A DNA stretch of 64,000 bases, from NCBI RefSeq assembly GCF_025699125.1, contig NZ_JAILWC010000003.1, positions 1-64,000 on the forward strand, written 5' to 3'. This DNA is from Nitrosopumilus sp. (GTDB lineage: Archaea; Thermoproteota; Nitrososphaeria; Nitrososphaerales; Nitrosopumilaceae). Of this stretch, positions 1 through 64,000 are shown in pieces; the first letter of the stretch is position 1; every line of letters starts with the position of its first letter. The notes beneath the pieces are model-generated. The model was not told the DNA's origin. It saw nothing but the letters and a program-made list of their open reading frames with translations, and ran no database searches. Made by a program: the position numbers and the translations under genes.

Positions 1-155
1 GAATTGAAAATAATACAACATGATCTATTGAATTGAAAATAATACAACATGATCTATTGAATTGAAAATAATACAACATGATCTATTGAATTGAAAATAA
101 TACAACATGATCTATTGAATTGAAAATAATACAACATGATCTATTGAATTGAAAA
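1..155. repeat. 29-bp tandem repeat (five full copies plus a partial one)
   Basis: Identical 29-bp units begin at 1, 30, 59, 88 and 117, with a truncated sixth copy from 146 that decays after about ten bases. There are no spacers, so this is a minisatellite and not a CRISPR array. The array may continue left of the window. The stop codon and last codons of the minus-strand racemase-like gene lie in the innermost units, so the array looks like repeated duplication of that gene's 3' end and flank. Confidence 0.95.
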
Positions 156-902
156 TTTTGAAATTTTATTATTAATATTCATATAACTAAGTTTTTTTCC
201 AAGTGAATTAATACTTCCAGATGTAAAAATTTGTAGCGAACTTCTTTTTTTGCTAGGATCAACATGTTGTTTTAAATTAATAGCTAATGACTTAGCAGGA
301 TCAAGAAAAGTAATGTTAGGAAATATATTCTTAAAAAATTTCAAAAGAAATGGCAAGTGGGTGCTAGATAAGGTAACTACATCCACATTGTTTTTAATGA
401 ATGGCAAACTTAGAATTTTTTTAATCATGTTCTTGCATAATTCAGGATTTGAATAAAACTTGCCAGATTCTACCAATTCAACTAATGCAGATGCATTTAT
501 TTTAGTAATTTGGATGTTATTTATTTTAAAACTTTTGATATAATTATCAAGTAGTTTGCTTTTTACAATTGATTCTGTTGCCAATATTGCAATAGATTTA
601 GATTTTGAAATTGCTTTTGCTTCATTTATTGGAGGCAATACAGTAAAAATATTATTTGAATGTGAATCTAATGTGAGTGATAGAGTGTTTGAACCAATAA
701 CAATTAATTTTGGCGCAAAAGAATTTTGAATTGTTGAAATTGTTTTTAATGTAATGCTTTTTAATTCTTTAATAGATTTTTTTCCATAAGGAAAGTTTTT
801 TGTGTCAGCAAAGTAAATTATGTCGCATTTCATTTGTTTTTGAATAGGTTTTATGACAGATAATGAACCTAAACCAGAATCAAATACAGCAATTTTTACC
901 AT
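141..902 (-). CDS. Glutamate/aspartate racemase-family protein lacking both catalytic cysteines
   Basis: The 253-aa product has the MurI-type fold signature: a DSG motif at residues 8-10 and a conserved FADT...PYG block at 31-40. In true glutamate racemases two cysteines act as the acid/base pair, in a CNT motif and a CTH motif. Here these read GSNT (Ser71) and SSTH (Ser180), confirmed in the DNA as TCA and AGC codons. Either the enzyme uses serine or another chemistry, or it is a non-racemase. Length is normal for the family and the frame is intact, so it is not simply decaying. The stop codon lies in the 29-bp tandem repeat. The gene diverges from the CdvB gene across a 110-bp gap. The family is fairly sure, the substrate unknown. 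Confidence 0.8.
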   Translation of the reverse strand: MVKIAVFDSGLGSLSVIKPIQKQMKCDIIYFADTKNFPYGKKSIKELKSITLKTISTIQNSFAPKLIVIGSNTLSLTLDSHSNNIFTVLPPINEAKAISKSKSIAILATESIVKSKLLDNYIKSFKINNIQITKINASALVELVESGKFYSNPELCKNMIKKILSLPFIKNNVDVVTLSSTHLPFLLKFFKNIFPNITFLDPAKSLAINLKQHVDPSKKRSSLQIFTSGSINSLGKKLSYMNINNKISKFSIQ

Positions 903-1012
903 TGAGGAATAATATTTTGAATATGATTTAGATTTTGTTAGCTAAATTTAATCTAAAACTGATCTAAATTTACACTGTCGATTAAGACTAAATTTGTAAA
1001 TCATCATTCATA

Positions 1013-1663
1013 ATGCCAAACTTCGATAAAACTTGGGCTCATCAAGAGACCCAAAGCGTAACTGGCAAACTCCGTGAAGCAGTAAAGCCTCAAGGTGCAT
1101 TAAAACCACGAATTCAAACTGCAGTGAATAAACTACAGGTCCAAATATCAAAAATGGATTCTATGTTAGGAAAGCTGCATGAAAGAGATGCGCAACTCTT
1201 TCAACGTGTGGTAACCGCAATGCAACAACATGATACTAGCACAAGTAGAGTTTTGTCCAACGAATTAGCTGAAATTCGTAAAGTTACAAAGATGCTCGGC
1301 AATGCAAGAATGTCATTAGAACAAGTCCAACTAAGACTGACAACTATTCACGATCTTGGTGATGCAATGGTAGCAATTGGACCAGCGATGTCTACAATGA
1401 AGGGATTGAAGTCATCACTTGGAAGATTCATGCCAGAAGCTGATTCAGAATTGAATAGCATGACACAGACACTTAATGGACTCATGATGGATTCACTTGC
1501 AGGAGACTCGTTTAGCATGGAGTCTGCCGCTTCAAATGAAGAAACTGAAAAGATTCTACAGGAAGCATCTGCAGTAGCTGAGCAACAGATTGGTGATAGA
1601 TTCCCATCTGTACCAACTTCCACCGGACTTTCGTCTCAAAGCTCTACAACAACGTTTGAGTAG
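1013..1663 (+). CDS. cdvB: CdvB-like ESCRT-III family cell division protein (paralog 1)
   Basis: The 216-aa product is rich in long amphipathic helices (about residues 15-115 and 130-185) typical of Snf7/ESCRT-III proteins, which polymerise at the membrane to drive archaeal cell division with CdvA and the CdvC ATPase. It is clearly paralogous to the protein at 28896-29537: both begin MPN, share a KPQGALKPR/KPKGALKPR block, the MDSML...ERDA block and a QMFPSVPTST or DRFPSVPTST tail. No winged-helix extension is visible at the C terminus. CdvA and CdvC are not in the window. It stands alone, and its tail converges on the next minus-strand gene. Confidence 0.85.
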   Translation: MPNFDKTWAHQETQSVTGKLREAVKPQGALKPRIQTAVNKLQVQISKMDSMLGKLHERDAQLFQRVVTAMQQHDTSTSRVLSNELAEIRKVTKMLGNARMSLEQVQLRLTTIHDLGDAMVAIGPAMSTMKGLKSSLGRFMPEADSELNSMTQTLNGLMMDSLAGDSFSMESAASNEETEKILQEASAVAEQQIGDRFPSVPTSTGLSSQSSTTTFE

Positions 1664-1698
1664 AGTAGAAAAGACGAACGTTTCTTATTTTTAATTTT

Positions 1699-2577
1699 CT
1701 AGATTTCTTTGAGGGCCTTTAATAATGAGGCATCTTCATAGAGTTGTTCTTCAGGAAAACAATTTAGCATTTTACCATTCTCAATTTCATAAAATTCCCA
1801 ATTATCACAATCTCTATCAAATTCATATGGACGAGTGTTATCAAAAACCCAGTCAAACCCGTTATCAATGTGCTTTTCTGGATATCCATGACCTCTGATC
1901 AAAGTAGCAGTATTTTGGTCATAATTTACTTCTATTTCAGCATATAATGCATTAGGATATAGATAGATTACATTTGGATGTGAAGTGATAGCATCAAATT
2001 CTTTCTTTGTAACATATTCATTATGTAATAGAATAACTTTATCAAAATTGTTTAAAATTTCAGGATTTTTATCAACATCGATATCACTTAGAAATTTATA
2101 ATTTAGAAGTTTTAGAATCTGTGCACCATTGCCACCCATTTCTGTACGTAAAATTAATTTTATTGGGACAGTAAGACACGATACATCACATCTGTCAGAA
2201 TAATAATCATAAAATCCAGGAGAATTATATGCAGAAGAAGTAAAAATTGGAAATATAACTACTGTTTTTTCATCAGTGTTGGATAATTCATCGTATAATG
2301 ATAAGTTTTCATCATCCAATTCAAAAGCGAGTTTAAGATATCTGTAAGTATTTTTATCAAGAATATAATCGTCTTTGATTGCTTTAATTATAAAAATGGA
2401 ATCAATAGGCAATTCAACCATATCAAAATCTTTAAAATCAATATTGAAATTAAAAAATTCAATACCATGAATGTTAGATTCTTCTATAGAAATTTCTGTT
2501 TGATATTGTGTAAAAATCACTAATGTGATGAAAGCTACAACTATCCCAATGAAGATTATTTTGAAATTAATTACCAT
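1699..2577 (-). CDS. Membrane-anchored extracytoplasmic protein of unknown function
   Basis: The 292-aa product starts with a hydrophobic helix (residues 5-23) without an obvious cleavage site, then a soluble acidic domain that should lie outside the cell. A Cys pair (CDVSC, near residue 130) could form a disulfide. I do not recognise a catalytic family. Its start codon overlaps the end of the upstream glycosyltransferase gene by 7 bp, so the two are cotranscribed and probably translationally coupled, which hints at a role in surface glycan or lipid-linked sugar metabolism. That link is inference from position only. Confidence 0.7.
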   Translation of the reverse strand: MVINFKIIFIGIVVAFITLVIFTQYQTEISIEESNIHGIEFFNFNIDFKDFDMVELPIDSIFIIKAIKDDYILDKNTYRYLKLAFELDDENLSLYDELSNTDEKTVVIFPIFTSSAYNSPGFYDYYSDRCDVSCLTVPIKLILRTEMGGNGAQILKLLNYKFLSDIDVDKNPEILNNFDKVILLHNEYVTKKEFDAITSHPNVIYLYPNALYAEIEVNYDQNTATLIRGHGYPEKHIDNGFDWVFDNTRPYEFDRDCDNWEFYEIENGKMLNCFPEEQLYEDASLLKALKEI

Positions 2578-3737
2578 AGTTTATCTTTAAATGTCCATTT
2601 TTTATTCAAAATGAAATTACTAAAAGCTCCAGTTAATACTCCAACACCCAATGCAGTTGTATACATCCAATCATAATTATCAACCAATGAAAACACAACA
2701 CCAAGTTGTATTAATGCGCCAAATGAACTGAACATGATGAATTTTGAAAACTGTGAAATTGTTTTATTAAAAGAAAAATCTCTATCACCAAATGTCCACC
2801 ACTTGTTCAAAATAAAATTTGATGTCATTGACGTTATAATTCCCAAAATATTTGCATGTAGATACCAAATCTCTGTTAGTCCACCAGAGAACATCAATGA
2901 AATGATATAATTTATTGCAAAACCTGTTGCCCCAATGGTATAAAATCTTCCTGCCTTAGAGAAGAATTTTACAGATTTTCTTTTTTCATTATTTTCTTCT
3001 GGTTTACCTGAACGGTATAGTTTCCAAACAGATTTAACATAATCAACTATTATAGAAAAATCTAATTTGCTTGAACCTAATGTTCTGTTTTGAAATGTAT
3101 ATGGTATTTCTTTGATATCAAGTCCTCTTTTCTTAACGAGAATTTCTAAGAGTATTTTGTAACCAATTGCGTCAAAATTCAATCCTTTCAAAATACCTTT
3201 TCTAAATGCAAAAAACCCGGACATTGGATCATTTGTTTTAACCCCAAGACCTTTTTTTGCAATCATCGTTGCAATTTTACTTAACAACTTTCGTTTTTTG
3301 TTCCATCCGTTAATTTTACCGCCAGTAATATATCGAGATGCAACCACCATATCGCATTGATAATGCCTTAGTGTTTCAATCATTTTAGGAATTATTTGTG
3401 GAGGGTGAGAGAGATCACTATCCATTACAACAATTGTATCACCAGTTGCTCGTTGTATTCCACTAAGGATAGCTGAACTCAACCCATTTTTTGCTGTTCT
3501 ATGAATGACATTTACTGTGTATCCAGCAATTTTTTTGACATTTTTCAAATAATCTTCTACAATTTTGCCTGTTCCATCAGGAGAATTATCATCAACAACA
3601 ATTGCTTCTGTAAAAATATTTTTTGGAATAATATCTCCAATAGATTTTAAGACATTTAGGATATTTTGTGATTCGTTATAGGTTGGAATAATTATTGAAA
3701 CTTGAGGCTTGTTTGCAGTCCTAGTTTCAAGAGCCAT
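2571..3737 (-). CDS. Dolichol-phosphate mannosyltransferase-like GT2 with C-terminal GtrA-like membrane domain
   Basis: The 388-aa product has a GT2 domain at the N terminus: the IIIPTYNE start strand (residues 15-22), DD at 49-50 for nucleotide-sugar binding, and DSD at 106-108 followed by HPP, typical of dolichol-phosphate mannose/glucose synthases. From about residue 262 there are four hydrophobic helices that resemble GtrA-type membrane domains, including two similar NFILNK.WTF blocks. It should transfer a sugar from a nucleotide donor to dolichyl phosphate at the inner membrane face for N-glycosylation or S-layer glycans. It is the first gene of a two-gene operon. The exact sugar is unknown. 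Confidence 0.88.
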   Translation of the reverse strand: MALETRTANKPQVSIIIPTYNESQNILNVLKSIGDIIPKNIFTEAIVVDDNSPDGTGKIVEDYLKNVKKIAGYTVNVIHRTAKNGLSSAILSGIQRATGDTIVVMDSDLSHPPQIIPKMIETLRHYQCDMVVASRYITGGKINGWNKKRKLLSKIATMIAKKGLGVKTNDPMSGFFAFRKGILKGLNFDAIGYKILLEILVKKRGLDIKEIPYTFQNRTLGSSKLDFSIIVDYVKSVWKLYRSGKPEENNEKRKSVKFFSKAGRFYTIGATGFAINYIISLMFSGGLTEIWYLHANILGIITSMTSNFILNKWWTFGDRDFSFNKTISQFSKFIMFSSFGALIQLGVVFSLVDNYDWMYTTALGVGVLTGAFSNFILNKKWTFKDKLW

Positions 3738-3828
3738 TTGATTAAATGGAAAAATTAGTAGTTATTAATTTTTAATTAAAAATATTAGATTTCAGGCACT
3801 GAATTTTTGAAATTGATATTATAATTTT

Positions 3829-4632
3829 TTAATACCTAAAGGTATTGATCTTAAACACGTTAAGTTTTGTAATAATGATTGACACTGCCATTAGTGAGAA
3901 TATCAAAGAGAACATAACTAGGAGATTAAATTCTGGAAGTGATTTATCAGGAGATACTAAATCACCCCACTGATTTGGACTAGAAAAAGAAGTTTGATTT
4001 TTTATTTCATATGGCCATGAATAATGATTTTGGGAATCTCCATCATATACAGAAACATAAAAACCATAATTGTCTGAACGTCCCAACACATCTAATGGAA
4101 TTCTAAATTCATAGCTTGTATGGGGAACTTTGCTATATCTGTCATATTTATCAGATGTAGTACCCACTCCAACAAAATTTTTGTCATTGGGAATTATATC
4201 AAAACTATCATCAATTGAAGGATTATTATTTCCTCTGTAGGTGAATGAATTTTTTGTATCTAGTGTTGTGGAAAAACAATAATCATCAGATTGTGGAATC
4301 ATGGTTTTATCATTTTTAGTGTCAAAACAAATAATTGCACTATCAGATCCTTTCTCAATATTTGTATCACTTGCAAAATTAATATGAACATAAATAAAAT
4401 TATCTTGATGACCTGTTCTCAAGTGAATTTCATTTCCATCATCAAATACAAGTCTGTTATAGCTAGATTGTTTCCATTCATACACATGGGTCCATTTTCC
4501 ATCAAAAATTACTTGATCTAAATCAGATGATATAGAAATCAAGATAGGATCTTCAGCATACACACTCTCAAAAAGAATAGAAGAAAACAAAATTATGAAT
4601 AAGACATTAAGAGTTTTTAATTTATTTTTCAT
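3829..4632 (-). CDS. Exported, C-terminally membrane-anchored protein with CBM9/DOMON-like domain
   Basis: The 267-aa product has a signal peptide (residues 1-26, ending VYA), a beta-rich domain of about 190 residues and a single transmembrane helix near residues 236-256 with a short basic tail. The order FDGKWTHVYEW, then a stretch of short hydrophobic strands and an FRIPLDVLG strand, resembles carbohydrate-binding module 9 or DOMON-like sandwiches. This would place a ligand-binding domain on the cell surface. The fold assignment is by eye and tentative. The export signals are clear. Confidence 0.6.
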   Translation of the reverse strand: MKNKLKTLNVLFIILFSSILFESVYAEDPILISISSDLDQVIFDGKWTHVYEWKQSSYNRLVFDDGNEIHLRTGHQDNFIYVHINFASDTNIEKGSDSAIICFDTKNDKTMIPQSDDYCFSTTLDTKNSFTYRGNNNPSIDDSFDIIPNDKNFVGVGTTSDKYDRYSKVPHTSYEFRIPLDVLGRSDNYGFYVSVYDGDSQNHYSWPYEIKNQTSFSSPNQWGDLVSPDKSLPEFNLLVMFSLIFSLMAVSIIITKLNVFKINTFRY

Positions 4633-4676
4633 TGGATTTGTTTATTTATTCACCTATAGAAAAATTTATTTCAGTC

Positions 4677-4684
4677 TTTTTATA
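4677..4684 (+). promoter_or_regulatory. TATA-like box for the 66-aa membrane protein gene
   Basis: A TTTTTATA sequence lies about 22 bp before the ATG at 4706, the distance expected of a leaderless archaeal transcript. Confidence 0.4.
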
Positions 4685-4705
4685 CTAGATGTGGATTAAA
4701 AAATT

Positions 4706-4906
4706 ATGAATAAAGTAATAATTATTGGGATTATTGTAGTAGTTATTGGGATTGGTGCGCTATCAGTTTTAGGTGTTAGTTCAGATAGCAATGATAAAGA
4801 ATCAATGGATGAATTTGTCAATGAAGTTTCCAGTGACGATGTTAAAACTGAGCCTAAACAATTTACAATAGGGTTAGAGGAATCTGTAGGAGTTTCAGGA
4901 GGATAA
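4706..4906 (+). CDS. Small membrane-anchored protein
   Basis: The 66-aa product has one strongly hydrophobic N-terminal helix (residues 4-24) and a short acidic tail. A TATA-like box just upstream and a hairpin right after the stop codon frame it as a single transcription unit. I do not recognise a family. Small single-span proteins with acidic extracytoplasmic tails are frequent in this genome. Confidence 0.6.
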   Translation: MNKVIIIGIIVVVIGIGALSVLGVSSDSNDKESMDEFVNEVSSDDVKTEPKQFTIGLEESVGVSGG

Positions 4907-4912
4907 TTATTT

Positions 4913-4931
4913 CCAAAATGATCCATTTTGG
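4913..4931 (+). terminator. Perfect 8-bp hairpin after the small membrane protein gene
   Basis: CCAAAATG and CATTTTGG form a perfect inverted repeat around a 3-nt loop, 7 bp after the stop codon. It may end transcription or stabilise the 3' end. No long T-run follows, so intrinsic termination is uncertain. Confidence 0.45.
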
Positions 4932-4963
4932 AGCTAATATTCAGAAAAATTTACCAGAATGCC

Positions 4964-4969
4964 TATAAG
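4964..4969 (+). promoter_or_regulatory. TATA box for the exported protein gene at 4992
   Basis: TATAAG begins 28 bp before the ATG at 4992, matching the spacing of a leaderless archaeal promoter. Confidence 0.5.
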
Positions 4970-4991
4970 TTAATTTATCTACAAGATTTCA

Positions 4992-5657
4992 ATGAAAAAC
5001 GCAACAGGCATTGGTATGTTAGCCGCAATCACATTTGCAGTCGGAATGGTTGGATTAAACTTTTCAGACGGTATATTTGATTTGCAAAGTAATACTGCAT
5101 CTTCATATTCAGAAGGTTCAAGTATACTAGGACATATCGAAGTCATACACACTGATAGTGAAGGAAATATTCTTTCTTATCAGCAAACAGATAATGCAAT
5201 TGTAAATGATGGACGAAACTGTACTGCAATGTTACTATTTGGAGCAAACAGTGGTTGTACTGCTGCGACCGCATCTGGTCTAGGAAAATACACAGTTATT
5301 GGTATCAGTAACGGTTCAGCATTAGCAGCTACAACTGCAAACACAGTGCTTCCAGCTGAAATCACAGTTGGTGATGGATTAAATGCAGTAACAGGTACTG
5401 TCGGTACATTCACAAATTCAACTGCCGACTCTGATCCTGCAGTACAAAGAATATCTAATCAATTCACATATTCTGCAAGTGCAACCCAAACTGGAAACAT
5501 AATTAATGCAGCAGGTTTGTTTAATCAAACAGCTCTGGGTGCAGATAGAGGAGTATTCGCATTGAAGAACTTCCCATCATCAGTAACCATGAATCCAGGT
5601 GATCAGTTAACTGTTAACTGGGATATCACAATTGATGGTTCAGACGCAGTATCTTAG
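4992..5657 (+). CDS. Exported Thr/Ser/Ala-rich surface protein, pilin- or tail-protein-like
   Basis: The 221-aa product starts with a short positively charged segment and one hydrophobic helix (about residues 6-24), followed by a low-lysine, Thr/Ser/Ala/Asn-rich domain. Two cysteines (NDGRNCTAMLLF and NSGC) could pair. The C terminus has an MNPGDQLTVNW motif of the type seen at the end of beta-rich virion or tail-fibre and surface proteins. It probably lies outside the cell. An adhesin, pilin-like subunit or domesticated virus structural protein are all possible. It has its own TATA box. Confidence 0.55.
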   Translation: MKNATGIGMLAAITFAVGMVGLNFSDGIFDLQSNTASSYSEGSSILGHIEVIHTDSEGNILSYQQTDNAIVNDGRNCTAMLLFGANSGCTAATASGLGKYTVIGISNGSALAATTANTVLPAEITVGDGLNAVTGTVGTFTNSTADSDPAVQRISNQFTYSASATQTGNIINAAGLFNQTALGADRGVFALKNFPSSVTMNPGDQLTVNWDITIDGSDAVS

Positions 5658-5683
5658 ACATCTAAATCTGTTTTTATTTTTCT

Positions 5684-6442
5684 TTATTTTTTCTTTCTAT
5701 AGCCATGGCTAAAGTCTTTGTCATACAGTTTTGAATACTCGTATGATTCAGGATCAATTACATCACTAATTATTACAATTGCAGTTCGAGTAATTTTTTC
5801 ATCTTTAACTTTTTTTGCAATATCTTCCAATGTTCCCTTGACAATCTTTTGATCTTCCCAGCTTGCTCTGTACACTACTGCAACAGGCGTAGTTTTTTTG
5901 TATCCACCTTCAATTGCTTCTTTGACTAGTTTAGAAAGCAGATGAACACTAAGATAAAAGATCAGCGTAGCTTTGTGTTTTGCAAGTTCAGAAATGCTTT
6001 CACGTTTGGGTACTTTGGTTCTGGATTCTGCCCTGGTAACTATGATTGTCTGAGTAACACCGGGAAGTGTCAGTTGAGTTCCAAGGGCCGCAGCTGAGGC
6101 TAAAAATGCAGTTACGCCAGGAACAACCACAGACTTTATTCCATTTTTCTCAAGATTGTCAATCTGCTCTTTTATTGCACCATAAATTGAAGGATCACCA
6201 TCATGCAATCTGACAACAAGTTTGTCTTTTTTTGCATTCTTGTACAGTAAGTCAAAAATTTCCTCTCTCACCAGTTTTGCAGCATCAAAAAGCTTTCCCC
6301 TTTTACAAAGCTTCAAGATCGGTTCAGGAATTAAAGAGCCAGAGTAAACTACGATGTCTGCTTTTTGAATTAGTTTTTTTGCCTTTATTGTAATTAGTTC
6401 AGGATCACCTGGACCACAGCCTACAAAGAATACATCAGACAC
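5684..6442 (-). CDS. cbiF: Precorrin-4/cobalt-precorrin-4 C11-methyltransferase
   Basis: The 252-aa product is a SAM-dependent tetrapyrrole methylase: the GCGPGDPELIT signature at residues 8-18, the VYSGSLI motif at about 32-38 characteristic of the C11 enzyme, a LHDGDPSIYG loop and VVPGVTAFLASAA. It methylates C-11 of the corrin ring in cobalamin biosynthesis. It overlaps cbiL by 8 bp and is the last gene of a cbiT-cbiL-cbiF operon. Confidence 0.93.
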   Translation of the reverse strand: MSDVFFVGCGPGDPELITIKAKKLIQKADIVVYSGSLIPEPILKLCKRGKLFDAAKLVREEIFDLLYKNAKKDKLVVRLHDGDPSIYGAIKEQIDNLEKNGIKSVVVPGVTAFLASAAALGTQLTLPGVTQTIIVTRAESRTKVPKRESISELAKHKATLIFYLSVHLLSKLVKEAIEGGYKKTTPVAVVYRASWEDQKIVKGTLEDIAKKVKDEKITRTAIVIISDVIDPESYEYSKLYDKDFSHGYRKKK

Positions 6443-7169
6443 GTTTTACCACCAAGATTGAGAAATATTTTGTAGTTAATGTATCATCATTTACTTCACC
6501 CAAAGTAAGTTTCCGAATAATTTCATGGTCTGTTCCAAGATCTTGCCCTATTGCAAAAATAGAGTTATCAGGAAATCCAGATTCCTTTAGAACTTGGATC
6601 ACCTGATCAAAGTATCTTCCGTCTTTTAAAAACACCATAGTCTCAGAATTTTTTGCAATTTCTTTTACACTTGACAGATCATAGCATGATGGAATGATTG
6701 CAACTTTTTCTGCACCTTCAGCAATACTTACACCAACCTTTGATGCAAATGTAAACATGGAAACAATTCCAGGAATCACACTAATCTCCATGTCTGGATA
6801 ATTTTCTTTGAGATCCTTGTGCATGTATATCCAAGTGCTGTACAAATATGGATCACCTACTGTAAGATACACCACATTTTTTCCTGACAAAACAGTTTCA
6901 GCCATTATCTTTGCATTTTTTTTCCATGTCTGCTCTAGGATATCTTTGTCTTTAGTCATTGGAAAGATTAGTTTTACAATTTTTTGATTTTTTGATTTAT
7001 CAATTAATGATGAAACAACTGACAACGCAATGCTGGGTCTGTCCTCTTTTGAAGCTGGACACATGATGATGTCAGCATTGTTTATTGCATTTACTGCCTT
7101 GACTGTAAGTAATTCTGGATCCCCAGGACCAACACCAATTCCAATTAATCCAGGCATGAAAGGAATCAC
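6435..7169 (-). CDS. cbiL: Precorrin-2/cobalt-factor-II C20-methyltransferase
   Basis: The protein carries the tetrapyrrole methylase signature GVGPGDPELLT near its N terminus, then LTVGDPYLYSTW and VIPGIVSMFTFAS, as in CobI/CbiL, which methylates C-20 of the corrin precursor. Two starts are possible. A GTG at 7169 has a GGGAG-like site only 4 nt before it. An ATG at 7157 begins MPGLIGIG, the more usual N terminus for the family. It lies 24-36 bp after cbiT and overlaps cbiF by 8 bp. Confidence 0.92.
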   Translation of the reverse strand: MIPFMPGLIGIGVGPGDPELLTVKAVNAINNADIIMCPASKEDRPSIALSVVSSLIDKSKNQKIVKLIFPMTKDKDILEQTWKKNAKIMAETVLSGKNVVYLTVGDPYLYSTWIYMHKDLKENYPDMEISVIPGIVSMFTFASKVGVSIAEGAEKVAIIPSCYDLSSVKEIAKNSETMVFLKDGRYFDQVIQVLKESGFPDNSIFAIGQDLGTDHEIIRKLTLGEVNDDTLTTKYFSILVVKRV

Positions 7170-7193
7170 TTTTCTCCCAATTAAAAATCTAGA

Positions 7194-7790
7194 TTACACT
7201 CTGGTAGCAGAAATTATGGTGACAGGATTTCTTGCAAGCATCATAGTTCCGGTACTAGTCTTTCGACTCTTGGATATGGTTACTTGGGTGATATCAATTG
7301 ACTCAAACTGTAATTTATCCAATACTTGCAGTACGGAATAGAGTGTCTCAATTAGAATAATACCAATTACAATTCTGCCACCTGATTTTAGCTTGCTCTC
7401 AGAAAGTTCAACTATATCCCGGGTATCGCCTCCGGTACCTCCGATAAATATTACATCAGCTTCTTCAAGATCTTTTATCTTTTCTTTGGCATCTCCAAAT
7501 ATTACTGAAATGTTTGATAATCCAAATTTTTTCATATTTTTTTTTGTTAGTTCTATTGCATTCTCATCATGATCAATTGCCAACACCTTACCTGTCTGTT
7601 CTATTTGAAAGCCAGCTTCAACAGATATAGAACCGCTTCCGCATCCGATATCATAAATTGTTTGGCCTGGTTTTAATCTAGCTTTGCTGATTTGTATAGT
7701 TCTTACTTCTTCTTTTGTGATTGGAACGTTTTCTGTTCTCTCAAAATATTCATCAGGAATTCCAGGCGTTTTGTAATTCCACATATACAA
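7194..7790 (-). CDS. cbiT: Cobalt-precorrin-6B C15-methyltransferase (decarboxylating)
   Basis: The 198-aa product is a class I SAM methyltransferase: YDIGCGSGSISVEA forms the glycine-rich SAM loop near residues 45-58, followed by AIDHDENAIE and the GGTGGD motif typical of CbiT. It performs the C-15 methylation and decarboxylation step of corrin synthesis. Its partner activity, the C-5 methyltransferase CbiE, is encoded far away at 49825. First gene of the corrinoid operon, after an 11-bp gap from the membrane protein gene. Confidence 0.93.
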   Translation of the reverse strand: MYMWNYKTPGIPDEYFERTENVPITKEEVRTIQISKARLKPGQTIYDIGCGSGSISVEAGFQIEQTGKVLAIDHDENAIELTKKNMKKFGLSNISVIFGDAKEKIKDLEEADVIFIGGTGGDTRDIVELSESKLKSGGRIVIGIILIETLYSVLQVLDKLQFESIDITQVTISKSRKTSTGTMMLARNPVTIISATRV

Positions 7791-7801
7791 TCTTCATTTA
7801 T

Positions 7802-8278
7802 TTAGATGTTAATTCCGCTTGAAATACTTCCTGCGTGGACTAGCGTGTATGTTACAATCCATGTAAACAAGTACAAGAAAACATAGCTGCCAATTGCTTG
7901 TGTGACAATTTTCTTTCTATCTGAAGATGGTAATTGCATTTTCATTCCCTTTGCAACTATAATTGTTCCAAAAAATACCATAATCATAAACGCAATTGAT
8001 GCCCATCTTCTGTCCTCACCTTCTATATCTTCAAAGATAAAAGTTGCAGCAGTTCCTGCTATTACTGCCAATGCGACACGCATCCAAAATAGTTTGTTTA
8101 GTTTTCTATCTTTCTCACTTTTCTCAGCTACACTGACTGGTGGTTCAGATGACGGATTCTCTGACGTAGGCTCAGATTTCTCCGTTTCAGGAATATCAAC
8201 TGGATTCTCACTAGATTCTTTTTTAGAATCTTCAGGTCCTGAAGTAGGTTCAGATTTTTTCTTTTTGAATTTTGCCAA
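7802..8278 (-). CDS. Three-helix membrane protein with acidic/proline-rich N terminus
   Basis: The 158-aa product has about 60 residues of charged, Ser/Pro/Glu-rich low-complexity sequence, then three hydrophobic helices (about residues 66-84, 90-109 and 126-150). The helix 1 to helix 2 spacing, with an RRW before helix 2, recalls small EMC6-like membrane proteins, but this is only a resemblance. It lies 11 bp before the corrinoid operon on the same strand and may be cotranscribed. Function unknown. Confidence 0.65.
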   Translation of the reverse strand: MAKFKKKKSEPTSGPEDSKKESSENPVDIPETEKSEPTSENPSSEPPVSVAEKSEKDRKLNKLFWMRVALAVIAGTAATFIFEDIEGEDRRWASIAFMIMVFFGTIIVAKGMKMQLPSSDRKKIVTQAIGSYVFLYLFTWIVTYTLVHAGSISSGINI

Positions 8279-8348
8279 AGTAAATTTCTAGCGTGACTCA
8301 GGTAAACCATGTTTAATATCTTTGGTCAAAGGAATAGTATAGCAAGGG

Positions 8349-8354
8349 TATAAT
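8349..8354 (+). promoter_or_regulatory. TATA box of rqcH
   Basis: TATAAT begins 29 bp before the ATG at 8378, giving the expected spacing for a leaderless message. Confidence 0.45.
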
Positions 8355-8377
8355 TTTAGATATAAAACACAATAACC

Positions 8378-10324
8378 ATGACATTATCGGGCATAGAACT
8401 ACGGTATTTAGTAAATCAGATTTCAGAACAAGTTCAGGATTATTACATTAGCAACATTTACGGAATTACAAAGGACAGCATTCTCTTCAAGCTTCATCAT
8501 ACTGAAAAAAGTGATCTTTTCATGATGATTTCAACTTCAGGAGTGTGGCTGACCAAAGTAAAAATTGATCAAATGGAACCAAACAGATTACTCAAAAGAT
8601 TACGAAGTGATCTACTTCGATTGAAATTAAAAAAAATAGAACAAATAGGTGCAGAAAGAATTGCATATTTTACATTTGAAGGATTTGGAAAAGAGTTTGT
8701 TCTAGTAGGGGAATTTTTTGGAGACGGAAATATTTTGCTCTGCAATAGTGATATGAAGATTTTAGCATTGCAGCATTCAATAGAAGTCAGACATAGAAAA
8801 CTCAGTGTAGGATTAGATTATGTACAACCACCTACTAGTGGAATAGATATTTTCAACATATCCGAATCAGACTTTGAAGATCTTAAAACTACTGATTTAG
8901 TTTGTGCAAAATGGTTTGGTAGAACTTTGGGTTTGCCAAAAAAATACGTTGAAGGAATTTTTGAGATTTCAAATGTTGATGGTAAAAAAATTGGCAATCT
9001 GTTGACTGCTGAAGAGATAAAGAGAATTTTTGATACAACAAAAAAAATTGTTTCAGATATTGTATCAGGAAATCATGATCCAATTATTGTAAGAAATGGA
9101 AAAGCAGAAGTCCTTCCAGTAAGATTAGGAAAAATGGAAGGCGAGGTAATTGAGGCAAATAGTTTCATAGAGGGATTAGATACTGTTTTTACTGAAAACA
9201 TTGTTGAGAAAGGAAAATCAATTCAGTCAAGCGGATCTGATAAAAAAATAAAAGAACTGGAAACTCAGATTTCAGAGCAAGAAAAAGCAATTGAGACAGT
9301 AAAAGAAAGATCAAAAAACATTACAAATGTAGCAAATTCCCTTTTTGAAATGGTTTCACATGGAATTGTATCAATTGAAGACAATTCTGCTCATGAGATT
9401 TTAGCTAATAATAATGCAAAATTAATTACTGAAAAAGGAATTCCATTAATTGTAATTCAGGATGAAAAAATAAAGATCAACACCAAAGCTCCCCTTCAAT
9501 CTATTGCATCTGTATTGTTTAATGAAGCCAAAAAACAATCAAGTGCAATCAAATCAATCCAGGAAATCAAAGAACGGACAATGAAAAAATTGGAAAAATT
9601 ACAAAACAAAACAGAATCTGAAAAAGATATCACTGTAATTTCAGAAATTAGAAAAAAAAATTGGTATGAAAGGTACAGATGGTTCTTTACATCTGATGGT
9701 TTACTTGCTATTGGTGGAAGAGATGCGGCATCAAATTCTGCAGTAGTTAGAAAACATTTGGTAAAAAACGATAAGATATTTCATGGGGATATTTTTGGTT
9801 CTCCGTTTTTTATTCTCAAAGAAGCACAAAATGCTCCAGATAGAAGTATGAATGAAGTTGCTCATGCCACTGTATGTTTTAGTCGTGCTTGGAAAGAAGG
9901 AATGTATGGTGTAAGTGCCTTTTGGGTAAATCCAGAACAAGTAAAAAAATCTGCCCCAAGCGGAGAGTTTCTTCCAAAAGGTTCCTTTACAATAGAAGGG
10001 CAGAGAAATTTTATCAAATCAGATACTCTCAAGTTAGCTGTAGGGATTATTCCTCAAGATGATGATTATGTGTTAACGTGTGGTCCTCCAGATCCAATCA
10101 AAAAAAAATCTATTTGTTACGCAATAATTGAACCACATGGATTGGAATTAGTGGATGTTGCAAAGAAAATTCGAATAGAGTTTTTGAAAATGCATGAAGA
10201 CATTGCAAAGAAAATCAATCTTGATGAGTTTGTTCGTGTTTTACCCTCTGGTAAAAGTCAGATAAAGGAAATCAGTATTGGAGATCTAGATATAGAAAAA
10301 TTTACTGATTCTGAATTGGATTAG
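8378..10324 (+). CDS. rqcH: Archaeal RqcH/NEMF (Rqc2) ribosome quality-control protein
   Basis: The 648-aa product has the full architecture of the NFACT family: NFACT-N at about 1-270, a charged coiled-coil hairpin at about 285-320 and 380-425, and NFACT-R at about 427-560 beginning KNWYERYRWFFTSDG with an IGGRDAASN block. These proteins bind obstructed 50S (60S) ribosomal subunits carrying peptidyl-tRNA and recruit tRNA for C-terminal tailing of the stalled peptide. The last 23 bp overlap the converging aconitase X small subunit gene, so their transcripts are antisense to each other at the 3' ends. Confidence 0.93.
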   Translation: MTLSGIELRYLVNQISEQVQDYYISNIYGITKDSILFKLHHTEKSDLFMMISTSGVWLTKVKIDQMEPNRLLKRLRSDLLRLKLKKIEQIGAERIAYFTFEGFGKEFVLVGEFFGDGNILLCNSDMKILALQHSIEVRHRKLSVGLDYVQPPTSGIDIFNISESDFEDLKTTDLVCAKWFGRTLGLPKKYVEGIFEISNVDGKKIGNLLTAEEIKRIFDTTKKIVSDIVSGNHDPIIVRNGKAEVLPVRLGKMEGEVIEANSFIEGLDTVFTENIVEKGKSIQSSGSDKKIKELETQISEQEKAIETVKERSKNITNVANSLFEMVSHGIVSIEDNSAHEILANNNAKLITEKGIPLIVIQDEKIKINTKAPLQSIASVLFNEAKKQSSAIKSIQEIKERTMKKLEKLQNKTESEKDITVISEIRKKNWYERYRWFFTSDGLLAIGGRDAASNSAVVRKHLVKNDKIFHGDIFGSPFFILKEAQNAPDRSMNEVAHATVCFSRAWKEGMYGVSAFWVNPEQVKKSAPSGEFLPKGSFTIEGQRNFIKSDTLKLAVGIIPQDDDYVLTCGPPDPIKKKSICYAIIEPHGLELVDVAKKIRIEFLKMHEDIAKKINLDEFVRVLPSGKSQIKEISIGDLDIEKFTDSELD

Positions 10325-10688
10325 AAGAATCAGTATCTAGAGATATTCTCATTCCATCTTGAATAGAATCAAATTCTTTATCTGAAATTGTTATTAATGG
10401 AATATTTGCCAGTGCACATCCAGTAGCTACTGTGAGATCTGCCCTTTTACAAATCATTGCAATGGGGGCAGATCTGTTTGATTTTACTGAATAAATAGTA
10501 TAGGCACCAACACTACTACCCACTCCCGATGGAAATACAAGAATTATATCTTTAATTGATTTGCCAAACAAATCATGGTTGTTATCACTGATTATTCCAG
10601 TCTTTTTATCCACTGTTCCTAGGAAATTAATTGGATTTTCAGATTTTAAAACAGTCCCTTCTACTTTTCCTGCAACTAGAACTTTCAT
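10302..10688 (-). CDS. Phosphomevalonate dehydratase small subunit (aconitase X swivel domain)
   Basis: The 128-aa product is a DUF126/aconitase-X small-subunit protein, with the FPSGVGSSVGAY block (residues 52-63) containing the conserved substrate-binding serine. In archaea the two-subunit aconitase X dehydrates (R)-5-phosphomevalonate to trans-anhydromevalonate 5-phosphate in the archaeal mevalonate pathway that feeds isoprenoid lipids. Its start overlaps the large-subunit stop by 4 bp, so the subunits are translationally coupled. Confidence 0.9.
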   Translation of the reverse strand: MKVLVAGKVEGTVLKSENPINFLGTVDKKTGIISDNNHDLFGKSIKDIILVFPSGVGSSVGAYTIYSVKSNRSAPIAMICKRADLTVATGCALANIPLITISDKEFDSIQDGMRISLDTDSSNPIQNQ

Positions 10689-11839
10689 CTTGTTTCATCT
10701 TGAATTATTTGTGATAAGGGTTTCAGATTTACATCTACGCCGTTGGAGTTTTTAAGATAAAATGCACCTTTGATACTATTTGTCGTAACAGAATCAACAT
10801 TATCTTTGTTAATCAACGGAGTCAAACATGTACAACAATCAGAGAGAATTTCACACCCAGCACGCTCAAGTTCTGTTGTGTATCCAATTTTTCTTGCTTG
10901 TTCTTTTACAGTCCTAGGACAAAAAACCATGCATCTCTTTTGAAAAGATCTTCCCTTTAGCATATTTGTAAGATCAGAAATTTCATCCAATCCCAATTGA
11001 GGGCTGCCAAGTGTAATCATATCACCTTTTTCAGCAGTGTTTAGTTCATCATGGACATTTTGCATCTCTTTTTCATCAAAATCTATTTTTTCACAATCAG
11101 AATCACCATCACCGAAAATGAATTTAGCACAAGTTCCTGATGTACCCATTCCACCACACATTGCTTTGCATTGTCTTTTGTCCATTTCAGCAAGTCCTGA
11201 AATATTTACAGATGTATCTCCAACTTTTCCTGCAAAGAATCCCAGCATTCCATATGTCAGTTCGTTTGGGTTTTTTATCTTCATGTTAATTGTAATATTT
11301 GGAGTATCGTCTTTTCTTATTGAAGAATAAGGACTTTTTCCAACTATCGCACTAGCTAATGCACTAAATGCACTTTCTTTGTTTGTTTTGAGATTATCAT
11401 AAGAGTTTGCATGAATTGCTGCATTACTTTCTGCAAATGCTACTTGAGTCCCATCTTTTGGAATCTCAAAAATTTCATAAGGGATGCACGAGAATGAAGG
11501 GATTACACCCATTGTCTCATATGATTTTCTAATTGATAGTTGCTTTAAGATAAAATTTTCGTCTAATCCATAGTTTGTTACATTGTCAATATCAAATCCC
11601 ATTGGATTAAGGGTAGTTTTTACAGTGACTCGTGCGTCTTTGCTAATACTTGACAGAAATTCTTCTCCGGCATCCCCAATTGTATTATAATTTACGCCTG
11701 AAAGATGTGCCCATTCTATTGGAATTAATTTTTCTGCATCTGTTGCCTCTCCTGTTGCAACTAAAATTCTATATGCCATCTGCATGATTTCCCCTTGCTC
11801 ACCTTTTAATGCAGATTCTTCTTCTCTAGTTAATTCCAA
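10685..11839 (-). CDS. Phosphomevalonate dehydratase large subunit (aconitase X catalytic domain)
   Basis: The 384-aa product matches the DUF521/aconitase-X catalytic domain: an N-terminal LTREEESALKGEQG start, an EWAHLSGVNYNTIGDAG block, a CGGMGTSGTC segment and a DCCTC motif near the C terminus. Cysteines in these segments are the plausible ligands of the 4Fe-4S cluster. With the small subunit it forms the dehydratase of the archaeal mevalonate pathway. GGGP synthase at 57099 uses the same isoprenoid supply. The gene diverges from nth across about 50 bp. Confidence 0.9.
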   Translation of the reverse strand: MELTREEESALKGEQGEIMQMAYRILVATGEATDAEKLIPIEWAHLSGVNYNTIGDAGEEFLSSISKDARVTVKTTLNPMGFDIDNVTNYGLDENFILKQLSIRKSYETMGVIPSFSCIPYEIFEIPKDGTQVAFAESNAAIHANSYDNLKTNKESAFSALASAIVGKSPYSSIRKDDTPNITINMKIKNPNELTYGMLGFFAGKVGDTSVNISGLAEMDKRQCKAMCGGMGTSGTCAKFIFGDGDSDCEKIDFDEKEMQNVHDELNTAEKGDMITLGSPQLGLDEISDLTNMLKGRSFQKRCMVFCPRTVKEQARKIGYTTELERAGCEILSDCCTCLTPLINKDNVDSVTTNSIKGAFYLKNSNGVDVNLKPLSQIIQDETR

Positions 11840-11892
11840 CGAGATAATTTGTTATTACAGTTATAATACTTGTACGTAGATTTTCGTTGAAA

Positions 11893-12543
11893 ATGGAAAA
11901 AATTCTTCGTGGAATGACTGATACAATGAATTCTGTAAAGCCACCAAGAATTACAGCATTACAAGATCTTCATGATGCAGAAACTGGTCCATTTAGCATT
12001 CTAATTGGAACAATACTTTCAGCTAGAACCAAAGATGAAGCTACAACAAAGGCCGTAAAAGCATTATTCTCAAAGTACAAAAATCCAAAAGAACTCGCAA
12101 AGGCGAAAATAAAGGACGTAGAGAAAATAATAAAATCAATTGGATTCTATCATGTAAAATCAAGAAGAATCATAGAAGTTGCAAAAATTATTGATAAAAA
12201 ATACAAAGGAAAAGTTCCAGATAATCTAGACACTCTAGTGCAGCTACCAGGAGTTGGAAGAAAGACTGCAAATTGTGTTCTAGTATATGCATTTGAAAAG
12301 CCCGCAATTCCAGTTGACATTCATGTTCATAGAATATCAAATAGATTGGGACTGGTGGATACTAGAAATCCAGAGGAGACAGAGCAGGAACTAATGAAGA
12401 AAATTCAAAAAAAATACTGGATAGACATTAATGATACATTTGTAATGTATGGTCAAAATATCTGTAAACCAATTTCTCCAATGTGTGATGTATGCAAGAT
12501 TAAAAAAATGTGCAAGTATTACAAATCTAAGAACGTTTCTTAG
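11893..12543 (+). CDS. nth: Endonuclease III (DNA glycosylase/AP lyase)
   Basis: A 216-aa HhH-GPD glycosylase when started at the ATG at 11893 (an in-frame TTG lies 6 bp upstream). The helix-hairpin-helix LPGVGRKTAN provides the catalytic lysine (Lys124), and VDIHVHR the catalytic aspartate (Asp142). Four cysteines (191, 198, 201, 207) in C-x6-C-x2-C-x5-C spacing form the 4Fe-4S cluster. It excises oxidised pyrimidines and nicks the abasic site. Its 3' end overlaps the converging gene by 17 bp. Confidence 0.95.
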   Translation: MEKILRGMTDTMNSVKPPRITALQDLHDAETGPFSILIGTILSARTKDEATTKAVKALFSKYKNPKELAKAKIKDVEKIIKSIGFYHVKSRRIIEVAKIIDKKYKGKVPDNLDTLVQLPGVGRKTANCVLVYAFEKPAIPVDIHVHRISNRLGLVDTRNPEETEQELMKKIQKKYWIDINDTFVMYGQNICKPISPMCDVCKIKKMCKYYKSKNVS

Positions 12544-13192
12544 TTAGAAATAATGTACCAACTATTATCCCAATTGCTGCTGCCATGTAAAAAGGCAACA
12601 TTGCAAATGTATTCTTTGTAGGATCGCCTGATAGAAATTCTATGATCATTACTCCAGAATTGATCGCTGGAGGATCGGTTGAATCTTCCATTCCATAAAC
12701 TGAATACGAATCAATTACAAATGTACCAATATCCAGATTGGTAACTACAATTCTTGCGCCATTATTGACAGTCAATCCAGCTCTATCAGTAAATGATACG
12801 ATAGATTTTGCTTGTGGATACCAACCTCTATCTAGATCTTTATGTACAACAACGTATCCTTCTTTTGGAGTTTGAACTGCAACCCAAAACTTGTGATCAG
12901 GTTGTGAGCCCATCCCGACTTCAATAAACTCATCAGGAGTCTCTTTATCATATAGTCTCAGAACAGCATTTCCATTAGGATTTGCATAAAGTAGATTGTT
13001 ATCGATTGTTACTTGCCAGCTAACAGCATGTATGTCATCAAGCATTATAACTGGCGCATCTCGCAGAATTGTGTTAAATTCACCTGCGGGGATCTCTATT
13101 GTATTTATGATTAATGACGGATTAGTTAGCTCTTGAGCAAAAGCAGGAGTGAAAAAAAATCCTAAAGACAGAACAAGAAAAATATATTTCAC
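12527..13192 (-). CDS. Exported protein with C-terminal transmembrane anchor
   Basis: The 221-aa product has a signal peptide ending AFA (residues 1-19), a beta-rich extracytoplasmic domain and a C-terminal hydrophobic helix (about 197-216) followed by KKRS. It has no cysteines and no recognisable catalytic motif. Lying 30 bp downstream of sat on the same strand, it may be read through from the sulfur genes, but a functional link is not evident. Confidence 0.65.
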   Translation of the reverse strand: MKYIFLVLSLGFFFTPAFAQELTNPSLIINTIEIPAGEFNTILRDAPVIMLDDIHAVSWQVTIDNNLLYANPNGNAVLRLYDKETPDEFIEVGMGSQPDHKFWVAVQTPKEGYVVVHKDLDRGWYPQAKSIVSFTDRAGLTVNNGARIVVTNLDIGTFVIDSYSVYGMEDSTDPPAINSGVMIIEFLSGDPTKNTFAMLPFYMAAAIGIIVGTLFLTKKRS

Positions 13193-13222
13193 AAGCTAGA
13201 ACAAATTTGATTGAATAAAAAT

Positions 13223-14365
13223 CTAATCAACAAAAGGTTTAGGATGATCTAAAATAACTTTAGCAACTTCGGGTCTTAGAATAAATTCAGAAGGTGCTTG
13301 ACCGTTTTGAATCATTTCTCTTAATTTGGTTCCACTAATTTGCTCTTTATCATCATCACCATGTGGACATGCTTTTGGAGTTGTATATGTTAGACATTTT
13401 CTACAATAGAAGAATGGTGGAAAAAATACGGGAGCAATTTCTAATTCTGGATAATCAGTGAAGATTTTTTGTGCGGCAAATGGATCATAAAATGTTCCTA
13501 CACCCGCATGATCTCGTCCAATAATGATGTGTGTGCAGCCATAGTTTTGCCTCATTATTGCATGATGAATTGCTTCTTTTGGACCTGCATATTTCATCTC
13601 AGTGTGTAAAGTTCCTAAAATACATCTGTTTTCTGGATAGTACAACTTTATCATGGTCTCATAGCATTTTACAATAACTTCATCAACAAAATCGCCTGAT
13701 TTTTTCTTTCCAATAATTGGATTTACAAAGACGCCATCCCGTGTAGTAATTGATGTTTTTTGTAGCATTTCATGTGCTACATGTGGAGGATTTCTGGTTT
13801 GAAATGCACAAATTGTCTTCCATCCTGCCTTTGCAAAGGCTTCTCGTGTCTGTTTTGGTGTTAATCTATTTTCTCGAATTTCAGTATTATTAGGTCTTTG
13901 AATATAATCAATCTTACCGCCAACCAAATAGTCTTGCATTGACATTGTCTTTGCAACGCCCGGATGTGAGTTATCATTTGTACCGTATACTCCTTGCACA
14001 AATTTTTCCTTATCAAAAGAATATGTTTCATCTACATGTAAAACTGCAACTCCAACTCCATCGGGGTTTTTTAATAATACATCCCCTGATTCTTTCATTT
14101 TAGAAGCAGTTTGCTCATCAACATCTAGAACTATTGGTATGGTCCAAGCTAAATCGTTTGCCAATCTTCCTCTAGAAACAACACTTTCAAAGTCTTGTTT
14201 TCCTAAAAATCCCTCAAGTGGACTAAATATTCCATCAGCAATGTTTTCAACATCATTTGCAAGATCTTCTGTGATTGTTATTGAAAATAGTCCAGTAGGA
14301 TCAACTTTAGCAATTCTGTTAACCAGTATTCCACCATGTGGTTTAATCGAGTTGCCTTCTGACAT
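13223..14365 (-). CDS. sat: Sulfate adenylyltransferase (ATP sulfurylase)
   Basis: The 380-aa product contains the ATP sulfurylase active-site sequence RNPPHVAHE and the downstream GRDHAGVG motif, and a CRKC...CPHG cluster near the C terminus that looks like the zinc site known from related prokaryotic enzymes. It makes adenosine 5'-phosphosulfate from sulfate and ATP. It lies 9 bp after cysH, forming a two-gene sulfate assimilation operon. No APS kinase domain is fused. A separate kinase is encoded at 32259. Confidence 0.95.
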
Positions 14366-14374
14366 GTTATTTCT

Positions 14375-15100
14375 CTATTCAGGGTCTATATGAAGGCCAC
14401 ACTCTTTGTTTCCTCCTTGCTCCCACCACCATCTTCCTGCACGAATATCTTCTCCAGGTTTTACTGCCCTAGTACACGGTTCACAGCCAATACTTGGATA
14501 CCCTTTGTCAAGAAGACTGTTGTATGGGAGATCATTCTTTTTGATATACTCTTGGATTTGTTCCCAAGTCCAATTAATAATTGGATTAATTTTTAGAATT
14601 CCACCATGTCCGTGATCAAGTTGAAACATGGTTACATTTTCCCTATTTTTTGTCTGCTCACGTCTCAATCCTGTTATCCATCCATCCAAAGTTTTCAGCA
14701 TTTTGTTCATTGGATGAACTTTACGAATTTCACAACACAGTTTTCTATTTTCTATGCTTTCATAGAATAGATTCATTCCTTTTTCTTTAACCATATCTTC
14801 TACTTCCTTTGTATCAGGAAACAAGACTTCAATTGAAATATCGTATTTTTTACTGACAATGTCTATTATATCATAGGTTTCTTGTGGAAGTCTGCCAGTA
14901 TCTAGTGTAAAGAAACGAAATTTAGGATTAATTTTTAGCATAATGTCCATTACTACTGCATCTTCTGCGCCAAAACTAGATGCCTTTGCAACTTTTGGGT
15001 GAAGGTTATCAGATACCCATTGAAGTGCTTTTTCAGTCGTGTTAATTTTGGAGTTTAGTTCATCTACTTGCTCTTGTGTGAATTGTTTCACATTTTTCAA
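14375..15100 (-). CDS. cysH: 4Fe-4S adenylylsulfate (APS) reductase, CysH family
   Basis: The 241-aa product has the CysH fold: SSFGAEDAVV (residues 41-50) as the P-loop-like nucleotide site, the cluster-binding cysteines Cys122-Cys123 and Cys206/Cys209 (CC...CxxC), and the catalytic ECGLH (Cys234) at the C terminus. The CC/CxxC cysteines mark the iron-sulfur APS-type enzyme, not the cluster-free PAPS type. It reduces the product of the adjacent sat to sulfite. First gene of the operon, divergent from the ThiI-like gene over a 75-bp AT-rich promoter region. Confidence 0.94.
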   Translation of the reverse strand: MKNVKQFTQEQVDELNSKINTTEKALQWVSDNLHPKVAKASSFGAEDAVVMDIMLKINPKFRFFTLDTGRLPQETYDIIDIVSKKYDISIEVLFPDTKEVEDMVKEKGMNLFYESIENRKLCCEIRKVHPMNKMLKTLDGWITGLRREQTKNRENVTMFQLDHGHGGILKINPIINWTWEQIQEYIKKNDLPYNSLLDKGYPSIGCEPCTRAVKPGEDIRAGRWWWEQGGNKECGLHIDPE

Positions 15101-15175
15101 TAAAGTATTTGTTTTATATTGATTACCCGAAATTTTATCCTAAATTATAAACAAGTATATTTTAATTTAGAAAAT

Positions 15176-16291
15176 ATGGCTGAAATATCTTATGTGGTAG
15201 TTTTTCCGACAATTTTTTCAAAAAAGAAAATTCCGCAATTAATTACAAATATAAAAAAAATTCTTAAGATAAAAAATCAGCAATTCAAATCAGTCAAACG
15301 TGATGACAATATTATTTTAGTTGATGCAAATGATCCTGTATTTGCATCATCTGCCATAAATTTATTATTTGGAATAGAAAAAATCGCTATTGCAAGACAA
15401 ATAAAAAATGATTTTCAAGGAATTATTTCAGAGATTACGGATGTAGGCGGTAATTTACTGCTTAAGGGAGAAAGATTCCTAGTTAAAGTGGAAGGAACGT
15501 CAAAAGGATTTCTAACTAAGGATGTTGAAATTGCTGCGACATCAAACATTATAGAAAGAAAACAAAATCTTGGAGCTCATCCTGGAACTGATGAAAATCA
15601 TGATAAATTATTGTATTCGTATTTGACAAAAAATAATGCATATATCTGCATTTTTTCGGATAAAGGAAATAATGGGATTCCATATGATGTAGAAAGTCAG
15701 AAAACAATTTGTGCGATATATGACGAATTATCAGCTGTTTCATGTTTTGAAACAATTAAGCAAGGAAACGATGTTAAAATAATCATTTGTTATAGACAGA
15801 AATCAGAATTGCAGAATCTTGCAAAAATTATTAATCAAATTCTGCCGCGATTAGCACAAGACAATGTAGAATTGGAGTTCTTTGAATTAAAAATCAAACC
15901 AACAGGAATTAAAAATTATTTGATTTATGTTAACTCAATTCTAGAAATAATGTTACAGTATCCATACAGTCGCATATCGTTAGCTTTATCACCACTAGTT
16001 TTTTCTTCAGACTTTATTGATAATTCATTAAAATCTGTCTTTGAGAAAAAGAAAATCCCAATAATCCCACTTTCTGGAGTGGATGTAAATTTGTTTGATG
16101 ACGCAAAAGAGATAGGATTAGAAAGAAATCTCAAAAAACTAGAAAATATAGTCACAATCACTTCTAATGAAGTTCCAGATTTTGCAAAAAAAGAAGTGGA
16201 ATTTGCTCTCAGAACAAAGAAAAAGATTTCAGTTAAAGTAGGGCCTAACAATGTTCATGATATTTTAGATTCATTTGAAGAAAATCACTGA
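15176..16291 (+). CDS. THUMP-domain ThiI-like protein with degenerate ATP-binding loop
   Basis: Starting at the ATG at 15176 the product is 371 aa. An upstream in-frame ATG at 15119 would add 19 AT-rich-encoded residues and is less likely. The N-terminal half looks like the ferredoxin-like plus THUMP module of ThiI (tRNA 4-thiouridine synthase). The C-terminal half matches the AANH adenylation domain topology, including the IPIIPLSGVDVNLFDDAKEIG segment. Where ThiI has a PP-loop SGGxDS, this protein reads SDKGNNGIP, so ATP binding there is doubtful. It may be an RNA-binding relative without sulfurtransferase activity. Confidence 0.7.
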   Translation: MAEISYVVVFPTIFSKKKIPQLITNIKKILKIKNQQFKSVKRDDNIILVDANDPVFASSAINLLFGIEKIAIARQIKNDFQGIISEITDVGGNLLLKGERFLVKVEGTSKGFLTKDVEIAATSNIIERKQNLGAHPGTDENHDKLLYSYLTKNNAYICIFSDKGNNGIPYDVESQKTICAIYDELSAVSCFETIKQGNDVKIIICYRQKSELQNLAKIINQILPRLAQDNVELEFFELKIKPTGIKNYLIYVNSILEIMLQYPYSRISLALSPLVFSSDFIDNSLKSVFEKKKIPIIPLSGVDVNLFDDAKEIGLERNLKKLENIVTITSNEVPDFAKKEVEFALRTKKKISVKVGPNNVHDILDSFEENH

Positions 16292-16321
16292 GAATTTAAA
16301 CGGCATAATTTGTTCCATATT

Positions 16322-17554
16322 GTGCTCAAAATAGGAGAATTCATCTATCCATGGGGAAGTGGTCATTACTCTAGAATGATGAGGCTAAATGAAGTATTAG
16401 GAGATCATATTAAAGAAGAATTTGAAGTTCATTTTTCAAGTAAGGATCATGTTTATGAAAAATTATTAAAAAAATTTCCAGAACAAAAAGAAAAAATTCA
16501 TGAGATTTTAATGCCAACTCCAATTGATGGAAAATTTGGTCCAAGCGTTACAATGTCTTTAATGAACCTATTATTACCAATTTCAAAAAATCCTCCATTA
16601 GTAAGACAGATTGCAAATTATTTGAAGGAGGAAAGAAAACTGTACAATAAAGAAAGATTTGATTTGGTAATCAATGACGGGGATATGGGTTCAAACATTA
16701 TAGCTAAAAATCGAAATATTCCAAGTTTATTTATAACAAATCAATTTAGACCAAAATTATACAATTCAAGAGCATATCTTTATCCATCATTAATTTTTGT
16801 AGCAAAACAAATTGCAAAAGCAACAAAAATTCTTGTTGCAGATTCACCGCCACCATATACAATGTGTGAATATAATCTAAATTTAACGGATGATGTAAAA
16901 GAAAAAGTTGTCTATGTAGGACATTTTACTGGTAAACAAATTAAAAATGAAGAAAAAACAGATCTTGAGAAATTGGTTGAAAATAATGAATTTGGATATT
17001 GGATGAGAACAGGAAATAAATCTACAAATGATGGAACTGGTCAGAGATATGAAAAAGTTTTTCATCAAGATAACATGAGAAACGAAAAAAGGATTATTTC
17101 ACATGCAAGAAATGATCCAAATATTGATTCAGTAATAGGAAAAAACGGTAACAAATATTCAGTTTCAGAAGCATTAGATAAAAAAGTGGATTGGATTCAA
17201 ATTGATATTGGTTTTCTTTCAGAGCATGAGAAAGATACAATTTTGAATTTGTGTAAATATGCTGTAGTTAATGGCTCACACACAGTAATGGGTGAGATAA
17301 TGGGAGGAAAATCAAAGCCAATAATTGGAATTCCAATTTATGATGAGCATACAAACAATATTTTATGGGCACAAGAGAAGAATTTAGGAATACTTGCTAC
17401 AAAAACAACTCAAGTAATTGATGCAATATACAAGATTAAGAATAATTATGAAGAATTTGAAGGAAATTTGGACGAGTTTTCAAAAAAATTTGTTCCTAAT
17501 GGAGCAGAAAATTCGGCAAAAATTGCCGCTGAAATTTTGGAAGAAAAGAGATAA
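16322..17554 (+). CDS. GT-B fold glycosyltransferase-like protein
   Basis: About 410 aa from the GTG at 16322. A TTG at 16310 would add four residues. The N terminus has a first strand followed by a GSGHYSR loop, and the C-terminal half has the VNGSHTVMGEIMGGKSKPIIGIPIYDEH segment, which matches the nucleotide-sugar binding region of MurG/GT28-like glycosyltransferases (a glycine-rich loop, a conserved Glu and a proline-rich IGIP turn). It probably glycosylates a lipid or other acceptor at the membrane. Donor and acceptor are unknown. An insertion around residues 215-290 is rich in Asn/Lys. Confidence 0.7.
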   Translation: MLKIGEFIYPWGSGHYSRMMRLNEVLGDHIKEEFEVHFSSKDHVYEKLLKKFPEQKEKIHEILMPTPIDGKFGPSVTMSLMNLLLPISKNPPLVRQIANYLKEERKLYNKERFDLVINDGDMGSNIIAKNRNIPSLFITNQFRPKLYNSRAYLYPSLIFVAKQIAKATKILVADSPPPYTMCEYNLNLTDDVKEKVVYVGHFTGKQIKNEEKTDLEKLVENNEFGYWMRTGNKSTNDGTGQRYEKVFHQDNMRNEKRIISHARNDPNIDSVIGKNGNKYSVSEALDKKVDWIQIDIGFLSEHEKDTILNLCKYAVVNGSHTVMGEIMGGKSKPIIGIPIYDEHTNNILWAQEKNLGILATKTTQVIDAIYKIKNNYEEFEGNLDEFSKKFVPNGAENSAKIAAEILEEKR

Positions 17555-17576
17555 TAGATTATTTTTGGAATTTTGC

Positions 17577-17648
17577 TCATCTGGCACGCGGGATTTCGAT
17601 GGGCGAACGGACCGCAAGGGATGATGAAAAAATCCGCGTGTCAGATGA
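17577..17648 (+). ncRNA. GC-rich long hairpin with kink-turn-like loop, candidate structured RNA
   Basis: Bases 17577-17596 pair with 17630-17648 in an almost unbroken 19-bp stem (one bulged G, one G-U). The 33-nt loop contains a GATGATGA C-box-like sequence opposite a CGA, which could form a kink-turn, and a CC-GCAA-GG mini-hairpin. GC content is far above the flanking sequence, a hallmark of structured RNA in AT-rich archaea. It may be an independent L7Ae-binding sRNA or a 5'-UTR element of the zinc-ribbon gene 58 bp downstream. Strand assignment is inferred from the neighbours and the C-box reading. Confidence 0.5.
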
Positions 17649-17706
17649 ATATCGATCTGTAAAGATGTGGGAACGCTTTTATGGAAAAAATTAAGCAAAA
17701 TCAGCA

Positions 17707-18018
17707 GTGCCTAACTGTCCAGAATGTACATCACGAGAGAAAAAGAAAATAGAAGCAAAGTATGAGGAAGAAATTCCTGAGGAAGAAAGGAGTAGAGACG
17801 CCTTATTCAAATTATTTGATGAAATTGACATTCCAATGAAAATGGATGAAAAAAACAGAAGACATTTCATTTGTAAACGGTGTGGATTATACGCAACTAG
17901 AGAAGAAATTTCCGATATAAGATTCAAATTAAATCAAAGAGAAAGAACACGTGATGACAAACATGATGACTATCTAGAATGGTGGTCAAAAAGTAAAAAA
18001 GAAAAAGCTGAAAGCTAG
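17707..18018 (+). CDS. Small zinc-ribbon protein
   Basis: The 103-aa product starts at a GTG and carries CPEC at residues 4-7 and CKRC at about 57-60, a typical two-knuckle zinc ribbon, separated by a highly charged helix. The rest is Lys/Glu/Arg-rich. Such proteins often bind RNA polymerase, ribosomes or DNA, but no specific family is evident. It is followed 12 bp later by an acidic protein gene, probably in the same operon. Confidence 0.7.
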   Translation: MPNCPECTSREKKKIEAKYEEEIPEEERSRDALFKLFDEIDIPMKMDEKNRRHFICKRCGLYATREEISDIRFKLNQRERTRDDKHDDYLEWWSKSKKEKAES

Positions 18019-18030
18019 AGTGAGTTTAGT

Positions 18031-18432
18031 ATGGTAAAAAAGAAAGAAGACGATATTCCTGATTGGGTTACAGACGAAATACAAAATGCAAAATTTCAGA
18101 AGCCTCAAGAGATGAAAAAGACAGGATATGTTTTAGAAATGTATAATGAAGATAATAAGATAGATGTCCAATTATACGATCCGGTTGAAGATGGAAGACA
18201 CATAGTAACAATGGATTTATCTAAAAAGATCAAAATTGACGATTTGGAAAAAGGAGTTGTGTATGAATTTACTTTTGATCAACATAAGGCTCCATTAAGT
18301 AAAAAAGTTTCAGAATATCTTGAAAAAGAAAAAGAAATAGAGATGAATGCAATTTATCAATTTGAATTAAAATCATTGGAATTGCTAGATGTGGGCTCAA
18401 GTGAAGCCGCAGATGATGATCTAGAAGAATAA
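18031..18432 (+). CDS. Acidic cytoplasmic protein of unknown function
   Basis: The 133-aa product has no signal peptide or transmembrane helix, is rich in Glu/Asp/Lys and ends in an acidic tail. The central part alternates short hydrophobic strands (GYVLEMY, IDVQLYD, GRHIVTMDL, VYEFTFD), suggesting a small beta-barrel, possibly OB-like. It lies in the operon with the zinc-ribbon gene upstream and converges on an SDR gene. Function unknown. Confidence 0.65.
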   Translation: MVKKKEDDIPDWVTDEIQNAKFQKPQEMKKTGYVLEMYNEDNKIDVQLYDPVEDGRHIVTMDLSKKIKIDDLEKGVVYEFTFDQHKAPLSKKVSEYLEKEKEIEMNAIYQFELKSLELLDVGSSEAADDDLEE

Positions 18433-18434
18433 AC

Positions 18435-19235
18435 TTAATTCTGTTTTGTATAATCTAACTGTTTTTTGAATGATTTTCCTAGTATTGGATTAATAAAAAA
18501 AGGAAATGTGCTTTTCATCCATATTGCGCCACGTACAACTGAGGGCACCACAATTTCTAATCGCGAAGAGTTTGCGGCTTTGAGAATTGCTTTTGCAACA
18601 GTTTTAGCATCAAGTGATGTTGGTGAATATTTTGGCATCTTTTCAAATGAAGAATGATCAAAAAAGTTGGTTCTGACCATAATTGGACTAACAACTGTAA
18701 TTCCTATTCCAGTATTTTTTAATTCATGTTTAAGACCTTCTGAAAATCCTAACATTGCAAATTTGGATGCACAGTATGAAGCTATTCCAGGTAAACCAAA
18801 ACTTGCTGCAACGGATGCAATATTTACTATGTGACCAGATTTTTTCTTTAACATTGATGGAAGAAAGTTTTTGATGCAATAAACCATACCAAAATAATTT
18901 GTTTCCATCTGTGATTCTATATCATCAATTGAGAGATTAGAAACAGAACCATATATTGCAAATCCAGCATTATTTATCAAAATATCAATAGAATCAAATT
19001 TTTCTAAAACTATTTTTGACATTTCTTTAACCTGATCCTTTTTTGAAACATCACACGGGCAAACAAATGTAGTTACATTAAATTTTTTCAATTCATTTGC
19101 AACTTGTTCAAGCTTATCGATTTTTCTTGCAACTAAAATTATGTTTGAGCCCAGTTTTGCAAATTCTATTGCAGTTTCTCTACCGATTCCAGATGATGCG
19201 CCAGTAATTAGAACTACTTTGTTTTTGAAATTCAC
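18435..19235 (-). CDS. Short-chain dehydrogenase/reductase
   Basis: The 266-aa product is a classical SDR: ITGASSGIGRE cofactor loop at residues 10-20, NNAGFA at about 89-94, a catalytic serine in NIASVAAS, and the YCASK catalytic Tyr/Lys motif. An Arg/Lys after the second strand (VARK) fits NADP(H) preference. The C-terminal region has hydrophobic stretches that may attach to the membrane. The substrate cannot be told. Confidence 0.88.
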   Translation of the reverse strand: MNFKNKVVLITGASSGIGRETAIEFAKLGSNIILVARKIDKLEQVANELKKFNVTTFVCPCDVSKKDQVKEMSKIVLEKFDSIDILINNAGFAIYGSVSNLSIDDIESQMETNYFGMVYCIKNFLPSMLKKKSGHIVNIASVAASFGLPGIASYCASKFAMLGFSEGLKHELKNTGIGITVVSPIMVRTNFFDHSSFEKMPKYSPTSLDAKTVAKAILKAANSSRLEIVVPSVVRGAIWMKSTFPFFINPILGKSFKKQLDYTKQN

Positions 19236-19309
19236 AGATCAAAAAAAATCATTAGAAGATAAAGTGGTTTCTATAGTAGATTTTTACCATATAAACAGGA
19301 AATCTTTAT

Positions 19310-20317
19310 TCAAGATTTTGATATTTTACTTAAGGCTAATTTTACTAAAAGTAGCCAAGTAATTACTATGGGTACATAGTATGTTGCAATTCTCCAGCCA
19401 ATAACGGAATTCCATCCAACAATGCCCTCAGATATTTCAAATGCAAAGGGATCTAAATTGTTTAGATACGCAACAATTCCAAATTCAGCAAGTCCTGATC
19501 CACCAATAGTGATTGGTAAATTTCCAATTGCGTTTGCTCCCATTACAGCCATTATAGAATCAAATGCAGAAATGACAAATCCTGTTCCCATTGCAATAAC
19601 CATAAAAGAAATTCCGTAAAATGACCAAGATGCAAGTGAAAACAAGAATGAGATTGTAAAGATTTTTTTGGATTCAGGAGTTTTTAGATTTTCTCTACTC
19701 ATAGTACATACTTCTTCCATCCAAGTGTTTGTTTTTTCAATGGCTTTGACACCTTTTTCTTTTCCGAATCTTTTTGTCAAATTTTCTAATATTTTGGGAA
19801 CTTGAAATGTATGTTTAGAAGAAAGAAAGAACATCACCATCCATAAAGATGTGATAACAATGCTAACGGCTAAAATAACAGCTGCGACTACATATGCACC
19901 ATTTAACAAAGCAATAATTCCTGCCATTATTGATAGCAACCCTGCTGCAAATACTTCAGTTACGATATCCATAATAGCAATCCATGCTGCTTTTGCTGGA
20001 TTGACTCCTTTCTTGTGTAAATAATAGATCACAACTAATTCTGCTCCAACAAACATAGGAGTTGTAAATTTGATGAATTCGCTTCCAATTCTTACACCAG
20101 TTAATTTGAAAAATGAGTCAAAGCTTCCAAGATATTTTCTCGCAATATATGCAAATTTGACTCCCTGCAAACCTAATTTGATCATCATTGCTATAATTGC
20201 ACCAACAAACGGAAATATTCCGATTGCCAACAAATCATCTAATTGAATATCGAATTGAATAGCTATTATGAAGATAGGAATTAGGGTAACAGGAATAGCA
20301 ACAAGTCTCCAGTTCAT
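19310..20317 (-). CDS. Flippase-like integral membrane protein (LPG synthase TM/UPF0104 family)
   Basis: The product is polytopic with about eight hydrophobic helices. Motifs such as GSEFIKFTTPMFVGAELV in the first half and NLPITIGGSGLAEFG in the second half are typical of the UPF0104/AglD-like family. Members are implicated in moving or modifying lipid-linked substrates. The ATG at 20317 is preferred. A TTG at 20341 would add eight residues. It would suit the glycolipid enzymes elsewhere in this window, but that is inference. Confidence 0.8.
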   Translation of the reverse strand: MNWRLVAIPVTLIPIFIIAIQFDIQLDDLLAIGIFPFVGAIIAMMIKLGLQGVKFAYIARKYLGSFDSFFKLTGVRIGSEFIKFTTPMFVGAELVVIYYLHKKGVNPAKAAWIAIMDIVTEVFAAGLLSIMAGIIALLNGAYVVAAVILAVSIVITSLWMVMFFLSSKHTFQVPKILENLTKRFGKEKGVKAIEKTNTWMEEVCTMSRENLKTPESKKIFTISFLFSLASWSFYGISFMVIAMGTGFVISAFDSIMAVMGANAIGNLPITIGGSGLAEFGIVAYLNNLDPFAFEISEGIVGWNSVIGWRIATYYVPIVITWLLLVKLALSKISKS

Positions 20318-20409
20318 TTGATAATTTTTTTGAGGATTCAAATATGAAAGTTGAGTAGATGCCTAGTCATCAAAATATACATGGTAAAAATTAGGCATGA
20401 AAAATTGAT

Positions 20410-20562
20410 TTAATTCATATTTTTGGGTTGGTTTTCAAGTTCTTGTTTTAGTTCTGCAAATAATGAGTCTAGCATATCAAAATTTGAGAGATTTCTTTCT
20501 CTAAGGAGTTTCAACACTAAATCTTTTAGATAATTTTCTTTTTCAGATATACTTTCAATCAC
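20410..20562 (-). CDS. Small helical acidic protein (50 aa)
   Basis: A clean 50-aa frame starts at a GTG and reads through two amphipathic helices (SEKENYLKDLVLKLLRERN, then FDMLDSLFAELKQELE) before TAA. Its composition (Glu/Leu/Lys, heptad-like leucines) is protein-like. It fills an otherwise empty 275-bp gap between divergent genes. No ATG is available in frame. Function unknown. Confidence 0.5.
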   Translation of the reverse strand: MIESISEKENYLKDLVLKLLRERNLSNFDMLDSLFAELKQELENQPKNMN

Positions 20563-20697
20563 AAATAAAATAAAAAAAGAATTAGATAAAGAGAAAGTGG
20601 AATATTATGAATTTTTTTGATACCAATTTGGAATTTCTTAGAGAATTCAGATAATCAAGTTAGTTTGAAATATAAGCAAATAAAGAATCAGATAGGT

Positions 20698-21456
20698 TTG
20701 AAAACAATTTTTATTTCTGGCACAGCTGGTTCTGGAAAATCATTACTTACATCAAAATTATATGATTATTATACAAAAAATGGAGCGTTTGTAGCAGTTT
20801 TGAATTTAGATCCTGGTGTAGAAAATATGCCATATACTTGTGATGTTGATGTTAGAGATTATGTAGATATTGTATCCATAATGCATCAATATGATCTTGG
20901 TCCAAACGGTGCCATGATAATGGCAAATGATTTGATTGCATCAAAAATTGATGATATTCAGAATGAAGTAAATAGAATAAATCCGGATTATCTAATTGTT
21001 GATACGCCAGGTCAAATTGAATTATTTGCATATCGTTCCAGTGGACGTTTTCTTGTAGAAAATATTTCATCAGATGAAAAAACAAATATTTTTCTCTTTG
21101 ATGGTGCTCTGGTTACTACTCCAGTTAATTTTGTCTCAATTGCACTTCTTGCAACATCAATAAGATTACGTTTGAATTTATCTACAATTAATGTAGTTAC
21201 TAAAACAGATCTTATTCAAGACAAATTAAAAGAAATATTACAATGGTCAACAAATTTGAATACGTTAGAAAATGCAATTGCTAAAGAAGCAGATGGTGAT
21301 ACATACTCATTGACAACTAATATTTTACGAGGTTTGAATCTAGGGGGGTTTGCTCAAGGTTTGATTCCAATTTCTAATGTGACAGGAGAAGGTCTTGTAA
21401 ATCTCCAAGGTGCGTTAAGCAGAATTCTTAATTTGGGTGAAGAGGTGGAAGATTAA
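20698..21456 (+). CDS. GPN-loop GTPase
   Basis: The product has Walker A GTAGSGKS, a GPNG motif that defines the family (in LGPNGAMI), DTPGQ as the switch II motif and TKTD for guanine specificity. GPN GTPases act as dimers. Eukaryotic relatives are needed for RNA polymerase II assembly or import, while the archaeal role is not settled. The TTG at 20698 (then KTIFISGTAGSGKS) matches the usual N terminus, giving 252 aa. A TTG at 20617 would add 27 residues with no homology-like features. It overlaps thrB by 1 bp (TAATG), so the two are coupled. Confidence 0.9.
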   Translation: MKTIFISGTAGSGKSLLTSKLYDYYTKNGAFVAVLNLDPGVENMPYTCDVDVRDYVDIVSIMHQYDLGPNGAMIMANDLIASKIDDIQNEVNRINPDYLIVDTPGQIELFAYRSSGRFLVENISSDEKTNIFLFDGALVTTPVNFVSIALLATSIRLRLNLSTINVVTKTDLIQDKLKEILQWSTNLNTLENAIAKEADGDTYSLTTNILRGLNLGGFAQGLIPISNVTGEGLVNLQGALSRILNLGEEVED

Positions 21457-22376
21457 TGGAATCAATTTCTATAAAAGCACCATCATCAACTGCAAATCTA
21501 GGTCCAGGATTTGATGTTTTTGGATTGGCGATAGATGCATTTTATGATGAAATTACACTGACTAAAACAAAAGGTGGAATTACAATAATTACTCAAGATG
21601 ATATTCCTACAAATCCTGAAAATAATACTGCCGGTTTAGTTATAAAAAATATGAAAAAAAAATTTAAAATAAAAAAAGGAATTGAAATTAAAATAAAAAA
21701 AGGAGTTCCTGCTGGATTTGGAATGGGTAGTAGTGCTGCATCAGCAGCGGCTGCTGCGGTAGCATTTGATAGATTGTTTGGACTTGGACTTGATGGAAAC
21801 ACTCTAGTAGAATTTGCAGGTTCTGGTGAAAAAGCTAGTGCAGGAACTGTTCATTATGATAATGTCGCTGCATCTGTTTTAGGAGGATTTGTTATTGTGA
21901 AAACTAATCCTTTAGATGTAATTAGGATAGATCCTCCAATTAATCTTCGAATGTGTGTTGCAGTTCCAAAACTTGATGTTCCAAAAAAGAAAACCAAAGT
22001 ATCAAGAGGAGTTATTCCAAAAAAAGTGAAATTAACAGACAGTGTTTTGAATATATCTAACGCTTCTGCGATTGTTGCAGGGTTTATGAAAAAAGATCCA
22101 GAACTAATTGGAAATTCAATTAAGGATGTAATAGTTGAACCAGCAAGACAACATATGATTCCAGGTTATGTTAAAGTAAAGCAAAATGCTCTAAAAGCAG
22201 GCGCATTAGGAGTAACAATAAGTGGTGCAGGTCCATCAATAATTGCATTTTCACAGAAATCTGCAAACTTAAAAAAGATTAGTTTAGCAATGTCTAAGGG
22301 ATTTGCATCTGCAAAGATTGAATGTCAAACAATAATCTGTAAACCCAGTAAAGGTGCTGTAGATAAAAGAAAATGA
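21456..22376 (+). CDS. thrB: Homoserine kinase
   Basis: The 306-aa GHMP kinase begins with SISIKAPSSTANLGPGFDVFG, the N-terminal signature of homoserine kinase, contains the phosphate-binding motif PAGFGMGSSAASAAA at about residues 85-99, and a C-terminal GAGPS loop. It phosphorylates homoserine on the way to threonine. It is translationally coupled to the GPN GTPase upstream and followed closely by queC. The three-gene order is an operon by spacing but not by pathway. Confidence 0.93.
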   Translation: MESISIKAPSSTANLGPGFDVFGLAIDAFYDEITLTKTKGGITIITQDDIPTNPENNTAGLVIKNMKKKFKIKKGIEIKIKKGVPAGFGMGSSAASAAAAAVAFDRLFGLGLDGNTLVEFAGSGEKASAGTVHYDNVAASVLGGFVIVKTNPLDVIRIDPPINLRMCVAVPKLDVPKKKTKVSRGVIPKKVKLTDSVLNISNASAIVAGFMKKDPELIGNSIKDVIVEPARQHMIPGYVKVKQNALKAGALGVTISGAGPSIIAFSQKSANLKKISLAMSKGFASAKIECQTIICKPSKGAVDKRK

Positions 22377-22385
22377 TTTGTGGGT

Positions 22386-23060
22386 ATGAAAAAAGCAGTT
22401 ATAGTATTTAGTGGAGGAGTAGACTCTGTTTGTGCAGTTTCATTTTTAAAATCAAAATATGAATTATATGGAATTACATTTTCTTACGGACAAAAGGCAA
22501 GTAATGAAATAACAGCAGCAAAATCTTTTGCAAAAAAACTTGGATTAAAACAGCATAAAATTATTGATATTGGTTTTATGAAAGAACTGTATGGTGATTC
22601 GAATGTTTTGACAAGTTCAAAAAAGAAAATTCCAAGTGAATTTGAATATTCAATAGTAGTTCCAATTAGAAATGCAGTATTTTTATCAATAGCATCTGCT
22701 TGGGCATTTACCCTTAATGCCTCGCTGGTTGCATACGGTGCACATACTGGAGATATACACTACCCCGATTGTAGACCTGTTTTTGCAAAAAAACTTGAAG
22801 CAGCATTTAATCAAGGAGAAATTGATGGAATTAAATCAAAAATACGAAAAAATATAGAAATTTGGTCACCATATAGAAAGGGTCTATCAAAAAGCGATTT
22901 GTTAAAATCAGGAATGAAGGTATTGGGAGATTCTATTTTTAAAACTTGGAGTTGTTATTCAAATAAAAAATATCATTGTGGGATTTGTGAATCATGTAAT
23001 AATCGAAAAGCTGCATTTGAAAAAGCAGGCATCATAGATAAAACAGAATATGTAGAATAA
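22386..23060 (+). CDS. queC: 7-cyano-7-deazaguanine (preQ0) synthase
   Basis: The product has the PP-loop SGGVDS near the N terminus, and a C-terminal cysteine cluster (CYS...CGICESC) that binds zinc in QueC. It converts 7-carboxy-7-deazaguanine to preQ0, the base inserted into archaeal tRNA for archaeosine. The ATG at 22386 is preferred over the GTG at 22380. folE and queE, which make its precursors, lie just downstream on the other strand. Confidence 0.93.
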   Translation: MKKAVIVFSGGVDSVCAVSFLKSKYELYGITFSYGQKASNEITAAKSFAKKLGLKQHKIIDIGFMKELYGDSNVLTSSKKKIPSEFEYSIVVPIRNAVFLSIASAWAFTLNASLVAYGAHTGDIHYPDCRPVFAKKLEAAFNQGEIDGIKSKIRKNIEIWSPYRKGLSKSDLLKSGMKVLGDSIFKTWSCYSNKKYHCGICESCNNRKAAFEKAGIIDKTEYVE

Positions 23061-23062
23061 TT

Positions 23063-23314
23063 CTAGTATTTGTTTTGAAGAATTTTCTTTTTTAGAATAA
23101 AACCTCTGATTCCAATATACCATGCTAAAAATATCAATCCCACAATTCCCATGAAAACATAATTTTGTAGTTCAGGAGTAAGATTCTCAAATGAGTTAGT
23201 AATTTCTCTAGATACTAACATAGAGATTGCGATAACAATTCCAAACTCAATTGCATACCATGTCCAACTAGGCCAAGATTCTTTTGGAATGTGAACATAT
23301 GGATTTGCTCCCAT
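23063..23314 (-). CDS. Small two-helix membrane protein
   Basis: From the ATG at 23314 the product is 83 aa, with hydrophobic helices at about residues 18-37 and 51-72 and a basic C-terminal tail. A TTG at 23326 would add four residues. No family is recognised. It converges on queC with a 2-bp gap and lies 43 bp downstream of folE on the same strand. Confidence 0.6.
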   Translation of the reverse strand: MGANPYVHIPKESWPSWTWYAIEFGIVIAISMLVSREITNSFENLTPELQNYVFMGIVGLIFLAWYIGIRGFILKKKILQNKY

Positions 23315-23357
23315 GTGGATAATCAAAAATGATGATTATTTAATTTTTCAGTATAGC

Positions 23358-23927
23358 CTAAAAGGAAGAGTATGATGTACGTTTTCTGATAAGTGTCATA
23401 ATTCCTGCTTTTTCTTCTTTATTTTCATAAATTCCTCTAAATGCTGATGAGGAGAGTGTTGCATCGTTTCTAACACCTCTCATTTTCATACAAAGGTGTT
23501 CTGCATCAGCTAAAACAACAACTCCTTTTACACCTTGAGAGTATAATTCATCGGCAATATTTTTGGTCAGTCGCTCTTGAATTTGTAGTCTCTTTGAATA
23601 CTTTTCAACCAATCTAACAAGTTTTGAGATTCCAAAAACTCTTCCATTTGGAGAATAAGCAATGTGAATTTTTCCAAAAAAGGGCAACATGTGATGTTCA
23701 CACATTGAATAAAATTGAATATCTCGTGCTATTACTACATCAGAGTCTTCTGAAAATTGTACAGATAGTTCTGAATCAGAATCATATCCTTCAAAAATTT
23801 CTTTGTACATGCTTGCGATTCTATCTGGAGTTTCCCGTAATCCCTCACGTGTAGGATCCTCCCCAATTTCAATAATTAATTCTCTTACAAGTTTTTTTAC
23901 ACGTTCTTTATCCATGCACATTTTCAC
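23358..23927 (-). CDS. folE: GTP cyclohydrolase I
   Basis: The 189-aa product matches FolE (type IA): [10 protein letters not shown]...[15 protein letters not shown] at the N terminus, the zinc-ligand motif [11 protein letters not shown] and the second ligand in DAEHLCM. It opens GTP to 7,8-dihydroneopterin triphosphate, the first step towards preQ0 and archaeosine. It lies next to queE (50 bp) and opposite queC. Several ATG codons lie within the first five residues, so the exact start is uncertain by up to four residues. Confidence 0.95.
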
Positions 23928-23978
23928 AGAATTTTTCTAGTATTTGAACCTAGTTAGATTTTCAGTCAAGTGGTAACG

Positions 23979-24692
23979 TTATGGGGCTCCTATGAATTTG
24001 TGTAATTGAGGAACTACCTTGACATCCATATAATATGGATACACAATATCATACAAATTTAATAAAAGATCCAATGACGGTTCAGAAATACCATATGTTG
24101 GTTGGATGATAAATCCATCTATATCGTCTTTAGAAACAATCTTAAAAATTTGATTTACTAATTCTTTGAATTCATCTAACTTAGTTTTAGAGCTAACAAC
24201 AATTTTGATATAAGTTGTTTTTTTAGCTTCGATGGATGATTTAAGACATTTCATTGTATTATCAATCAATTTTTCATAATGATCAGAATCTACAAAATCA
24301 GAATCTTTTGTTTTAAATTCAATTTTTACAATATCGATGAATGGTAATACATGGTTGAATCTATCAATATCAAAACATGATGATTCAAGATATGTAGGAA
24401 TTTTTTTATCTTGAACATGTTTTGCAAGTAATGCTACAGCTTGATGTTGAATTAGAGGATCACCGCCAGTAAAATTTACTTTGTAAGTTTGTCTTTGAAG
24501 ATTTGAATCAATTAATCTATTTGCTTCTTCAATAGTATATTCCGTTCCAGAATCAAGTGGAAGAGATTCTTTAGTGTCACAGTAAAAACAAGTAAATGGA
24601 CAACCGGCTAGTCTAATAAAAAGAGTCTTTGTTCCATAAAGAATTCCTTCGCCTTCAACTGATGTGAATATCTCAAATAATCTTACTTTCAA
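23979..24692 (-). CDS. queE: 7-carboxy-7-deazaguanine synthase (radical SAM)
   Basis: The 237-aa product carries the radical SAM cysteines in CPFTCFYC (CxxxCxxC), right after a FTSVEGEGILYGTKTLFIRLAG block typical of QueE, and a TGGDPL motif. It rearranges 6-carboxytetrahydropterin to 7-carboxy-7-deazaguanine. With folE and queC it supplies preQ0. The intervening 6-carboxytetrahydropterin synthase (QueD) is not in the window. Confidence 0.93.
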   Translation of the reverse strand: MKVRLFEIFTSVEGEGILYGTKTLFIRLAGCPFTCFYCDTKESLPLDSGTEYTIEEANRLIDSNLQRQTYKVNFTGGDPLIQHQAVALLAKHVQDKKIPTYLESSCFDIDRFNHVLPFIDIVKIEFKTKDSDFVDSDHYEKLIDNTMKCLKSSIEAKKTTYIKIVVSSKTKLDEFKELVNQIFKIVSKDDIDGFIIQPTYGISEPSLDLLLNLYDIVYPYYMDVKVVPQLHKFIGAP

Positions 24693-24733
24693 GTAATAAT
24701 TGTAATTTTTTTCATTATTTATTCAATGAGTTT

Positions 24734-24934
24734 CTAGTGCATTACAGGTTCTTTTGTATAAAATAATCCTGAGATGAAAAATACTACTCCCAAAATTCCA
24801 ATAGTACTTCCAATTAGCTCTACTTGATTTTGAAAAACTCCTTCAAGTGGGGCCCACAACCAAGCCATCAAAGCACCAACAATAATCATAGGTATACCTA
24901 CTCCAACTGTAATTGATTTTGAGGCCATGCTCAT
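24734..24934 (-). CDS. Small two-helix membrane protein
   Basis: The 66-aa product has two hydrophobic helices (about residues 8-28 and 40-58) linked by a short acidic loop. No recognisable family. It stands 42 bp downstream of queE's start on the same strand, with its own short upstream gap. Confidence 0.55.
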   Translation of the reverse strand: MSMASKSITVGVGIPMIIVGALMAWLWAPLEGVFQNQVELIGSTIGILGVVFFISGLFYTKEPVMH

Positions 24935-24971
24935 GCTGTTTAGAAAATGTATATGAAGTTTATGATAAGTA

Positions 24972-26009
24972 TCAAAGAGAATTTTTAATTTCTTCTAATT
25001 GTTTTGCTAAATCTCTCAATAATTGATTAGCATTATCAAATTCTCCATCATACAAATATCTTTTAATGGTTTGAAGTGTTTCTTTGGCATCAACCAAAAT
25101 ATCTTGATCTACTCTATCTATTTGAGATAACTGTGATATGGTTTTTTCAATCTGTAAGACTCTAGATTCAAGTCTATCATTTTTTGTTAGTTCAAACTGT
25201 TTTTTTATTGATAAAATTTTTCTGATTTCTTGTACAATATCTGCAGGACTATCTGCAGAAGAGAGTTTTTCTCTTGCATTTTCCAGTTTATTTATAATTT
25301 CATCAGATAGACCTTGCTTTTTGGCATTTTCAATTAGTCTATCTAATTGCTCTAGATATTGTTGAGCATATTCTTTAGCACGTTGAGATTCTTGTTTTGC
25401 AGCTTCCTCACGGATTTCTTTATTGATTTCTACAACAATTTCTTGAATTTTTTGAAGTGTTTCTGATGCCAATGAAAATTGATTATCACTAATTTGTTGT
25501 CTAGATAATTCGAATAATTTATCTAGTTCAGAAAAATCGATTGAAGTTTTGTATTTTTCAGCAAGTGATTTTAGATTATTTACATAAACTTGTAATCTCT
25601 GAATATCATTTGATGGATCTTTAGCAGTTGATCTTGCAGAATTTGTAGGTGTTTTTTCTGAAATATCTCTAGATGATTCTTTAGTGGCAGCATCATCTGA
25701 TGTTGATAAATGTCTAGAAATTTCAGTGAATATTTTCATTGCTGAAAGAAAATGCTCCTTTGCTGAAACAGTGTCGTTATTTCTGATTGCTTTTTCTAGA
25801 TAATTGACATTTTGAATTCCTTCTTCAAATAATTTTTTTATTTCATCTGGGGATTCAGAAGAAATTTGGTTTTGAATTTGGTTTTGTGCGCGTTTTGCAA
25901 GTTTTAAAAGAATTGATGGATCATCTTGAGCATAAACATTATTTGTTATTCCACCGAGAGCCATACTTGCTACTAAAATCAACAATCCAAAAGTTACTAT
26001 CGTATTCAT
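24972..26009 (-). CDS. Exported coiled-coil protein
   Basis: The 345-aa product has a signal peptide (residues 1-27, ending VYA) and then is almost wholly helical, with heptad-like repeats from about residue 130 to the end and no cysteines. It is probably a rod- or bundle-forming surface or periplasm-like protein. It overlaps the membrane winged-helix gene by 4 bp (ATGA), so it is coupled to it, which suggests that it works with that sensor on the outside of the membrane. Confidence 0.7.
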   Translation of the reverse strand: MNTIVTFGLLILVASMALGGITNNVYAQDDPSILLKLAKRAQNQIQNQISSESPDEIKKLFEEGIQNVNYLEKAIRNNDTVSAKEHFLSAMKIFTEISRHLSTSDDAATKESSRDISEKTPTNSARSTAKDPSNDIQRLQVYVNNLKSLAEKYKTSIDFSELDKLFELSRQQISDNQFSLASETLQKIQEIVVEINKEIREEAAKQESQRAKEYAQQYLEQLDRLIENAKKQGLSDEIINKLENAREKLSSADSPADIVQEIRKILSIKKQFELTKNDRLESRVLQIEKTISQLSQIDRVDQDILVDAKETLQTIKRYLYDGEFDNANQLLRDLAKQLEEIKNSL

Positions 26010-26947
26010 TCTTCATCCTCCAATACTTTCTTTAGTTTAACCAGATTTTGTAAATCTTTTTTAGAAATTTCAATTACTCCTTGTCTTTCTAGTCGTTTTA
26101 CTGCTCTCCACATTGTTGTTCTTGGTTGAAGGAATTTTTTTCGCAAATCACTTTCTAAAACTTGTCCACCATTTTCAGAAATAAATTTAATAATTTCTTT
26201 ATCATCTTCACGCATTTCAGGCCTTAGATTGAAAATGGTTTCAGTATCAAGAGAGTCAATATTTGTTTCAGATTTAGGAGATTCGTTTTCTAAAATGGAC
26301 AATGATTGTGTTTGTTTTCTTTTAATTAAAATTATTCCTCCAACTATAGCTGCTGCAATAGATACACCAATAATAGATATTGTAAAAATATCAACGTTAA
26401 ATTGTTCTGGATTTGTTACTGGTGGGCTTATTACTGGTGGATTTGTAGTTCCAAGAATATAATTAATTTCAGACAAGCCGGTACTTAGTTCTAATTGTGT
26501 TTGATCATTTACTATGATCATGTTTGATGGCAATGCATTCATACCAACAATAATCGAGTTTTGAGGCATAAGTAATGAGTAATTAGTTGGTGAATCAAGA
26601 GAGAAAGTCCATACTCTTCCTTCTTTTGAAATTAAATCATGAATATCATAATCAATTGTAATAGAAGATGAGCCAAAAGTATCAATGGTTACTTTATCAT
26701 CAACAATTTCACTAGATAATAAAAAACCATTTTCGCTAACCGCTACAAAATTGTCAATTGATGGTCCAAATAATTTAATCTCAAAATCTGGATTTAATGG
26801 ATCTACATCCAAATTAGCTGATACATGTACTGAACCATCTGAATAAAGAATAAGATCAAGAGTTCGAGTAGAGCTGAACGAGGTCTGAATAGGCATCGCA
26901 AGTGCAACAACGATAAAGCTAGCAATTATCAAAGGTGCTTTTGCCAT
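26006..26947 (-). CDS. Membrane-spanning winged-helix regulator with extracytoplasmic sensor domain
   Basis: From the ATG at 26947 (AKAPLIIASFIVV follows) the product is 313 aa: a signal/anchor helix, about 180 residues of beta-rich extracytoplasmic domain, a transmembrane helix (IISIIGVSIAAAIVGGIILI) and a cytoplasmic C-terminal winged helix (about 70 residues, ending in a MarR-like RRLERQGVIEI wing). A TTG at 27046 would add 33 residues and overlap the upstream regulator gene by 4 bp. It looks like a one-component signalling protein. Neighbours: a soluble winged-helix gene before it and an exported coiled-coil gene after it. Confidence 0.8.
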   Translation of the reverse strand: MAKAPLIIASFIVVALAMPIQTSFSSTRTLDLILYSDGSVHVSANLDVDPLNPDFEIKLFGPSIDNFVAVSENGFLLSSEIVDDKVTIDTFGSSSITIDYDIHDLISKEGRVWTFSLDSPTNYSLLMPQNSIIVGMNALPSNMIIVNDQTQLELSTGLSEINYILGTTNPPVISPPVTNPEQFNVDIFTISIIGVSIAAAIVGGIILIKRKQTQSLSILENESPKSETNIDSLDTETIFNLRPEMREDDKEIIKFISENGGQVLESDLRKKFLQPRTTMWRAVKRLERQGVIEISKKDLQNLVKLKKVLEDEE

Positions 26948-27042
26948 TGTTTCGATGATACCCTCAGTCCTTACAAAAAGCATTCCATCTTCTCGAAGAA
27001 ACTCTTTCCTATGAATTGGTACGATTTCTGGATTCAATGGAT

Positions 27043-27330
27043 TCAATACCTCAGATTCATGCTTTCTACTAATCCCTGAAACCTCTTAAATTCCTGGAAA
27101 AATTGAAGTCCTTTTTCGGTAATCAAAAAGACCCTATTCCTATCATTTTTGACGGATTCTACTAAGCCGGCTTCTACCAGTTTCTCACATTTGTCTAGTA
27201 CTGCATAGTGAGATAGGTTGGCTTTACGAGAGATTGCAGATACAATGATTCCACTACGACCACCATCGGCGGTAACGTCTAAGATATCACCCATTATGCC
27301 CATTTCGGACCTGTATTGTTGTTTTGACAT
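27043..27330 (-). CDS. Winged-helix transcriptional regulator
   Basis: The 95-aa product has a winged-helix fold: a helix pair with SAISRKANLSHYAVLDKCEKLVEAGLVE as the recognition region and RVFLITEKGLQFF as the wing, as in small archaeal HTH_45-type regulators. It has no effector domain. The upstream gap contains repeated GCGGAAC motifs that could be its operator, which would imply autoregulation of this regulator/sensor/coiled-coil operon. Confidence 0.85.
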   Translation of the reverse strand: MSKQQYRSEMGIMGDILDVTADGGRSGIIVSAISRKANLSHYAVLDKCEKLVEAGLVESVKNDRNRVFLITEKGLQFFQEFKRFQGLVESMNLRY

Positions 27331-27380
27331 GCAATAGTATACAACTACTTAGTTTATGAGGGACATTCTGAAACTTCATA

Positions 27381-27408
27381 GCGGAACACAAAGCGGAACG
27401 TTCATTCC
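27381..27408. promoter_or_regulatory. Candidate operator: GCGGAAC direct repeats overlapping an imperfect palindrome
   Basis: GCGGAAC occurs at 27381-27387 and 27393-27399, a 12-bp period. The second copy runs into GGAACGTTCATTCC (27395-27408), a near-palindrome. Lying 51-78 bp before the winged-helix gene start, it is a plausible binding site for that regulator. Confidence 0.4.
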
Positions 27409-27584
27409 AGTGAAAAAAATGATGATTTTTATTAAAATTTGATGCGAGGAGGAAAAATAGGATAAAACTCATGCCTGAAAAAATGATTATCCAAGTTGGA
27501 TTTTCTAAAAAAATTCTAGTTTTACACGATTTGATAAAAATGATTTAGTTTTAAGATATTTTTGGAAATTTTATTAAAATTTTG

Positions 27585-27593
27585 TATATAAAG
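27585..27593 (+). promoter_or_regulatory. TATA box for the exported protein gene at 27647
   Basis: TATATAAAG ends 53 bp before the ATG, predicting a leader of about 30 nt. Confidence 0.5.
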
Positions 27594-27646
27594 AACAGGA
27601 TGTTTCCTAGCCGTTCCTAAACTATCATGTTAGTAATGATTACTCA

Positions 27647-28312
27647 ATGGTAAAAATCCAAAAAAGAACCATTAGAGGAATAATCATCCTTTTGATGCTT
27701 TTTGCTTCACAATTATCTGTAAACTATTCATTTGCCGAATCAGAAGATAGTCAAGAGGAAAAGGTAAAAGTTTCAAAAACCATTAAAAAAGATAGACTTT
27801 GGGCAATTCTAACTGAAAAAGTAGTTGACGGGAAGTTAGAACTGCAGCGTTATGCTTTACCTGCTAATCTTTCAGAAGAAGATTTACAGAGAATGCCCAT
27901 TAAAGATCAAACATCTGGTTGGGTATATGTAAATTACAAGGCATTTCACTCTGGAATTGTACTTTTTGATGGAAAAGCATCAAAAGTTGGAGACAATTTA
28001 TGGAAGATTTCGGGGAAAAATGAATTAAATCTTGAAGAAAGAAAGTTTGACTTAGAAATAAGTGGAAAATCTAATGATTCACATGGTGTAATACATGGAA
28101 TAGCCTCAGATGAGGATCTCAGTTACAGAGTAATATTTTCTGGAAAAATAACAGAAACCGGTGAGGAAAATGAGTTTGCTATTTCTTTTCTTATCTCAGG
28201 TTTAAAAAATATTGAGACAGAACAAAATATCAAGCTTTTACAGATTGGAGAATTAAGCATTAATTCAGAAGAATCTAATAGTTTTATTCAAGAATTTAGA
28301 AACTCAATATAG
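27647..28312 (+). CDS. Exported protein of unknown function
   Basis: The 221-aa product has a signal peptide (residues 1-30, with a basic KIQKR start and SFA before the probable cut). The mature part has alternating strands (GWVYVNYKAF, GIVLFDGKASK, LWKISGKNEL, YRVIFSGKI), suggesting a beta-sandwich or barrel. It has no cysteines. I see some resemblance in style to the sensor and cupredoxin-like proteins of this window, but no family match. Confidence 0.65.
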   Translation: MVKIQKRTIRGIIILLMLFASQLSVNYSFAESEDSQEEKVKVSKTIKKDRLWAILTEKVVDGKLELQRYALPANLSEEDLQRMPIKDQTSGWVYVNYKAFHSGIVLFDGKASKVGDNLWKISGKNELNLEERKFDLEISGKSNDSHGVIHGIASDEDLSYRVIFSGKITETGEENEFAISFLISGLKNIETEQNIKLLQIGELSINSEESNSFIQEFRNSI

Positions 28313-28419
28313 GTGAAATAATCACCGTTTTTTTCTTTAATTGAATAAAAATCATTCACAAGGTCAGCTTTGAGATTCATAATAACTTTTTATTCCCATT
28401 TTGAAAAGAAAATCATAAA

Positions 28420-28884
28420 ATGTTTGATAAATTCAAAAATGAAGGAGGAGAAATGGTAAAAGAAAATGTTAATCCAGAAGAATCTGTAGAATCAGATTCA
28501 ACAATTGAATCTGCTAGTGAGATTGGAATTGGAGAGTTGATGGGTAAACGTGCAAAATTAGAAGAGGCAATAGATTATGTAGGTTTAATGATTAAAAATC
28601 TTAAAGACAAGAGAACTTTACTTGAAAAGGACATTGAGGAAGAATCTGTAGACATCAAAAATCTTAAAGAAAAATTACAAAAAGTAAGTGAATACATAGA
28701 CGAGGAAAATAGGGGAATTCATGAGCTTACAAAAAAGAGACAGCAGGTAGAAAATGAGGCAGACGAGGTAGGTTCGATTATCAATACTTTAAGAGAGAAA
28801 CTCTCAGGTGTGGATAAGGTAATTGATGATGAAGGTAATAGGGTTAAGAGAATTAAAGAATCTAGAGAGTCATTAACTGATTAA
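28420..28884 (+). CDS. Coiled-coil protein next to cdvB paralog 2
   Basis: The 154-aa product is cytoplasmic, acidic at the N terminus and a continuous coiled coil from about residue 36 to the end (heptads in LEEAIDYVGLMIKNLKDKRTL and later). It converges with the second cdvB gene (11-bp gap), so proximity does not imply co-expression. A structural or membrane-remodelling partner role is possible but unsupported by motifs. Confidence 0.65.
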   Translation: MFDKFKNEGGEMVKENVNPEESVESDSTIESASEIGIGELMGKRAKLEEAIDYVGLMIKNLKDKRTLLEKDIEEESVDIKNLKEKLQKVSEYIDEENRGIHELTKKRQQVENEADEVGSIINTLREKLSGVDKVIDDEGNRVKRIKESRESLTD

Positions 28885-28895
28885 AAAAATTTTAA

Positions 28896-29537
28896 TCAAT
28901 AGAATTTTGTGCTAGTTGCTTCTTTAGTACTTGTAGGAACTGAAGGGAACATTTGTCCAGTTGAACTTTCTGCAACAGCTGCAGCCTCTTTTAGTATACT
29001 CTCAGATTCTGCATTAGTGGTTGCATCCATTCCAAATGCTGCATCACCTGAGAAACTTTCAGTCATGAATCCACCTAACATTTCTGCCATTTGACCAATT
29101 TCTTGTTCAGCTCCTGGCATTACTTTTCCTAGTGATGATTTTAGATTTTTCATTAACCCCATTGTTGGCATGATTGCTACAACTGTGTCTCCAAGATCAC
29201 TACAGGTAGTTAATCGTAATTCAATTTGTTCCAATGCTATTCTGGCACTACTTAAAATTTTTGTAACTTTTCTTACCTCTGCTAATTCATTTCCTAAAAC
29301 TTTTGAAGTCTGAGTATCATGTTTTTGTGTTGCATCTACAATTCTTTGAAATAGTTTTGCATCACGTTCTTGTAAATTTGTTAGCATTGAATCTAATTTT
29401 CTAATTTGATTTTGTAATTTTTTAATACCTTCTTGGACTCTTGGTTTTAATGCACCTTTTGGCTTAATAGTATCATTAATTTTTTCAGATATACTAGGCT
29501 GTGGTTGTTTTGACCAATCTTTAGTTAAATTAGGCAT
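28896..29537 (-). CDS. cdvB: CdvB-like ESCRT-III family protein (paralog 2)
   Basis: From the ATG at 29537 (PNLTKDW follows) the product is 213 aa. An upstream ATG at 29570 would add 11 residues. It shares its helical core with the 1013-1663 gene: KPKGALKPR, KLDSMLTNLQERDAKLFQR, ELAEVRKVTKIL and FPSVPTST. ESCRT-III subunits assemble into membrane-constricting polymers. Two paralogs in 28 kb fit the multiple CdvB copies known in thaumarchaea. The C-terminal tail is shorter than in paralog 1. Confidence 0.87.
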   Translation of the reverse strand: MPNLTKDWSKQPQPSISEKINDTIKPKGALKPRVQEGIKKLQNQIRKLDSMLTNLQERDAKLFQRIVDATQKHDTQTSKVLGNELAEVRKVTKILSSARIALEQIELRLTTCSDLGDTVVAIMPTMGLMKNLKSSLGKVMPGAEQEIGQMAEMLGGFMTESFSGDAAFGMDATTNAESESILKEAAAVAESSTGQMFPSVPTSTKEATSTKFY

Positions 29538-29754
29538 AATTTCAATAATAGAATATGTACTTAATCTCAAGAGTAAATAATGCTTAACAGTACATTAAAT
29601 TTTACTAGCTAAACTAAACAGTAAAAATAGGATCTTGTCATCAGGCTCATATTTTTGATAGATTATTTGAAATCAATGACTTAAATCTGTCATTAATAAA
29701 ATCATAATTCCTTTTATAGTAAGTATTTTAATAATTGATTTTGGATTTGATTTA

Positions 29755-30186
29755 ATGAATAAAAAAATTATTGTGATTCCCATAGTAGCTTTAATTGTAA
29801 TTTTTGTTGTAAATTTTTCATTAGATCAACCTGAGAGGGAGGAAAATACGGTGTTTCATGTAACTCTTGCAGATCCTAATCTTTATTCGAATGGAGTTTA
29901 TTCTGATTCATTTGTTTTGGATGAAGGTCAATACTCATTTAGATTTGTTCCAAATGGAAGCAGTCCAGAAATTTTATCAATTTCATTAAATGGAGAGAGT
30001 TTTAATTTTATCGAAGATTTTAAGCTTGAAAGCACATCACATCATACAGGAATTTCTGAATATTTTACCTGGAAATATACTGGAAAAGAAATGCTGGAAA
30101 TTTCTGAAAAACAAGAAATTTCCATCATCATCAATCCAAATGGAAAAATTATGGGTTCTGTATCTGTGTATATCTTACAAAATTAA
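29755..30186 (+). CDS. Membrane-anchored extracytoplasmic protein
   Basis: The 143-aa product has an N-terminal hydrophobic anchor (about residues 4-23) and a small beta-rich domain with an YSFRFVPNGSSPEILSISLNG block. The arrangement of strands recalls jelly-roll or C2-like surface domains found in many thaumarchaeal exported proteins. No catalytic motif. A branched RNA-like structure starts 4 bp after the stop codon. Confidence 0.6.
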   Translation: MNKKIIVIPIVALIVIFVVNFSLDQPEREENTVFHVTLADPNLYSNGVYSDSFVLDEGQYSFRFVPNGSSPEILSISLNGESFNFIEDFKLESTSHHTGISEYFTWKYTGKEMLEISEKQEISIIINPNGKIMGSVSVYILQN

Positions 30187-30189
30187 GAG

Positions 30190-30282
30190 GCGTAAACCCC
30201 TTTACTGCAGAACTTTGAGAGATTTCCTCTCTTTCTCAGATGTTAAATATCTGATTACCTTTTTTGTTCTGCGGGGTTACGC
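30190..30282 (+). ncRNA. Branched stem structure, candidate structured RNA
   Basis: The 3' arm (30266-30282) is one continuous 17-nt strand pairing with two 5' segments, 30190-30200 (GCGTAAACCCC, one bulged A) and 30207-30213 (GCAGAAC), separated by a 6-nt bulge. Enclosed are two hairpins: GAGAG/CTCTC (30217-30231) and CAGAT/ATCTG (30237-30253). This makes a closed three-way structure of about 93 nt with GC-rich helices in AT-rich DNA. It could be an independent sRNA, a 3'-UTR element of the gene ending at 30186, or a leader for the SDR gene. It resembles no tRNA or SRP RNA. Confidence 0.5.
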
Positions 30283-30450
30283 AGTTTTAGTCGATAGAAT
30301 TTATATCTATTGACATTATAACATATACAAACTCTAAGTATTTAAAATTTTATATGAAATATTATAAAAATATAGATAGTTTTTTAAAAAAAATTATACC
30401 TAATTATGTGTTAATGGAGGTATAAATTACGATTTTTCAATTAAAAACTA

Positions 30451-31194
30451 TTGAAATTATCTGGTAAAGTTGCGATAGTTACTGGTGGAAGTCGTGGAAT
30501 AGGTCTTGCTACTGCAAAAATTTTATCTGAAAATGGTGCAACAGTAGTTCTAACAGCAAAAAATCAAGAAAGATTAGAAAAAGCATCATCTGAAATTCCA
30601 AATTCATTAGGAATAGCTGCAGATATCAAAAACAAAAATGATGTAAAAAATGTAGTAAGTAAAACAGTTGCAAAGTTTGGTCAAATAGATATTCTTGTAA
30701 ATAATGCTGGAATTTTTCCAAAAATTAAGGAACTGCATATGATTGATGAGGATGAATGGAATGAGATTTTGGACGTTAATCTTACAGGACAATTTAGATT
30801 TACTAAGGAAGCAATTCCATACCTACAGAAGACATCTGGTTCAATAATTAACATTTCATCTGATGCAGGATTGAAGGCATATCAAGGATTTAATGCGGAT
30901 GCATATTCTGCAACAAAAGCTGCATTGATTTTGCTGACAAAGTGCTGGGCATTAGAATATGCTAAAGATAAGATCCGAGTAAATTGTATTTGTCCAGGAG
31001 TAGTTGATACAGATATGACAAAACCATTTTTGAAAACTCAAGAAGATAAAGAGTTCATGGATAATGAACATCCAATAGGCAGAATTGGCCAACCGGAAGA
31101 AGTAGGAAAGGCAGTTTTGTATTTTGCATCAGATGATGCATCTTGGACTACAGGAGCAATTCTTGCTGTAGATGGAGGAGAATCGATAAAATGA
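30451..31194 (+). CDS. Short-chain dehydrogenase/reductase, FabG-like
   Basis: The 247-aa product starts at TTG and has VTGGSRGIGLAT (cofactor loop, residues 9-20), NNAGIFPK, a SSDAG serine motif, the YSATK catalytic pair and a C-terminal ILAVDGGES typical of FabG-like SDRs. It should reduce or oxidise a carbonyl/hydroxyl with NAD(P). The substrate is open: acyl chains or sugars are possible. A GGAGGT sequence lies about 30 nt before the TTG, too far to be a standard ribosome site for it. The TTG is chosen because VAIVTGG must be near the N terminus. Confidence 0.87.
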   Translation: MKLSGKVAIVTGGSRGIGLATAKILSENGATVVLTAKNQERLEKASSEIPNSLGIAADIKNKNDVKNVVSKTVAKFGQIDILVNNAGIFPKIKELHMIDEDEWNEILDVNLTGQFRFTKEAIPYLQKTSGSIINISSDAGLKAYQGFNADAYSATKAALILLTKCWALEYAKDKIRVNCICPGVVDTDMTKPFLKTQEDKEFMDNEHPIGRIGQPEEVGKAVLYFASDDASWTTGAILAVDGGESIK

Positions 31195-31231
31195 ATGCAT
31201 ATGAATTTAATACGACTCAAGAGAACAAAAA

Positions 31232-31441
31232 ATGATGAAAGATAAAAAATCAAAAGCTAAATTGATAATATTGTTAGGAGTTATTTGGGTGCTAATTACA
31301 TTACCTCTTCCATGGATAGTGAATAATCCAGAAGTTTCAGAATCTCAATTCAACACTATTCTTGGAATAATTGGAATTATGTCAATACCATTTATTGTTC
31401 TAGGAGTTGCATGGACGTTAAAACCAGAACTTACAACTTAG
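31232..31441 (+). CDS. Small two-helix membrane protein
   Basis: The 69-aa product has a basic start (KDKKSKAK), a hydrophobic helix at about 10-30 and another at about 42-62. It sits between the SDR and phosphatase genes with 10-40 bp gaps, so it is probably in the same operon. Unknown function. Confidence 0.6.
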   Translation: MMKDKKSKAKLIILLGVIWVLITLPLPWIVNNPEVSESQFNTILGIIGIMSIPFIVLGVAWTLKPELTT

Positions 31442-31451
31442 GTAATTTCAA

Positions 31452-32267
31452 TTGAAAGATATTCCAATAATTAATAAAATTCCTGAATTAGAAATTGCTA
31501 TTAAGGCTGTAGAAGAGGCTGGAAAAGCTATTTTGGAAATTTATCAAGGAAATTTTGAATCATTTACAAAAAGTGATGACTCCCCAATTACTGAGGCAGA
31601 TATTAAAAGTAATAATATCATTAAAGAAATTCTTGCACAAACAAAATATCCAATTTTATCTGAAGAAGACAAGGACGATCTTAGCAGACTATCAAAAGAT
31701 ACGATATGGATAGTAGATCCACTTGATGGAACTTCTGATTTTATTGATAAAACAGGCGAATTCACTGTTATGATTGGATTAATTAAAAATAAAAAACCAA
31801 TTCTTGGGATAATCGGTTGGCCAACAGAAAAAACAATATTTGTTGCACAAAAAGGAAGTGGGGCATTTAGATATTCAAATGGCGAATGGGAAAAAATTAC
31901 TGTAACAAAAGTCGCAGATCTTTCGAAATGTAGAACTGTTGGATCAAGACATCATTTGTCTGATAAAGAAAAAGCATTCATTAAAAAATTAGGTATTGAA
32001 GATTTTACAAGTATAGGGAGTTCATTAAAAGTAGGAAAAATTAGCTCGGGTGAAGCTGAGGCATATATTACAACTACAAATAAAATGAAAGAGTGGGACT
32101 CCGCAGCTTCTTATTGTATTATTTCTGAAGCTGGAGGAAAAATGACAGATATGTTAGGAAATGATATCACGTATAATAACAAAGAAGTTCATCATCAAAA
32201 TGGAATTTTAGTAACAAATGGACTAATTCATGATAAAATTATTGATGAATTTAAAAAATTAGAGTAG
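31452..32267 (+). CDS. cysQ: Inositol-monophosphatase-family phosphatase, CysQ-like
   Basis: The 271-aa product carries the IMPase metal-binding motifs: SEED (Glu pair), DPLDGTSDF and WDSAA near the C terminus, in the order expected for lithium-sensitive phosphatases. The length and the GTSDFI motif fit CysQ-like 3'(2'),5'-bisphosphate nucleotidases, which recycle 3'-phosphoadenosine 5'-phosphate. That reading is supported by its neighbour, the converging APS kinase gene, which overlaps it by 9 bp. Inositol or fructose phosphatase activity remains possible. The start is TTG. Confidence 0.82.
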   Translation: MKDIPIINKIPELEIAIKAVEEAGKAILEIYQGNFESFTKSDDSPITEADIKSNNIIKEILAQTKYPILSEEDKDDLSRLSKDTIWIVDPLDGTSDFIDKTGEFTVMIGLIKNKKPILGIIGWPTEKTIFVAQKGSGAFRYSNGEWEKITVTKVADLSKCRTVGSRHHLSDKEKAFIKKLGIEDFTSIGSSLKVGKISSGEAEAYITTTNKMKEWDSAASYCIISEAGGKMTDMLGNDITYNNKEVHHQNGILVTNGLIHDKIIDEFKKLE

Positions 32268-32780
32268 GTTTCTTTCTTTAAGAAAGTCCTTTACTTTGTT
32301 TGCACTATCTGAAAGAGGTTCATTTTCTGTATCAATTACTAAATCTGCCTTTTCTGGGGCTTCATAAGGATCATCAATTCCGGTAAAACCTTTGATTTCT
32401 CCTTTTCTTGCCTTGGCATACATACCTTTGACATCTCTTTCCTCACATTTTGCAAGTGAACATTTCACATAAACTTCTGCAAATTGATTTCCAGCGTTAA
32501 TTATTTCTCTAGCATTTTTTCTGTTTTCAGAATATGGAGAAACTAGTGATACCACACTTGGAACACCATGATTTAACAAAAGTTTTGCCAGGTGAGCAAC
32601 TTTTTTGTTATGTTCATCTCTGCCTGCCTTTGAAAAATCTTTTGGGGAGAACCATTCTCTCAATTCATCTCCATCAAGCATTGCCAAATTTGGAATATCT
32701 TTTTGCAAGTCTTTTACGATGGTGGTCTTTCCTGAACAAGGAAGACCTGTCATCCAAAGAACAAAAGGTTTCATAAACAA
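32259..32780 (-). CDS. cysC: Adenylylsulfate (APS) kinase
   Basis: The 173-aa product has Walker A GLPCSGKTT (residues 12-20), a LDGDELREWF motif and KCEERDVKGMYAKARKGEIKGFTGIDDPYE, all diagnostic of CysC. It makes PAPS from APS. As the reductase encoded at 14375 is of the APS type, PAPS here would serve sulfotransferases or signalling. Faces cysQ, whose product would degrade PAP, the by-product of sulfation. Confidence 0.94.
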   Translation of the reverse strand: MFMKPFVLWMTGLPCSGKTTIVKDLQKDIPNLAMLDGDELREWFSPKDFSKAGRDEHNKKVAHLAKLLLNHGVPSVVSLVSPYSENRKNAREIINAGNQFAEVYVKCSLAKCEERDVKGMYAKARKGEIKGFTGIDDPYEAPEKADLVIDTENEPLSDSANKVKDFLKERNLL

Positions 32781-32811
32781 AAATATCTAAACAACCCATA
32801 AAGAGCTTACG

Positions 32812-33402
32812 TTAATTTGCCCACGGTTGATTTTCTAAATAATCAATCTCTGCAATCATCTCATCTACTTTTTTTACTATAGCAAATACTGATCTGTATT
32901 GTTCATACATTTCAATTTCTTCTTCTTGAGATAAGACATTTGCTTCTGCATCATCAAAAAATTTGTTTTCTTTGTTAAGATGATCATTTAAGAAAATGGC
33001 ATACGTTCTCAAGTATCTCGATACAGGCTCTTGTGCATCTTCCCCTTCTTTCCATCTTTTTAGATGATGTAATATTTGTCGAGCAATGTTTCTTCCAAAT
33101 TCATGTTCTATCATAAATTTTCTAATTTCTTCTTTTAGAGAACCATAGCTTGCAACACATGGAAAATACGAATCTTCTTCTCTTGAGTGATGGATAGAAT
33201 CAATAAATTCTGAAATTATCATGGTAATTTTTGTTAGGTCTGAAAATGGAATTTTTCTTCCTTTATAGAGTTCTTCAGAACATTTTAGAACTATCTTCTC
33301 TAGACGACGAACTTGATCATGATCAGCACGTAGTTGATTTGTAGCACTCAAGTAAGATAAGTACAATAAATGCTGATTTAATGTGTATCTAAAATCAATC
33401 AA
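32812..33402 (-). CDS. Hemerythrin-like (HHE) domain protein
   Basis: The 196-aa product is all-helical with the His/Glu pattern of HHE cation-binding domains: ADHDQ near residue 28, HHSREEDSYFP around residue 75, EHEFGR, and HLNKENKFF. Together these would hold a di-iron centre, used for O2, NO or iron handling. The start is a TTG with no better candidate nearby, so the exact N terminus is uncertain. Lies 30 bp after cysC's start region and diverges from the antiporter gene. Confidence 0.82.
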   Translation of the reverse strand: MIDFRYTLNQHLLYLSYLSATNQLRADHDQVRRLEKIVLKCSEELYKGRKIPFSDLTKITMIISEFIDSIHHSREEDSYFPCVASYGSLKEEIRKFMIEHEFGRNIARQILHHLKRWKEGEDAQEPVSRYLRTYAIFLNDHLNKENKFFDDAEANVLSQEEEIEMYEQYRSVFAIVKKVDEMIAEIDYLENQPWAN

Positions 33403-33468
33403 GGAGCTAAATTTATCAAATAAATCTGATTTAATTTCCCTCTAGAAATATTTAGATTCAGACATATA

Positions 33469-34926
33469 ATGAGTTTCATAATTTTGTCTGTCTTGCAGTT
33501 GTTTAGAGGACAAATCGATGTATTGGAAACATTATTTAATTTTGATTCAAGTTCGATTTTAACTAAAATTACAGAGCTACAAAGTTCTATAGCTGCATTA
33601 TCTATTCAGGATGGTCCAATTGCTTCAGCTCATGTGATTTTACTTGCAGCAGGTGTTGTTATTTTTCTAGGAGTTGCAGGTGAGGCATTTTTTAAAAAAA
33701 CAGGAGTTCCAGATGTTGCATTTTTAATGATTCTCGGAGTAATTATAGGTCCAGTATTTGGTTTAATTCAACCAGAAGCAGTAATCCAAGTCGTTCCATA
33801 CTTTGCAGCACTAGCACTAATTATTATCATGTTTGATGGAGGATTAAATCTAGACATCAAACATGTTATAAGAACTGCTCATTTCTCAGTAACATTAGCA
33901 ATTTTAGGTTTTATTTTATCTGTTGCAATAATCACATTTGCTGCTCATTTTGCCTTGGGCTGGTTATGGTTAGAAAGTATTTTGTTAGGTTCAATTGTTG
34001 GTGGAAGTAGCTCTGCTATTGTTTTTGGCCTTGTTAGAAATATCAAAATTTCCGAAGAGACAAAGTCTATGTTAAGTTTTGAATCTGCGCTAACAGATAT
34101 CTTAGCTACAATTATTGCATTCATATTATTTGAAGCAGTACTTGCAGGACATTTTGATCTGCAAACATTAGAAGAAACACTTGGAAGAGCAGTTGTTGTG
34201 GGTTTGGTGCTTGGGTTTGGTGTAGGAATTCCTTGGATGTATGTTTCAACAAAGCTTGGAAATGCTCAACATGCATATATGCTAACATTAGGTGTTTTGT
34301 TTGTTTTATTTTTCTTGGCAAATTCATTTGGAGAATCCGGAGCTTTGACAGCATTAGTATTTGGTTTAATGATTGGAAACAAAAGACATCTTTCAAAAAT
34401 ACTCAGATTTAAGCTACCAAAAATTGAGATGGATGATCCAACGCATAACCAACTTACATTTTTGGTAAGATCATTCTTTTTTGTATTTGTAGGATTGATG
34501 GCAAGTTTTGGACAAGTAGAATATCTTATCTTTGGTGTTCTAATTACAATTGTAATTTATTTTGGAAGAATGTTTGTTGGTAAAATAACCCTAACCAAGA
34601 AATTCTCGTTATTAGACAAGGCAGTTACAAATGCGATGATACCAAGAGGATTGGCAGCTGCAGTACTCGCTACATATCCAATTACGATGGGAATATCAAA
34701 TGCAGAAGCATATCCACAGCTTGTTTTCTTTATCATCTTATCATCAGTGGTAATTACAACAATTGGATTAGGAAAATCAAAGAAAATCCCCCCTCCCGAA
34801 TCAGTGGAAGGTGGTTTTGTTAAACCAACTGAAGGAGATTCGGATGAAGGGATATTTACTGATGATCATATAGATAAATCAGTTGGAGGGGGTTCTGTTA
34901 AACCAACTGAAAATTCTCAAAAATAG
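33469..34926 (+). CDS. Cation:proton antiporter (CPA family)
   Basis: The 485-aa product has about twelve transmembrane helices, with the family motifs FDGGLNLD (helix with the conserved Asp), GGSSSAIVFGL and ESALTDILATI, as in NhaP/KefB-like Na+/H+ or K+/H+ antiporters. The C terminus has no RCK/TrkA domain. Instead it ends in a Gly/Pro-rich tail with a duplicated GG-x-VKPTE motif. The N terminus carries an extra region of about 60 residues before the first canonical helix. It should exchange Na+ or K+ against H+ for pH and salt balance. Confidence 0.88.
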   Translation: MSFIILSVLQLFRGQIDVLETLFNFDSSSILTKITELQSSIAALSIQDGPIASAHVILLAAGVVIFLGVAGEAFFKKTGVPDVAFLMILGVIIGPVFGLIQPEAVIQVVPYFAALALIIIMFDGGLNLDIKHVIRTAHFSVTLAILGFILSVAIITFAAHFALGWLWLESILLGSIVGGSSSAIVFGLVRNIKISEETKSMLSFESALTDILATIIAFILFEAVLAGHFDLQTLEETLGRAVVVGLVLGFGVGIPWMYVSTKLGNAQHAYMLTLGVLFVLFFLANSFGESGALTALVFGLMIGNKRHLSKILRFKLPKIEMDDPTHNQLTFLVRSFFFVFVGLMASFGQVEYLIFGVLITIVIYFGRMFVGKITLTKKFSLLDKAVTNAMIPRGLAAAVLATYPITMGISNAEAYPQLVFFIILSSVVITTIGLGKSKKIPPPESVEGGFVKPTEGDSDEGIFTDDHIDKSVGGGSVKPTENSQK

Positions 34927-34927
34927 A

Positions 34928-35860
34928 TCACAGATCTAATGATTCTTTGAGGCCTTTGTACCTATTTCTAATAGTTACTTCAGTGACATTTGCAGCTTCC
35001 GCAATATCACGCTGAGTCTTGTCCTCACCATTTTTTACACAAGATAGATACAATGCGGCAGCTGCTAACCCCATAGGATCTTTTCCAGCTGATACTTCAT
35101 TGTCTTGAGCCATTTTTAGCACCTTTGTTGCATATCTTTTTGTTTTCTCTGCAATTCCAATTCTGCTTGCAATTCTTGCAACACATTGAATTGAATCAGT
35201 TACTGGCATCTTCAAGTCAAGCTCTTTGACTAGCAATCTGTAACATCTTGCAATATCTTTTCTTTTGATGTTTGCTGCTTGCTCTACATCTTTGAGATTT
35301 CTTGGAGTTTCAGTATCTCTGCATGCAGCATAAAGAGCAGATGCCATCAAAGCTGAAATCGAGCGACCTCGAACTAGACCTTTCTCTAGTGCTTTTCTAT
35401 AAATGTAGGCTGCTTTTTCAATAACTGCATCAGATATTGCTAGTTTGTCTTTTAGTCTGTTTAATTCGCTAAATGCCTGTCGGAAATTTCTATCAACTGG
35501 TTCATGAACTTGACTTCTACTATCCCAAGTTCTGAGTCTTTCAATAGTACTTTTCATAGAGGCTGTTAGAGGTCTACCTGATGCATCTTTGTTTATAGGA
35601 TTAATTATTGTTGCAAGACCCATGTCATGCATTGTTAGGGATGTTGGAGCACCGGCTCTTGCCTTGTTTCCTCCTTCATCTTGTGTAAAGGATCTCCATT
35701 CAGGTCCGGCTTCTTGTAGTTTTTCAGTAATTACAAATCCGCACTTTGAGCAAAACATTTCTCCAGATTCATTATCAGTAACTAGTTTTCCTTGTGCACA
35801 TCGTGGACATAGATCCTTGCCTTTACTTACCATGATTATTTCAGGAATCCTCTTTTTCAT
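34928..35860 (-). CDS. tfb: Transcription initiation factor B (TFB, copy 1)
   Basis: The 310-aa product has an N-terminal zinc ribbon (CPRC...CSKCG), a B-reader/linker with PEWRSFT, and two cyclin-like repeats with ARASRIG-type helices and a final helix-turn-helix (VTEVTIRNRYKGL). It recruits RNA polymerase to the TATA/TBP complex. Start at 35860 or at the internal ATG nine codons later (MVSKGKDLCPRC). The canonical zinc ribbon suggests that this is the general factor. A second, more divergent copy lies 4 kb away. Confidence 0.95.
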   Translation of the reverse strand: MKKRIPEIIMVSKGKDLCPRCAQGKLVTDNESGEMFCSKCGFVITEKLQEAGPEWRSFTQDEGGNKARAGAPTSLTMHDMGLATIINPINKDASGRPLTASMKSTIERLRTWDSRSQVHEPVDRNFRQAFSELNRLKDKLAISDAVIEKAAYIYRKALEKGLVRGRSISALMASALYAACRDTETPRNLKDVEQAANIKRKDIARCYRLLVKELDLKMPVTDSIQCVARIASRIGIAEKTKRYATKVLKMAQDNEVSAGKDPMGLAAAALYLSCVKNGEDKTQRDIAEAANVTEVTIRNRYKGLKESLDL

Positions 35861-35956
35861 GGTATTTATGAATCAACAAGTTTTTTCGTCAAATTTCATG
35901 CCAAAAATGAGGCTAACAATAATACTGAATAGTCATTATTGAATTAAAGTAAGAGT

Positions 35957-36907
35957 ATGAAGTTTCTTTGGTTAATTCCATTGGTAATCGGAGTCTTTGT
36001 TTTGGTTCCAAATATCTATGCAGAAACTATTACACGGAATCTAGAAGGCGGGATGGATATTCAAATTACATATCCTGAAGAGATAGTAGTAGGTAGAGAA
36101 GGTGTCATTTCTATTTTGGTTAAAAATAACGGATGGGAAAATAAGGAAAATATTTCGTTTGGAATTTCATTATCAGCGATACCGGGATTAATCATAGAGC
36201 CATCAGATAGGATTACTTTGGAAAAACTTGCTCAAGGAGGATCATATGGTGAAAATATCAGTTTGCAAATTCCCAGTGATGCAAGTTTGGGAGTACATTA
36301 TCTAAATTTGAAATACTCTCATGTTCTTGTTGCAAATAATGAAACACCAAAACCGCCTTTTTTTCATGATATTGCAATTCCTTTGATAATAAAGAAAGAC
36401 CCAAGTGTAACAATTCACACAAAAATGCCTGAATCAATTTTTTCAAATGCCGAGTTTCCAATAGAAATTGAAGTGTTATCAAAAGACATTGACATTAGAA
36501 ATGTTGGAATTAAGATTATTCCTCCAAAAGATATAGAATTTAGAGGAGAAACACTGCATACATTCTCAAAAATTCAAAAAAACATGCCTATAGCAGTTAC
36601 ATCTCAAATCATTACACCAGTTAAAGAAGTTAATACAGAATACAAGCTTCCATTTCAAATCATTGTTACATATACAGATGATATAGGATTAGACAAAGAA
36701 GATTCGCAAACAGTCTCAGTGGTTTTACGACCTAGAACATTTATGGAATTAACCACAGATGGTGGAATTTGGATTGGAAGTTTTTTTATTGCTCCATATG
36801 TGAGTCTTGGAACAATTATTGGAATTCCTGCAGGTGCAATCATATCATTACTAATTAGGAAAAAACAGAACTCTAGTAAAAAACGACCAAAAAAGAAAAA
36901 ACTCTAA
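35957..36907 (+). CDS. Exported CARDB/NEW3-like protein with C-terminal membrane anchor
   Basis: The 316-aa product has a signal peptide (residues 1-22, VYA before the cut), at least two immunoglobulin-like repeats with the pattern of strands typical of NEW3/CARDB domains (VRNNG-like turn VKNNGWENKENISF, and SDASLGVHYLNLKY), and a C-terminal transmembrane helix (about 275-300) followed by a strongly basic tail KKRPKKKKL. It probably projects from the membrane and helps to bind or organise the surface layer. Confidence 0.7.
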   Translation: MKFLWLIPLVIGVFVLVPNIYAETITRNLEGGMDIQITYPEEIVVGREGVISILVKNNGWENKENISFGISLSAIPGLIIEPSDRITLEKLAQGGSYGENISLQIPSDASLGVHYLNLKYSHVLVANNETPKPPFFHDIAIPLIIKKDPSVTIHTKMPESIFSNAEFPIEIEVLSKDIDIRNVGIKIIPPKDIEFRGETLHTFSKIQKNMPIAVTSQIITPVKEVNTEYKLPFQIIVTYTDDIGLDKEDSQTVSVVLRPRTFMELTTDGGIWIGSFFIAPYVSLGTIIGIPAGAIISLLIRKKQNSSKKRPKKKKL

Positions 36908-37203
36908 GACTCTAATTTTTCTTTAATTTTTTGAATGTATTTCTCATTATATACATTGAATAGTTTTATTTTGTTTTGCGCCAAAGCCATAGCGCCAGGT
37001 CTACTGTTAATGTGATCTTCAGCAATTTTTTGCTCTTTTAATAATTTTTTAAGATTCTCCTTTGAGGATGATTCTAGTTTGGAAAGTAAAGTTGTAAGTT
37101 CTTTCTCAAGATTGTCTTTGGTATTAGGAATTTCAGGTGGATCAGAGCCAATAATTTCCTTTGTAGTAATATTTCCAAATACTTTTTTGTCTAATTCAAG
37201 CAA
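36904..37203 (-). CDS. Helical cytoplasmic protein of unknown function
   Basis: The 99-aa product has no signal peptide and is mainly helical (a Leu/Lys/Glu-rich stretch from about residue 28 to 62, and a second helix at the end). Its 3' end overlaps the converging exported-protein gene by 4 bp. No family recognised. Confidence 0.55.
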   Translation of the reverse strand: MLELDKKVFGNITTKEIIGSDPPEIPNTKDNLEKELTTLLSKLESSSKENLKKLLKEQKIAEDHINSRPGAMALAQNKIKLFNVYNEKYIQKIKEKLES

Positions 37204-37310
37204 TAATAAAAAACAGAGATAGCGGTATAAATTTTATTTTATAATTTTTCATACAAGTGAGTGCAGTGCAATCAAACGTTTTATCTTTTTGATAATTTTA
37301 GTCTTCATTA

Positions 37311-37520
37311 ATGGCTTATTGTATAGGTGAATGTAAAAAATACAAGGCTCTCAAACCATTACAGATTGGCAGATATGCTGCTGGACAAAAAAGATGCAAT
37401 TATTGTGAAATATTTGTAGAAATTGATGGAATTATTTGCCCATGCTGTAAAAGCCAGTTACGATGCTTACCTAGAAGTAGAAAAGGAAAAGAAAAATACC
37501 TTGCTCAAATTGTAAGATAA
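37311..37520 (+). CDS. Small Cys-rich zinc-binding protein
   Basis: The 69-aa product has nine cysteines in a CxxxC...CxxC...CPCC...C order that could hold one or two zinc ions, and a basic C terminus. Similar small proteins are common in thaumarchaea and may bind nucleic acid. Function unknown. Standalone gene. Confidence 0.65.
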   Translation: MAYCIGECKKYKALKPLQIGRYAAGQKRCNYCEIFVEIDGIICPCCKSQLRCLPRSRKGKEKYLAQIVR

Positions 37521-37618
37521 ATCAATGAAAGATCAATTATTTTAAAAAACTAGATTTTAGATTTTTTCATGCCTAAGAATTAAAGTTCTATTTATAAGAA
37601 ATCAATACAAGTAAGAAT

Positions 37619-37891
37619 ATGGCAATTCCAGCAGATGTTGAAGAATATGTTGAAAAACATATCAAGTTAATGATTTCCCAGACTGAGACATATTTGCCAT
37701 TTATCAAAGTTGCATTTCCATATTCAAATAATGTAGCAGATGGAGTTTACAGTCTAATTATTGGAAGTGCATTATCTGTATTTGTAAATCAATTTGCAAT
37801 GAAAATGAAGTATCCAACTGCAGAAGATTTTACAGACTTTGGAAAGATTGCCATAAAGTACAGAGATCAAGTAGACAAGTTTTTTACATAA
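37619..37891 (+). CDS. Small conserved-looking cytoplasmic protein
   Basis: The 90-aa product is soluble and helical, with a hydrophobic segment around residues 42-60. No motif stands out. It converges on the next minus-strand gene with no gap. Confidence 0.55.
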   Translation: MAIPADVEEYVEKHIKLMISQTETYLPFIKVAFPYSNNVADGVYSLIIGSALSVFVNQFAMKMKYPTAEDFTDFGKIAIKYRDQVDKFFT

Positions 37892-38128
37892 TTAAGCAAG
37901 TTCGCCTAAAAAATGAACAATATCATTAGTTACAACAACTGTTCTATCCTTTGGAACATGGTATAGTTTTTTTGAACCATTACTTGACTGAATTATAATT
38001 TTTGAGAATGGATCTTTGAGGGATTTGTAAAGAATGCCCTTTTCTCCAACTGATTGTGACCAATGAGTTCCTTGAACAAAAGATATTGTTTGAAATTTGA
38101 TTACTTGATATGAGAAGACCATTTGCAT
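37892..38128 (-). CDS. Small beta-rich protein coupled to crcB
   Basis: The 78-aa product is rich in short strands with basic turns and no transmembrane helix. Its start overlaps the crcB stop by one base, so it is coupled to the fluoride channel gene. It may be a small regulatory or accessory protein, but this is inferred from position only. Confidence 0.55.
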   Translation of the reverse strand: MQMVFSYQVIKFQTISFVQGTHWSQSVGEKGILYKSLKDPFSKIIIQSSNGSKKLYHVPKDRTVVVTNDIVHFLGELA

Positions 38129-38508
38129 TAATTGTTAATTATTGCACTCATTAAGGATTTTCCCCCAATTAATGCTGTAATTGATAAGCCAATATTTGCA
38201 ATTACATTGATTGCAAGTGCCCCATAGTGATTATTCTCAAGAAGATTGCTTGAATCAAGTGCAAATGATGACATTGTAGTAAGTGAACCACAGAACCCTA
38301 CTGCAGCAAAAAGAGAGTATCTGCCATCAAGGTTCCATTGTTCTGAAAATACTACAAATGCACCAAGGATAAATGCGCCAATAACATTGACTATCAAAAC
38401 ATTGACAGGTAATGTATTGAAAAGTAAAGGAGATTCAGTAATTTTGTATCTTAGAAATGCTCCAAATACTGAACCAACTGCAAGAAAAACAAATTCTAAA
38501 CCTTTCAT
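38128..38508 (-). CDS. crcB: Fluoride channel CrcB/Fluc
   Basis: The 126-aa product has four transmembrane helices and the family motifs FGAFLRY near the N terminus, NVIGAFILG with the conserved Asn, and GFCGSLTTMSSFALDS in helix 3. It exports fluoride as an antiparallel dimer, with one gene encoding both halves. No fluoride riboswitch is seen upstream. Confidence 0.93.
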   Translation of the reverse strand: MKGLEFVFLAVGSVFGAFLRYKITESPLLFNTLPVNVLIVNVIGAFILGAFVVFSEQWNLDGRYSLFAAVGFCGSLTTMSSFALDSSNLLENNHYGALAINVIANIGLSITALIGGKSLMSAIINN

Positions 38509-38636
38509 CTACACCATACTAATTATTTGACATTATTAGTGCTATTTGGGAGGATTTGGGTAAATTCACACCTAATTTTGTTTTTTCAGAGATACATGTC
38601 TATGGTTTTTATAGGTTCAATTATTTTCCAGACTAA

Positions 38637-38828
38637 ATGACCCTTAAACTAAGATGCGATGACTATGGTTTTGAATGTGAATTCATTCTAGATGGAGAGA
38701 AAACCGTAGGATTGATCGAAAAATTAAGAAATCATTTTGAAGAAGAGCATGGAATCGATTATACAATTGAAGCAGTTACTCAAATGATTACAAACCGTGG
38801 ACATTCTTTAGAATCAATAAAAAAATAG
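38637..38828 (+). CDS. DUF1059-like small protein
   Basis: The 63-aa product has the compact pattern of DUF1059 proteins: CDDYGFECEF at the start, then a helix and HFEEEHGI. It is a cytoplasmic protein of unknown role, often found as a single small gene in archaea and bacteria. It runs from an ATG directly after AT-rich promoter sequence. Confidence 0.6.
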   Translation: MTLKLRCDDYGFECEFILDGEKTVGLIEKLRNHFEEEHGIDYTIEAVTQMITNRGHSLESIKK

Positions 38829-39006
38829 ATTTTTTCTAAAAAAATATTTTTCATTTTTAACATTTATTACATTGTGTATTGTATCATACTTAAGAACCAA
38901 ATCAAGCGAAAATTCTAGGAATTTTTGGTTTGCAATGTTATGATCTTAATACAAAATTACCTGAAAGTATTTGTTTTTATTTGATAATCACTAATACTAA
39001 CTAGTA

Positions 39007-39927
39007 GTGTTAAAAAATTATTCAAACGATTATGATGTCAAGTGTGAACTAGATACTTGCAAAACCTACCCTGCAATAACAGATTCTGAAAGAGGAGAAA
39101 TTGTTTGTGGGGGATGCGGTCTTATTCTAGTGGAAAACATGTCTGATGCATCATATGAAAATAACGGTTACTCTCAGGAAGATTTTATGAAGTTGGCAAG
39201 AACAGGTCCTGCAACATCACTAACAATGAATGATAAGGGATTATCAACTGTAATTGGTACAAATAAAGACTCTACTGGAAAAGCATTATCCAACAAAACA
39301 AAATATGAATTCAATAGATTACGAACATGGGATCAGAGAAGTAAATCAAGAAAGACTGCTACATTAAGCAAGGCCTTTACATTACTTCACGGAATGAAAA
39401 CAAAATTAGGAATTCCAGATAATGTTGTAGAAAATGCTGCCTATCTTTACAGAAAAGCAGTTAATGCAAAATTAACTAGGGGAAGAACAATGGCTTCATT
39501 GATTTCTGCCTCATTGTATGCAGCATGTAGAGAAAACAACATTCCTAGAACATTAGATGATGTTGCCGAGGCTGGAAATGTAGAAAGAAGAATACTTTCC
39601 CGAGATTTAAGAACCATAATCAAAAAGCTTGAATTGAATCTTAATCAATATGACACTTCATCATTTATCTCAAAAATTTCAAACAATATGAATTTGAAGG
39701 AGAAAACCAAACGAGATGCATTTGATATACTAAAGCGATGCGAGAAGGAAGACATTACCGCTGGAAAGCATCCTGTAGCACAAGCTGCTGCGTCATTATA
39801 TCTTGCATGTATAATGAATGGTGAGAAAATTAGTCAAAAGAAATTTTCAGTAGAATCTGGAGTCAGTGATGTTACAATTAGAAATAGAGCTGTTTTGATT
39901 AAGAAAACATTAAAGCTTATTGAGTAG
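39007..39927 (+). CDS. tfb: Transcription initiation factor B (TFB, divergent copy 2)
   Basis: The 306-aa product starts at a GTG. It has the two cyclin-like repeats and the C-terminal HTH (SGVSDVTIRNRAVLI) of TFB. Its N-terminal zinc ribbon is unusual: the first knuckle is CELDTC (CxxxxC) and not CxxC, with CGGC as the second. The B-reader region differs from copy 1. It may replace copy 1 at a subset of promoters. Multiple TFBs are usual in this lineage. Nothing around it suggests a specific regulon. Confidence 0.92.
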   Translation: MLKNYSNDYDVKCELDTCKTYPAITDSERGEIVCGGCGLILVENMSDASYENNGYSQEDFMKLARTGPATSLTMNDKGLSTVIGTNKDSTGKALSNKTKYEFNRLRTWDQRSKSRKTATLSKAFTLLHGMKTKLGIPDNVVENAAYLYRKAVNAKLTRGRTMASLISASLYAACRENNIPRTLDDVAEAGNVERRILSRDLRTIIKKLELNLNQYDTSSFISKISNNMNLKEKTKRDAFDILKRCEKEDITAGKHPVAQAAASLYLACIMNGEKISQKKFSVESGVSDVTIRNRAVLIKKTLKLIE

Positions 39928-39943
39928 ATCATTCAAAAAAATC

Positions 39944-40375
39944 CTACAAGTTAATTGTAGGATAAAATATTTTTTCAAATAATACATCTTTTAGTCTGTT
40001 CGCCAAATCAATTATGACACGTACTTGTTCCATTGTAATTTCTTTAAGACTTGTAATAGTTTCATTTAATTCTGAAATCATATCTTGTAATCTCATATTT
40101 TCATTTTTTAGAGATGATATCTCTCCTCGAAGATTGGTATTTTCTTGTTTTAGTTTATTATTTTCTTCAGTTAGTCTTTTTATTTTTTCTGACTCTGTTT
40201 CTTCTGGAAATGGTGCTGGTGCGGGTGCGGGTTCTGGCATTCTAATTGGTTCGGGTTCTGGAGAAGGTTCTGGAATTTCTGGAGGTTCTGGTTCTTGCTC
40301 TGTATTGATTGCAAAGACAAATGGAATGCTTGTCAAAATAATCAAAGTCAAGCTAAAGATTAAACCAGGTTTCAT
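39944..40375 (-). CDS. Exported protein with Pro/Glu-rich spacer and leucine-zipper coiled coil
   Basis: The 143-aa product has a signal peptide (residues 1-22, FAI), a spacer of about 35 residues built of PEP-like repeats with alternating Pro and Glu, and a C-terminal coiled coil of about seven heptads with Asn/Leu positions (ENNKLKQENTNLRGEISSL). The Pro-rich part should be extended and the zipper should oligomerise, so it could act as a spacer or trimeric stalk on the cell surface. Similar architecture to lipoprotein-like stalks. Function unknown. Confidence 0.65.
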   Translation of the reverse strand: MKPGLIFSLTLIILTSIPFVFAINTEQEPEPPEIPEPSPEPEPIRMPEPAPAPAPFPEETESEKIKRLTEENNKLKQENTNLRGEISSLKNENMRLQDMISELNETITSLKEITMEQVRVIIDLANRLKDVLFEKIFYPTINL

Positions 40376-40446
40376 TTTTCCACATACAAATTAGAATAAT
40401 TTTGTATATGAATATGATTACTGATTTCTAAGAATGAAAAAGAAAG

Positions 40447-40665
40447 TTATTTGTAGAAATCAGGTTCTTGATCTTTCTTTTGTTTAGGAAGATCTTCCAT
40501 TACTGCTTGAACTACTTCATTGTGGTTATATGTTAAATGCCTAAGAAATTTCGCTGATTCATCTGCTCTAGTTTTTTCATCAGCAAATAACATCTCAGGA
40601 CTACTTAACTCTGCCATCATTGTATTGCATTCTTGGCATGGATTAAAGTCAAGATATAGCTTCAT
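40447..40665 (-). CDS. Small CxxC-containing protein
   Basis: The 72-aa product has one CQEC motif near the N terminus and an HN...H pair further on (HLTYNHNEV) that might hold a metal. Soluble, acidic. It lies 30 bp downstream of the Cdc48 gene's start on the same strand order (cdc48 stop is at 40696), so it could be in the same transcription unit. Unknown function. Confidence 0.55.
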   Translation of the reverse strand: MKLYLDFNPCQECNTMMAELSSPEMLFADEKTRADESAKFLRHLTYNHNEVVQAVMEDLPKQKKDQEPDFYK

Positions 40666-40695
40666 TGATTTGTGTCATCCTCCTTAGTATTTAGA

Positions 40696-42849
40696 CTATT
40701 TTATGGATTGAGGGATAGGAGCCTCCTTTTTTTGAGGCTTTACCTTATCAATTGAATCAATCATATCTTCTTGTGTTATTTTGATGTCTTTGACATTTTT
40801 AGATTTTCCACTAACAAATCTCTTTAAAGCAGTAATAGCTGCTCTATTTGCTACTGCTGCAATTTCTGCACCGCTAAAACCATCTGTTAACTCTACTAGT
40901 TTTCCAATGTTAACATCATTTGAAAGTGGTTTCTTTTTGGTATGAATCTCAAAGATGTGTTGTCTTCCTTTTGAATCAGGGTTTGGAACTTCGATGATTC
41001 TATCAAATCTTCCTGGTCTTAGTAATGCTTCATCAACTATATCTAACCGATTTGTTGCACCAATAATCAAAACATTGTGTAATTCTTCTAGTCCATCAAT
41101 TTCAGTTAAAATTTGAGATACCACATTTTCAGTTACATGTGAGCCTGAATCTCCACTTCCTCGTCTTGGTACAAGTGCATCTACTTCATCTAAAAAGATG
41201 ATACAGGGAGCTGCTTGTCGTGCTTTTCTGAAAATTTCTCTAACTCCCTTTTCAGATTCTCCGACCCATTTTGAAAGTAATTCAGGACCCTTGATACTGA
41301 TAAAGTTAGATTCTGTCATTTTGGCAAGTGCTTTTGCTATCAATGTTTTACCAGTTCCAGGCGGACCGTGAAGTAAAATTCCCTTTGGACTTTCTACATT
41401 TACATAATCATAAGCTTCTTTGTATTTCATAGGCCATTCAACTGCTTCACGTAATTCTTCTTTTAATTCATCAAGACCTCCTACATCATCCCAACTAACA
41501 TTAGGAGTTTGAACTTGAACTTCTCGCAGTGCACTTGGTCTGACTTCTTTTAATGCATCTTGGAAATCATCTCGAGTAATCTTTATTTTCTGAAGAATTT
41601 CTGTAGATATTTTTTCCTCACTTAGATCAACTTTTTCAATATCAAGAATTTTGCGTAGAGATATCATTGCAGCTTCCTTGGCTAACACTTCTAAATCAGC
41701 GCCTACAAATCCATGTGTGGTCTTTGAAATTTCTTTAAGATCAACTTTTTCATCAATTGGCATTCCACGTGTATGAATTGATAGAATGTCAAATCTTCCT
41801 TCTTCATCAGGAATTCCAATTTCAATTTCTCTGTCAAATCTTCCAGGTCTTCTAAGTGCAGGATCAATTGAATCAGGTCTATTAGTAGCAGCAATTACTA
41901 CAACTTTTCCTCTAGATTTCATCCCATCCATTAATGTTAACAATTGTGAGACTATTCTCTTCTCAAGTTCGCCAGATACTTCATCTCTTTTTGGTGCAAT
42001 TGAATCAATTTCATCAATGAAGATAATACTTGGAGCATTTTCTTCAGCTTGTGTAAATATTTCTCTAATTCTCTCTTCACTTTCTCCATAATGTTTTCCC
42101 ATAATTTCAGGGCCGCTAAGAGAGATAAAGTGGGCATTAGTTTCACCTGCAACTGCTTTTGCAAGAAGAGTCTTTCCCGTACCTGGAGGTCCATACAATA
42201 ACACACCTTTTGGTGCATCAACACCTATTTTCTCAAACAATTCTGGATGTCTCATTGGAAGTTCAACCATCTCACGAATTTTTAGAACTTCACGTTTTAA
42301 TCCTCCAAGTTCATCATATGTTATTCTTGGAACAGATGCATCAATCGCTTTTGTCATTGCACCAAGCTTGAAGATAGTTTCTTCTGTAACAATAACTGGT
42401 TTTGATGGTTTTGTATTGGTTACAACAAATTGTATTTTTCCACCCATTGAAGTTGGTAGTTGAATTGAATCATGTACAGTAAATACATGGTTTTGGAATG
42501 AATTTATCATGAAATAATGTAATTGTTCTTCATCAATTTGTAATTTTTCAGTTGGAGATAATGTAATTTGTTCAGCATTAAATGCTTCAACAGGTTTTAT
42601 AGAGATTTTATCTCCAATAGCTGCTCCAATATTTTGTCTTGTAATTCCATCTATTTTGATAATTCCTGTGCCATATTCTTCAGTTGAACCTGGCCATAAT
42701 TTTACATGGGTTTTTTTGTTATATGTTAATTCTAATATTTGCCCTGTATTCCATTTCTGATCCTCAATAATTTTAGGATCAACAATTGCTCTACCCATCC
42801 TTACATGTTGTTGTGGAATTTCATCTATTCTTAAAATAATTTCACTCAT
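40696..42849 (-). CDS. cdc48: Cdc48/VAT-type AAA+ ATPase
   Basis: The 717-aa product has a double-psi barrel N domain (residues 1-180) and two AAA+ modules, each with GPPGTGKT, a Walker B (IIFIDEIDS and IIFLDEVDA) and an arginine-finger region with RPGRFDR. It unfolds and extracts proteins, usually feeding the proteasome, as a hexamer in the cytoplasm. The C terminus is a short Lys/Gln/Pro tail. Neighbours on the same strand: hsp20 upstream (27-bp gap), suggesting joint stress control. Confidence 0.95.
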
Positions 42850-42876
42850 ATTTTTACCTCAAAAATTATGGGAGGT

Positions 42877-43383
42877 TTATTCAACCTCCACCGTTTTGCC
42901 TTTTGGTTTTTCTTCTTCAATTAACTTGAAGACTATTTGTAAAACTCCGTTTTTGTAAGAAGCCTTTGCAGAGTTTTCATCAATTTTTTGTTGTACTGGA
43001 ACTTTAACATGATATTTCTTTTTGTCATGTTCTGCAGAAAGTTCTACAATCTTGTTTTCAACAACAACTTTGACATCAGTTTTTTCAACTCCTGGCATCT
43101 CAGCTATGAGTTTTACTACTTTTTCTTTTTCATCGACTATTGTATCGACTACTGGTTCTCGTGTATCAGAAGTTGGAAGAAGTCCTGGTTTGACATTTCC
43201 ATATTCCTTTACAACAGGTTTTCCATCTGGACCAACAGTCATTGTGTATCCATAACAATATGGACCAGTGGTAGAACCATTACCCTTGAATTCCTCAAAA
43301 ATGTCATCTATGTTAAAAAAAGAGTTTGACATTCTCTTGAAGATTCTATCAAATTCACTATCAAAGAACATTGTCATATTCAC
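42877..43383 (-). CDS. hsp20: Small heat shock protein (Hsp20/alpha-crystallin)
   Basis: The 168-aa product carries the alpha-crystallin domain in its C-terminal half (VVKLIAEMPGVEKTDVKV through the GVLQIVFKL strand, I-x-V-like end). It binds unfolding proteins as a large oligomer. It is immediately before cdc48 on the same strand, so the two proteostasis genes may be one heat-inducible unit. A perfect 6+6 palindrome lies in its promoter region. The N terminus is Phe/Asp-rich and begins MNMTMFFD, with two in-frame ATGs close together. Confidence 0.93.
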   Translation of the reverse strand: MNMTMFFDSEFDRIFKRMSNSFFNIDDIFEEFKGNGSTTGPYCYGYTMTVGPDGKPVVKEYGNVKPGLLPTSDTREPVVDTIVDEKEKVVKLIAEMPGVEKTDVKVVVENKIVELSAEHDKKKYHVKVPVQQKIDENSAKASYKNGVLQIVFKLIEEEKPKGKTVEVE

Positions 43384-43393
43384 CTATACTATG

Positions 43394-43410
43394 TAATGTA
43401 TATGACATTA
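43394..43410. promoter_or_regulatory. Palindrome in the hsp20/43483 divergent promoter
   Basis: TAATGT and ACATTA are perfect inverted halves around a 5-bp spacer, placed 10-27 bp before the hsp20 start. It also carries TATA-like sequence, so it may be the promoter itself with a repressor site over it, as in heat-shock control by archaeal repressors. Confidence 0.4.
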
Positions 43411-43482
43411 TATAAAGATTATTGTAATTTTCTTGATTTCTTACATAATCCTATTATAATTGACATAATATAATAATCTTTA

Positions 43483-44148
43483 ATGAGAGTGGCCAGCATG
43501 TCCATACCAGAGATTGTAAGGGAGATAATTACTAGAAATCGATCGATTTATGATTGTATGAAAATGGATCTGATAAACTACACAGCATTAGCAGTAAAGA
43601 TTCAACCAGAGATTGAAAAAATACTAGGAAATTCTGTTAATCTCAATACTGTAGTAGTTGCAATAAAGCGATATGCAGATTCATTTGAGTCTAAAGATGA
43701 GGTAAAAGATGGATCAGTTTTGAAAAATGCTCGGTTGGCATTAACTGATGGAATTATGGATATCAAATTTTCAGTTAAGGAATCTGGTGAGATGGATCCT
43801 ATGGCTATTTTGGATAAATTCTCCAAGATTACTAATAATTACGAATTTTTTAGGTTATCTGATTCTTTTAGATTTCTTACTGAAGACTTGGAGGATATCC
43901 GACAAATTTTCAATAATGTCCCAAGTAGGGAAGATATGTTCAGTACTGGGCTTGCAAAGATTAGAATTTCAATTCCTAATGCTCAAAATCAGTCAGATGT
44001 TGTCTCTTATGTTGCGGAGGTATTACATACAAATGGAATTGAGCTTGTAAATGCATTTTTTAGTCAAGATAGCATCATCGTTATTCTAAATGAAAAAGAT
44101 GCTTCAAGGGCTTATGATATTTTACATTCGGATATAATGAGAGCCTAA
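43483..44148 (+). CDS. Cytoplasmic protein with C-terminal ACT-like domain
   Basis: The 221-aa product has an N-terminal helical half and a C-terminal half (about residues 145-221) with the strand-helix-strand order of a small-molecule-binding ACT/ferredoxin-like domain, ending in a VVSYVAEVLHTNGIELVNAF... strand pair and IIVILNEKDASRAYDIL. It looks like a regulatory protein that senses a ligand. Start at 43483 or the ATG five codons later (MSIPEIVREI). Confidence 0.6.
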   Translation: MRVASMSIPEIVREIITRNRSIYDCMKMDLINYTALAVKIQPEIEKILGNSVNLNTVVVAIKRYADSFESKDEVKDGSVLKNARLALTDGIMDIKFSVKESGEMDPMAILDKFSKITNNYEFFRLSDSFRFLTEDLEDIRQIFNNVPSREDMFSTGLAKIRISIPNAQNQSDVVSYVAEVLHTNGIELVNAFFSQDSIIVILNEKDASRAYDILHSDIMRA

Positions 44149-44226
44149 AAATTTTTGTTAATAAGTAATACCCATTTTTGATGTTATCTCATAGGATATA
44201 TTCAGTAATTTTATGGGTACAGGTAA

Positions 44227-45582
44227 ATGGCTAGAAATAAGAAAAAAATTGTTGTTTTAGGTGGAGGTTTTGCAGGTTTAGAATGTACTATAAAATTAGA
44301 GAAATTTTTTAAGAATGATTTAGAAATTGAGATTGTTTTAGTTAGTGAGGATAATTTCTTATTATTTACTCCAATGTTGCCACAGGTAGCATCTGGGATG
44401 ATTGAAACTAGACATATTGTAATGCCAATTAGAACAATTACTAAAAAAGCGGTTTTTTATGAAGGCAGAGTCAAAAATATTGATCCGTATGGAAAGATTG
44501 TCAATTTATGGGGAAGTAGAGATAAAAGAGGAATTTCGATTCATTACGATTTTTTAGTTGTTGCATTAGGAAGTGAAACCAATTTTTTTGGAATGAGTGA
44601 TCTTGAAAAGAATGCTTACCAGATGAAGACACTCAATGATGCAGTTCTTGTAAGAAATAGGATTATTGATATGTTAGAGCAGGCTGAAAATGAAACTAAC
44701 CCAATTTTAAAGAAAAGTTTTCTAACATTTGTGATTGTAGGCGGAGGTTTTGCAGGAATAGAAACTGCAGGAGAATTGATGGATTTTCTTTTGGATGTGA
44801 GAAAATATTATCCAAATATCAAACGAGAGGATATTCGCGTAATTGTTTTAGAAGCACTGCAAAATATTTTACCTGGTTTCAGTGAAAGTCTTGCAAAGTT
44901 TGCCCAAGAAAAATTATCTGGGCGTGGAATCGAGATTAAGCTTCAAACAGCTGTTACGAGTTTTAATGGAGATGAAGTGATGATTAAGAGATCAGATATT
45001 GATAAAGATGCAATTGATGATTCAATGGTAAGTTCAATTCAATCAAAAACCGTAATTTGGACTGCCGGTGTTACTCCAGTTAATACAATCAAAAGATCAC
45101 TATTCAAAACAGACAAGGGAAAAATTATCGTTGATGATAATTTAGAAGTGGTCGACTTTCCAGGGGTTTTTGCAATAGGTGATTGTGCATTATTTTTAGA
45201 TCCTAAAACTCAAAGACCTTTTGCACCTACTGCTCAAATTGCAGAAGCTCAAGCAAAAGTTGCTGCAAAAAATCTTTATTCTTTGATTAAAAATAAAGAA
45301 AAAACGAAATTTGTTTATGAATCAAAAGGGCAGATGGCAATAATTGGGAAAAGAACAGGAATTGCCTCGTTTTTGGGAATGAATATTCACGGTATTGTTG
45401 CATGGCTTCTCTGGAGAAATGTTTACTTGTCAAAAATACCTACATGGGATAAGCGTTTCAGAGTATTTCTTGATTGGACAGCAGATGTTTTCTTTGATAG
45501 AGATATCTCCAGATTGAAATTCATGAGACGTGAGCCAGAAAAAGAATACAAGGTTTTGGATGAAGTAGATGATGTTTGGTAA
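44227..45582 (+). CDS. NDH-2-like FAD-dependent NADH dehydrogenase/oxidoreductase
   Basis: The 451-aa product has two Rossmann motifs: GGGFAGLECT at residues 11-20 for FAD and GGGFAGIETAGEL at about 170 for NAD(P)H. It also has FAIGDCALF and TAQIAEAQ near the C terminus, as in type II NADH dehydrogenases. A hydrophobic C-terminal segment suggests membrane attachment. It would oxidise NAD(P)H and pass electrons to quinone. Its stop codon is the insertion site of the 2-kb mobile element: the T comes from the target repeat, and the AA from the element's terminus. Confidence 0.87.
   Translation: MARNKKKIVVLGGGFAGLECTIKLEKFFKNDLEIEIVLVSEDNFLLFTPMLPQVASGMIETRHIVMPIRTITKKAVFYEGRVKNIDPYGKIVNLWGSRDKRGISIHYDFLVVALGSETNFFGMSDLEKNAYQMKTLNDAVLVRNRIIDMLEQAENETNPILKKSFLTFVIVGGGFAGIETAGELMDFLLDVRKYYPNIKREDIRVIVLEALQNILPGFSESLAKFAQEKLSGRGIEIKLQTAVTSFNGDEVMIKRSDIDKDAIDDSMVSSIQSKTVIWTAGVTPVNTIKRSLFKTDKGKIIVDDNLEVVDFPGVFAIGDCALFLDPKTQRPFAPTAQIAEAQAKVAAKNLYSLIKNKEKTKFVYESKGQMAIIGKRTGIASFLGMNIHGIVAWLLWRNVYLSKIPTWDKRFRVFLDWTADVFFDRDISRLKFMRREPEKEYKVLDEVDDVW
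45568..45580 (+). repeat. Left target-site duplication of the mobile element
   Basis: GATGATGTTTGGT, in the last codons of the NDH-2-like gene. An identical copy lies at 47643-47655 after the right terminus. Two more bases (AA) match if the terminus is counted two bases shorter. Confidence 0.85.
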
Positions 45583-45630
45583 AAATAGAATGCCCCCCTT
45601 TTACGCGTAAATTTAGACGGGACTAGAAAG
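45581..45630 (+). repeat. Left 50-bp terminal inverted repeat
   Basis: Matches the reverse complement of 47593-47642 at 49 of 50 bases (A against T at the 31st). It contains a run of six C and an ACGCGT core. Together with the right copy it defines the ends of the element. Confidence 0.92.
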
Positions 45631-45631
45631 T

Positions 45632-46150
45632 TTAGAATTTAATATTTCTAAGGCCTTCAAGAAGATTACTTAGGCCATCAATGTTACCTAAACCATATTT
45701 TGCAATTTCTTGAACGATTTCTTGTTGAGACAAATTTTTGGCATTATCAATTAATCTCTTAATCCATGAATCTGTTTTAGGATCTAATTTCTGTGCAATT
45801 TTTTCAATATTACCATTATCTATTAAACTCAAAATTGGTTTCAGCATTTTTTTTGTGTAGATTATTCCATCAGCTGTTATGTTAAATTTTTCACTTAATT
45901 CTCCTTCGGGTTTCGATCCTGCTCCTATAATATCATTCAAATTTTTAGGAACTACTTTTATCAATTCCATTTTTGTCAAATTGTATAATCCTTCAGTTAC
46001 ATCTTTTTTTCCAAAACGTTCATCCATTGCAGTAATGCAACAATCTTTGAGAATTTGCATTGCTGATCTACTTTCTTCTTTATCATGTAGATAGATCAAT
46101 GCCCATCTTTGGAATGATGATAACAAGTGAGGTGGATCAGCATAAACCAA
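45632..46150 (-). CDS. Winged-helix-like protein inside the mobile element
   Basis: The 172-aa product contains FQRWALIYLHDKEESRSAMQILKD as a likely helix-turn-helix start, YNLTKMELIKVVPKN as the recognition helix and NITADGIIYTKKML as the wing, followed by a helical tail. It could bind DNA and control the element or the KAP NTPase gene just upstream of it. It begins only 1 bp inside the left terminus, so its stop lies at the very edge of the element. The frame is open over its whole length. Confidence 0.65.
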   Translation of the reverse strand: MVYADPPHLLSSFQRWALIYLHDKEESRSAMQILKDCCITAMDERFGKKDVTEGLYNLTKMELIKVVPKNLNDIIGAGSKPEGELSEKFNITADGIIYTKKMLKPILSLIDNGNIEKIAQKLDPKTDSWIKRLIDNAKNLSQQEIVQEIAKYGLGNIDGLSNLLEGLRNIKF

Positions 46151-46251
46151 TTAGTTCAGATCAAGAAATGCACTACTTGTTAATTAATTAGATCAAAAAA
46201 CCTTAATCATAAAATTTCACAATATATGAATTCTGTAATAATTTCAAGAAA

Positions 46252-46905
46252 TCATCTCATAGTTTCATTAGTTTCAGAACATAAGATATCAAAATCCGTT
46301 TCTATACTGTCTAATGAAATTTTCAGTTCTCCAGGTAAATTATCTACCAAAGTCACAAATTCGGTAAGAGTTGTTGCTTCAGGCTCTTGATAACTAAATT
46401 TTGAAGAAAATCTTTTCAATTCACCATACATTGTATTAGAATCTCCTCTAACTTGGGTGTAAAATGAAAGTCCATTAAGATTTTTCTTTATAATACGATG
46501 AAAATGAACTGCTTGATCAATTGAAAGTATTTCTTCTAATAATGTCCACAATATAGCTGAAATCTCAGAATGTTTGCTTGATAATAACAAAGAGCGATAA
46601 CTTACATTATTTAGCATTCTTTTAATTCCTCTTGGATTTGTTGGTCCAAATCTAGACATCATATGAAGAAGAATTTGGGGCATATTGGGTACTATTGTTT
46701 TAGTAAAATCCACAATCAAAGCTTGGGAAGGAACAGGAATGGCAATTCTAACTTGGAATATTTTTTCAAGATAATCACGTCCTTCTTTTTGCGTATTTGG
46801 ATCTATTCCATATTTTTTGTACCAAGCATGTTGAAGGCGCTTAAAATCAACGGCTGCTATGAATACAGTATTTTCCACATCAAGAAATAATTTCATCATT
46901 GCCAC
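46252..46905 (-). pseudogene. C-terminal fragment of a KAP-family P-loop NTPase
   Basis: The 217-aa frame opens with FLDVENTVFIAAVDFKRLQHAWYKKYG and then GRDYLEKIFQVRIAIPVPS. In intact KAP NTPases this stretch follows Walker B directly and lies in the middle of the protein. Walker A, Walker B and the membrane helices expected before it are missing, so the gene has lost its N-terminal half. The sequence upstream of the break is a different gene, a Cas1-like fragment in another frame, which shows a fusion by internal deletion. Confidence 0.72.
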
Positions 46906-47104
46906 AAATCACAATTCTAGAGTATGGGACGGTTACAGGAATGAATTTTTCGGTTTCCTGTTTTTTGGTAAAGACGTCAATTCCATTTTTCAAGATCAGT
47001 TTCTGTCCTGAAATGGAAACACCGCATCCATACCCTGATAGCACCTTGATGTCATAGTGATTGTTTTTTCCACGCAATGTCATTTCCATTTTCTCCATTT
47101 GCAA
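46880..47104 (-). pseudogene. N-terminal fragment of a Cas1-like integrase (casposase-like)
   Basis: The 74-aa frame ends in PYSRIVICGNDEIIS, preceded by VLSGYGCGVSISGQKLILKNG. A beta-rich start with this kind of PY-x-x-IVI-x-G motif is how Cas1-family proteins begin, usually followed by a Y-I-S-x-E-A helix and a large helical catalytic domain. Here the frame stops right after IIS and runs into the KAP fragment. No catalytic residues remain. Start at 47104 or at the ATG six codons later. The Cas1 assignment is by eye and should be checked. Confidence 0.55.
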
Positions 47105-47212
47105 AATGAAAATGGTTCACGTATGGTATGATGACAGAGTTTCATTTTTCTGACTTTGTGCCCATACTGCGACCATTTTGCCGTCATTTGTGGGAAAAGA
47201 TGTTCATTTTTC

Positions 47213-47241
47213 ATTTTTCCACGCTCACAAAAGTGGAAAAT
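47213..47241. promoter_or_regulatory. Inverted repeat upstream of the Cas1-like fragment
   Basis: ATTTTTCCAC (47213-47222) and GTGGAAAAT (47233-47241) pair over 9 bp with a 10-nt loop. It lies in the 163-bp gap between the two outer minus-strand frames. The gap has several near-copies of a TTCATTTT motif and may hold a promoter. Confidence 0.35.
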
Positions 47242-47267
47242 CCATTCCCACACAACCACTCATTTTC

Positions 47268-47531
47268 TTACAAGTCCATGTTGCAGTTCATGCAATACTT
47301 TTGACCATCAGGAAGTGTGTCTATCATTTTCTTTGGATGCTTACATTTTGGAACAAGTTCTGCCCTGATCTTCTGCAGATTGGAAATTACAGTTTCATCA
47401 TAAGTTAGAATTGCTTTTGCAACATCTTCAACTTCGGTTTTGTAATTCCAATTCTTTTTGAAGTGCTCCATTGCTTGTTTTCTTTGGTCTATCCACCAAT
47501 CAAGCATCTTGATTGCTTTTTTGACTGTCAT
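47268..47531 (-). CDS. Small zinc-finger protein at the right end of the element
   Basis: The 87-aa product is a helical domain (KKAIKMLDWWIDQRKQAMEHFKKN) followed by a C-terminal C...H...CMNC finger (KCKHPKK...YCMNC). It starts 62 bp inside the right terminus, the usual place for a small regulator of a mobile element. The frame is complete. No specific family is recognised. Confidence 0.65.
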   Translation of the reverse strand: MTVKKAIKMLDWWIDQRKQAMEHFKKNWNYKTEVEDVAKAILTYDETVISNLQKIRAELVPKCKHPKKMIDTLPDGQKYCMNCNMDL

Positions 47532-47592
47532 TGATTGGTATTGATCAAAAACAAGATCTTAAGCAAATCCCAAACAATAACCCGTAGCTATA

Positions 47593-47642
47593 CTTTCTAG
47601 TCCCGTCTAAAATTACGCGTAAAAGGGGGGCATTCTATTTTT
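47593..47642 (-). repeat. Right 50-bp terminal inverted repeat
   Basis: Reverse complement of 45581-45630 except one base. Ends at the direct repeat 47643-47655. Confidence 0.92.
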
Positions 47643-47655
47643 GATGATGTTTGGT
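47643..47655 (+). repeat. Right target-site duplication
   Basis: GATGATGTTTGGT, identical to 45568-45580. It is followed by AAT, so before insertion the NDH-2-like gene would also have ended in TAA here. Confidence 0.85.
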
Positions 47656-47710
47656 AATCTAAAATTATTTTTAATTAATTTTTTGAATTAGAATATACAA
47701 AAATTGAAAT

Positions 47711-49258
47711 TTATAGAAACTTTCTTTTCAAACTATAAACAAAAATTGCGGGTGCCAAGAAATACATGCCTAAATTCATGACAATTATTCCTATTCCATA
47801 TCCCAACATATCTTCTTCTGAATTAACATCTACATAATTCAGAATTGATAATGAAGTCAACATTGGAGTAATGGAGAATTTTACTAATTCCTTGAAAACA
47901 GTATTCTCCCTCTCAAAATCAGCGATAGTTGGTGAAAATGAATAATAGAATTGGTTGAAACTGGTCATAAATGCAGTACCAGATTCAGTTGATAAAATAG
48001 TATTATCTCTGAGTTCTCTTAATTGTTGAACTTGGGGTGCAAGTTCAGAACCATAAGTTGCAGTAGCGATTAGGCATCCGCCACCCTCTTGATTCTCATC
48101 TGATTGTGATGTATTATTTTGATTTGGATTAGATAAAATTTCAAAAGAGTCAATTGTTTCTTCAAATCTTGAAAGTTGGGAATCAAATTCATTTACGCCA
48201 TTACTGTATGAAAGAGTGTAAAATTTTTCGTTACCATAAACCATTATTTCTCTAAATTTTACATTATATGATTGTCCATCTGATGAAAAATTTCCTTCGG
48301 CATCAATTGCATATGCTTCATTTCCATGAACGGTAATCTTTTCTTGAGAAATTACATTCAAATTTCCGGATTCAACTGCTTGCCTTATAGTTTCAATTTT
48401 TTCGGAGATGAGATCATCAAGACTTCTTTGGTTCGTTAACTGTACCGTCAAAGAAATTACTGGGTTAATCTCTCCAATTTTTGGTCCGACAGCTACTACG
48501 TCAGGAGAATTTGGTTGTGATTTGTCAGGCTGTTGTAATAACCAACCTTCAGGTACGCTAAATGCAATTTCATGTTCCATACTTTCATATTTTTGGTTAC
48601 CAGTTGAGGGAGTTGCAACAGACTGTATACGTTTAGGCTCAGATAATTCAAGAAGATTTGGAATATCAGATTCGCTAACAATTGTAACCTTAGTGATTCT
48701 TACATCTTCAGGATTTACAGGTCTGTCATTGGCGTCTGTTTGAACTGCTGCAATCTTATCAAGTGTTTCAAAACTTTCTGCAGTTACCAATCTGCCAAAT
48801 ACTGTGTATTGCTCATCAAGGAAGTTAGAATCTTTATGGACAATGAAAAATTGAGAACCTGCACTGTTTGGATCAGCAGATCTTGCCATTGAAACAATTC
48901 CACGATTATGCTTTATTGTATTAAATTCTGCGTTGATTCTTTCATCAGGTCCTCCTGTTCCCCAAGTGTTTGGATCACCATCTATTGTATTTGGATCACC
49001 ACCTTGAATCATAAAATCTGGAATTATCCTATGAAAGAGAGTTCCATCATAATATCCACTTAGAGATAATTTAATAAAATTTTCAACATGTGTTGGTGCG
49101 TCAGCAGGAAAAAATCCAATTGCAATTTTTCCTAAATTTGTTTCCAAAATGACAGTAGGATTGGTAAAATCATGAAGGTTTACAGTTTGGGCAAATGCTG
49201 GATTTCCAAAACTTGTTAAAAATAAAGATAAAGTTATGGTTAGAAATATTTTATTCAA
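47711..49258 (-). CDS. Exported cyclophilin-type peptidyl-prolyl isomerase with CFI-box-like C-terminal anchor
   Basis: The 515-aa product has a signal peptide (to about residue 23, AFA), a cyclophilin domain (residues about 30-190, with FHRIIPDFMIQGGDP and SQFFIVHKD as the catalytic core), a middle beta domain and a C-terminal region. The latter starts with GGGCLIATATYGSELAP at Cys395 and ends in a hydrophobic helix and basic residues. That Cys-Ile-Ala-Thr-Ala-x-Tyr-Gly-Ser block recurs at the C terminus of many thaumarchaeal surface proteins (CFI-box type) and may be a processing or anchoring signal. It folds proteins on the outside of the membrane. Confidence 0.85.
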   Translation of the reverse strand: MNKIFLTITLSLFLTSFGNPAFAQTVNLHDFTNPTVILETNLGKIAIGFFPADAPTHVENFIKLSLSGYYDGTLFHRIIPDFMIQGGDPNTIDGDPNTWGTGGPDERINAEFNTIKHNRGIVSMARSADPNSAGSQFFIVHKDSNFLDEQYTVFGRLVTAESFETLDKIAAVQTDANDRPVNPEDVRITKVTIVSESDIPNLLELSEPKRIQSVATPSTGNQKYESMEHEIAFSVPEGWLLQQPDKSQPNSPDVVAVGPKIGEINPVISLTVQLTNQRSLDDLISEKIETIRQAVESGNLNVISQEKITVHGNEAYAIDAEGNFSSDGQSYNVKFREIMVYGNEKFYTLSYSNGVNEFDSQLSRFEETIDSFEILSNPNQNNTSQSDENQEGGGCLIATATYGSELAPQVQQLRELRDNTILSTESGTAFMTSFNQFYYSFSPTIADFERENTVFKELVKFSITPMLTSLSILNYVDVNSEEDMLGYGIGIIVMNLGMYFLAPAIFVYSLKRKFL

Positions 49259-49330
49259 TATTTTTTTTCAAAATAGCTTACATAAAAGCCAATTGTATTA
49301 GTTTTTAACAACCTCAAATAAAATTACTAC

Positions 49331-49822
49331 ATGCAACCTGATGAAAAGATTCAGGCACATTTAGTTTCAGTCTGGAGAGAATCTAAAAAATTCTTTTCAA
49401 TAGGTGGAAAAGAAGGAATGCTAATTTTGACTGATAAACATCTCATGTTTATTCATAAAACTGAATCAAAAATGAATTGGTGGAAAGCCATAACTCAAAG
49501 ACAAGTGGTTAATTTTATCAAATCAAAAAATACTATGATTCGCCATGACGGATATGATGAAAAAGAGTTAATGAATGATTTAGAAGATGAGAGAAATATT
49601 GAGTTATCATTTGACAATATTTCTAATATTAGTTATGAAGAAAAGGATTGGGGTACTCCACTATTAATAGAATATGAAAAAGATGGGAAACAAGAGAAAT
49701 TTCAATATTCAATTGCTCAAGATTGGGTAAAATATCCTGTAAAAGAGCCCATGAAATACATGAAGGTGGATTGGAAACCTTTTGTGCAATATATTAAAGA
49801 CAGGCAGAAATTTACAAAGTAA
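49331..49822 (+). CDS. Cytoplasmic protein, PH-like fold candidate
   Basis: The 163-aa product is soluble and has a run of antiparallel strands (GMLILTDKHLMFI, NIELSFDNISNISYEEKDWGTPLLIEY) that ends in a helix (KDRQKF), the order seen in bacterial PH domains. No lipid-binding or catalytic residue can be pointed out. It lies 2 bp before cbiE, so it is probably cotranscribed with it. Confidence 0.55.
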   Translation: MQPDEKIQAHLVSVWRESKKFFSIGGKEGMLILTDKHLMFIHKTESKMNWWKAITQRQVVNFIKSKNTMIRHDGYDEKELMNDLEDERNIELSFDNISNISYEEKDWGTPLLIEYEKDGKQEKFQYSIAQDWVKYPVKEPMKYMKVDWKPFVQYIKDRQKFTK

Positions 49823-49824
49823 AA

Positions 49825-50541
49825 TTGGGAAAAATTTTTGCTGTTGGTGTTGGACCTGGCTCTCCAAAATATGTAACTGAGATAGTAAAGGAGATTATTG
49901 AGAATTGTGATGTTATAATTGGCTACAAATACACTCTGAAAACTATCGAGTACTTAACTGAAGGAAAAGAAGTTTATGAAATCACTATGAATAATCAAGA
50001 GGAATCTTATCAGAAAATTCTTCCAGAACTCGGTGATAAAACGCTAGTAATTCCATTTACAGGTGATGTGAATTTTTCAGAGTCAGAAGTGGTGGATAGG
50101 TTAATAGAAATTTTTGGAAAAGTGGAAATAATTCCGGGTATTAGTTCAATTCAGGTTGCTGCATCAAGGGCTCAAGTTCCTCTTGATAAATCAAAAATAA
50201 TTACAATGCACGTAACAACTCCAATTGATGATAAAAAGTTAGAATTGCAAAAGGCACTGATTGATGGTTTTAGTGTAATTTTAGTTCCAAGACCATGGCC
50301 AAAACAACCTGACAAACATTTTATGCCATCAGAGATTGCAGCTTATCTTCGAGTAAATAATTTTGATACTAGTAAAATTAAGGTTCATGTTTATGAGGCA
50401 ATAACAACTGAAAACGAGACAAGTTTTGTAGGAACTGTAAAAGATTTGGAGGGGAAAGAATTTTCAGATTTATCAGTAATGGTATTTAATCAAACGAGTT
50501 TGGACTCATACATGAATTACAAATGGCAGTGGAAAAATTAA
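49825..50541 (+). CDS. cbiE: Cobalt-precorrin-7 (C5)-methyltransferase
   Basis: The 238-aa product starts at TTG with GKIFAVGVGPGSPKYVT, the tetrapyrrole methylase signature, then GYKYTLKTIEYL and a EIIPGISSIQVAASRA loop typical of CbiE. It pairs with CbiT (7194-7790) to do the last two ring methylations of the corrin. In many genomes these two are fused as CobL. Here they are 42 kb apart. The 3' end overlaps the converging gene by 4 bp. Confidence 0.9.
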   Translation: MGKIFAVGVGPGSPKYVTEIVKEIIENCDVIIGYKYTLKTIEYLTEGKEVYEITMNNQEESYQKILPELGDKTLVIPFTGDVNFSESEVVDRLIEIFGKVEIIPGISSIQVAASRAQVPLDKSKIITMHVTTPIDDKKLELQKALIDGFSVILVPRPWPKQPDKHFMPSEIAAYLRVNNFDTSKIKVHVYEAITTENETSFVGTVKDLEGKEFSDLSVMVFNQTSLDSYMNYKWQWKN

Positions 50542-51443
50542 TTTCCCGAGTTTTTGCCTTGACCTAAAACTAAACTATCAGAACTTGGAAAAACATATGC
50601 TACAATTCCCATCCATTGATAATCAGGATCATACAATCTATAGAATCCTGCATCATTAAATGTAATAGAAACTGATTTGCCAGGCAAAATTTCTCCTGTG
50701 GATATTCTACCATCTGCTGTATATCTATCATAACGAGAACCATAATTTTCTTTTCCACTTTGAATACTATGCGATACAACATCATCATTTACAATAGTTA
50801 TAGTTGTACCTGGTTGTACTGAAATTCTATCATGAGAAAAGAACCTCAGACTAATATTAGAACTATCTGTGGGATTAATTCCAGGAATAACATCATCAGT
50901 TGATTTTAGTCCAGCTGAACCTTTAAGAATACGAATAGTTAGATCAGTTGATTTTAACTCTGTAGAAACTGGTGTGATTTTAGATAGTTTAGATAGTTTT
51001 GTTGTATAAAGTACTTTGTAACTATCATCAGAGGTCGTAATTCTTCCAGTAAAACCATAAACAGATGCATCCTTGCTTTCTTCAACTAATCTTCCAAAGA
51101 AGCTTATCGAAGTATCTAATCCCCTAGAACTTTCTACATTTCCATTAATTCTAATATATTGGCCTTCACGTAAGAATTTTCCATCTAATTTAGAAATTGT
51201 AAACTCTTCATCATCTAATGTGATAAATCCATCTTCCGTTACAAAATTAATTGTGCTTCCACTTTGCTTTTGAGAAGATAACCCTAGATCAATTTCTGAT
51301 ATTTTGATTGATTCTTCAGTTACAGCGAATCCAGAACCTTCTAAAAGATATGGTTGATTCTGAGAAACCTCAGCATATGACTCATTGATGAAATATCCTG
51401 ATGAAACAGCAAGTAATACTAGTAGAGATATAGCTGCTTTCAT
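50538..51443 (-). CDS. Exported protein with cupredoxin-like C-terminal domain lacking copper ligands
   Basis: The 301-aa product has a signal peptide (residues 1-24), a beta domain to about residue 170 and a C-terminal cupredoxin-like domain: ISVQPGTTITIVNDDVVSHSI (His225 in the first ligand position) and a final GFYRLYDPDYQWMG. Type 1 copper sites need Cys, a second His and Met in the last loop. Here the aligned positions are Asp272, Tyr275 and Met278. Only two of four ligands remain, so it should not bind copper normally. Copper proteins are abundant in ammonia-oxidising archaea. Confidence 0.75.
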   Translation of the reverse strand: MKAAISLLVLLAVSSGYFINESYAEVSQNQPYLLEGSGFAVTEESIKISEIDLGLSSQKQSGSTINFVTEDGFITLDDEEFTISKLDGKFLREGQYIRINGNVESSRGLDTSISFFGRLVEESKDASVYGFTGRITTSDDSYKVLYTTKLSKLSKITPVSTELKSTDLTIRILKGSAGLKSTDDVIPGINPTDSSNISLRFFSHDRISVQPGTTITIVNDDVVSHSIQSGKENYGSRYDRYTADGRISTGEILPGKSVSITFNDAGFYRLYDPDYQWMGIVAYVFPSSDSLVLGQGKNSGN

Positions 51444-51528
51444 GATTAATTTCTCATCTAATTTGGTTTATAATTTGCTATTAAATTATTTTAGACTGAT
51501 TAGGCAAAACCATGGATAATATCGAAAA

Positions 51529-52065
51529 TTAAAAGCCAGGCATCTCAAAACCTTCTTGTTGGGCTAATTCTAACATGTAAAATTCAAGATAGCCTCCTGC
51601 CAAAAGAAGAGCTATAACAATTCCAACTTCGAAAAGTGTTGGTTTGATAAATTGAGTCAGATTGACTTTTTTAGTAATTGCTTTAATCAAAATGAAACTT
51701 CTGGAAATTCCTATAGAGTATGCAGTAAGTTCCATCAATCCGAATGGAGATAAAAACAAGATTGCAAGTGGAGGAACGTCAGCTAGAATGGGGGCAGTAG
51801 TAACAATAGCGGCAAAAGCAAAGCCTGTAGACCAAGCAGAGAAAATTCCCCAAGCCACTCCAAATCCAGGAATAAACATGGGTAATGCAATAGTAGTGTT
51901 ATGCACAAAGATTCCAAATGCATCAATATCCAACACAAGTTCTTCAAATTCTAACATGAAGTTTTTAGCATCTTCATCACTAACAGATGTCATAGAACCT
52001 AATTGATATGCAGAAGCAAAAATTGCTAAAAATATGAAAAATGTGACCGTTCGAATTTTTTTCAC
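51529..52065 (-). CDS. SpoIIM-like (DUF95) integral membrane protein
   Basis: The 178-aa product has about five hydrophobic helices and the pattern of the stage II sporulation protein M family: HNTTIALPMFIPGFGVAWGI and a PHGLMELTA-like LSPFGLMELTAYSIG motif. In archaea the family is of unknown role, possibly in membrane remodelling or transport. It diverges from the DP1 gene. Confidence 0.8.
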   Translation of the reverse strand: MKKIRTVTFFIFLAIFASAYQLGSMTSVSDEDAKNFMLEFEELVLDIDAFGIFVHNTTIALPMFIPGFGVAWGIFSAWSTGFAFAAIVTTAPILADVPPLAILFLSPFGLMELTAYSIGISRSFILIKAITKKVNLTQFIKPTLFEVGIVIALLLAGGYLEFYMLELAQQEGFEMPGF

Positions 52066-52141
52066 ATTGTCATTGATTATGAACGATATTTGAGGGTTGG
52101 TGTAAGCGCAGATTTAATTAAACCTGATAGTATTTTTTGAT

Positions 52142-53587
52142 ATGAAAAAGGAATTATCCTTTGTCTTAAACTATGCATTAAACAAAGGATTTCAGATTCA
52201 TCCGGATGCTTTTAAAATATTAGAAAATTTGGATGTAAAAAAATTAGAGAAAATAATTAAAGAAATTGTAAGAGAGAAAACTAGACAAAAATTATTCCAA
52301 ATCAATCAAGATGATTTAGAGACATATTTAGGAATAAAAGAGGATTTAACCTTGCAAAGTGAAGTTAAGATATTATCCGAGCCTACTGGTAAGATAACAT
52401 CTGGTGAGGGAGTTAAAGGATACAATGCGTTATTTTCTAGCCGTTTTAACAAATTAAAGCGAATTATTTCTGATAGACCAGAATCAAAAATGTTAAAATC
52501 CGCAGCTTCTGTGAAAACTGCAAAATCGGATGATGATATATACGTGTGCGGTCTTGTTTCAACACGAAATTCTGAAAGAAACATCACCAAACTGATCTTG
52601 GAGGATCCTTCAGGTTCTTTTGAAGGGATTATTTTCGATAATGAACTACAAAAAACAGCAAATGCTCTTTTGATGGATCAGTTTGTCATGGCCAGAATCA
52701 ATTTGGGAAAGAATTCAGGCTATATTATCAAAGATTTGATTCTTCCAGATATTCCTGATCAGGCTAAAAATAAATCAGAATCTGAAGCATATGCTGTATT
52801 TCTTTCAGACCTGCATATTGGAAGTAAGTACTTTATGGAAGATGAGTTTTCTGAATTTGTTTCTTGGTTATCAAGTCCTGATCCAGTTGCAAGAAAAATT
52901 CGTTTTGTCCTAATAGGTGGAGATGTTGTAGATGGTGTTGGAATCTATCCTAATCAAGACAAAGAGTTAGTTTGTCAAACTATTCAAGAGCAGTTAAAAA
53001 AGGTAGAGGAGTTAATTGATAAAATTCCAAAAAATGTCAAAATTATCATTATGCCGGGAAATCATGATCCTGGAAGAAGGGCTTTGCCTCAGCCAGCAAT
53101 CCCAAAAAAATACAATTCTGGCTTATGGGAAAGGGAAAATGTGGTAATGGTTGGAAATCCAGCCTTTGTATCATTAAACGGTGTTAAAATCATGATGTTT
53201 CATGGTCAAAGTATTGATGATATTGTTAAGACTACACCTGGTCTAAGTTATGACAAACCGACTAATGTAATGCGACATCTTCTAAGAGCAAGACACCTTA
53301 GTCCAATTTATGGAAGTCAGACGCCAATAGCACCAGAGATGGAGGATCTTTTAGTAATTGAAGATATTCCAGATATTTTTCATGTAGGCCATGTTCATAG
53401 AGCTGAATTAGATATGTACAAGGGAATTTTATTAGTTAATTCCGGTTCTTGGCAGAAACAGACACCCTTTCAGGCCAGTGTTGGAATGACTCCAAATCCA
53501 GGAATAGCTATTATGGTAAATCTAAAAACTTTTCAGGTTTTCCATGAAAATTATAGTTCAAATTCAGACAATGTCTTGCAAAGTTAA
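52142..53587 (+). CDS. dp1: DNA polymerase D small subunit (DP1)
   Basis: The 481-aa product has a helical N-terminal region, an OB-like segment and a C-terminal calcineurin-like phosphoesterase domain with all the expected metal-binding motifs: SDLHIGS, GGDVVDG, GNHDPG, FHGQS and GHVHR. The motifs are intact, so it should be an active 3'-5' proofreading exonuclease. It pairs with DP2 (57862-61239). Its last 24 bp overlap the converging cdc6 gene. Confidence 0.95.
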   Translation: MKKELSFVLNYALNKGFQIHPDAFKILENLDVKKLEKIIKEIVREKTRQKLFQINQDDLETYLGIKEDLTLQSEVKILSEPTGKITSGEGVKGYNALFSSRFNKLKRIISDRPESKMLKSAASVKTAKSDDDIYVCGLVSTRNSERNITKLILEDPSGSFEGIIFDNELQKTANALLMDQFVMARINLGKNSGYIIKDLILPDIPDQAKNKSESEAYAVFLSDLHIGSKYFMEDEFSEFVSWLSSPDPVARKIRFVLIGGDVVDGVGIYPNQDKELVCQTIQEQLKKVEELIDKIPKNVKIIIMPGNHDPGRRALPQPAIPKKYNSGLWERENVVMVGNPAFVSLNGVKIMMFHGQSIDDIVKTTPGLSYDKPTNVMRHLLRARHLSPIYGSQTPIAPEMEDLLVIEDIPDIFHVGHVHRAELDMYKGILLVNSGSWQKQTPFQASVGMTPNPGIAIMVNLKTFQVFHENYSSNSDNVLQS

Positions 53588-54772
53588 ATCATCTTTGAAT
53601 GTTTTTTTTATCATTTCAGATGAGATGGTAAGTTTGTATTTTTTTGTCCTTCCATGAATTCCTTGGTGGATTAGTCTTCCAGTAATAATACCAGATAGTT
53701 CAATTTCACTTAGCATTTGTGTGATTCTTCTTTGAGTTAGCTCGTCTCTTCCAACTACTTTACAGAGATTTTTGTATGAGGAATATATTTCCCCTGTTGA
53801 AGAGCCGTTTGCCTTCAAAATTGCTAGAATAAGCAATTTTTCATGGAGAGGGTATGATTTGAGGGATGTTTCTTCCTTGTTTTCTTCAATTTTTTGGGTG
53901 GCTTCCCTTACATGCTCAATTGTCACTTTTTCAGATTGTTGCCTCTCAGCAATCTCACCTGCTACACGGATTAGATCAATTGCTCTTCTAGCATCACCGT
54001 GTTCTCCTCCTGCTAAGGCTGCACATAGATTTAGGGCTGGTTCTTCAACAGAATTCTCTATGAAGGATTCATGAATTCTTTCTTCGAGTATTTTTTTAAT
54101 TTGTTCCACATTATAATTTGTAAATACTATCTCTTCTTCTCCAAGACTGCTGATTACTCTAGGATCCAGTTTTTCTTTAAACGTCAAATCATTTGAAATT
54201 CCAACCAAGGTCAGAGACCCTTGTTTTAGACGCTCGTTTGCCCTTGTAAGTTGATATAAAATATCCTTACCTGTTTTAGCTACTAATTGAGCAAGATGAT
54301 CAATCTCATCAATAACAAAAATGGCATTTAATTTTCCCTCATCTATTTTATTAAGCAATCTTTTGAAAACTTCACTTGTAGCCAATCCACTTGATGGTAA
54401 TTCCTTTTCAGATAGGTCTAATTGTCTGCCTAAACTTACCAATAATCCATAAAGGGTTGTTTCATCTTTGGAGTTTGAATATACTAATTTAATTGGAAAA
54501 TTAGATTTTTCAACTCTTTCTTGAATTTTTGAGAGTACTTTTTTAACTACAAGTGTTTTTCCGGTTCCTGGTTTTCCATAAACCAAAAGATTAGACGGTC
54601 TGGATTGTTTTAGAATTGGTAATAATGATTGGGTAACTTTTTCTTGTTCAGAATTTCTATGAAGAATAGTATTTGGAATGTAGGTAAAATGCAAAATATC
54701 CCTATTTTTGATAATTGATTTTCCCGATTCCGCTGCATCAAGCATTCTATCTATAGGATCAGACACACTCAC
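53564..54772 (-). CDS. cdc6: Orc1/Cdc6 replication initiator
   Basis: The 402-aa AAA+ protein has Walker A GKPGTGKT, Walker B FVIDEIDHL, a sensor 2 region with GDARRAIDLI and a C-terminal winged helix (YKNLCKVVGRDELTQRRITQMLSEIELSGII). It binds origin recognition boxes and loads MCM. It points away from the repeats at 54918-55093, which lie immediately upstream of it, the standard arrangement of an archaeal origin. Confidence 0.96.
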   Translation of the reverse strand: MSVSDPIDRMLDAAESGKSIIKNRDILHFTYIPNTILHRNSEQEKVTQSLLPILKQSRPSNLLVYGKPGTGKTLVVKKVLSKIQERVEKSNFPIKLVYSNSKDETTLYGLLVSLGRQLDLSEKELPSSGLATSEVFKRLLNKIDEGKLNAIFVIDEIDHLAQLVAKTGKDILYQLTRANERLKQGSLTLVGISNDLTFKEKLDPRVISSLGEEEIVFTNYNVEQIKKILEERIHESFIENSVEEPALNLCAALAGGEHGDARRAIDLIRVAGEIAERQQSEKVTIEHVREATQKIEENKEETSLKSYPLHEKLLILAILKANGSSTGEIYSSYKNLCKVVGRDELTQRRITQMLSEIELSGIITGRLIHQGIHGRTKKYKLTISSEMIKKTFKDDLTLQDIV

Positions 54773-54917
54773 ACACCTTCATTTCCATTCAATACTAACA
54801 TAATGATATCTAAATTAAGAGAGTATAGAATAGAATAGTAATTGTAGTTTAGTTCGTAATTAATTATTTTTAGTTAGTTTTAGATTTTCTTAAAAAAAAA
54901 TAAATTTTAAAAAAATA

Positions 54918-54940
54918 GAGTGGAAATATCGGTGTGTGGG
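54918..54940 (+). promoter_or_regulatory. ORB-like repeat 1 (forward)
   Basis: GAGTGGAAATATCGGTGTGTGGG has the GAGTGGAAAT core in the opposite orientation to the other two and ends in a G-rich string. Confidence 0.65.
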
Positions 54941-55009
54941 TTAATCCTAAAAAAGAGTTAACAGTTTTGTTAATGAGTTGTTAAGAGAAACCCAAAAAAC
55001 ACCATTTTG

Positions 55010-55033
55010 ACCCCTTTATTTCCACTCCAGGCG
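55010..55033 (-). promoter_or_regulatory. ORB-like repeat 2 (reverse)
   Basis: Reads ACCCCTTTATTTCCACTC followed by CAGGCG on the plus strand; its complement has the GGAGTGGAAAT core and an AAGGGGT string, the ORB layout. The first 23 bp are identical to the copy at 55071. Confidence 0.8.
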
Positions 55034-55070
55034 TTAAGATAGGTGTTAACAATGTGAATATCGTCAAAAT

Positions 55071-55093
55071 ACCCCTTTATTTCCACTCCAGGC
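55071..55093 (-). promoter_or_regulatory. ORB-like repeat 3 (reverse)
   Basis: Identical over 23 bp to repeat 2, 61 bp further on. Confidence 0.8.
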
Positions 55094-55251
55094 ATAAAAA
55101 TAACCATAAAATTGGTTATGTTGTTAGATAGTTGTTAATAACAAAAAATAGGCTAGGCGTGACCTAGGCAGTCAACGTTAACAAACTAATTAGTTAACAA
55201 ATATTCTGGGATCTGTTGAACTGTTAATTATTATTCCAATAAATCTCTAAG

Positions 55252-55656
55252 ATGACAAACAAACGAATTCGTATTGGTATGGAAGATTCAGATGGCGCAA
55301 AATATGATATTAAATTAGAAGGTAATGTGACTAGAGAAAAAGTTCTCAAAATATTTGAAATGATGGATTTGATGAATATTGAGGAAGAACAATCTGAAAC
55401 AACAAACATGGATTCTGTAGGTTCAAAAATTTGGCATATTATTGATAAATTCTTCCCTATGGGTAAATTTACATCCACAAACATTCTTGAAAAATATGAA
55501 GATGAATTTAATGAACCTATAAAACTTAGTATAATTTCCACTTATTTATCAAGATTCTCTACAAAAGGTAGGGTAAATAGAACTAGAACTGGTCGAGAAT
55601 GGATTTATCAAACTATTAAAATTGGCCAAAAACATGAATTATTTTCTAAGAAATAG
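55252..55656 (+). CDS. Unknown soluble protein beside the origin, winged-helix-like C terminus
   Basis: The 134-aa product has a short N-terminal strand region, an acidic middle and a C-terminal part (SKIWHIIDKFFPMGKFTSTNILEKYEDEF...ISTYLSRFSTKGRVNRTRTGREWIYQ) that looks like a winged helix. The position right after the origin on the opposite side of cdc6 suggests a possible role in replication control, a guess. Overlaps the AbrB-like gene by 11 bp at its 3' end. Confidence 0.6.
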   Translation: MTNKRIRIGMEDSDGAKYDIKLEGNVTREKVLKIFEMMDLMNIEEEQSETTNMDSVGSKIWHIIDKFFPMGKFTSTNILEKYEDEFNEPIKLSIISTYLSRFSTKGRVNRTRTGREWIYQTIKIGQKHELFSKK

Positions 55657-55807
55657 TTACTTTTCTAATCAATAGCCTATCTTTACCAAGAATTACCTTG
55701 ACGTATTCACCTTTCTGAATATCCATATATTTTCTAAATTGTTTAGGGATTGAAATTGTTCCTGCAGAAGTGATTTTCACTAAAACCTCATTATCTTGTA
55801 TAGACAT
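55646..55807 (-). CDS. AbrB/SpoVT-like small DNA-binding protein (53 aa)
   Basis: A complete 53-aa frame from an ATG: VKITSAGTISIPKQFRKYMDIQKGEYVKVIL followed by LLIRKV. This is the swapped-hairpin AbrB signature: a strand, a glycine, an IPK turn and a GDxV-like QKGEYVKV end. Such proteins bind DNA as dimers, often as antitoxins or transition-state regulators. It overlaps the 55252 gene by 11 bp at its end and sits in very AT-rich promoter sequence. No toxin gene is adjacent. Confidence 0.75.
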   Translation of the reverse strand: MSIQDNEVLVKITSAGTISIPKQFRKYMDIQKGEYVKVILGKDRLLIRKVTIS

Positions 55808-55941
55808 AATATGGTTATAATTTAATAATATATATAATTTAATAAATTATATAATTAATATATTATAATAAATTAAGGCTGTTTTGTATGACTAGTAATA
55901 AAATATTGTGAAACAAATTCCTAAAAACTTTGAAATATTTT

Positions 55942-56547
55942 TTAAGCGATAGAATGGCTGGTTTGAACTTCTTCAACCTTTGCTAAACCCTTTTCAGTAA
56001 TTGAATAAGTATATGGTTTTGATTCTGTATTTCTTTGAACATAACCATCTTCAAATAATTTCTTCATAAGTCTTGATGTGTGTTCTCTGCTTCTCTTTAA
56101 TGTGATTTGTATATCACGTGATGTCATAGCTTTGTTTGTGATTAGTTGTAACACATAGTTTGTTGGATTTGAATGTTCAACAGATGGAATATTAGGCACG
56201 GAAACTGGTTTTTCATGTTCAATTTCAGGAGTAACTTTTTCCTCAACCAATTTCTCTTTTACTTCACTTTTGGCTAATTTTTCTAGAAATTGTTTTAGAT
56301 CAATATTCGGATCTTCTGATTTTTCCTCAATTCCATGTATTTCTAATGCATCTAGGCGTATTTTCATATCAATTAACTGCCTTTCATAATATTCTAGACG
56401 TTCAGATTGTGATGCATCAAATACTTCATTTTTATTTTTAATAAATGGTCGAATTTTATAATAGAGATACAATCCACCTAAACCAACTATGAACGCTAAA
56501 ATCACACCTAAAATCACTTCAGGTTCAGGAATCTCTACTAACATCAC
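55942..56547 (-). CDS. Membrane-anchored winged-helix protein
   Basis: The 201-aa product has a transmembrane helix at about residues 10-30, then a charged linker with a coiled coil (about 45-110) and a C-terminal winged helix (TNYVLQLITNKAMTSRDIQITLKRSREHTSRLMKKLFEDGYVQRN). The DNA-binding domain is in the cytoplasm and the membrane anchor is N-terminal. A one-component regulator or a protein tethering DNA near the origin to the membrane are both possible. Confidence 0.75.
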   Translation of the reverse strand: MMLVEIPEPEVILGVILAFIVGLGGLYLYYKIRPFIKNKNEVFDASQSERLEYYERQLIDMKIRLDALEIHGIEEKSEDPNIDLKQFLEKLAKSEVKEKLVEEKVTPEIEHEKPVSVPNIPSVEHSNPTNYVLQLITNKAMTSRDIQITLKRSREHTSRLMKKLFEDGYVQRNTESKPYTYSITEKGLAKVEEVQTSHSIA

Positions 56548-56671
56548 AACTTTAACGCCTATGACGTGATTTATCGTGATTGAACAATATTATTTCACAC
56601 TTTAGATTAACTAACTCACACACTTTGTCACAATAAAATCAAATAAGTTCAATTCACCATAATCACATATA

Positions 56672-57034
56672 TCACATATTACATGCCTGTCGAATGAGCC
56701 TATCTATCACACTTATCACTTCATCCTCTCTTTCTGGGAAAATATCACTATCATTAATCACACTAATCTGTTCAGAGAGTTTGGATATCACATCAATATC
56801 ATCAGGCAAAAGTATGCCTAAACCACGTAAAAGTATGATTGAATAGAATAATCCAATTAATTTTTCTCTAGATTGCCCAACTTGTCGATAATAGGCTCCT
56901 TTAGTTATGGAAAAATCAGATTCTAAAAGATTCTTCTGATTTAAAATAATTTCAATTTGTCTTTCTGTAAATAGAGATTTTTTGATAATTTTACGTATAA
57001 TGTTGTTAAAATTAGATCCTTCTAATTCTGTCAT
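56672..57034 (-). CDS. Soluble helical protein, possible DNA-binding
   Basis: Starting at the ATG at 57034 (TELEGS follows) the product is 120 aa. An ATG at 57064 would add ten residues. The middle part FTERQIEIILNQ... and SITKGAYYRQVGQSREKL has the spacing of a sigma-70-region-4-like helix-turn-helix. This is an inference from pattern. The rest is helical. Lies between the membrane winged-helix gene and GGGP synthase. Confidence 0.55.
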   Translation of the reverse strand: MTELEGSNFNNIIRKIIKKSLFTERQIEIILNQKNLLESDFSITKGAYYRQVGQSREKLIGLFYSIILLRGLGILLPDDIDVISKLSEQISVINDSDIFPEREDEVISVIDRLIRQACNM

Positions 57035-57098
57035 AGCTATACAAATCTGTATACTGCATTCCAATTAAACTTTAAAGAGCCATCTACAAATTCATTTT

Positions 57099-57851
57099 AT
57101 GACTAAAAACAAAGTTGAAACGTTCCTAAAATCAGAATTAAAAAAGAAAAATGCGTTATTGTTTGTATTAATCGATTCAGAAGTATCTAATCTTGATGAA
57201 TCAGCCAAACTTGCCAAAGATGTTGAAAAGATAGGGGCATCAGCAATCCTGGTTGGTGGTTCCTCAGCTACCGATCAAATTGAGATGGCTCAAGTTGTCA
57301 AAGGAATAAAAAAAGGAATTAAAATTCCAATTATTCTGTTTCCTGGAAATGTTACTGGTGTTGTGCCTGATGCAGATGCAATCTTGTTTAGTTCTTTAAT
57401 GAATTCAGAAAATCCGTACTTTATTACTCAAGCTCAAGCCTTAGGAGCTCCAAGCGTTCTAAAGTTTGGTTTAGAGCCACTTCCTACTGCCTATTTGGTA
57501 ATAGGAGAAGGGACGTCTGCCTGGTTTATAGGTGCAGCTAGAGGTATTCCATTTGAAAAACCAAAAATTGCTGCTGCATATGCATTAGCTGCTCAATTTC
57601 TTGGCATGAGGTTTGTTTATTTGGAAGCAGGCTCAGGAGCAAAATCAAACGTTACTCCTGAGATGGTTAAAACTGTCAGACATGCATTTAATGGGTTTTT
57701 GATTGTTGGTGGGGGAATTAAAGATGTCAAAACAGCCGAAAGTTTAGTCAAAGCGGGGGCTGATGCTTTAGTCATTGGAACATTCCTTGAAAAAGGTGGA
57801 AGTATCAAAAAACTCCAAGAAATAGCAAAAGTAATTCAAAGAAGCAAATAG
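57099..57851 (+). CDS. Geranylgeranylglyceryl phosphate synthase
   Basis: The 250-aa product has the TIM-barrel pattern of GGGPS/PcrB group II: DSEVSNLDESAKLA near residues 27-40, GASAILVGGSSATDQ (substrate loop), YLEAGSGAKSNV and VGGGIKDVKTAESLVKAGADALVIGT with the phosphate-binding glycine loops. It joins glycerol-1-phosphate and geranylgeranyl diphosphate, the first committed step of archaeal membrane lipids. It lies 10 bp before the DP2 gene, as is common in thaumarchaea. Confidence 0.94.
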   Translation: MTKNKVETFLKSELKKKNALLFVLIDSEVSNLDESAKLAKDVEKIGASAILVGGSSATDQIEMAQVVKGIKKGIKIPIILFPGNVTGVVPDADAILFSSLMNSENPYFITQAQALGAPSVLKFGLEPLPTAYLVIGEGTSAWFIGAARGIPFEKPKIAAAYALAAQFLGMRFVYLEAGSGAKSNVTPEMVKTVRHAFNGFLIVGGGIKDVKTAESLVKAGADALVIGTFLEKGGSIKKLQEIAKVIQRSK

Positions 57852-57861
57852 GACACATATC

Positions 57862-60800
57862 ATGTCTGAAAATGACGCAATTTCTCGTATTAGTGGAATT
57901 AAAATGCCAAATTACTATCTGGATTATTATACTAATCTTTCAACTTACACTTATTCGATTTTTGAACATGCTGCAAAGGCAAAATCTAGCTTGGTTGATT
58001 CTTCAGGAATAATTGAACCTAAAATTGCTTTTGATCTTGCAGATCGGGTTGCAAAAATGCACGAAATTGATATTGCTGATCCATTACGAGAACTTTTAAA
58101 AATCAATGGAAAAGAACTTTCCGCACTAATCCTTTCAAAAGAAATTGCCTTGGGAAAATACACTCTTCCTGATTCATCCATGGAGGAAAGACTTGATCTA
58201 GCAGTTAGAGTTGGTTTAGCAATTGTAACTGAAGGAGTGACTATTGCGCCATTACAAGGTATTAGTGAAGTAAAAATCAAGAAAAACAAAGACGGCACAG
58301 AATATCTCTCAGTTTCCATTGCAGGACCTATGCGTTCAGCTGGTGGAACTGAATCTGCTGTAACAATGCTGATTGCAGATCATGTAAGGAAGGCAGCAGG
58401 ATTAGCCAAATATCAAGCAAATTCATTTGATGATGAGACAGGCAGATTTGTAGAAGAATTAAGAATCTATGAAAGAGAAGCCAGCAGTTTTCAATTTCAT
58501 ATTTTAGATGAAGACATCGAACATGTAATATCTAATCTGCCTGTAGAACTAGATGGAGTAGATACTGATCCTTATGAAGTTGTAAATCACAAGTCCATGA
58601 CTCGTATCAAAACTGATAGAGTTAGAGGTGGCGCATTACGTGTATTAAATGATGGATTAATTGGCAGATCCAAAAAACTTCTCAAAAGAATTGAATTATA
58701 CAATTTAGATGGTTGGGAATGGCTCAATGATCTTAAAGGCGCAGTTCAGACTGGTGAGAATCAAGAAGACGCTGCTGCTAAGAGAATGCGTGAGGTAATT
58801 ACCGGAAGATCAGTATTATCAATGCCCAACAAATTAGGCGGATTTCGATTAAGATATGGAAGAGCATGTAACACAGGATTTGCAGCAGTTGGAATTCATC
58901 CTACGATTGCTGAAATTCTTGATCACACAGTAGCTGTTGGCACACAAATTAAAATTGACATTCCAGGAAAGGGGGCTACAGTTGCATTTGTTGATTCGAT
59001 TGAAACACCAACTGTTCGTTTGAATAATGGAAATGTAATAAAAATTAAAGATGTAAAACATGCATTAGAACTAAAAAATGAAATTGAAAAAATACTACAT
59101 CTAGGTGATATTCTAATTTCGTTTGGAGATTTTCTTGAAAATAATGCCCAACTAATACCATCAGCATATGTTGAAGAATTCTGGATTGAAGAATTAAAAC
59201 AAAAAATTCAAAATGTAAAGTCTGACGTTCCATATCTAGAACAATTCCTAAATAAAACACCTTCAATCGATGAAGCGATAAAAATCTCTCTTGATTTCAA
59301 AATTCCACTACATCCATACTATCTGTATTTTTGGGATAAAATTTCACCTGAAGATCTTAATGTACTTCTAGAACCTACAAAAGTCAGTGCGGCATTAATT
59401 GAATACCCATTCAAAGCTAAAAAAATACTTGAAAACCTTGGTACTCCTCATATAGTTGAAAACCAAAAAATAATTTTAGAAAATCAAGAAGCAAAAATAT
59501 TTTTTAACATATTATTTAGAGAAAAACCAATTATTGATGATTCATCTGTTCCTACAATAATTTCAAAGTCATCAGGAATCCAAATCAGAAATAAATTTTC
59601 TACTTCTGTTGGTGTTAGAATAGGAAGACCTGAAAAAGCAGCTGCAAGACAAATGAAACCACCAACACATGTTTTATTTCCTGTAAGTGATAAAGGCGGA
59701 CCTACAAGAGATATTCTCAAAGCATCTAGAAGTGAACACTTTTTTGCAAATATTTTCAATAGACTTTGTAATCAATGTAACGAACCTTCAATTGGAATAA
59801 AATGTTCCAAATGTGGTGTAAAAACAACAATTACCTATAGGTGCACTAATTGTAGAGATGTACTGAATGAGCCGTTTTGTGAAAAATGTAAACGAAAAGC
59901 TCCTGCCCATTCACATAAAGAATTTCCATTAAAGACAAGATTGCTTTTGGCTCAAGAGAAAATGGGACTTCGTGCAAAAGAGCCATTCAAAGGTGTAAAA
60001 GAATTAATTAATCAAGATAAAATCGCTGAACCTTTAGAAAAAGGATTAACACGACAAAATTTTGGATTAACAACTTTCAAAGACGGTACTGTTAGGTTTG
60101 ATGCAACAAATTCCCCCCTAACTCAATTCAAACCATCTTGGATTGGAACTTCAATTGAGAAACTAAAACAACTTGGATATTATCATGACGTTGATGGAAA
60201 TCCTCTTGAAAACTCAGATCAAATTATAGAACTTCGTATGCAAGATGTGATAATTCCTTATGAAAGTGGGAAATATCTTGTTTCTACTTGCAAATACATT
60301 GATACTCTTTTACAGAAATTTTATGGTGTATCTCCATTTTATAATGTAAATAATTCCAAAGAATTGATTGGTCATCTGATTATTGGTTTGGCACCTCACA
60401 CTTCTGTTGGGATTGTAGGACGTATTATCGGATACACTGAAACTCATGTTTGCTTTGCAACACCAAACTGGCATTCAGCAAAAAGAAGAGATGCTGATGG
60501 TGATGCTGATTCTATAATGCTTCTTATGGATAGTTTACTAAATTTTTCAAGACAATTCCTTTCTGACAGAATTGGTGGATTAATGGATGCTCCATTACTT
60601 ATTCAACCATTAGTTTTGCCACACGAATCTCAACCACAGGCACACAATCTTGAAGTTACAAAAATATTTCCTCTAGAATTTTATGAATCCACATTTCGTC
60701 AACTTAAAGCGTCGGACATTACATCTGTTGATATTATAAAATCAAGGCTAGAAACTGAGAGACAATTTTATGATTATTTCTTTACACATTCAACTTCATC

Positions 60801-61239
60801 TCTAACCACATCAAAATCTCGTAGTGCATACTCCACTCTTGGTTCTATGCTAGATAAATTTGACATGCAAGTTAAAAATGCAGATTTGATTGATGCTGTA
60901 AATACCTCAGAAATTGTTTCAAATGTAATTTCAACACATCTTGTTCCAGATATTATGGGAAATCTTAGAGCATATGCAAGACAAAACTTTAGGTGTACTG
61001 GATGTGGCAAATCTTATCGTAGAATGCCCCTTATTCAGACATGCATTTGTGGTCATAAACTGATTGCTACAATTACAAGGGGATCTGTAGAAAAATATCT
61101 CAAGCTTGCAAAAAGACTAGTTGAAAAATACGATGTTAGTGAATATCAACGAGGAAGAATCCATGCATTATCCGATGAAATTGAACTGGTATTTGGTAAA
61201 AACAAAGGAGATCAATCACTACTTACTGATTATGCCTAA
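57862..61239 (+). CDS. dp2: DNA polymerase D large subunit (DP2)
   Basis: The 1125-aa product carries the archaeal DP2 features: an AGPMRSAGGTESA block near residue 155, a zinc-ribbon region with CNQC...CSKCG and CRDV...CEKC (about 635-680), the acidic active site RRDADGDADS (about residue 875) and a C-terminal CTGCG...CICG zinc motif. No intein is inserted. It is the catalytic subunit of the replicative family-D polymerase. GGGP synthase upstream and glyA downstream (converging) flank it. It is 8 kb from DP1 and 3 kb from the origin. Confidence 0.96.
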   Translation: MSENDAISRISGIKMPNYYLDYYTNLSTYTYSIFEHAAKAKSSLVDSSGIIEPKIAFDLADRVAKMHEIDIADPLRELLKINGKELSALILSKEIALGKYTLPDSSMEERLDLAVRVGLAIVTEGVTIAPLQGISEVKIKKNKDGTEYLSVSIAGPMRSAGGTESAVTMLIADHVRKAAGLAKYQANSFDDETGRFVEELRIYEREASSFQFHILDEDIEHVISNLPVELDGVDTDPYEVVNHKSMTRIKTDRVRGGALRVLNDGLIGRSKKLLKRIELYNLDGWEWLNDLKGAVQTGENQEDAAAKRMREVITGRSVLSMPNKLGGFRLRYGRACNTGFAAVGIHPTIAEILDHTVAVGTQIKIDIPGKGATVAFVDSIETPTVRLNNGNVIKIKDVKHALELKNEIEKILHLGDILISFGDFLENNAQLIPSAYVEEFWIEELKQKIQNVKSDVPYLEQFLNKTPSIDEAIKISLDFKIPLHPYYLYFWDKISPEDLNVLLEPTKVSAALIEYPFKAKKILENLGTPHIVENQKIILENQEAKIFFNILFREKPIIDDSSVPTIISKSSGIQIRNKFSTSVGVRIGRPEKAAARQMKPPTHVLFPVSDKGGPTRDILKASRSEHFFANIFNRLCNQCNEPSIGIKCSKCGVKTTITYRCTNCRDVLNEPFCEKCKRKAPAHSHKEFPLKTRLLLAQEKMGLRAKEPFKGVKELINQDKIAEPLEKGLTRQNFGLTTFKDGTVRFDATNSPLTQFKPSWIGTSIEKLKQLGYYHDVDGNPLENSDQIIELRMQDVIIPYESGKYLVSTCKYIDTLLQKFYGVSPFYNVNNSKELIGHLIIGLAPHTSVGIVGRIIGYTETHVCFATPNWHSAKRRDADGDADSIMLLMDSLLNFSRQFLSDRIGGLMDAPLLIQPLVLPHESQPQAHNLEVTKIFPLEFYESTFRQLKASDITSVDIIKSRLETERQFYDYFFTHSTSSLTTSKSRSAYSTLGSMLDKFDMQVKNADLIDAVNTSEIVSNVISTHLVPDIMGNLRAYARQNFRCTGCGKSYRRMPLIQTCICGHKLIATITRGSVEKYLKLAKRLVEKYDVSEYQRGRIHALSDEIELVFGKNKGDQSLLTDYA

Positions 61240-61241
61240 AA

Positions 61242-62573
61242 CTATCTTAGTTTAACGTATTCGTAAGCACCTAACTTGTTGTCAAAACAGAATTTAACTT
61301 TTTGAAAATTCTTTCTGAAAGATTTAACTTTTGAAAGTATTTTCTTTGGTTCCTTTTTCTCAATCACAATATTTTTAATTAGAGATGCAATTTCCTCCAT
61401 TTCATTTTTCTTCATTCCAAGTCGTGTAATTTCAGACACTCCTAATCTAATTCCACCTGGATGAAAATAATTTCGTCCAGCTTTAATATCTCCTGGAATC
61501 AGTTGTCTATTAACAATAATGTTAGCTTTTTCTAAATCAGCTTCTACCTTACCGCCATCAGAATAATCTAAAACATTAACTGCAACCTGATGAGATTTTG
61601 TAAATCCTTTACTTTCACCTAAAACTTTGAATCCCATATCATTTAGTGCATCAGCTAATGACTTTGCATTTTTTATTACTGCAGATGCATAATCCTTTCC
61701 AAATTCTAAAGCTTCCGCAAAAGTTACTGCCTTTCCTGCCATATGATGAATATGGTGACTACTTGTAAGACCTGGAAATGTTGCTTTTTTAATAACCTCT
61801 TCGTGCTTCTCTGAACCTAAAACAAGACCTCCTTGAGGCCCAAACAATGTTTTATGAGTGCTCATAGTCATAGTATCTGCACCTTCACGCAATGGATCTT
61901 GGAATTTACCACCTGCAATTAATCCTGCTACATGAGCTGCATCATAATTAATATGAATATCATAGCTTTTTAGAAAATCTGATAACTCTTTGACAGGATG
62001 TGGAAACAAGAATAGTGAACCACCAAACATTGCCATTTTTGGAAGACGATTGTCTTTTTTTAACTCCATAATTTTTTGTTTGGTCTTATCTACATCAATT
62101 GTCATTTCTTCTGCATCAAATGGATAGAATTCAATTTCCAATCCATGAACTAAACCGGCAGTTCCAAAATGCTCTTTTTTACCATGTGAAATATGGCCTC
62201 CAGCAGGAATAGATGGTGCTAACATTATGTCACCAGGATTAGTAAAGGCAGAATATATTGCTAGATTTGCAACTACTCCTGAAATTGGTCTTACATCGGC
62301 AAACTTTGCTTTGAATAATTTTTTAGCTAATTTCATACATTCAAACTCTACTTCATCAATGTACACACAACCTGCATAGACTCTCTCCCCAGGCCATCCT
62401 TCAGCATATCTATTTCCAAAATCAGAAATTATTGCTTCACGTACAGCAGGACTTGGAATATTCTCACTTGCTATTAATGGAATTGAATTTTCAAACCATT
62501 TATGATGTTCCTTTAATTTTGTAAAAATTTTATCATAAGCTTCTCTATTTTGAGATTTGGTCATATTCTGCAA
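61242..62573 (-). CDS. glyA: Serine hydroxymethyltransferase
   Basis: The 443-aa product has the PLP-lysine motif STHKTLFGPQGG and the N-terminal SENIPSPAVREA, GNRYAEGWPGERVYAG segment that defines the family. It interconverts serine and glycine with a one-carbon carrier. The start may be the first ATG or the one three codons later. It converges on DP2 with a 2-bp gap, and diverges from the thermosome gene. Confidence 0.95.
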   Translation of the reverse strand: MQNMTKSQNREAYDKIFTKLKEHHKWFENSIPLIASENIPSPAVREAIISDFGNRYAEGWPGERVYAGCVYIDEVEFECMKLAKKLFKAKFADVRPISGVVANLAIYSAFTNPGDIMLAPSIPAGGHISHGKKEHFGTAGLVHGLEIEFYPFDAEEMTIDVDKTKQKIMELKKDNRLPKMAMFGGSLFLFPHPVKELSDFLKSYDIHINYDAAHVAGLIAGGKFQDPLREGADTMTMSTHKTLFGPQGGLVLGSEKHEEVIKKATFPGLTSSHHIHHMAGKAVTFAEALEFGKDYASAVIKNAKSLADALNDMGFKVLGESKGFTKSHQVAVNVLDYSDGGKVEADLEKANIIVNRQLIPGDIKAGRNYFHPGGIRLGVSEITRLGMKKNEMEEIASLIKNIVIEKKEPKKILSKVKSFRKNFQKVKFCFDNKLGAYEYVKLR

Positions 62574-62636
62574 CTTTATTTTCCCAATTTAAAAACACCG
62601 ATAATAATCTAATTTTTCTCATCTTGATCTGGAAGG

Positions 62637-62644
62637 TATAAAAG
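62637..62644 (+). promoter_or_regulatory. TATA box of the thermosome gene
   Basis: TATAAAAG preceded by a purine-rich GGAAGG (BRE-like) begins 31 bp before the ATG at 62668, a strong archaeal promoter. Confidence 0.7.
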
Positions 62645-62667
62645 GGGAATCTGGGGTTTTTGCATCT

Positions 62668-64000
62668 ATGGGTATGCAGGCTACTTCAAAGGGCACTATG
62701 CCGGTAGTATTGTTAAAAGAAGGTGGTTCAGAAACTAAAGGTCGAGAAGCACAAAAGAACAATATTGCTGCAGCTAAAATTATCGCTGAAATCGTTCATA
62801 CCAGTTTAGGTCCTAGAGGAATGGATAAAATGTTAGTTGATTCCTTAGGCGATGTTACTATTACAAATGATGGGGCAACCATCCTTAAAGAAATTGATGT
62901 TCAGCATCCAGCTGCAAAAATGCTCGTTGAAATTTCTAAAACCACAGATAATGAAGTTGGAGATGGAACAACATCTGCAGTAGTTTTAGCAGGTTCATTA
63001 CTTGAGCATGCAGAATCACTAATCGATCAAGATGTACATCCAACAATTATTGTTGATGGTTACAGAAAAGCTGCAAAAAAAGCTAAGGAATATCTTGAGA
63101 GTATTGCAGACAAAATTTCTGCAAATGACAAAAACATTTTAACCAAAATTGCAAAAACGTCAATGCAAACTAAACTTGTTAGAAAAGATGCTGATCAACT
63201 TGCAGAAATTATTGTAAAATCTGTACTTGCTGTTGTAGAAAAGAATGGTGAAAACTATGATGTTGACATTGATGATATTAAAGTAGAAAAGAAAGCAGGC
63301 GGATCTGTTAAAGATTCTATGATTATTCAGGGTATTGTGCTTGATAAGGAAGTAGTTCATGGTGGAATGCCAAGAAAAATAACTGATGCTAAAATTGCTT
63401 TAATCAACACTGCCTTAGAAATCAATAAAACTGAAACTGATGCTAAAATTAACATTTCAAATCCTCAACAACTAAAATCATTTCTAGATGAAGAAAATAG
63501 AATGTTAAAAACAATGGTTGACAAAGTAATTGGTTCTGGAGCAAATGTGGTGTTATGTCAAAAAGGACTTGATGATATGGCACAACATTATCTTGCAAAA
63601 GCAGGAATTATTGCAGTTAGAAGAATCAAAGAGAGTGATCTTACAAAACTTGCAAAAGCAACAGGTGCACGAATAGTGACAAATCTTGATGATCTCTTTG
63701 AAAAAGATCTAGGCAGTGCAGAAATTGTTGAAGAACGAAAAATTGAAGAAGATAAATGGGTATTCATTGAAGGATGCAAACATCCAAAATCTGTTACCTT
63801 ACTTCTACGTGGTGGTTCACAAAGAGTAGTAGATGAGGTTGAACGTTCAGTTCATGATGCTCTTATGGTAGTAAAAGATGTTATTCTAAAGCCAGAAATC
63901 GTTGCAGGTGGCGGTGCACCTGAAACATTTGCTGCAACAAAACTTAGAAGTTGGGCAAAATCATTAGAAGGAAGAGAGCAATTAGCTGCAGAAAAATTTG
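62668..64000 (+). CDS. ths: Thermosome (group II chaperonin) subunit, truncated by the window edge
   Basis: From the ATG at 62668 the frame is open to the last base of the window (444 codons), so the C terminus is missing. LGPRGMDKM (residues about 49-57), NDGATILKE and [12 protein letters not shown] are the ATPase motifs of the group II chaperonins, with an intact apical region following. It assembles as a double ring that folds proteins in the cytosol. Two in-frame ATGs lie at 62668 and 62674. The first fits the TATA spacing. Confidence 0.95.

Follow-up and report, generated by a model that had tools for sequence, protein, structure and literature searches.

A casposon-like deletion derivative at the 3′ end of an NDH-2 gene in Nitrosopumilus

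Introduction

Casposons are transposons that rely on a Cas1 integrase, the casposase. The published family-1 casposons of Thaumarchaeota (such as NitAR1-C1, NitAR2-C1 and NitNF5-C1/C2) combine Cas1 with a protein-primed-type PolB. Their common target is EF-2, and a PurD-type gene is the target in one case (PMC4046053, PMC6563490). One euryarchaeal casposon, MetMah-C1, is known to encode a KAP ATPase (PMC4046053). Casposases also move artificial mini-casposons, which are flanked by terminal inverted repeats (TIRs), both in vitro, as with Aciduliprofundum boonei (PMC9939771), and in vivo, as with Methanosarcina mazei (PMC10359463). Among other transposons, MITEs and internally deleted forms such as Ds and the KP type of P element arise by internal deletion, keep their ends and need a helper enzyme.

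Herein we describe a 2,062-bp insertion, with inverted ends and flanking direct repeats, at positions 45581-47642 of a 64,000-nucleotide stretch of Nitrosopumilus sp. DNA (the window). It has in common with family-1 casposons the presence of TIRs, target duplication, the 3′ ends of genes as targets, and tandem insertion. However, it lacks both defining genes (a complete cas1 and a family B DNA polymerase gene), and its target is the 3′ end of an NDH-2 gene. Like the artificial mini-casposons, it is DNA between casposon ends that would rely on an outside casposase, but those constructs are engineered and make 14-15 bp duplications, whereas this element is natural, belongs to another casposon family and has a 13-bp duplication. 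Unlike that of Ds and KP elements, its helper would be a Cas1-type integrase rather than a DDE transposase. We found no description of natural non-autonomous, MITE or cargo casposons in the literature searched, and a prior mention in Krupovic et al. 2016 is not excluded.

Results and Discussion

Boundaries, target and empty site

The features of the locus are as follows (window coordinates, strand).

44227..45582, plus: host target gene, NDH-2-type NADH dehydrogenase (Pyr_redox_2 and NDH2_C); insertion site at its 3′ end, TAA stop rebuilt by the element
45568..45580, no strand: 13-bp target-site duplication, left copy (GATGATGTTTGGT); spans the final host-gene codons and the T of the stop
45581..45635, plus: left TIR (AAAAATAGAATGCCCCCCTTTTACGCGTAAATTTAGACGG...), with the AA that finishes the host TAA stop at its tip
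45632..46150, minus: intact 172-aa ORF, helix-rich, HTH-like, no family name; homologues in genomes G188 (52%) and G190 (49%)
46252..46902, minus: KAP-family P-loop NTPase, C-terminal fragment that has lost the Walker A and B regions; Pfam KAP_NTPase E 4e-10
46899..46903, no strand: point at which the deletion joins the cas1 stump to the KAP fragment (GGCA/GCAA overlap)
46901..47083, minus: cas1 (casposase) stump reduced to codons 1-61, without the C-terminal catalytic part
47268..47531, minus: 87-aa ORF, zinc-ribbon-like (weak); homologues in regions that hold other casposon ends (loci L114, L144 and L043)
47588..47642, minus: right TIR, 96% identical to the left one
47643..47655, no strand: right copy of the 13-bp target-site duplication, GATGATGTTTGGT

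The inverted ends (45581-45635 and 47588-47642) are 55 nt long and 96% complementary, with two mismatches, one of which lies within the first 50 nt. A preliminary description, made from sequence alone, had reported 50-bp inverted ends with a single mismatch, which holds for the first 50 nt, and direct repeats of 13-15 bp, which hold as a 13-bp duplication. This duplication is exact (13/13 bp) at the NDH-2 3′ end, and the 15-bp version arises because element tip and host sequence both continue with AA. The duplication ends on the T of the host stop codon, and the AA of the element tip restores TAA. In G176, the closest sister genome, whose flank is 98% identical, the NDH-2 site is uninterrupted; when the flanks of the element are joined, they match this empty site at 96.5% over 198 bp, with one copy of the 13-mer. 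The duplication and the empty site are thus both shown.

The element is single copy in its genome, no second copy of exactly this element was found, and it has no match in plasmid sequences. Its exact tip pattern occurs in only one record of a genome-contig collection (Nitrosopumilus sp. LS_AOA) and has no match in a viral-contig collection. The earlier claim that the element moved recently is not proven for this copy, given that there is no second copy and that the comparison with the closest sister genome shows only that the insertion is lacking there. That it is non-autonomous held, but the suggestion that it is MITE-like had to be corrected. At 2,062 bp, with ORFs and in single copy, it does not meet the MITE criteria (short, non-coding, with many near-identical copies), and it is instead the product of an internal deletion. 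Miniature elements of down to 351 bp do exist in relatives.

Insertions that rebuild the stop codon of an NDH-2 gene are found in the window and in three relatives (G095, G234 and G237). Further targets treated in this manner are EF-2, an isopropylmalate/isocitrate dehydrogenase-family gene, GMP synthase, PurD and 5-formyltetrahydrofolate cyclo-ligase. EF-2 and PurD-type genes are already known as casposon targets (PMC6563490). The other four, including NDH-2, are not named in the relevant passages of the family-1 casposon literature (PMC4046053, PMC6563490).

An internal deletion joins cas1 to a KAP gene

The ORF at 46880-47104 (minus strand, 74 aa) matches residues 1-61 of the casposase encoded by a complete casposon resident in the same genome (44% identity, E 1e-18 in direct comparison), and it is 56% identical over 63 aa to the casposase of G083. 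Scans of this ORF against Pfam, NCBIfam and PADLOC gave no Cas1 match. This missing profile match is misleading, and the direct comparison with the resident casposase is decisive. The Cas1 homology ends at GGC (46903-46901), and the KAP reading frame starts there, just past the KAP Walker B region. Because the cas1 homology stops where the KAP frame begins, with both on the minus strand, the element is an internal deletion that has left cas1 5′ sequence fused to the 3′ portion of a KAP gene. This anatomy and its junction are plainly visible in the DNA. A nearly invariant Trp of Cas1 is changed in the stump, which fits loss of function.

The KAP fragment is 34-41% identical to its homologues, whose open frames are mostly 390-410 aa. 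We checked KAP and HTH homologues for a surviving parent, an autonomous casposon that carries this KAP gene, and none was found between recognisable casposon ends. The element contains no complete integrase or polymerase, and no PolB similarity either. An AlphaFold model of the 172-aa HTH-like ORF (pLDDT 52) is too poor to use. Thus, among the interior features named in the preliminary description, the Cas1-like fragment that ties the element to casposons, the KAP remnant and the absence of a complete integrase or polymerase all held, and the winged helix and zinc finger both remain weak.

Casposon ends and complete relatives across Nitrosopumilaceae

Both the tip AAAAATAGAATGCCCCCC and an inner block, TTTACGCGTAAA...GACGG, recur in relatives. 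An end model built from 24 ends and searched against 250 genomes of the family has matches in 133 of them at E 0.05, many of which are weak. In the regions retrieved, we paired facing ends and required at least 12 matching bases among the 13 or 14 flanking ones. This rule is passed by 36 of 184 facing end pairs at the true offset and by none of the 184 at any of four shifted offsets. Overlapping combinations in tandem arrays, where one 13-bp copy lies between neighbouring elements, are counted among the 36. Because paired ends with 12-14 bp duplications occur in many relatives and never at shifted offsets, the ends and repeats of the window element are not due to chance. Sampling began from window-like ends and is not exhaustive, and elements larger than 20 kb or split between contigs were missed.

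We recovered 30 intact elements across Nitrosopumilaceae: 14 with Cas1 and a polymerase, one with Cas1 and no polymerase (G089), and 15 with neither in full. The first group (4.6-18.5 kb) has a full, compact Cas1, a protein-primed-type PolB, the same tips, and 13-14 bp duplications; the window ends align with complete elements of this kind within the genus. One such family-1 casposon resides in the genome of the window (C4:186666-198050; 11,385 bp, 13/13 duplication), and its casposase (C4:187538-188539) is intact. The termini of the window element are 91% identical to those of G083, among the closest, and G083 is also the closest autonomous lineage by Cas1. The termini of the resident casposon are 76% identical to those of the window element. 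However, its own two ends differ by 24% and resemble each other no more than they resemble the window's ends, so it is plausible, in the absence of assay data, that the resident casposase could use them.

These relatives bear on a rival reading in which the element belongs, as a MITE or cargo element, to an unrelated transposase (DDE or other) and its Cas1 similarity is coincidental. The silence of the Cas1 profiles speaks for this reading. Against it stand the strength of the direct match to the resident casposase and the position and orientation of the stump, which are those of cas1 in complete casposons with the same tips. The preliminary description had named two outcomes that would refute it, namely same-termini relatives with another integrase and a lack of Cas1 similarity in the fragment. 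Both checks were run: the full-length relatives encode Cas1 casposases and protein-primed-type PolB, and Cas1 similarity was found by direct protein comparison. The unrelated-transposase reading is refuted by these full-length relatives and is all but excluded. That the element is a casposon by origin and non-autonomous is shown by its sequence, with very high confidence.

Other loci in the same genome also carry casposon features. At C4:109190-114820 (L039), a 403-aa Cas1, a 910-aa PolB-like protein, a small HNH-like protein and an HTH-like protein lie together. No ends were found there with the family-1 end model, and the locus is possibly a family-2-like casposon in a genome that also has a family-1 casposon. 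Over 69 bp, a casposon end at C1:608688-608729 (L089) matches the resident casposon's right end at 97%; no partner was found for this tip, which might be a solo end or a decayed tandem copy. A solo end with a perfect tip, likewise without a detected partner, lies at C1:400058-400093 (L046) by a decayed EF-2-like C-terminus (NKFIYKE*), near a 3-hydroxyacyl-CoA dehydrogenase gene.

Cas1-less elements and truncated cas1 copies

The 15 intact elements without a complete Cas1 or polymerase, counted after manual removal of overlapping combinations in tandem arrays, range from 351 bp to 5.1 kb and have both ends and a duplication. The smallest (L157:3807-4157, G009) has casposon ends and an exact 13-bp duplication and is a true miniature casposon. 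Others carry cargo: a sodium:sulfate/dicarboxylate symporter (G160), SRA-HNH, NERD and TIR-domain proteins (G138), DoxX with an ArsR-type regulator (G098), a Dps-type ferritin with a CtaA-like protein (G114), and an MscS-like channel (G116). A cas1 5′ stump is kept in four of the 15, the window element and three independent deletion derivatives: G114 (codons 1-141, frameshifted), G187 (1-30) and G132 (1-76, joined to polymerase 395-607). One element (G116) keeps a polymerase stump only. The G132 locus (L100:6480-10191) holds two tandem Cas1-less casposons with one common 13-bp target, the first of which joins cas1 codon 76 to polymerase codon 395.

Some of these elements are closely related to one another. 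Those of G130 and G131 have 1,399 bp in common at 95%, including one end, with different duplications and targets. Those of G116 and G132 have 1,043 bp in common at 98.8% from the tip inward and occupy different sites; the G132 counterpart has no Cas1 in the 9 kb examined. The recurrence of Cas1-less derivatives at different sites is our main evidence that movement of deleted forms seems to happen among these elements. No Cas1 was detected in the draft genomes that carry the elements of G009, G130, G131, G160 and G187, and therefore a helper is not always present at the time of sampling.

Truncated cas1 copies, most of them near a casposon end, occur at loci including L150, L159, L161, L176, L178, L180 and L185. 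In the regions retrieved there are 23 such copies. Each of them begins in the start codon region, and in 19 the break lies before codon 90 (under a uniform, independent model that ignores shared ancestry and detection limits, p is about 7e-10). This pattern is the argument for another rival, in which the kept 5′ part of cas1 is functional, either as a dominant-negative casposase fragment or as a cis-acting transposition sequence. However, stumps are absent from most paired Cas1-less elements, that of the window element no longer has the nearly invariant Trp, and that of G114 is frameshifted. Furthermore, several elements have an upstream gene that runs into the start of cas1, and therefore keeping this gene would leave a cas1 stump as a by-product. 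We consider a functional stump very unlikely.

Origin and mobility of the element

The best explanation, which we regard as very likely, is that the element is a natural, internally deleted family-1 casposon moved by a casposase supplied in trans, with the trans-mobilisation being inferred. The parent would have had the order TIR, small gene, cas1, further sequence, KAP ATPase, HTH-like gene, TIR. It would have lost a stretch of undetermined size, from cas1 codon 61 to about the middle of the KAP gene, while keeping its ends. A casposase acting in trans may then have recognised these ends, its source being the complete family-1 casposon in the same genome or other lineages common in relatives. 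This enzyme would cut the NDH-2 3′ end with a 13-bp stagger and insert the element, and repair would give the 13-bp duplication, with the tip AA restoring the host TAA.

The movement of the deleted form, and the identity of the casposase that moved it, are inferences. In the absence of a second copy, it remains possible that the window copy was deleted in situ after insertion of a full casposon. In this rival, a full casposon entered the NDH-2 gene, then lost its middle, and never moved as a 2-kb unit. Its single copy number, the KAP and cas1 stumps, which are ordinary deletion products, and the frequency of solo or decayed ends, including those at C1:400058-400093 and C1:608688-608729 in the same genome, all favor in-situ decay. 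The near-identical ends, the exact duplication and the Cas1-less derivatives at different sites in relatives speak against it. In-situ decay is compatible with a casposon origin, and thus its standing overlaps with that of the best explanation; we judge it less likely than not. By a narrow margin, we favor the inference that the 2-kb form itself moved. A further objection to the trans-mobilised deletion derivative is that the resident casposase is of a different lineage (44% in the stump region, termini 76%), and its use of the window ends, though plausible, is unproven. The draft genomes with Cas1-less elements but no detected Cas1, and the failure to find an autonomous casposon with this KAP gene, also speak against it.

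Implications

A bolder reading would hold, as one joint claim, that marine ammonia-oxidising archaea have a non-autonomous casposon layer in which minis and cargo elements shuttle host-useful genes (the transporter, the Dps-type ferritin, defence-like nucleases) between the 3′ ends of conserved genes via borrowed Cas1 integrases, with the cas1 5′ stump serving as a cis signal or inhibitor. We regard this combination as unlikely. The elements do offer ready natural substrates in the form of ends, duplications, targets and stumps, and they suggest that casposons carry ordinary genes from one ammonia-oxidising archaeon to another. CRISPR adaptation has been proposed to stem from casposons, a scenario that includes a step in which a Cas1 integrase works on DNA lacking the gene for it. 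That Cas1-type integrases already serve foreign DNA in trans is what natural non-autonomous casposons would show.
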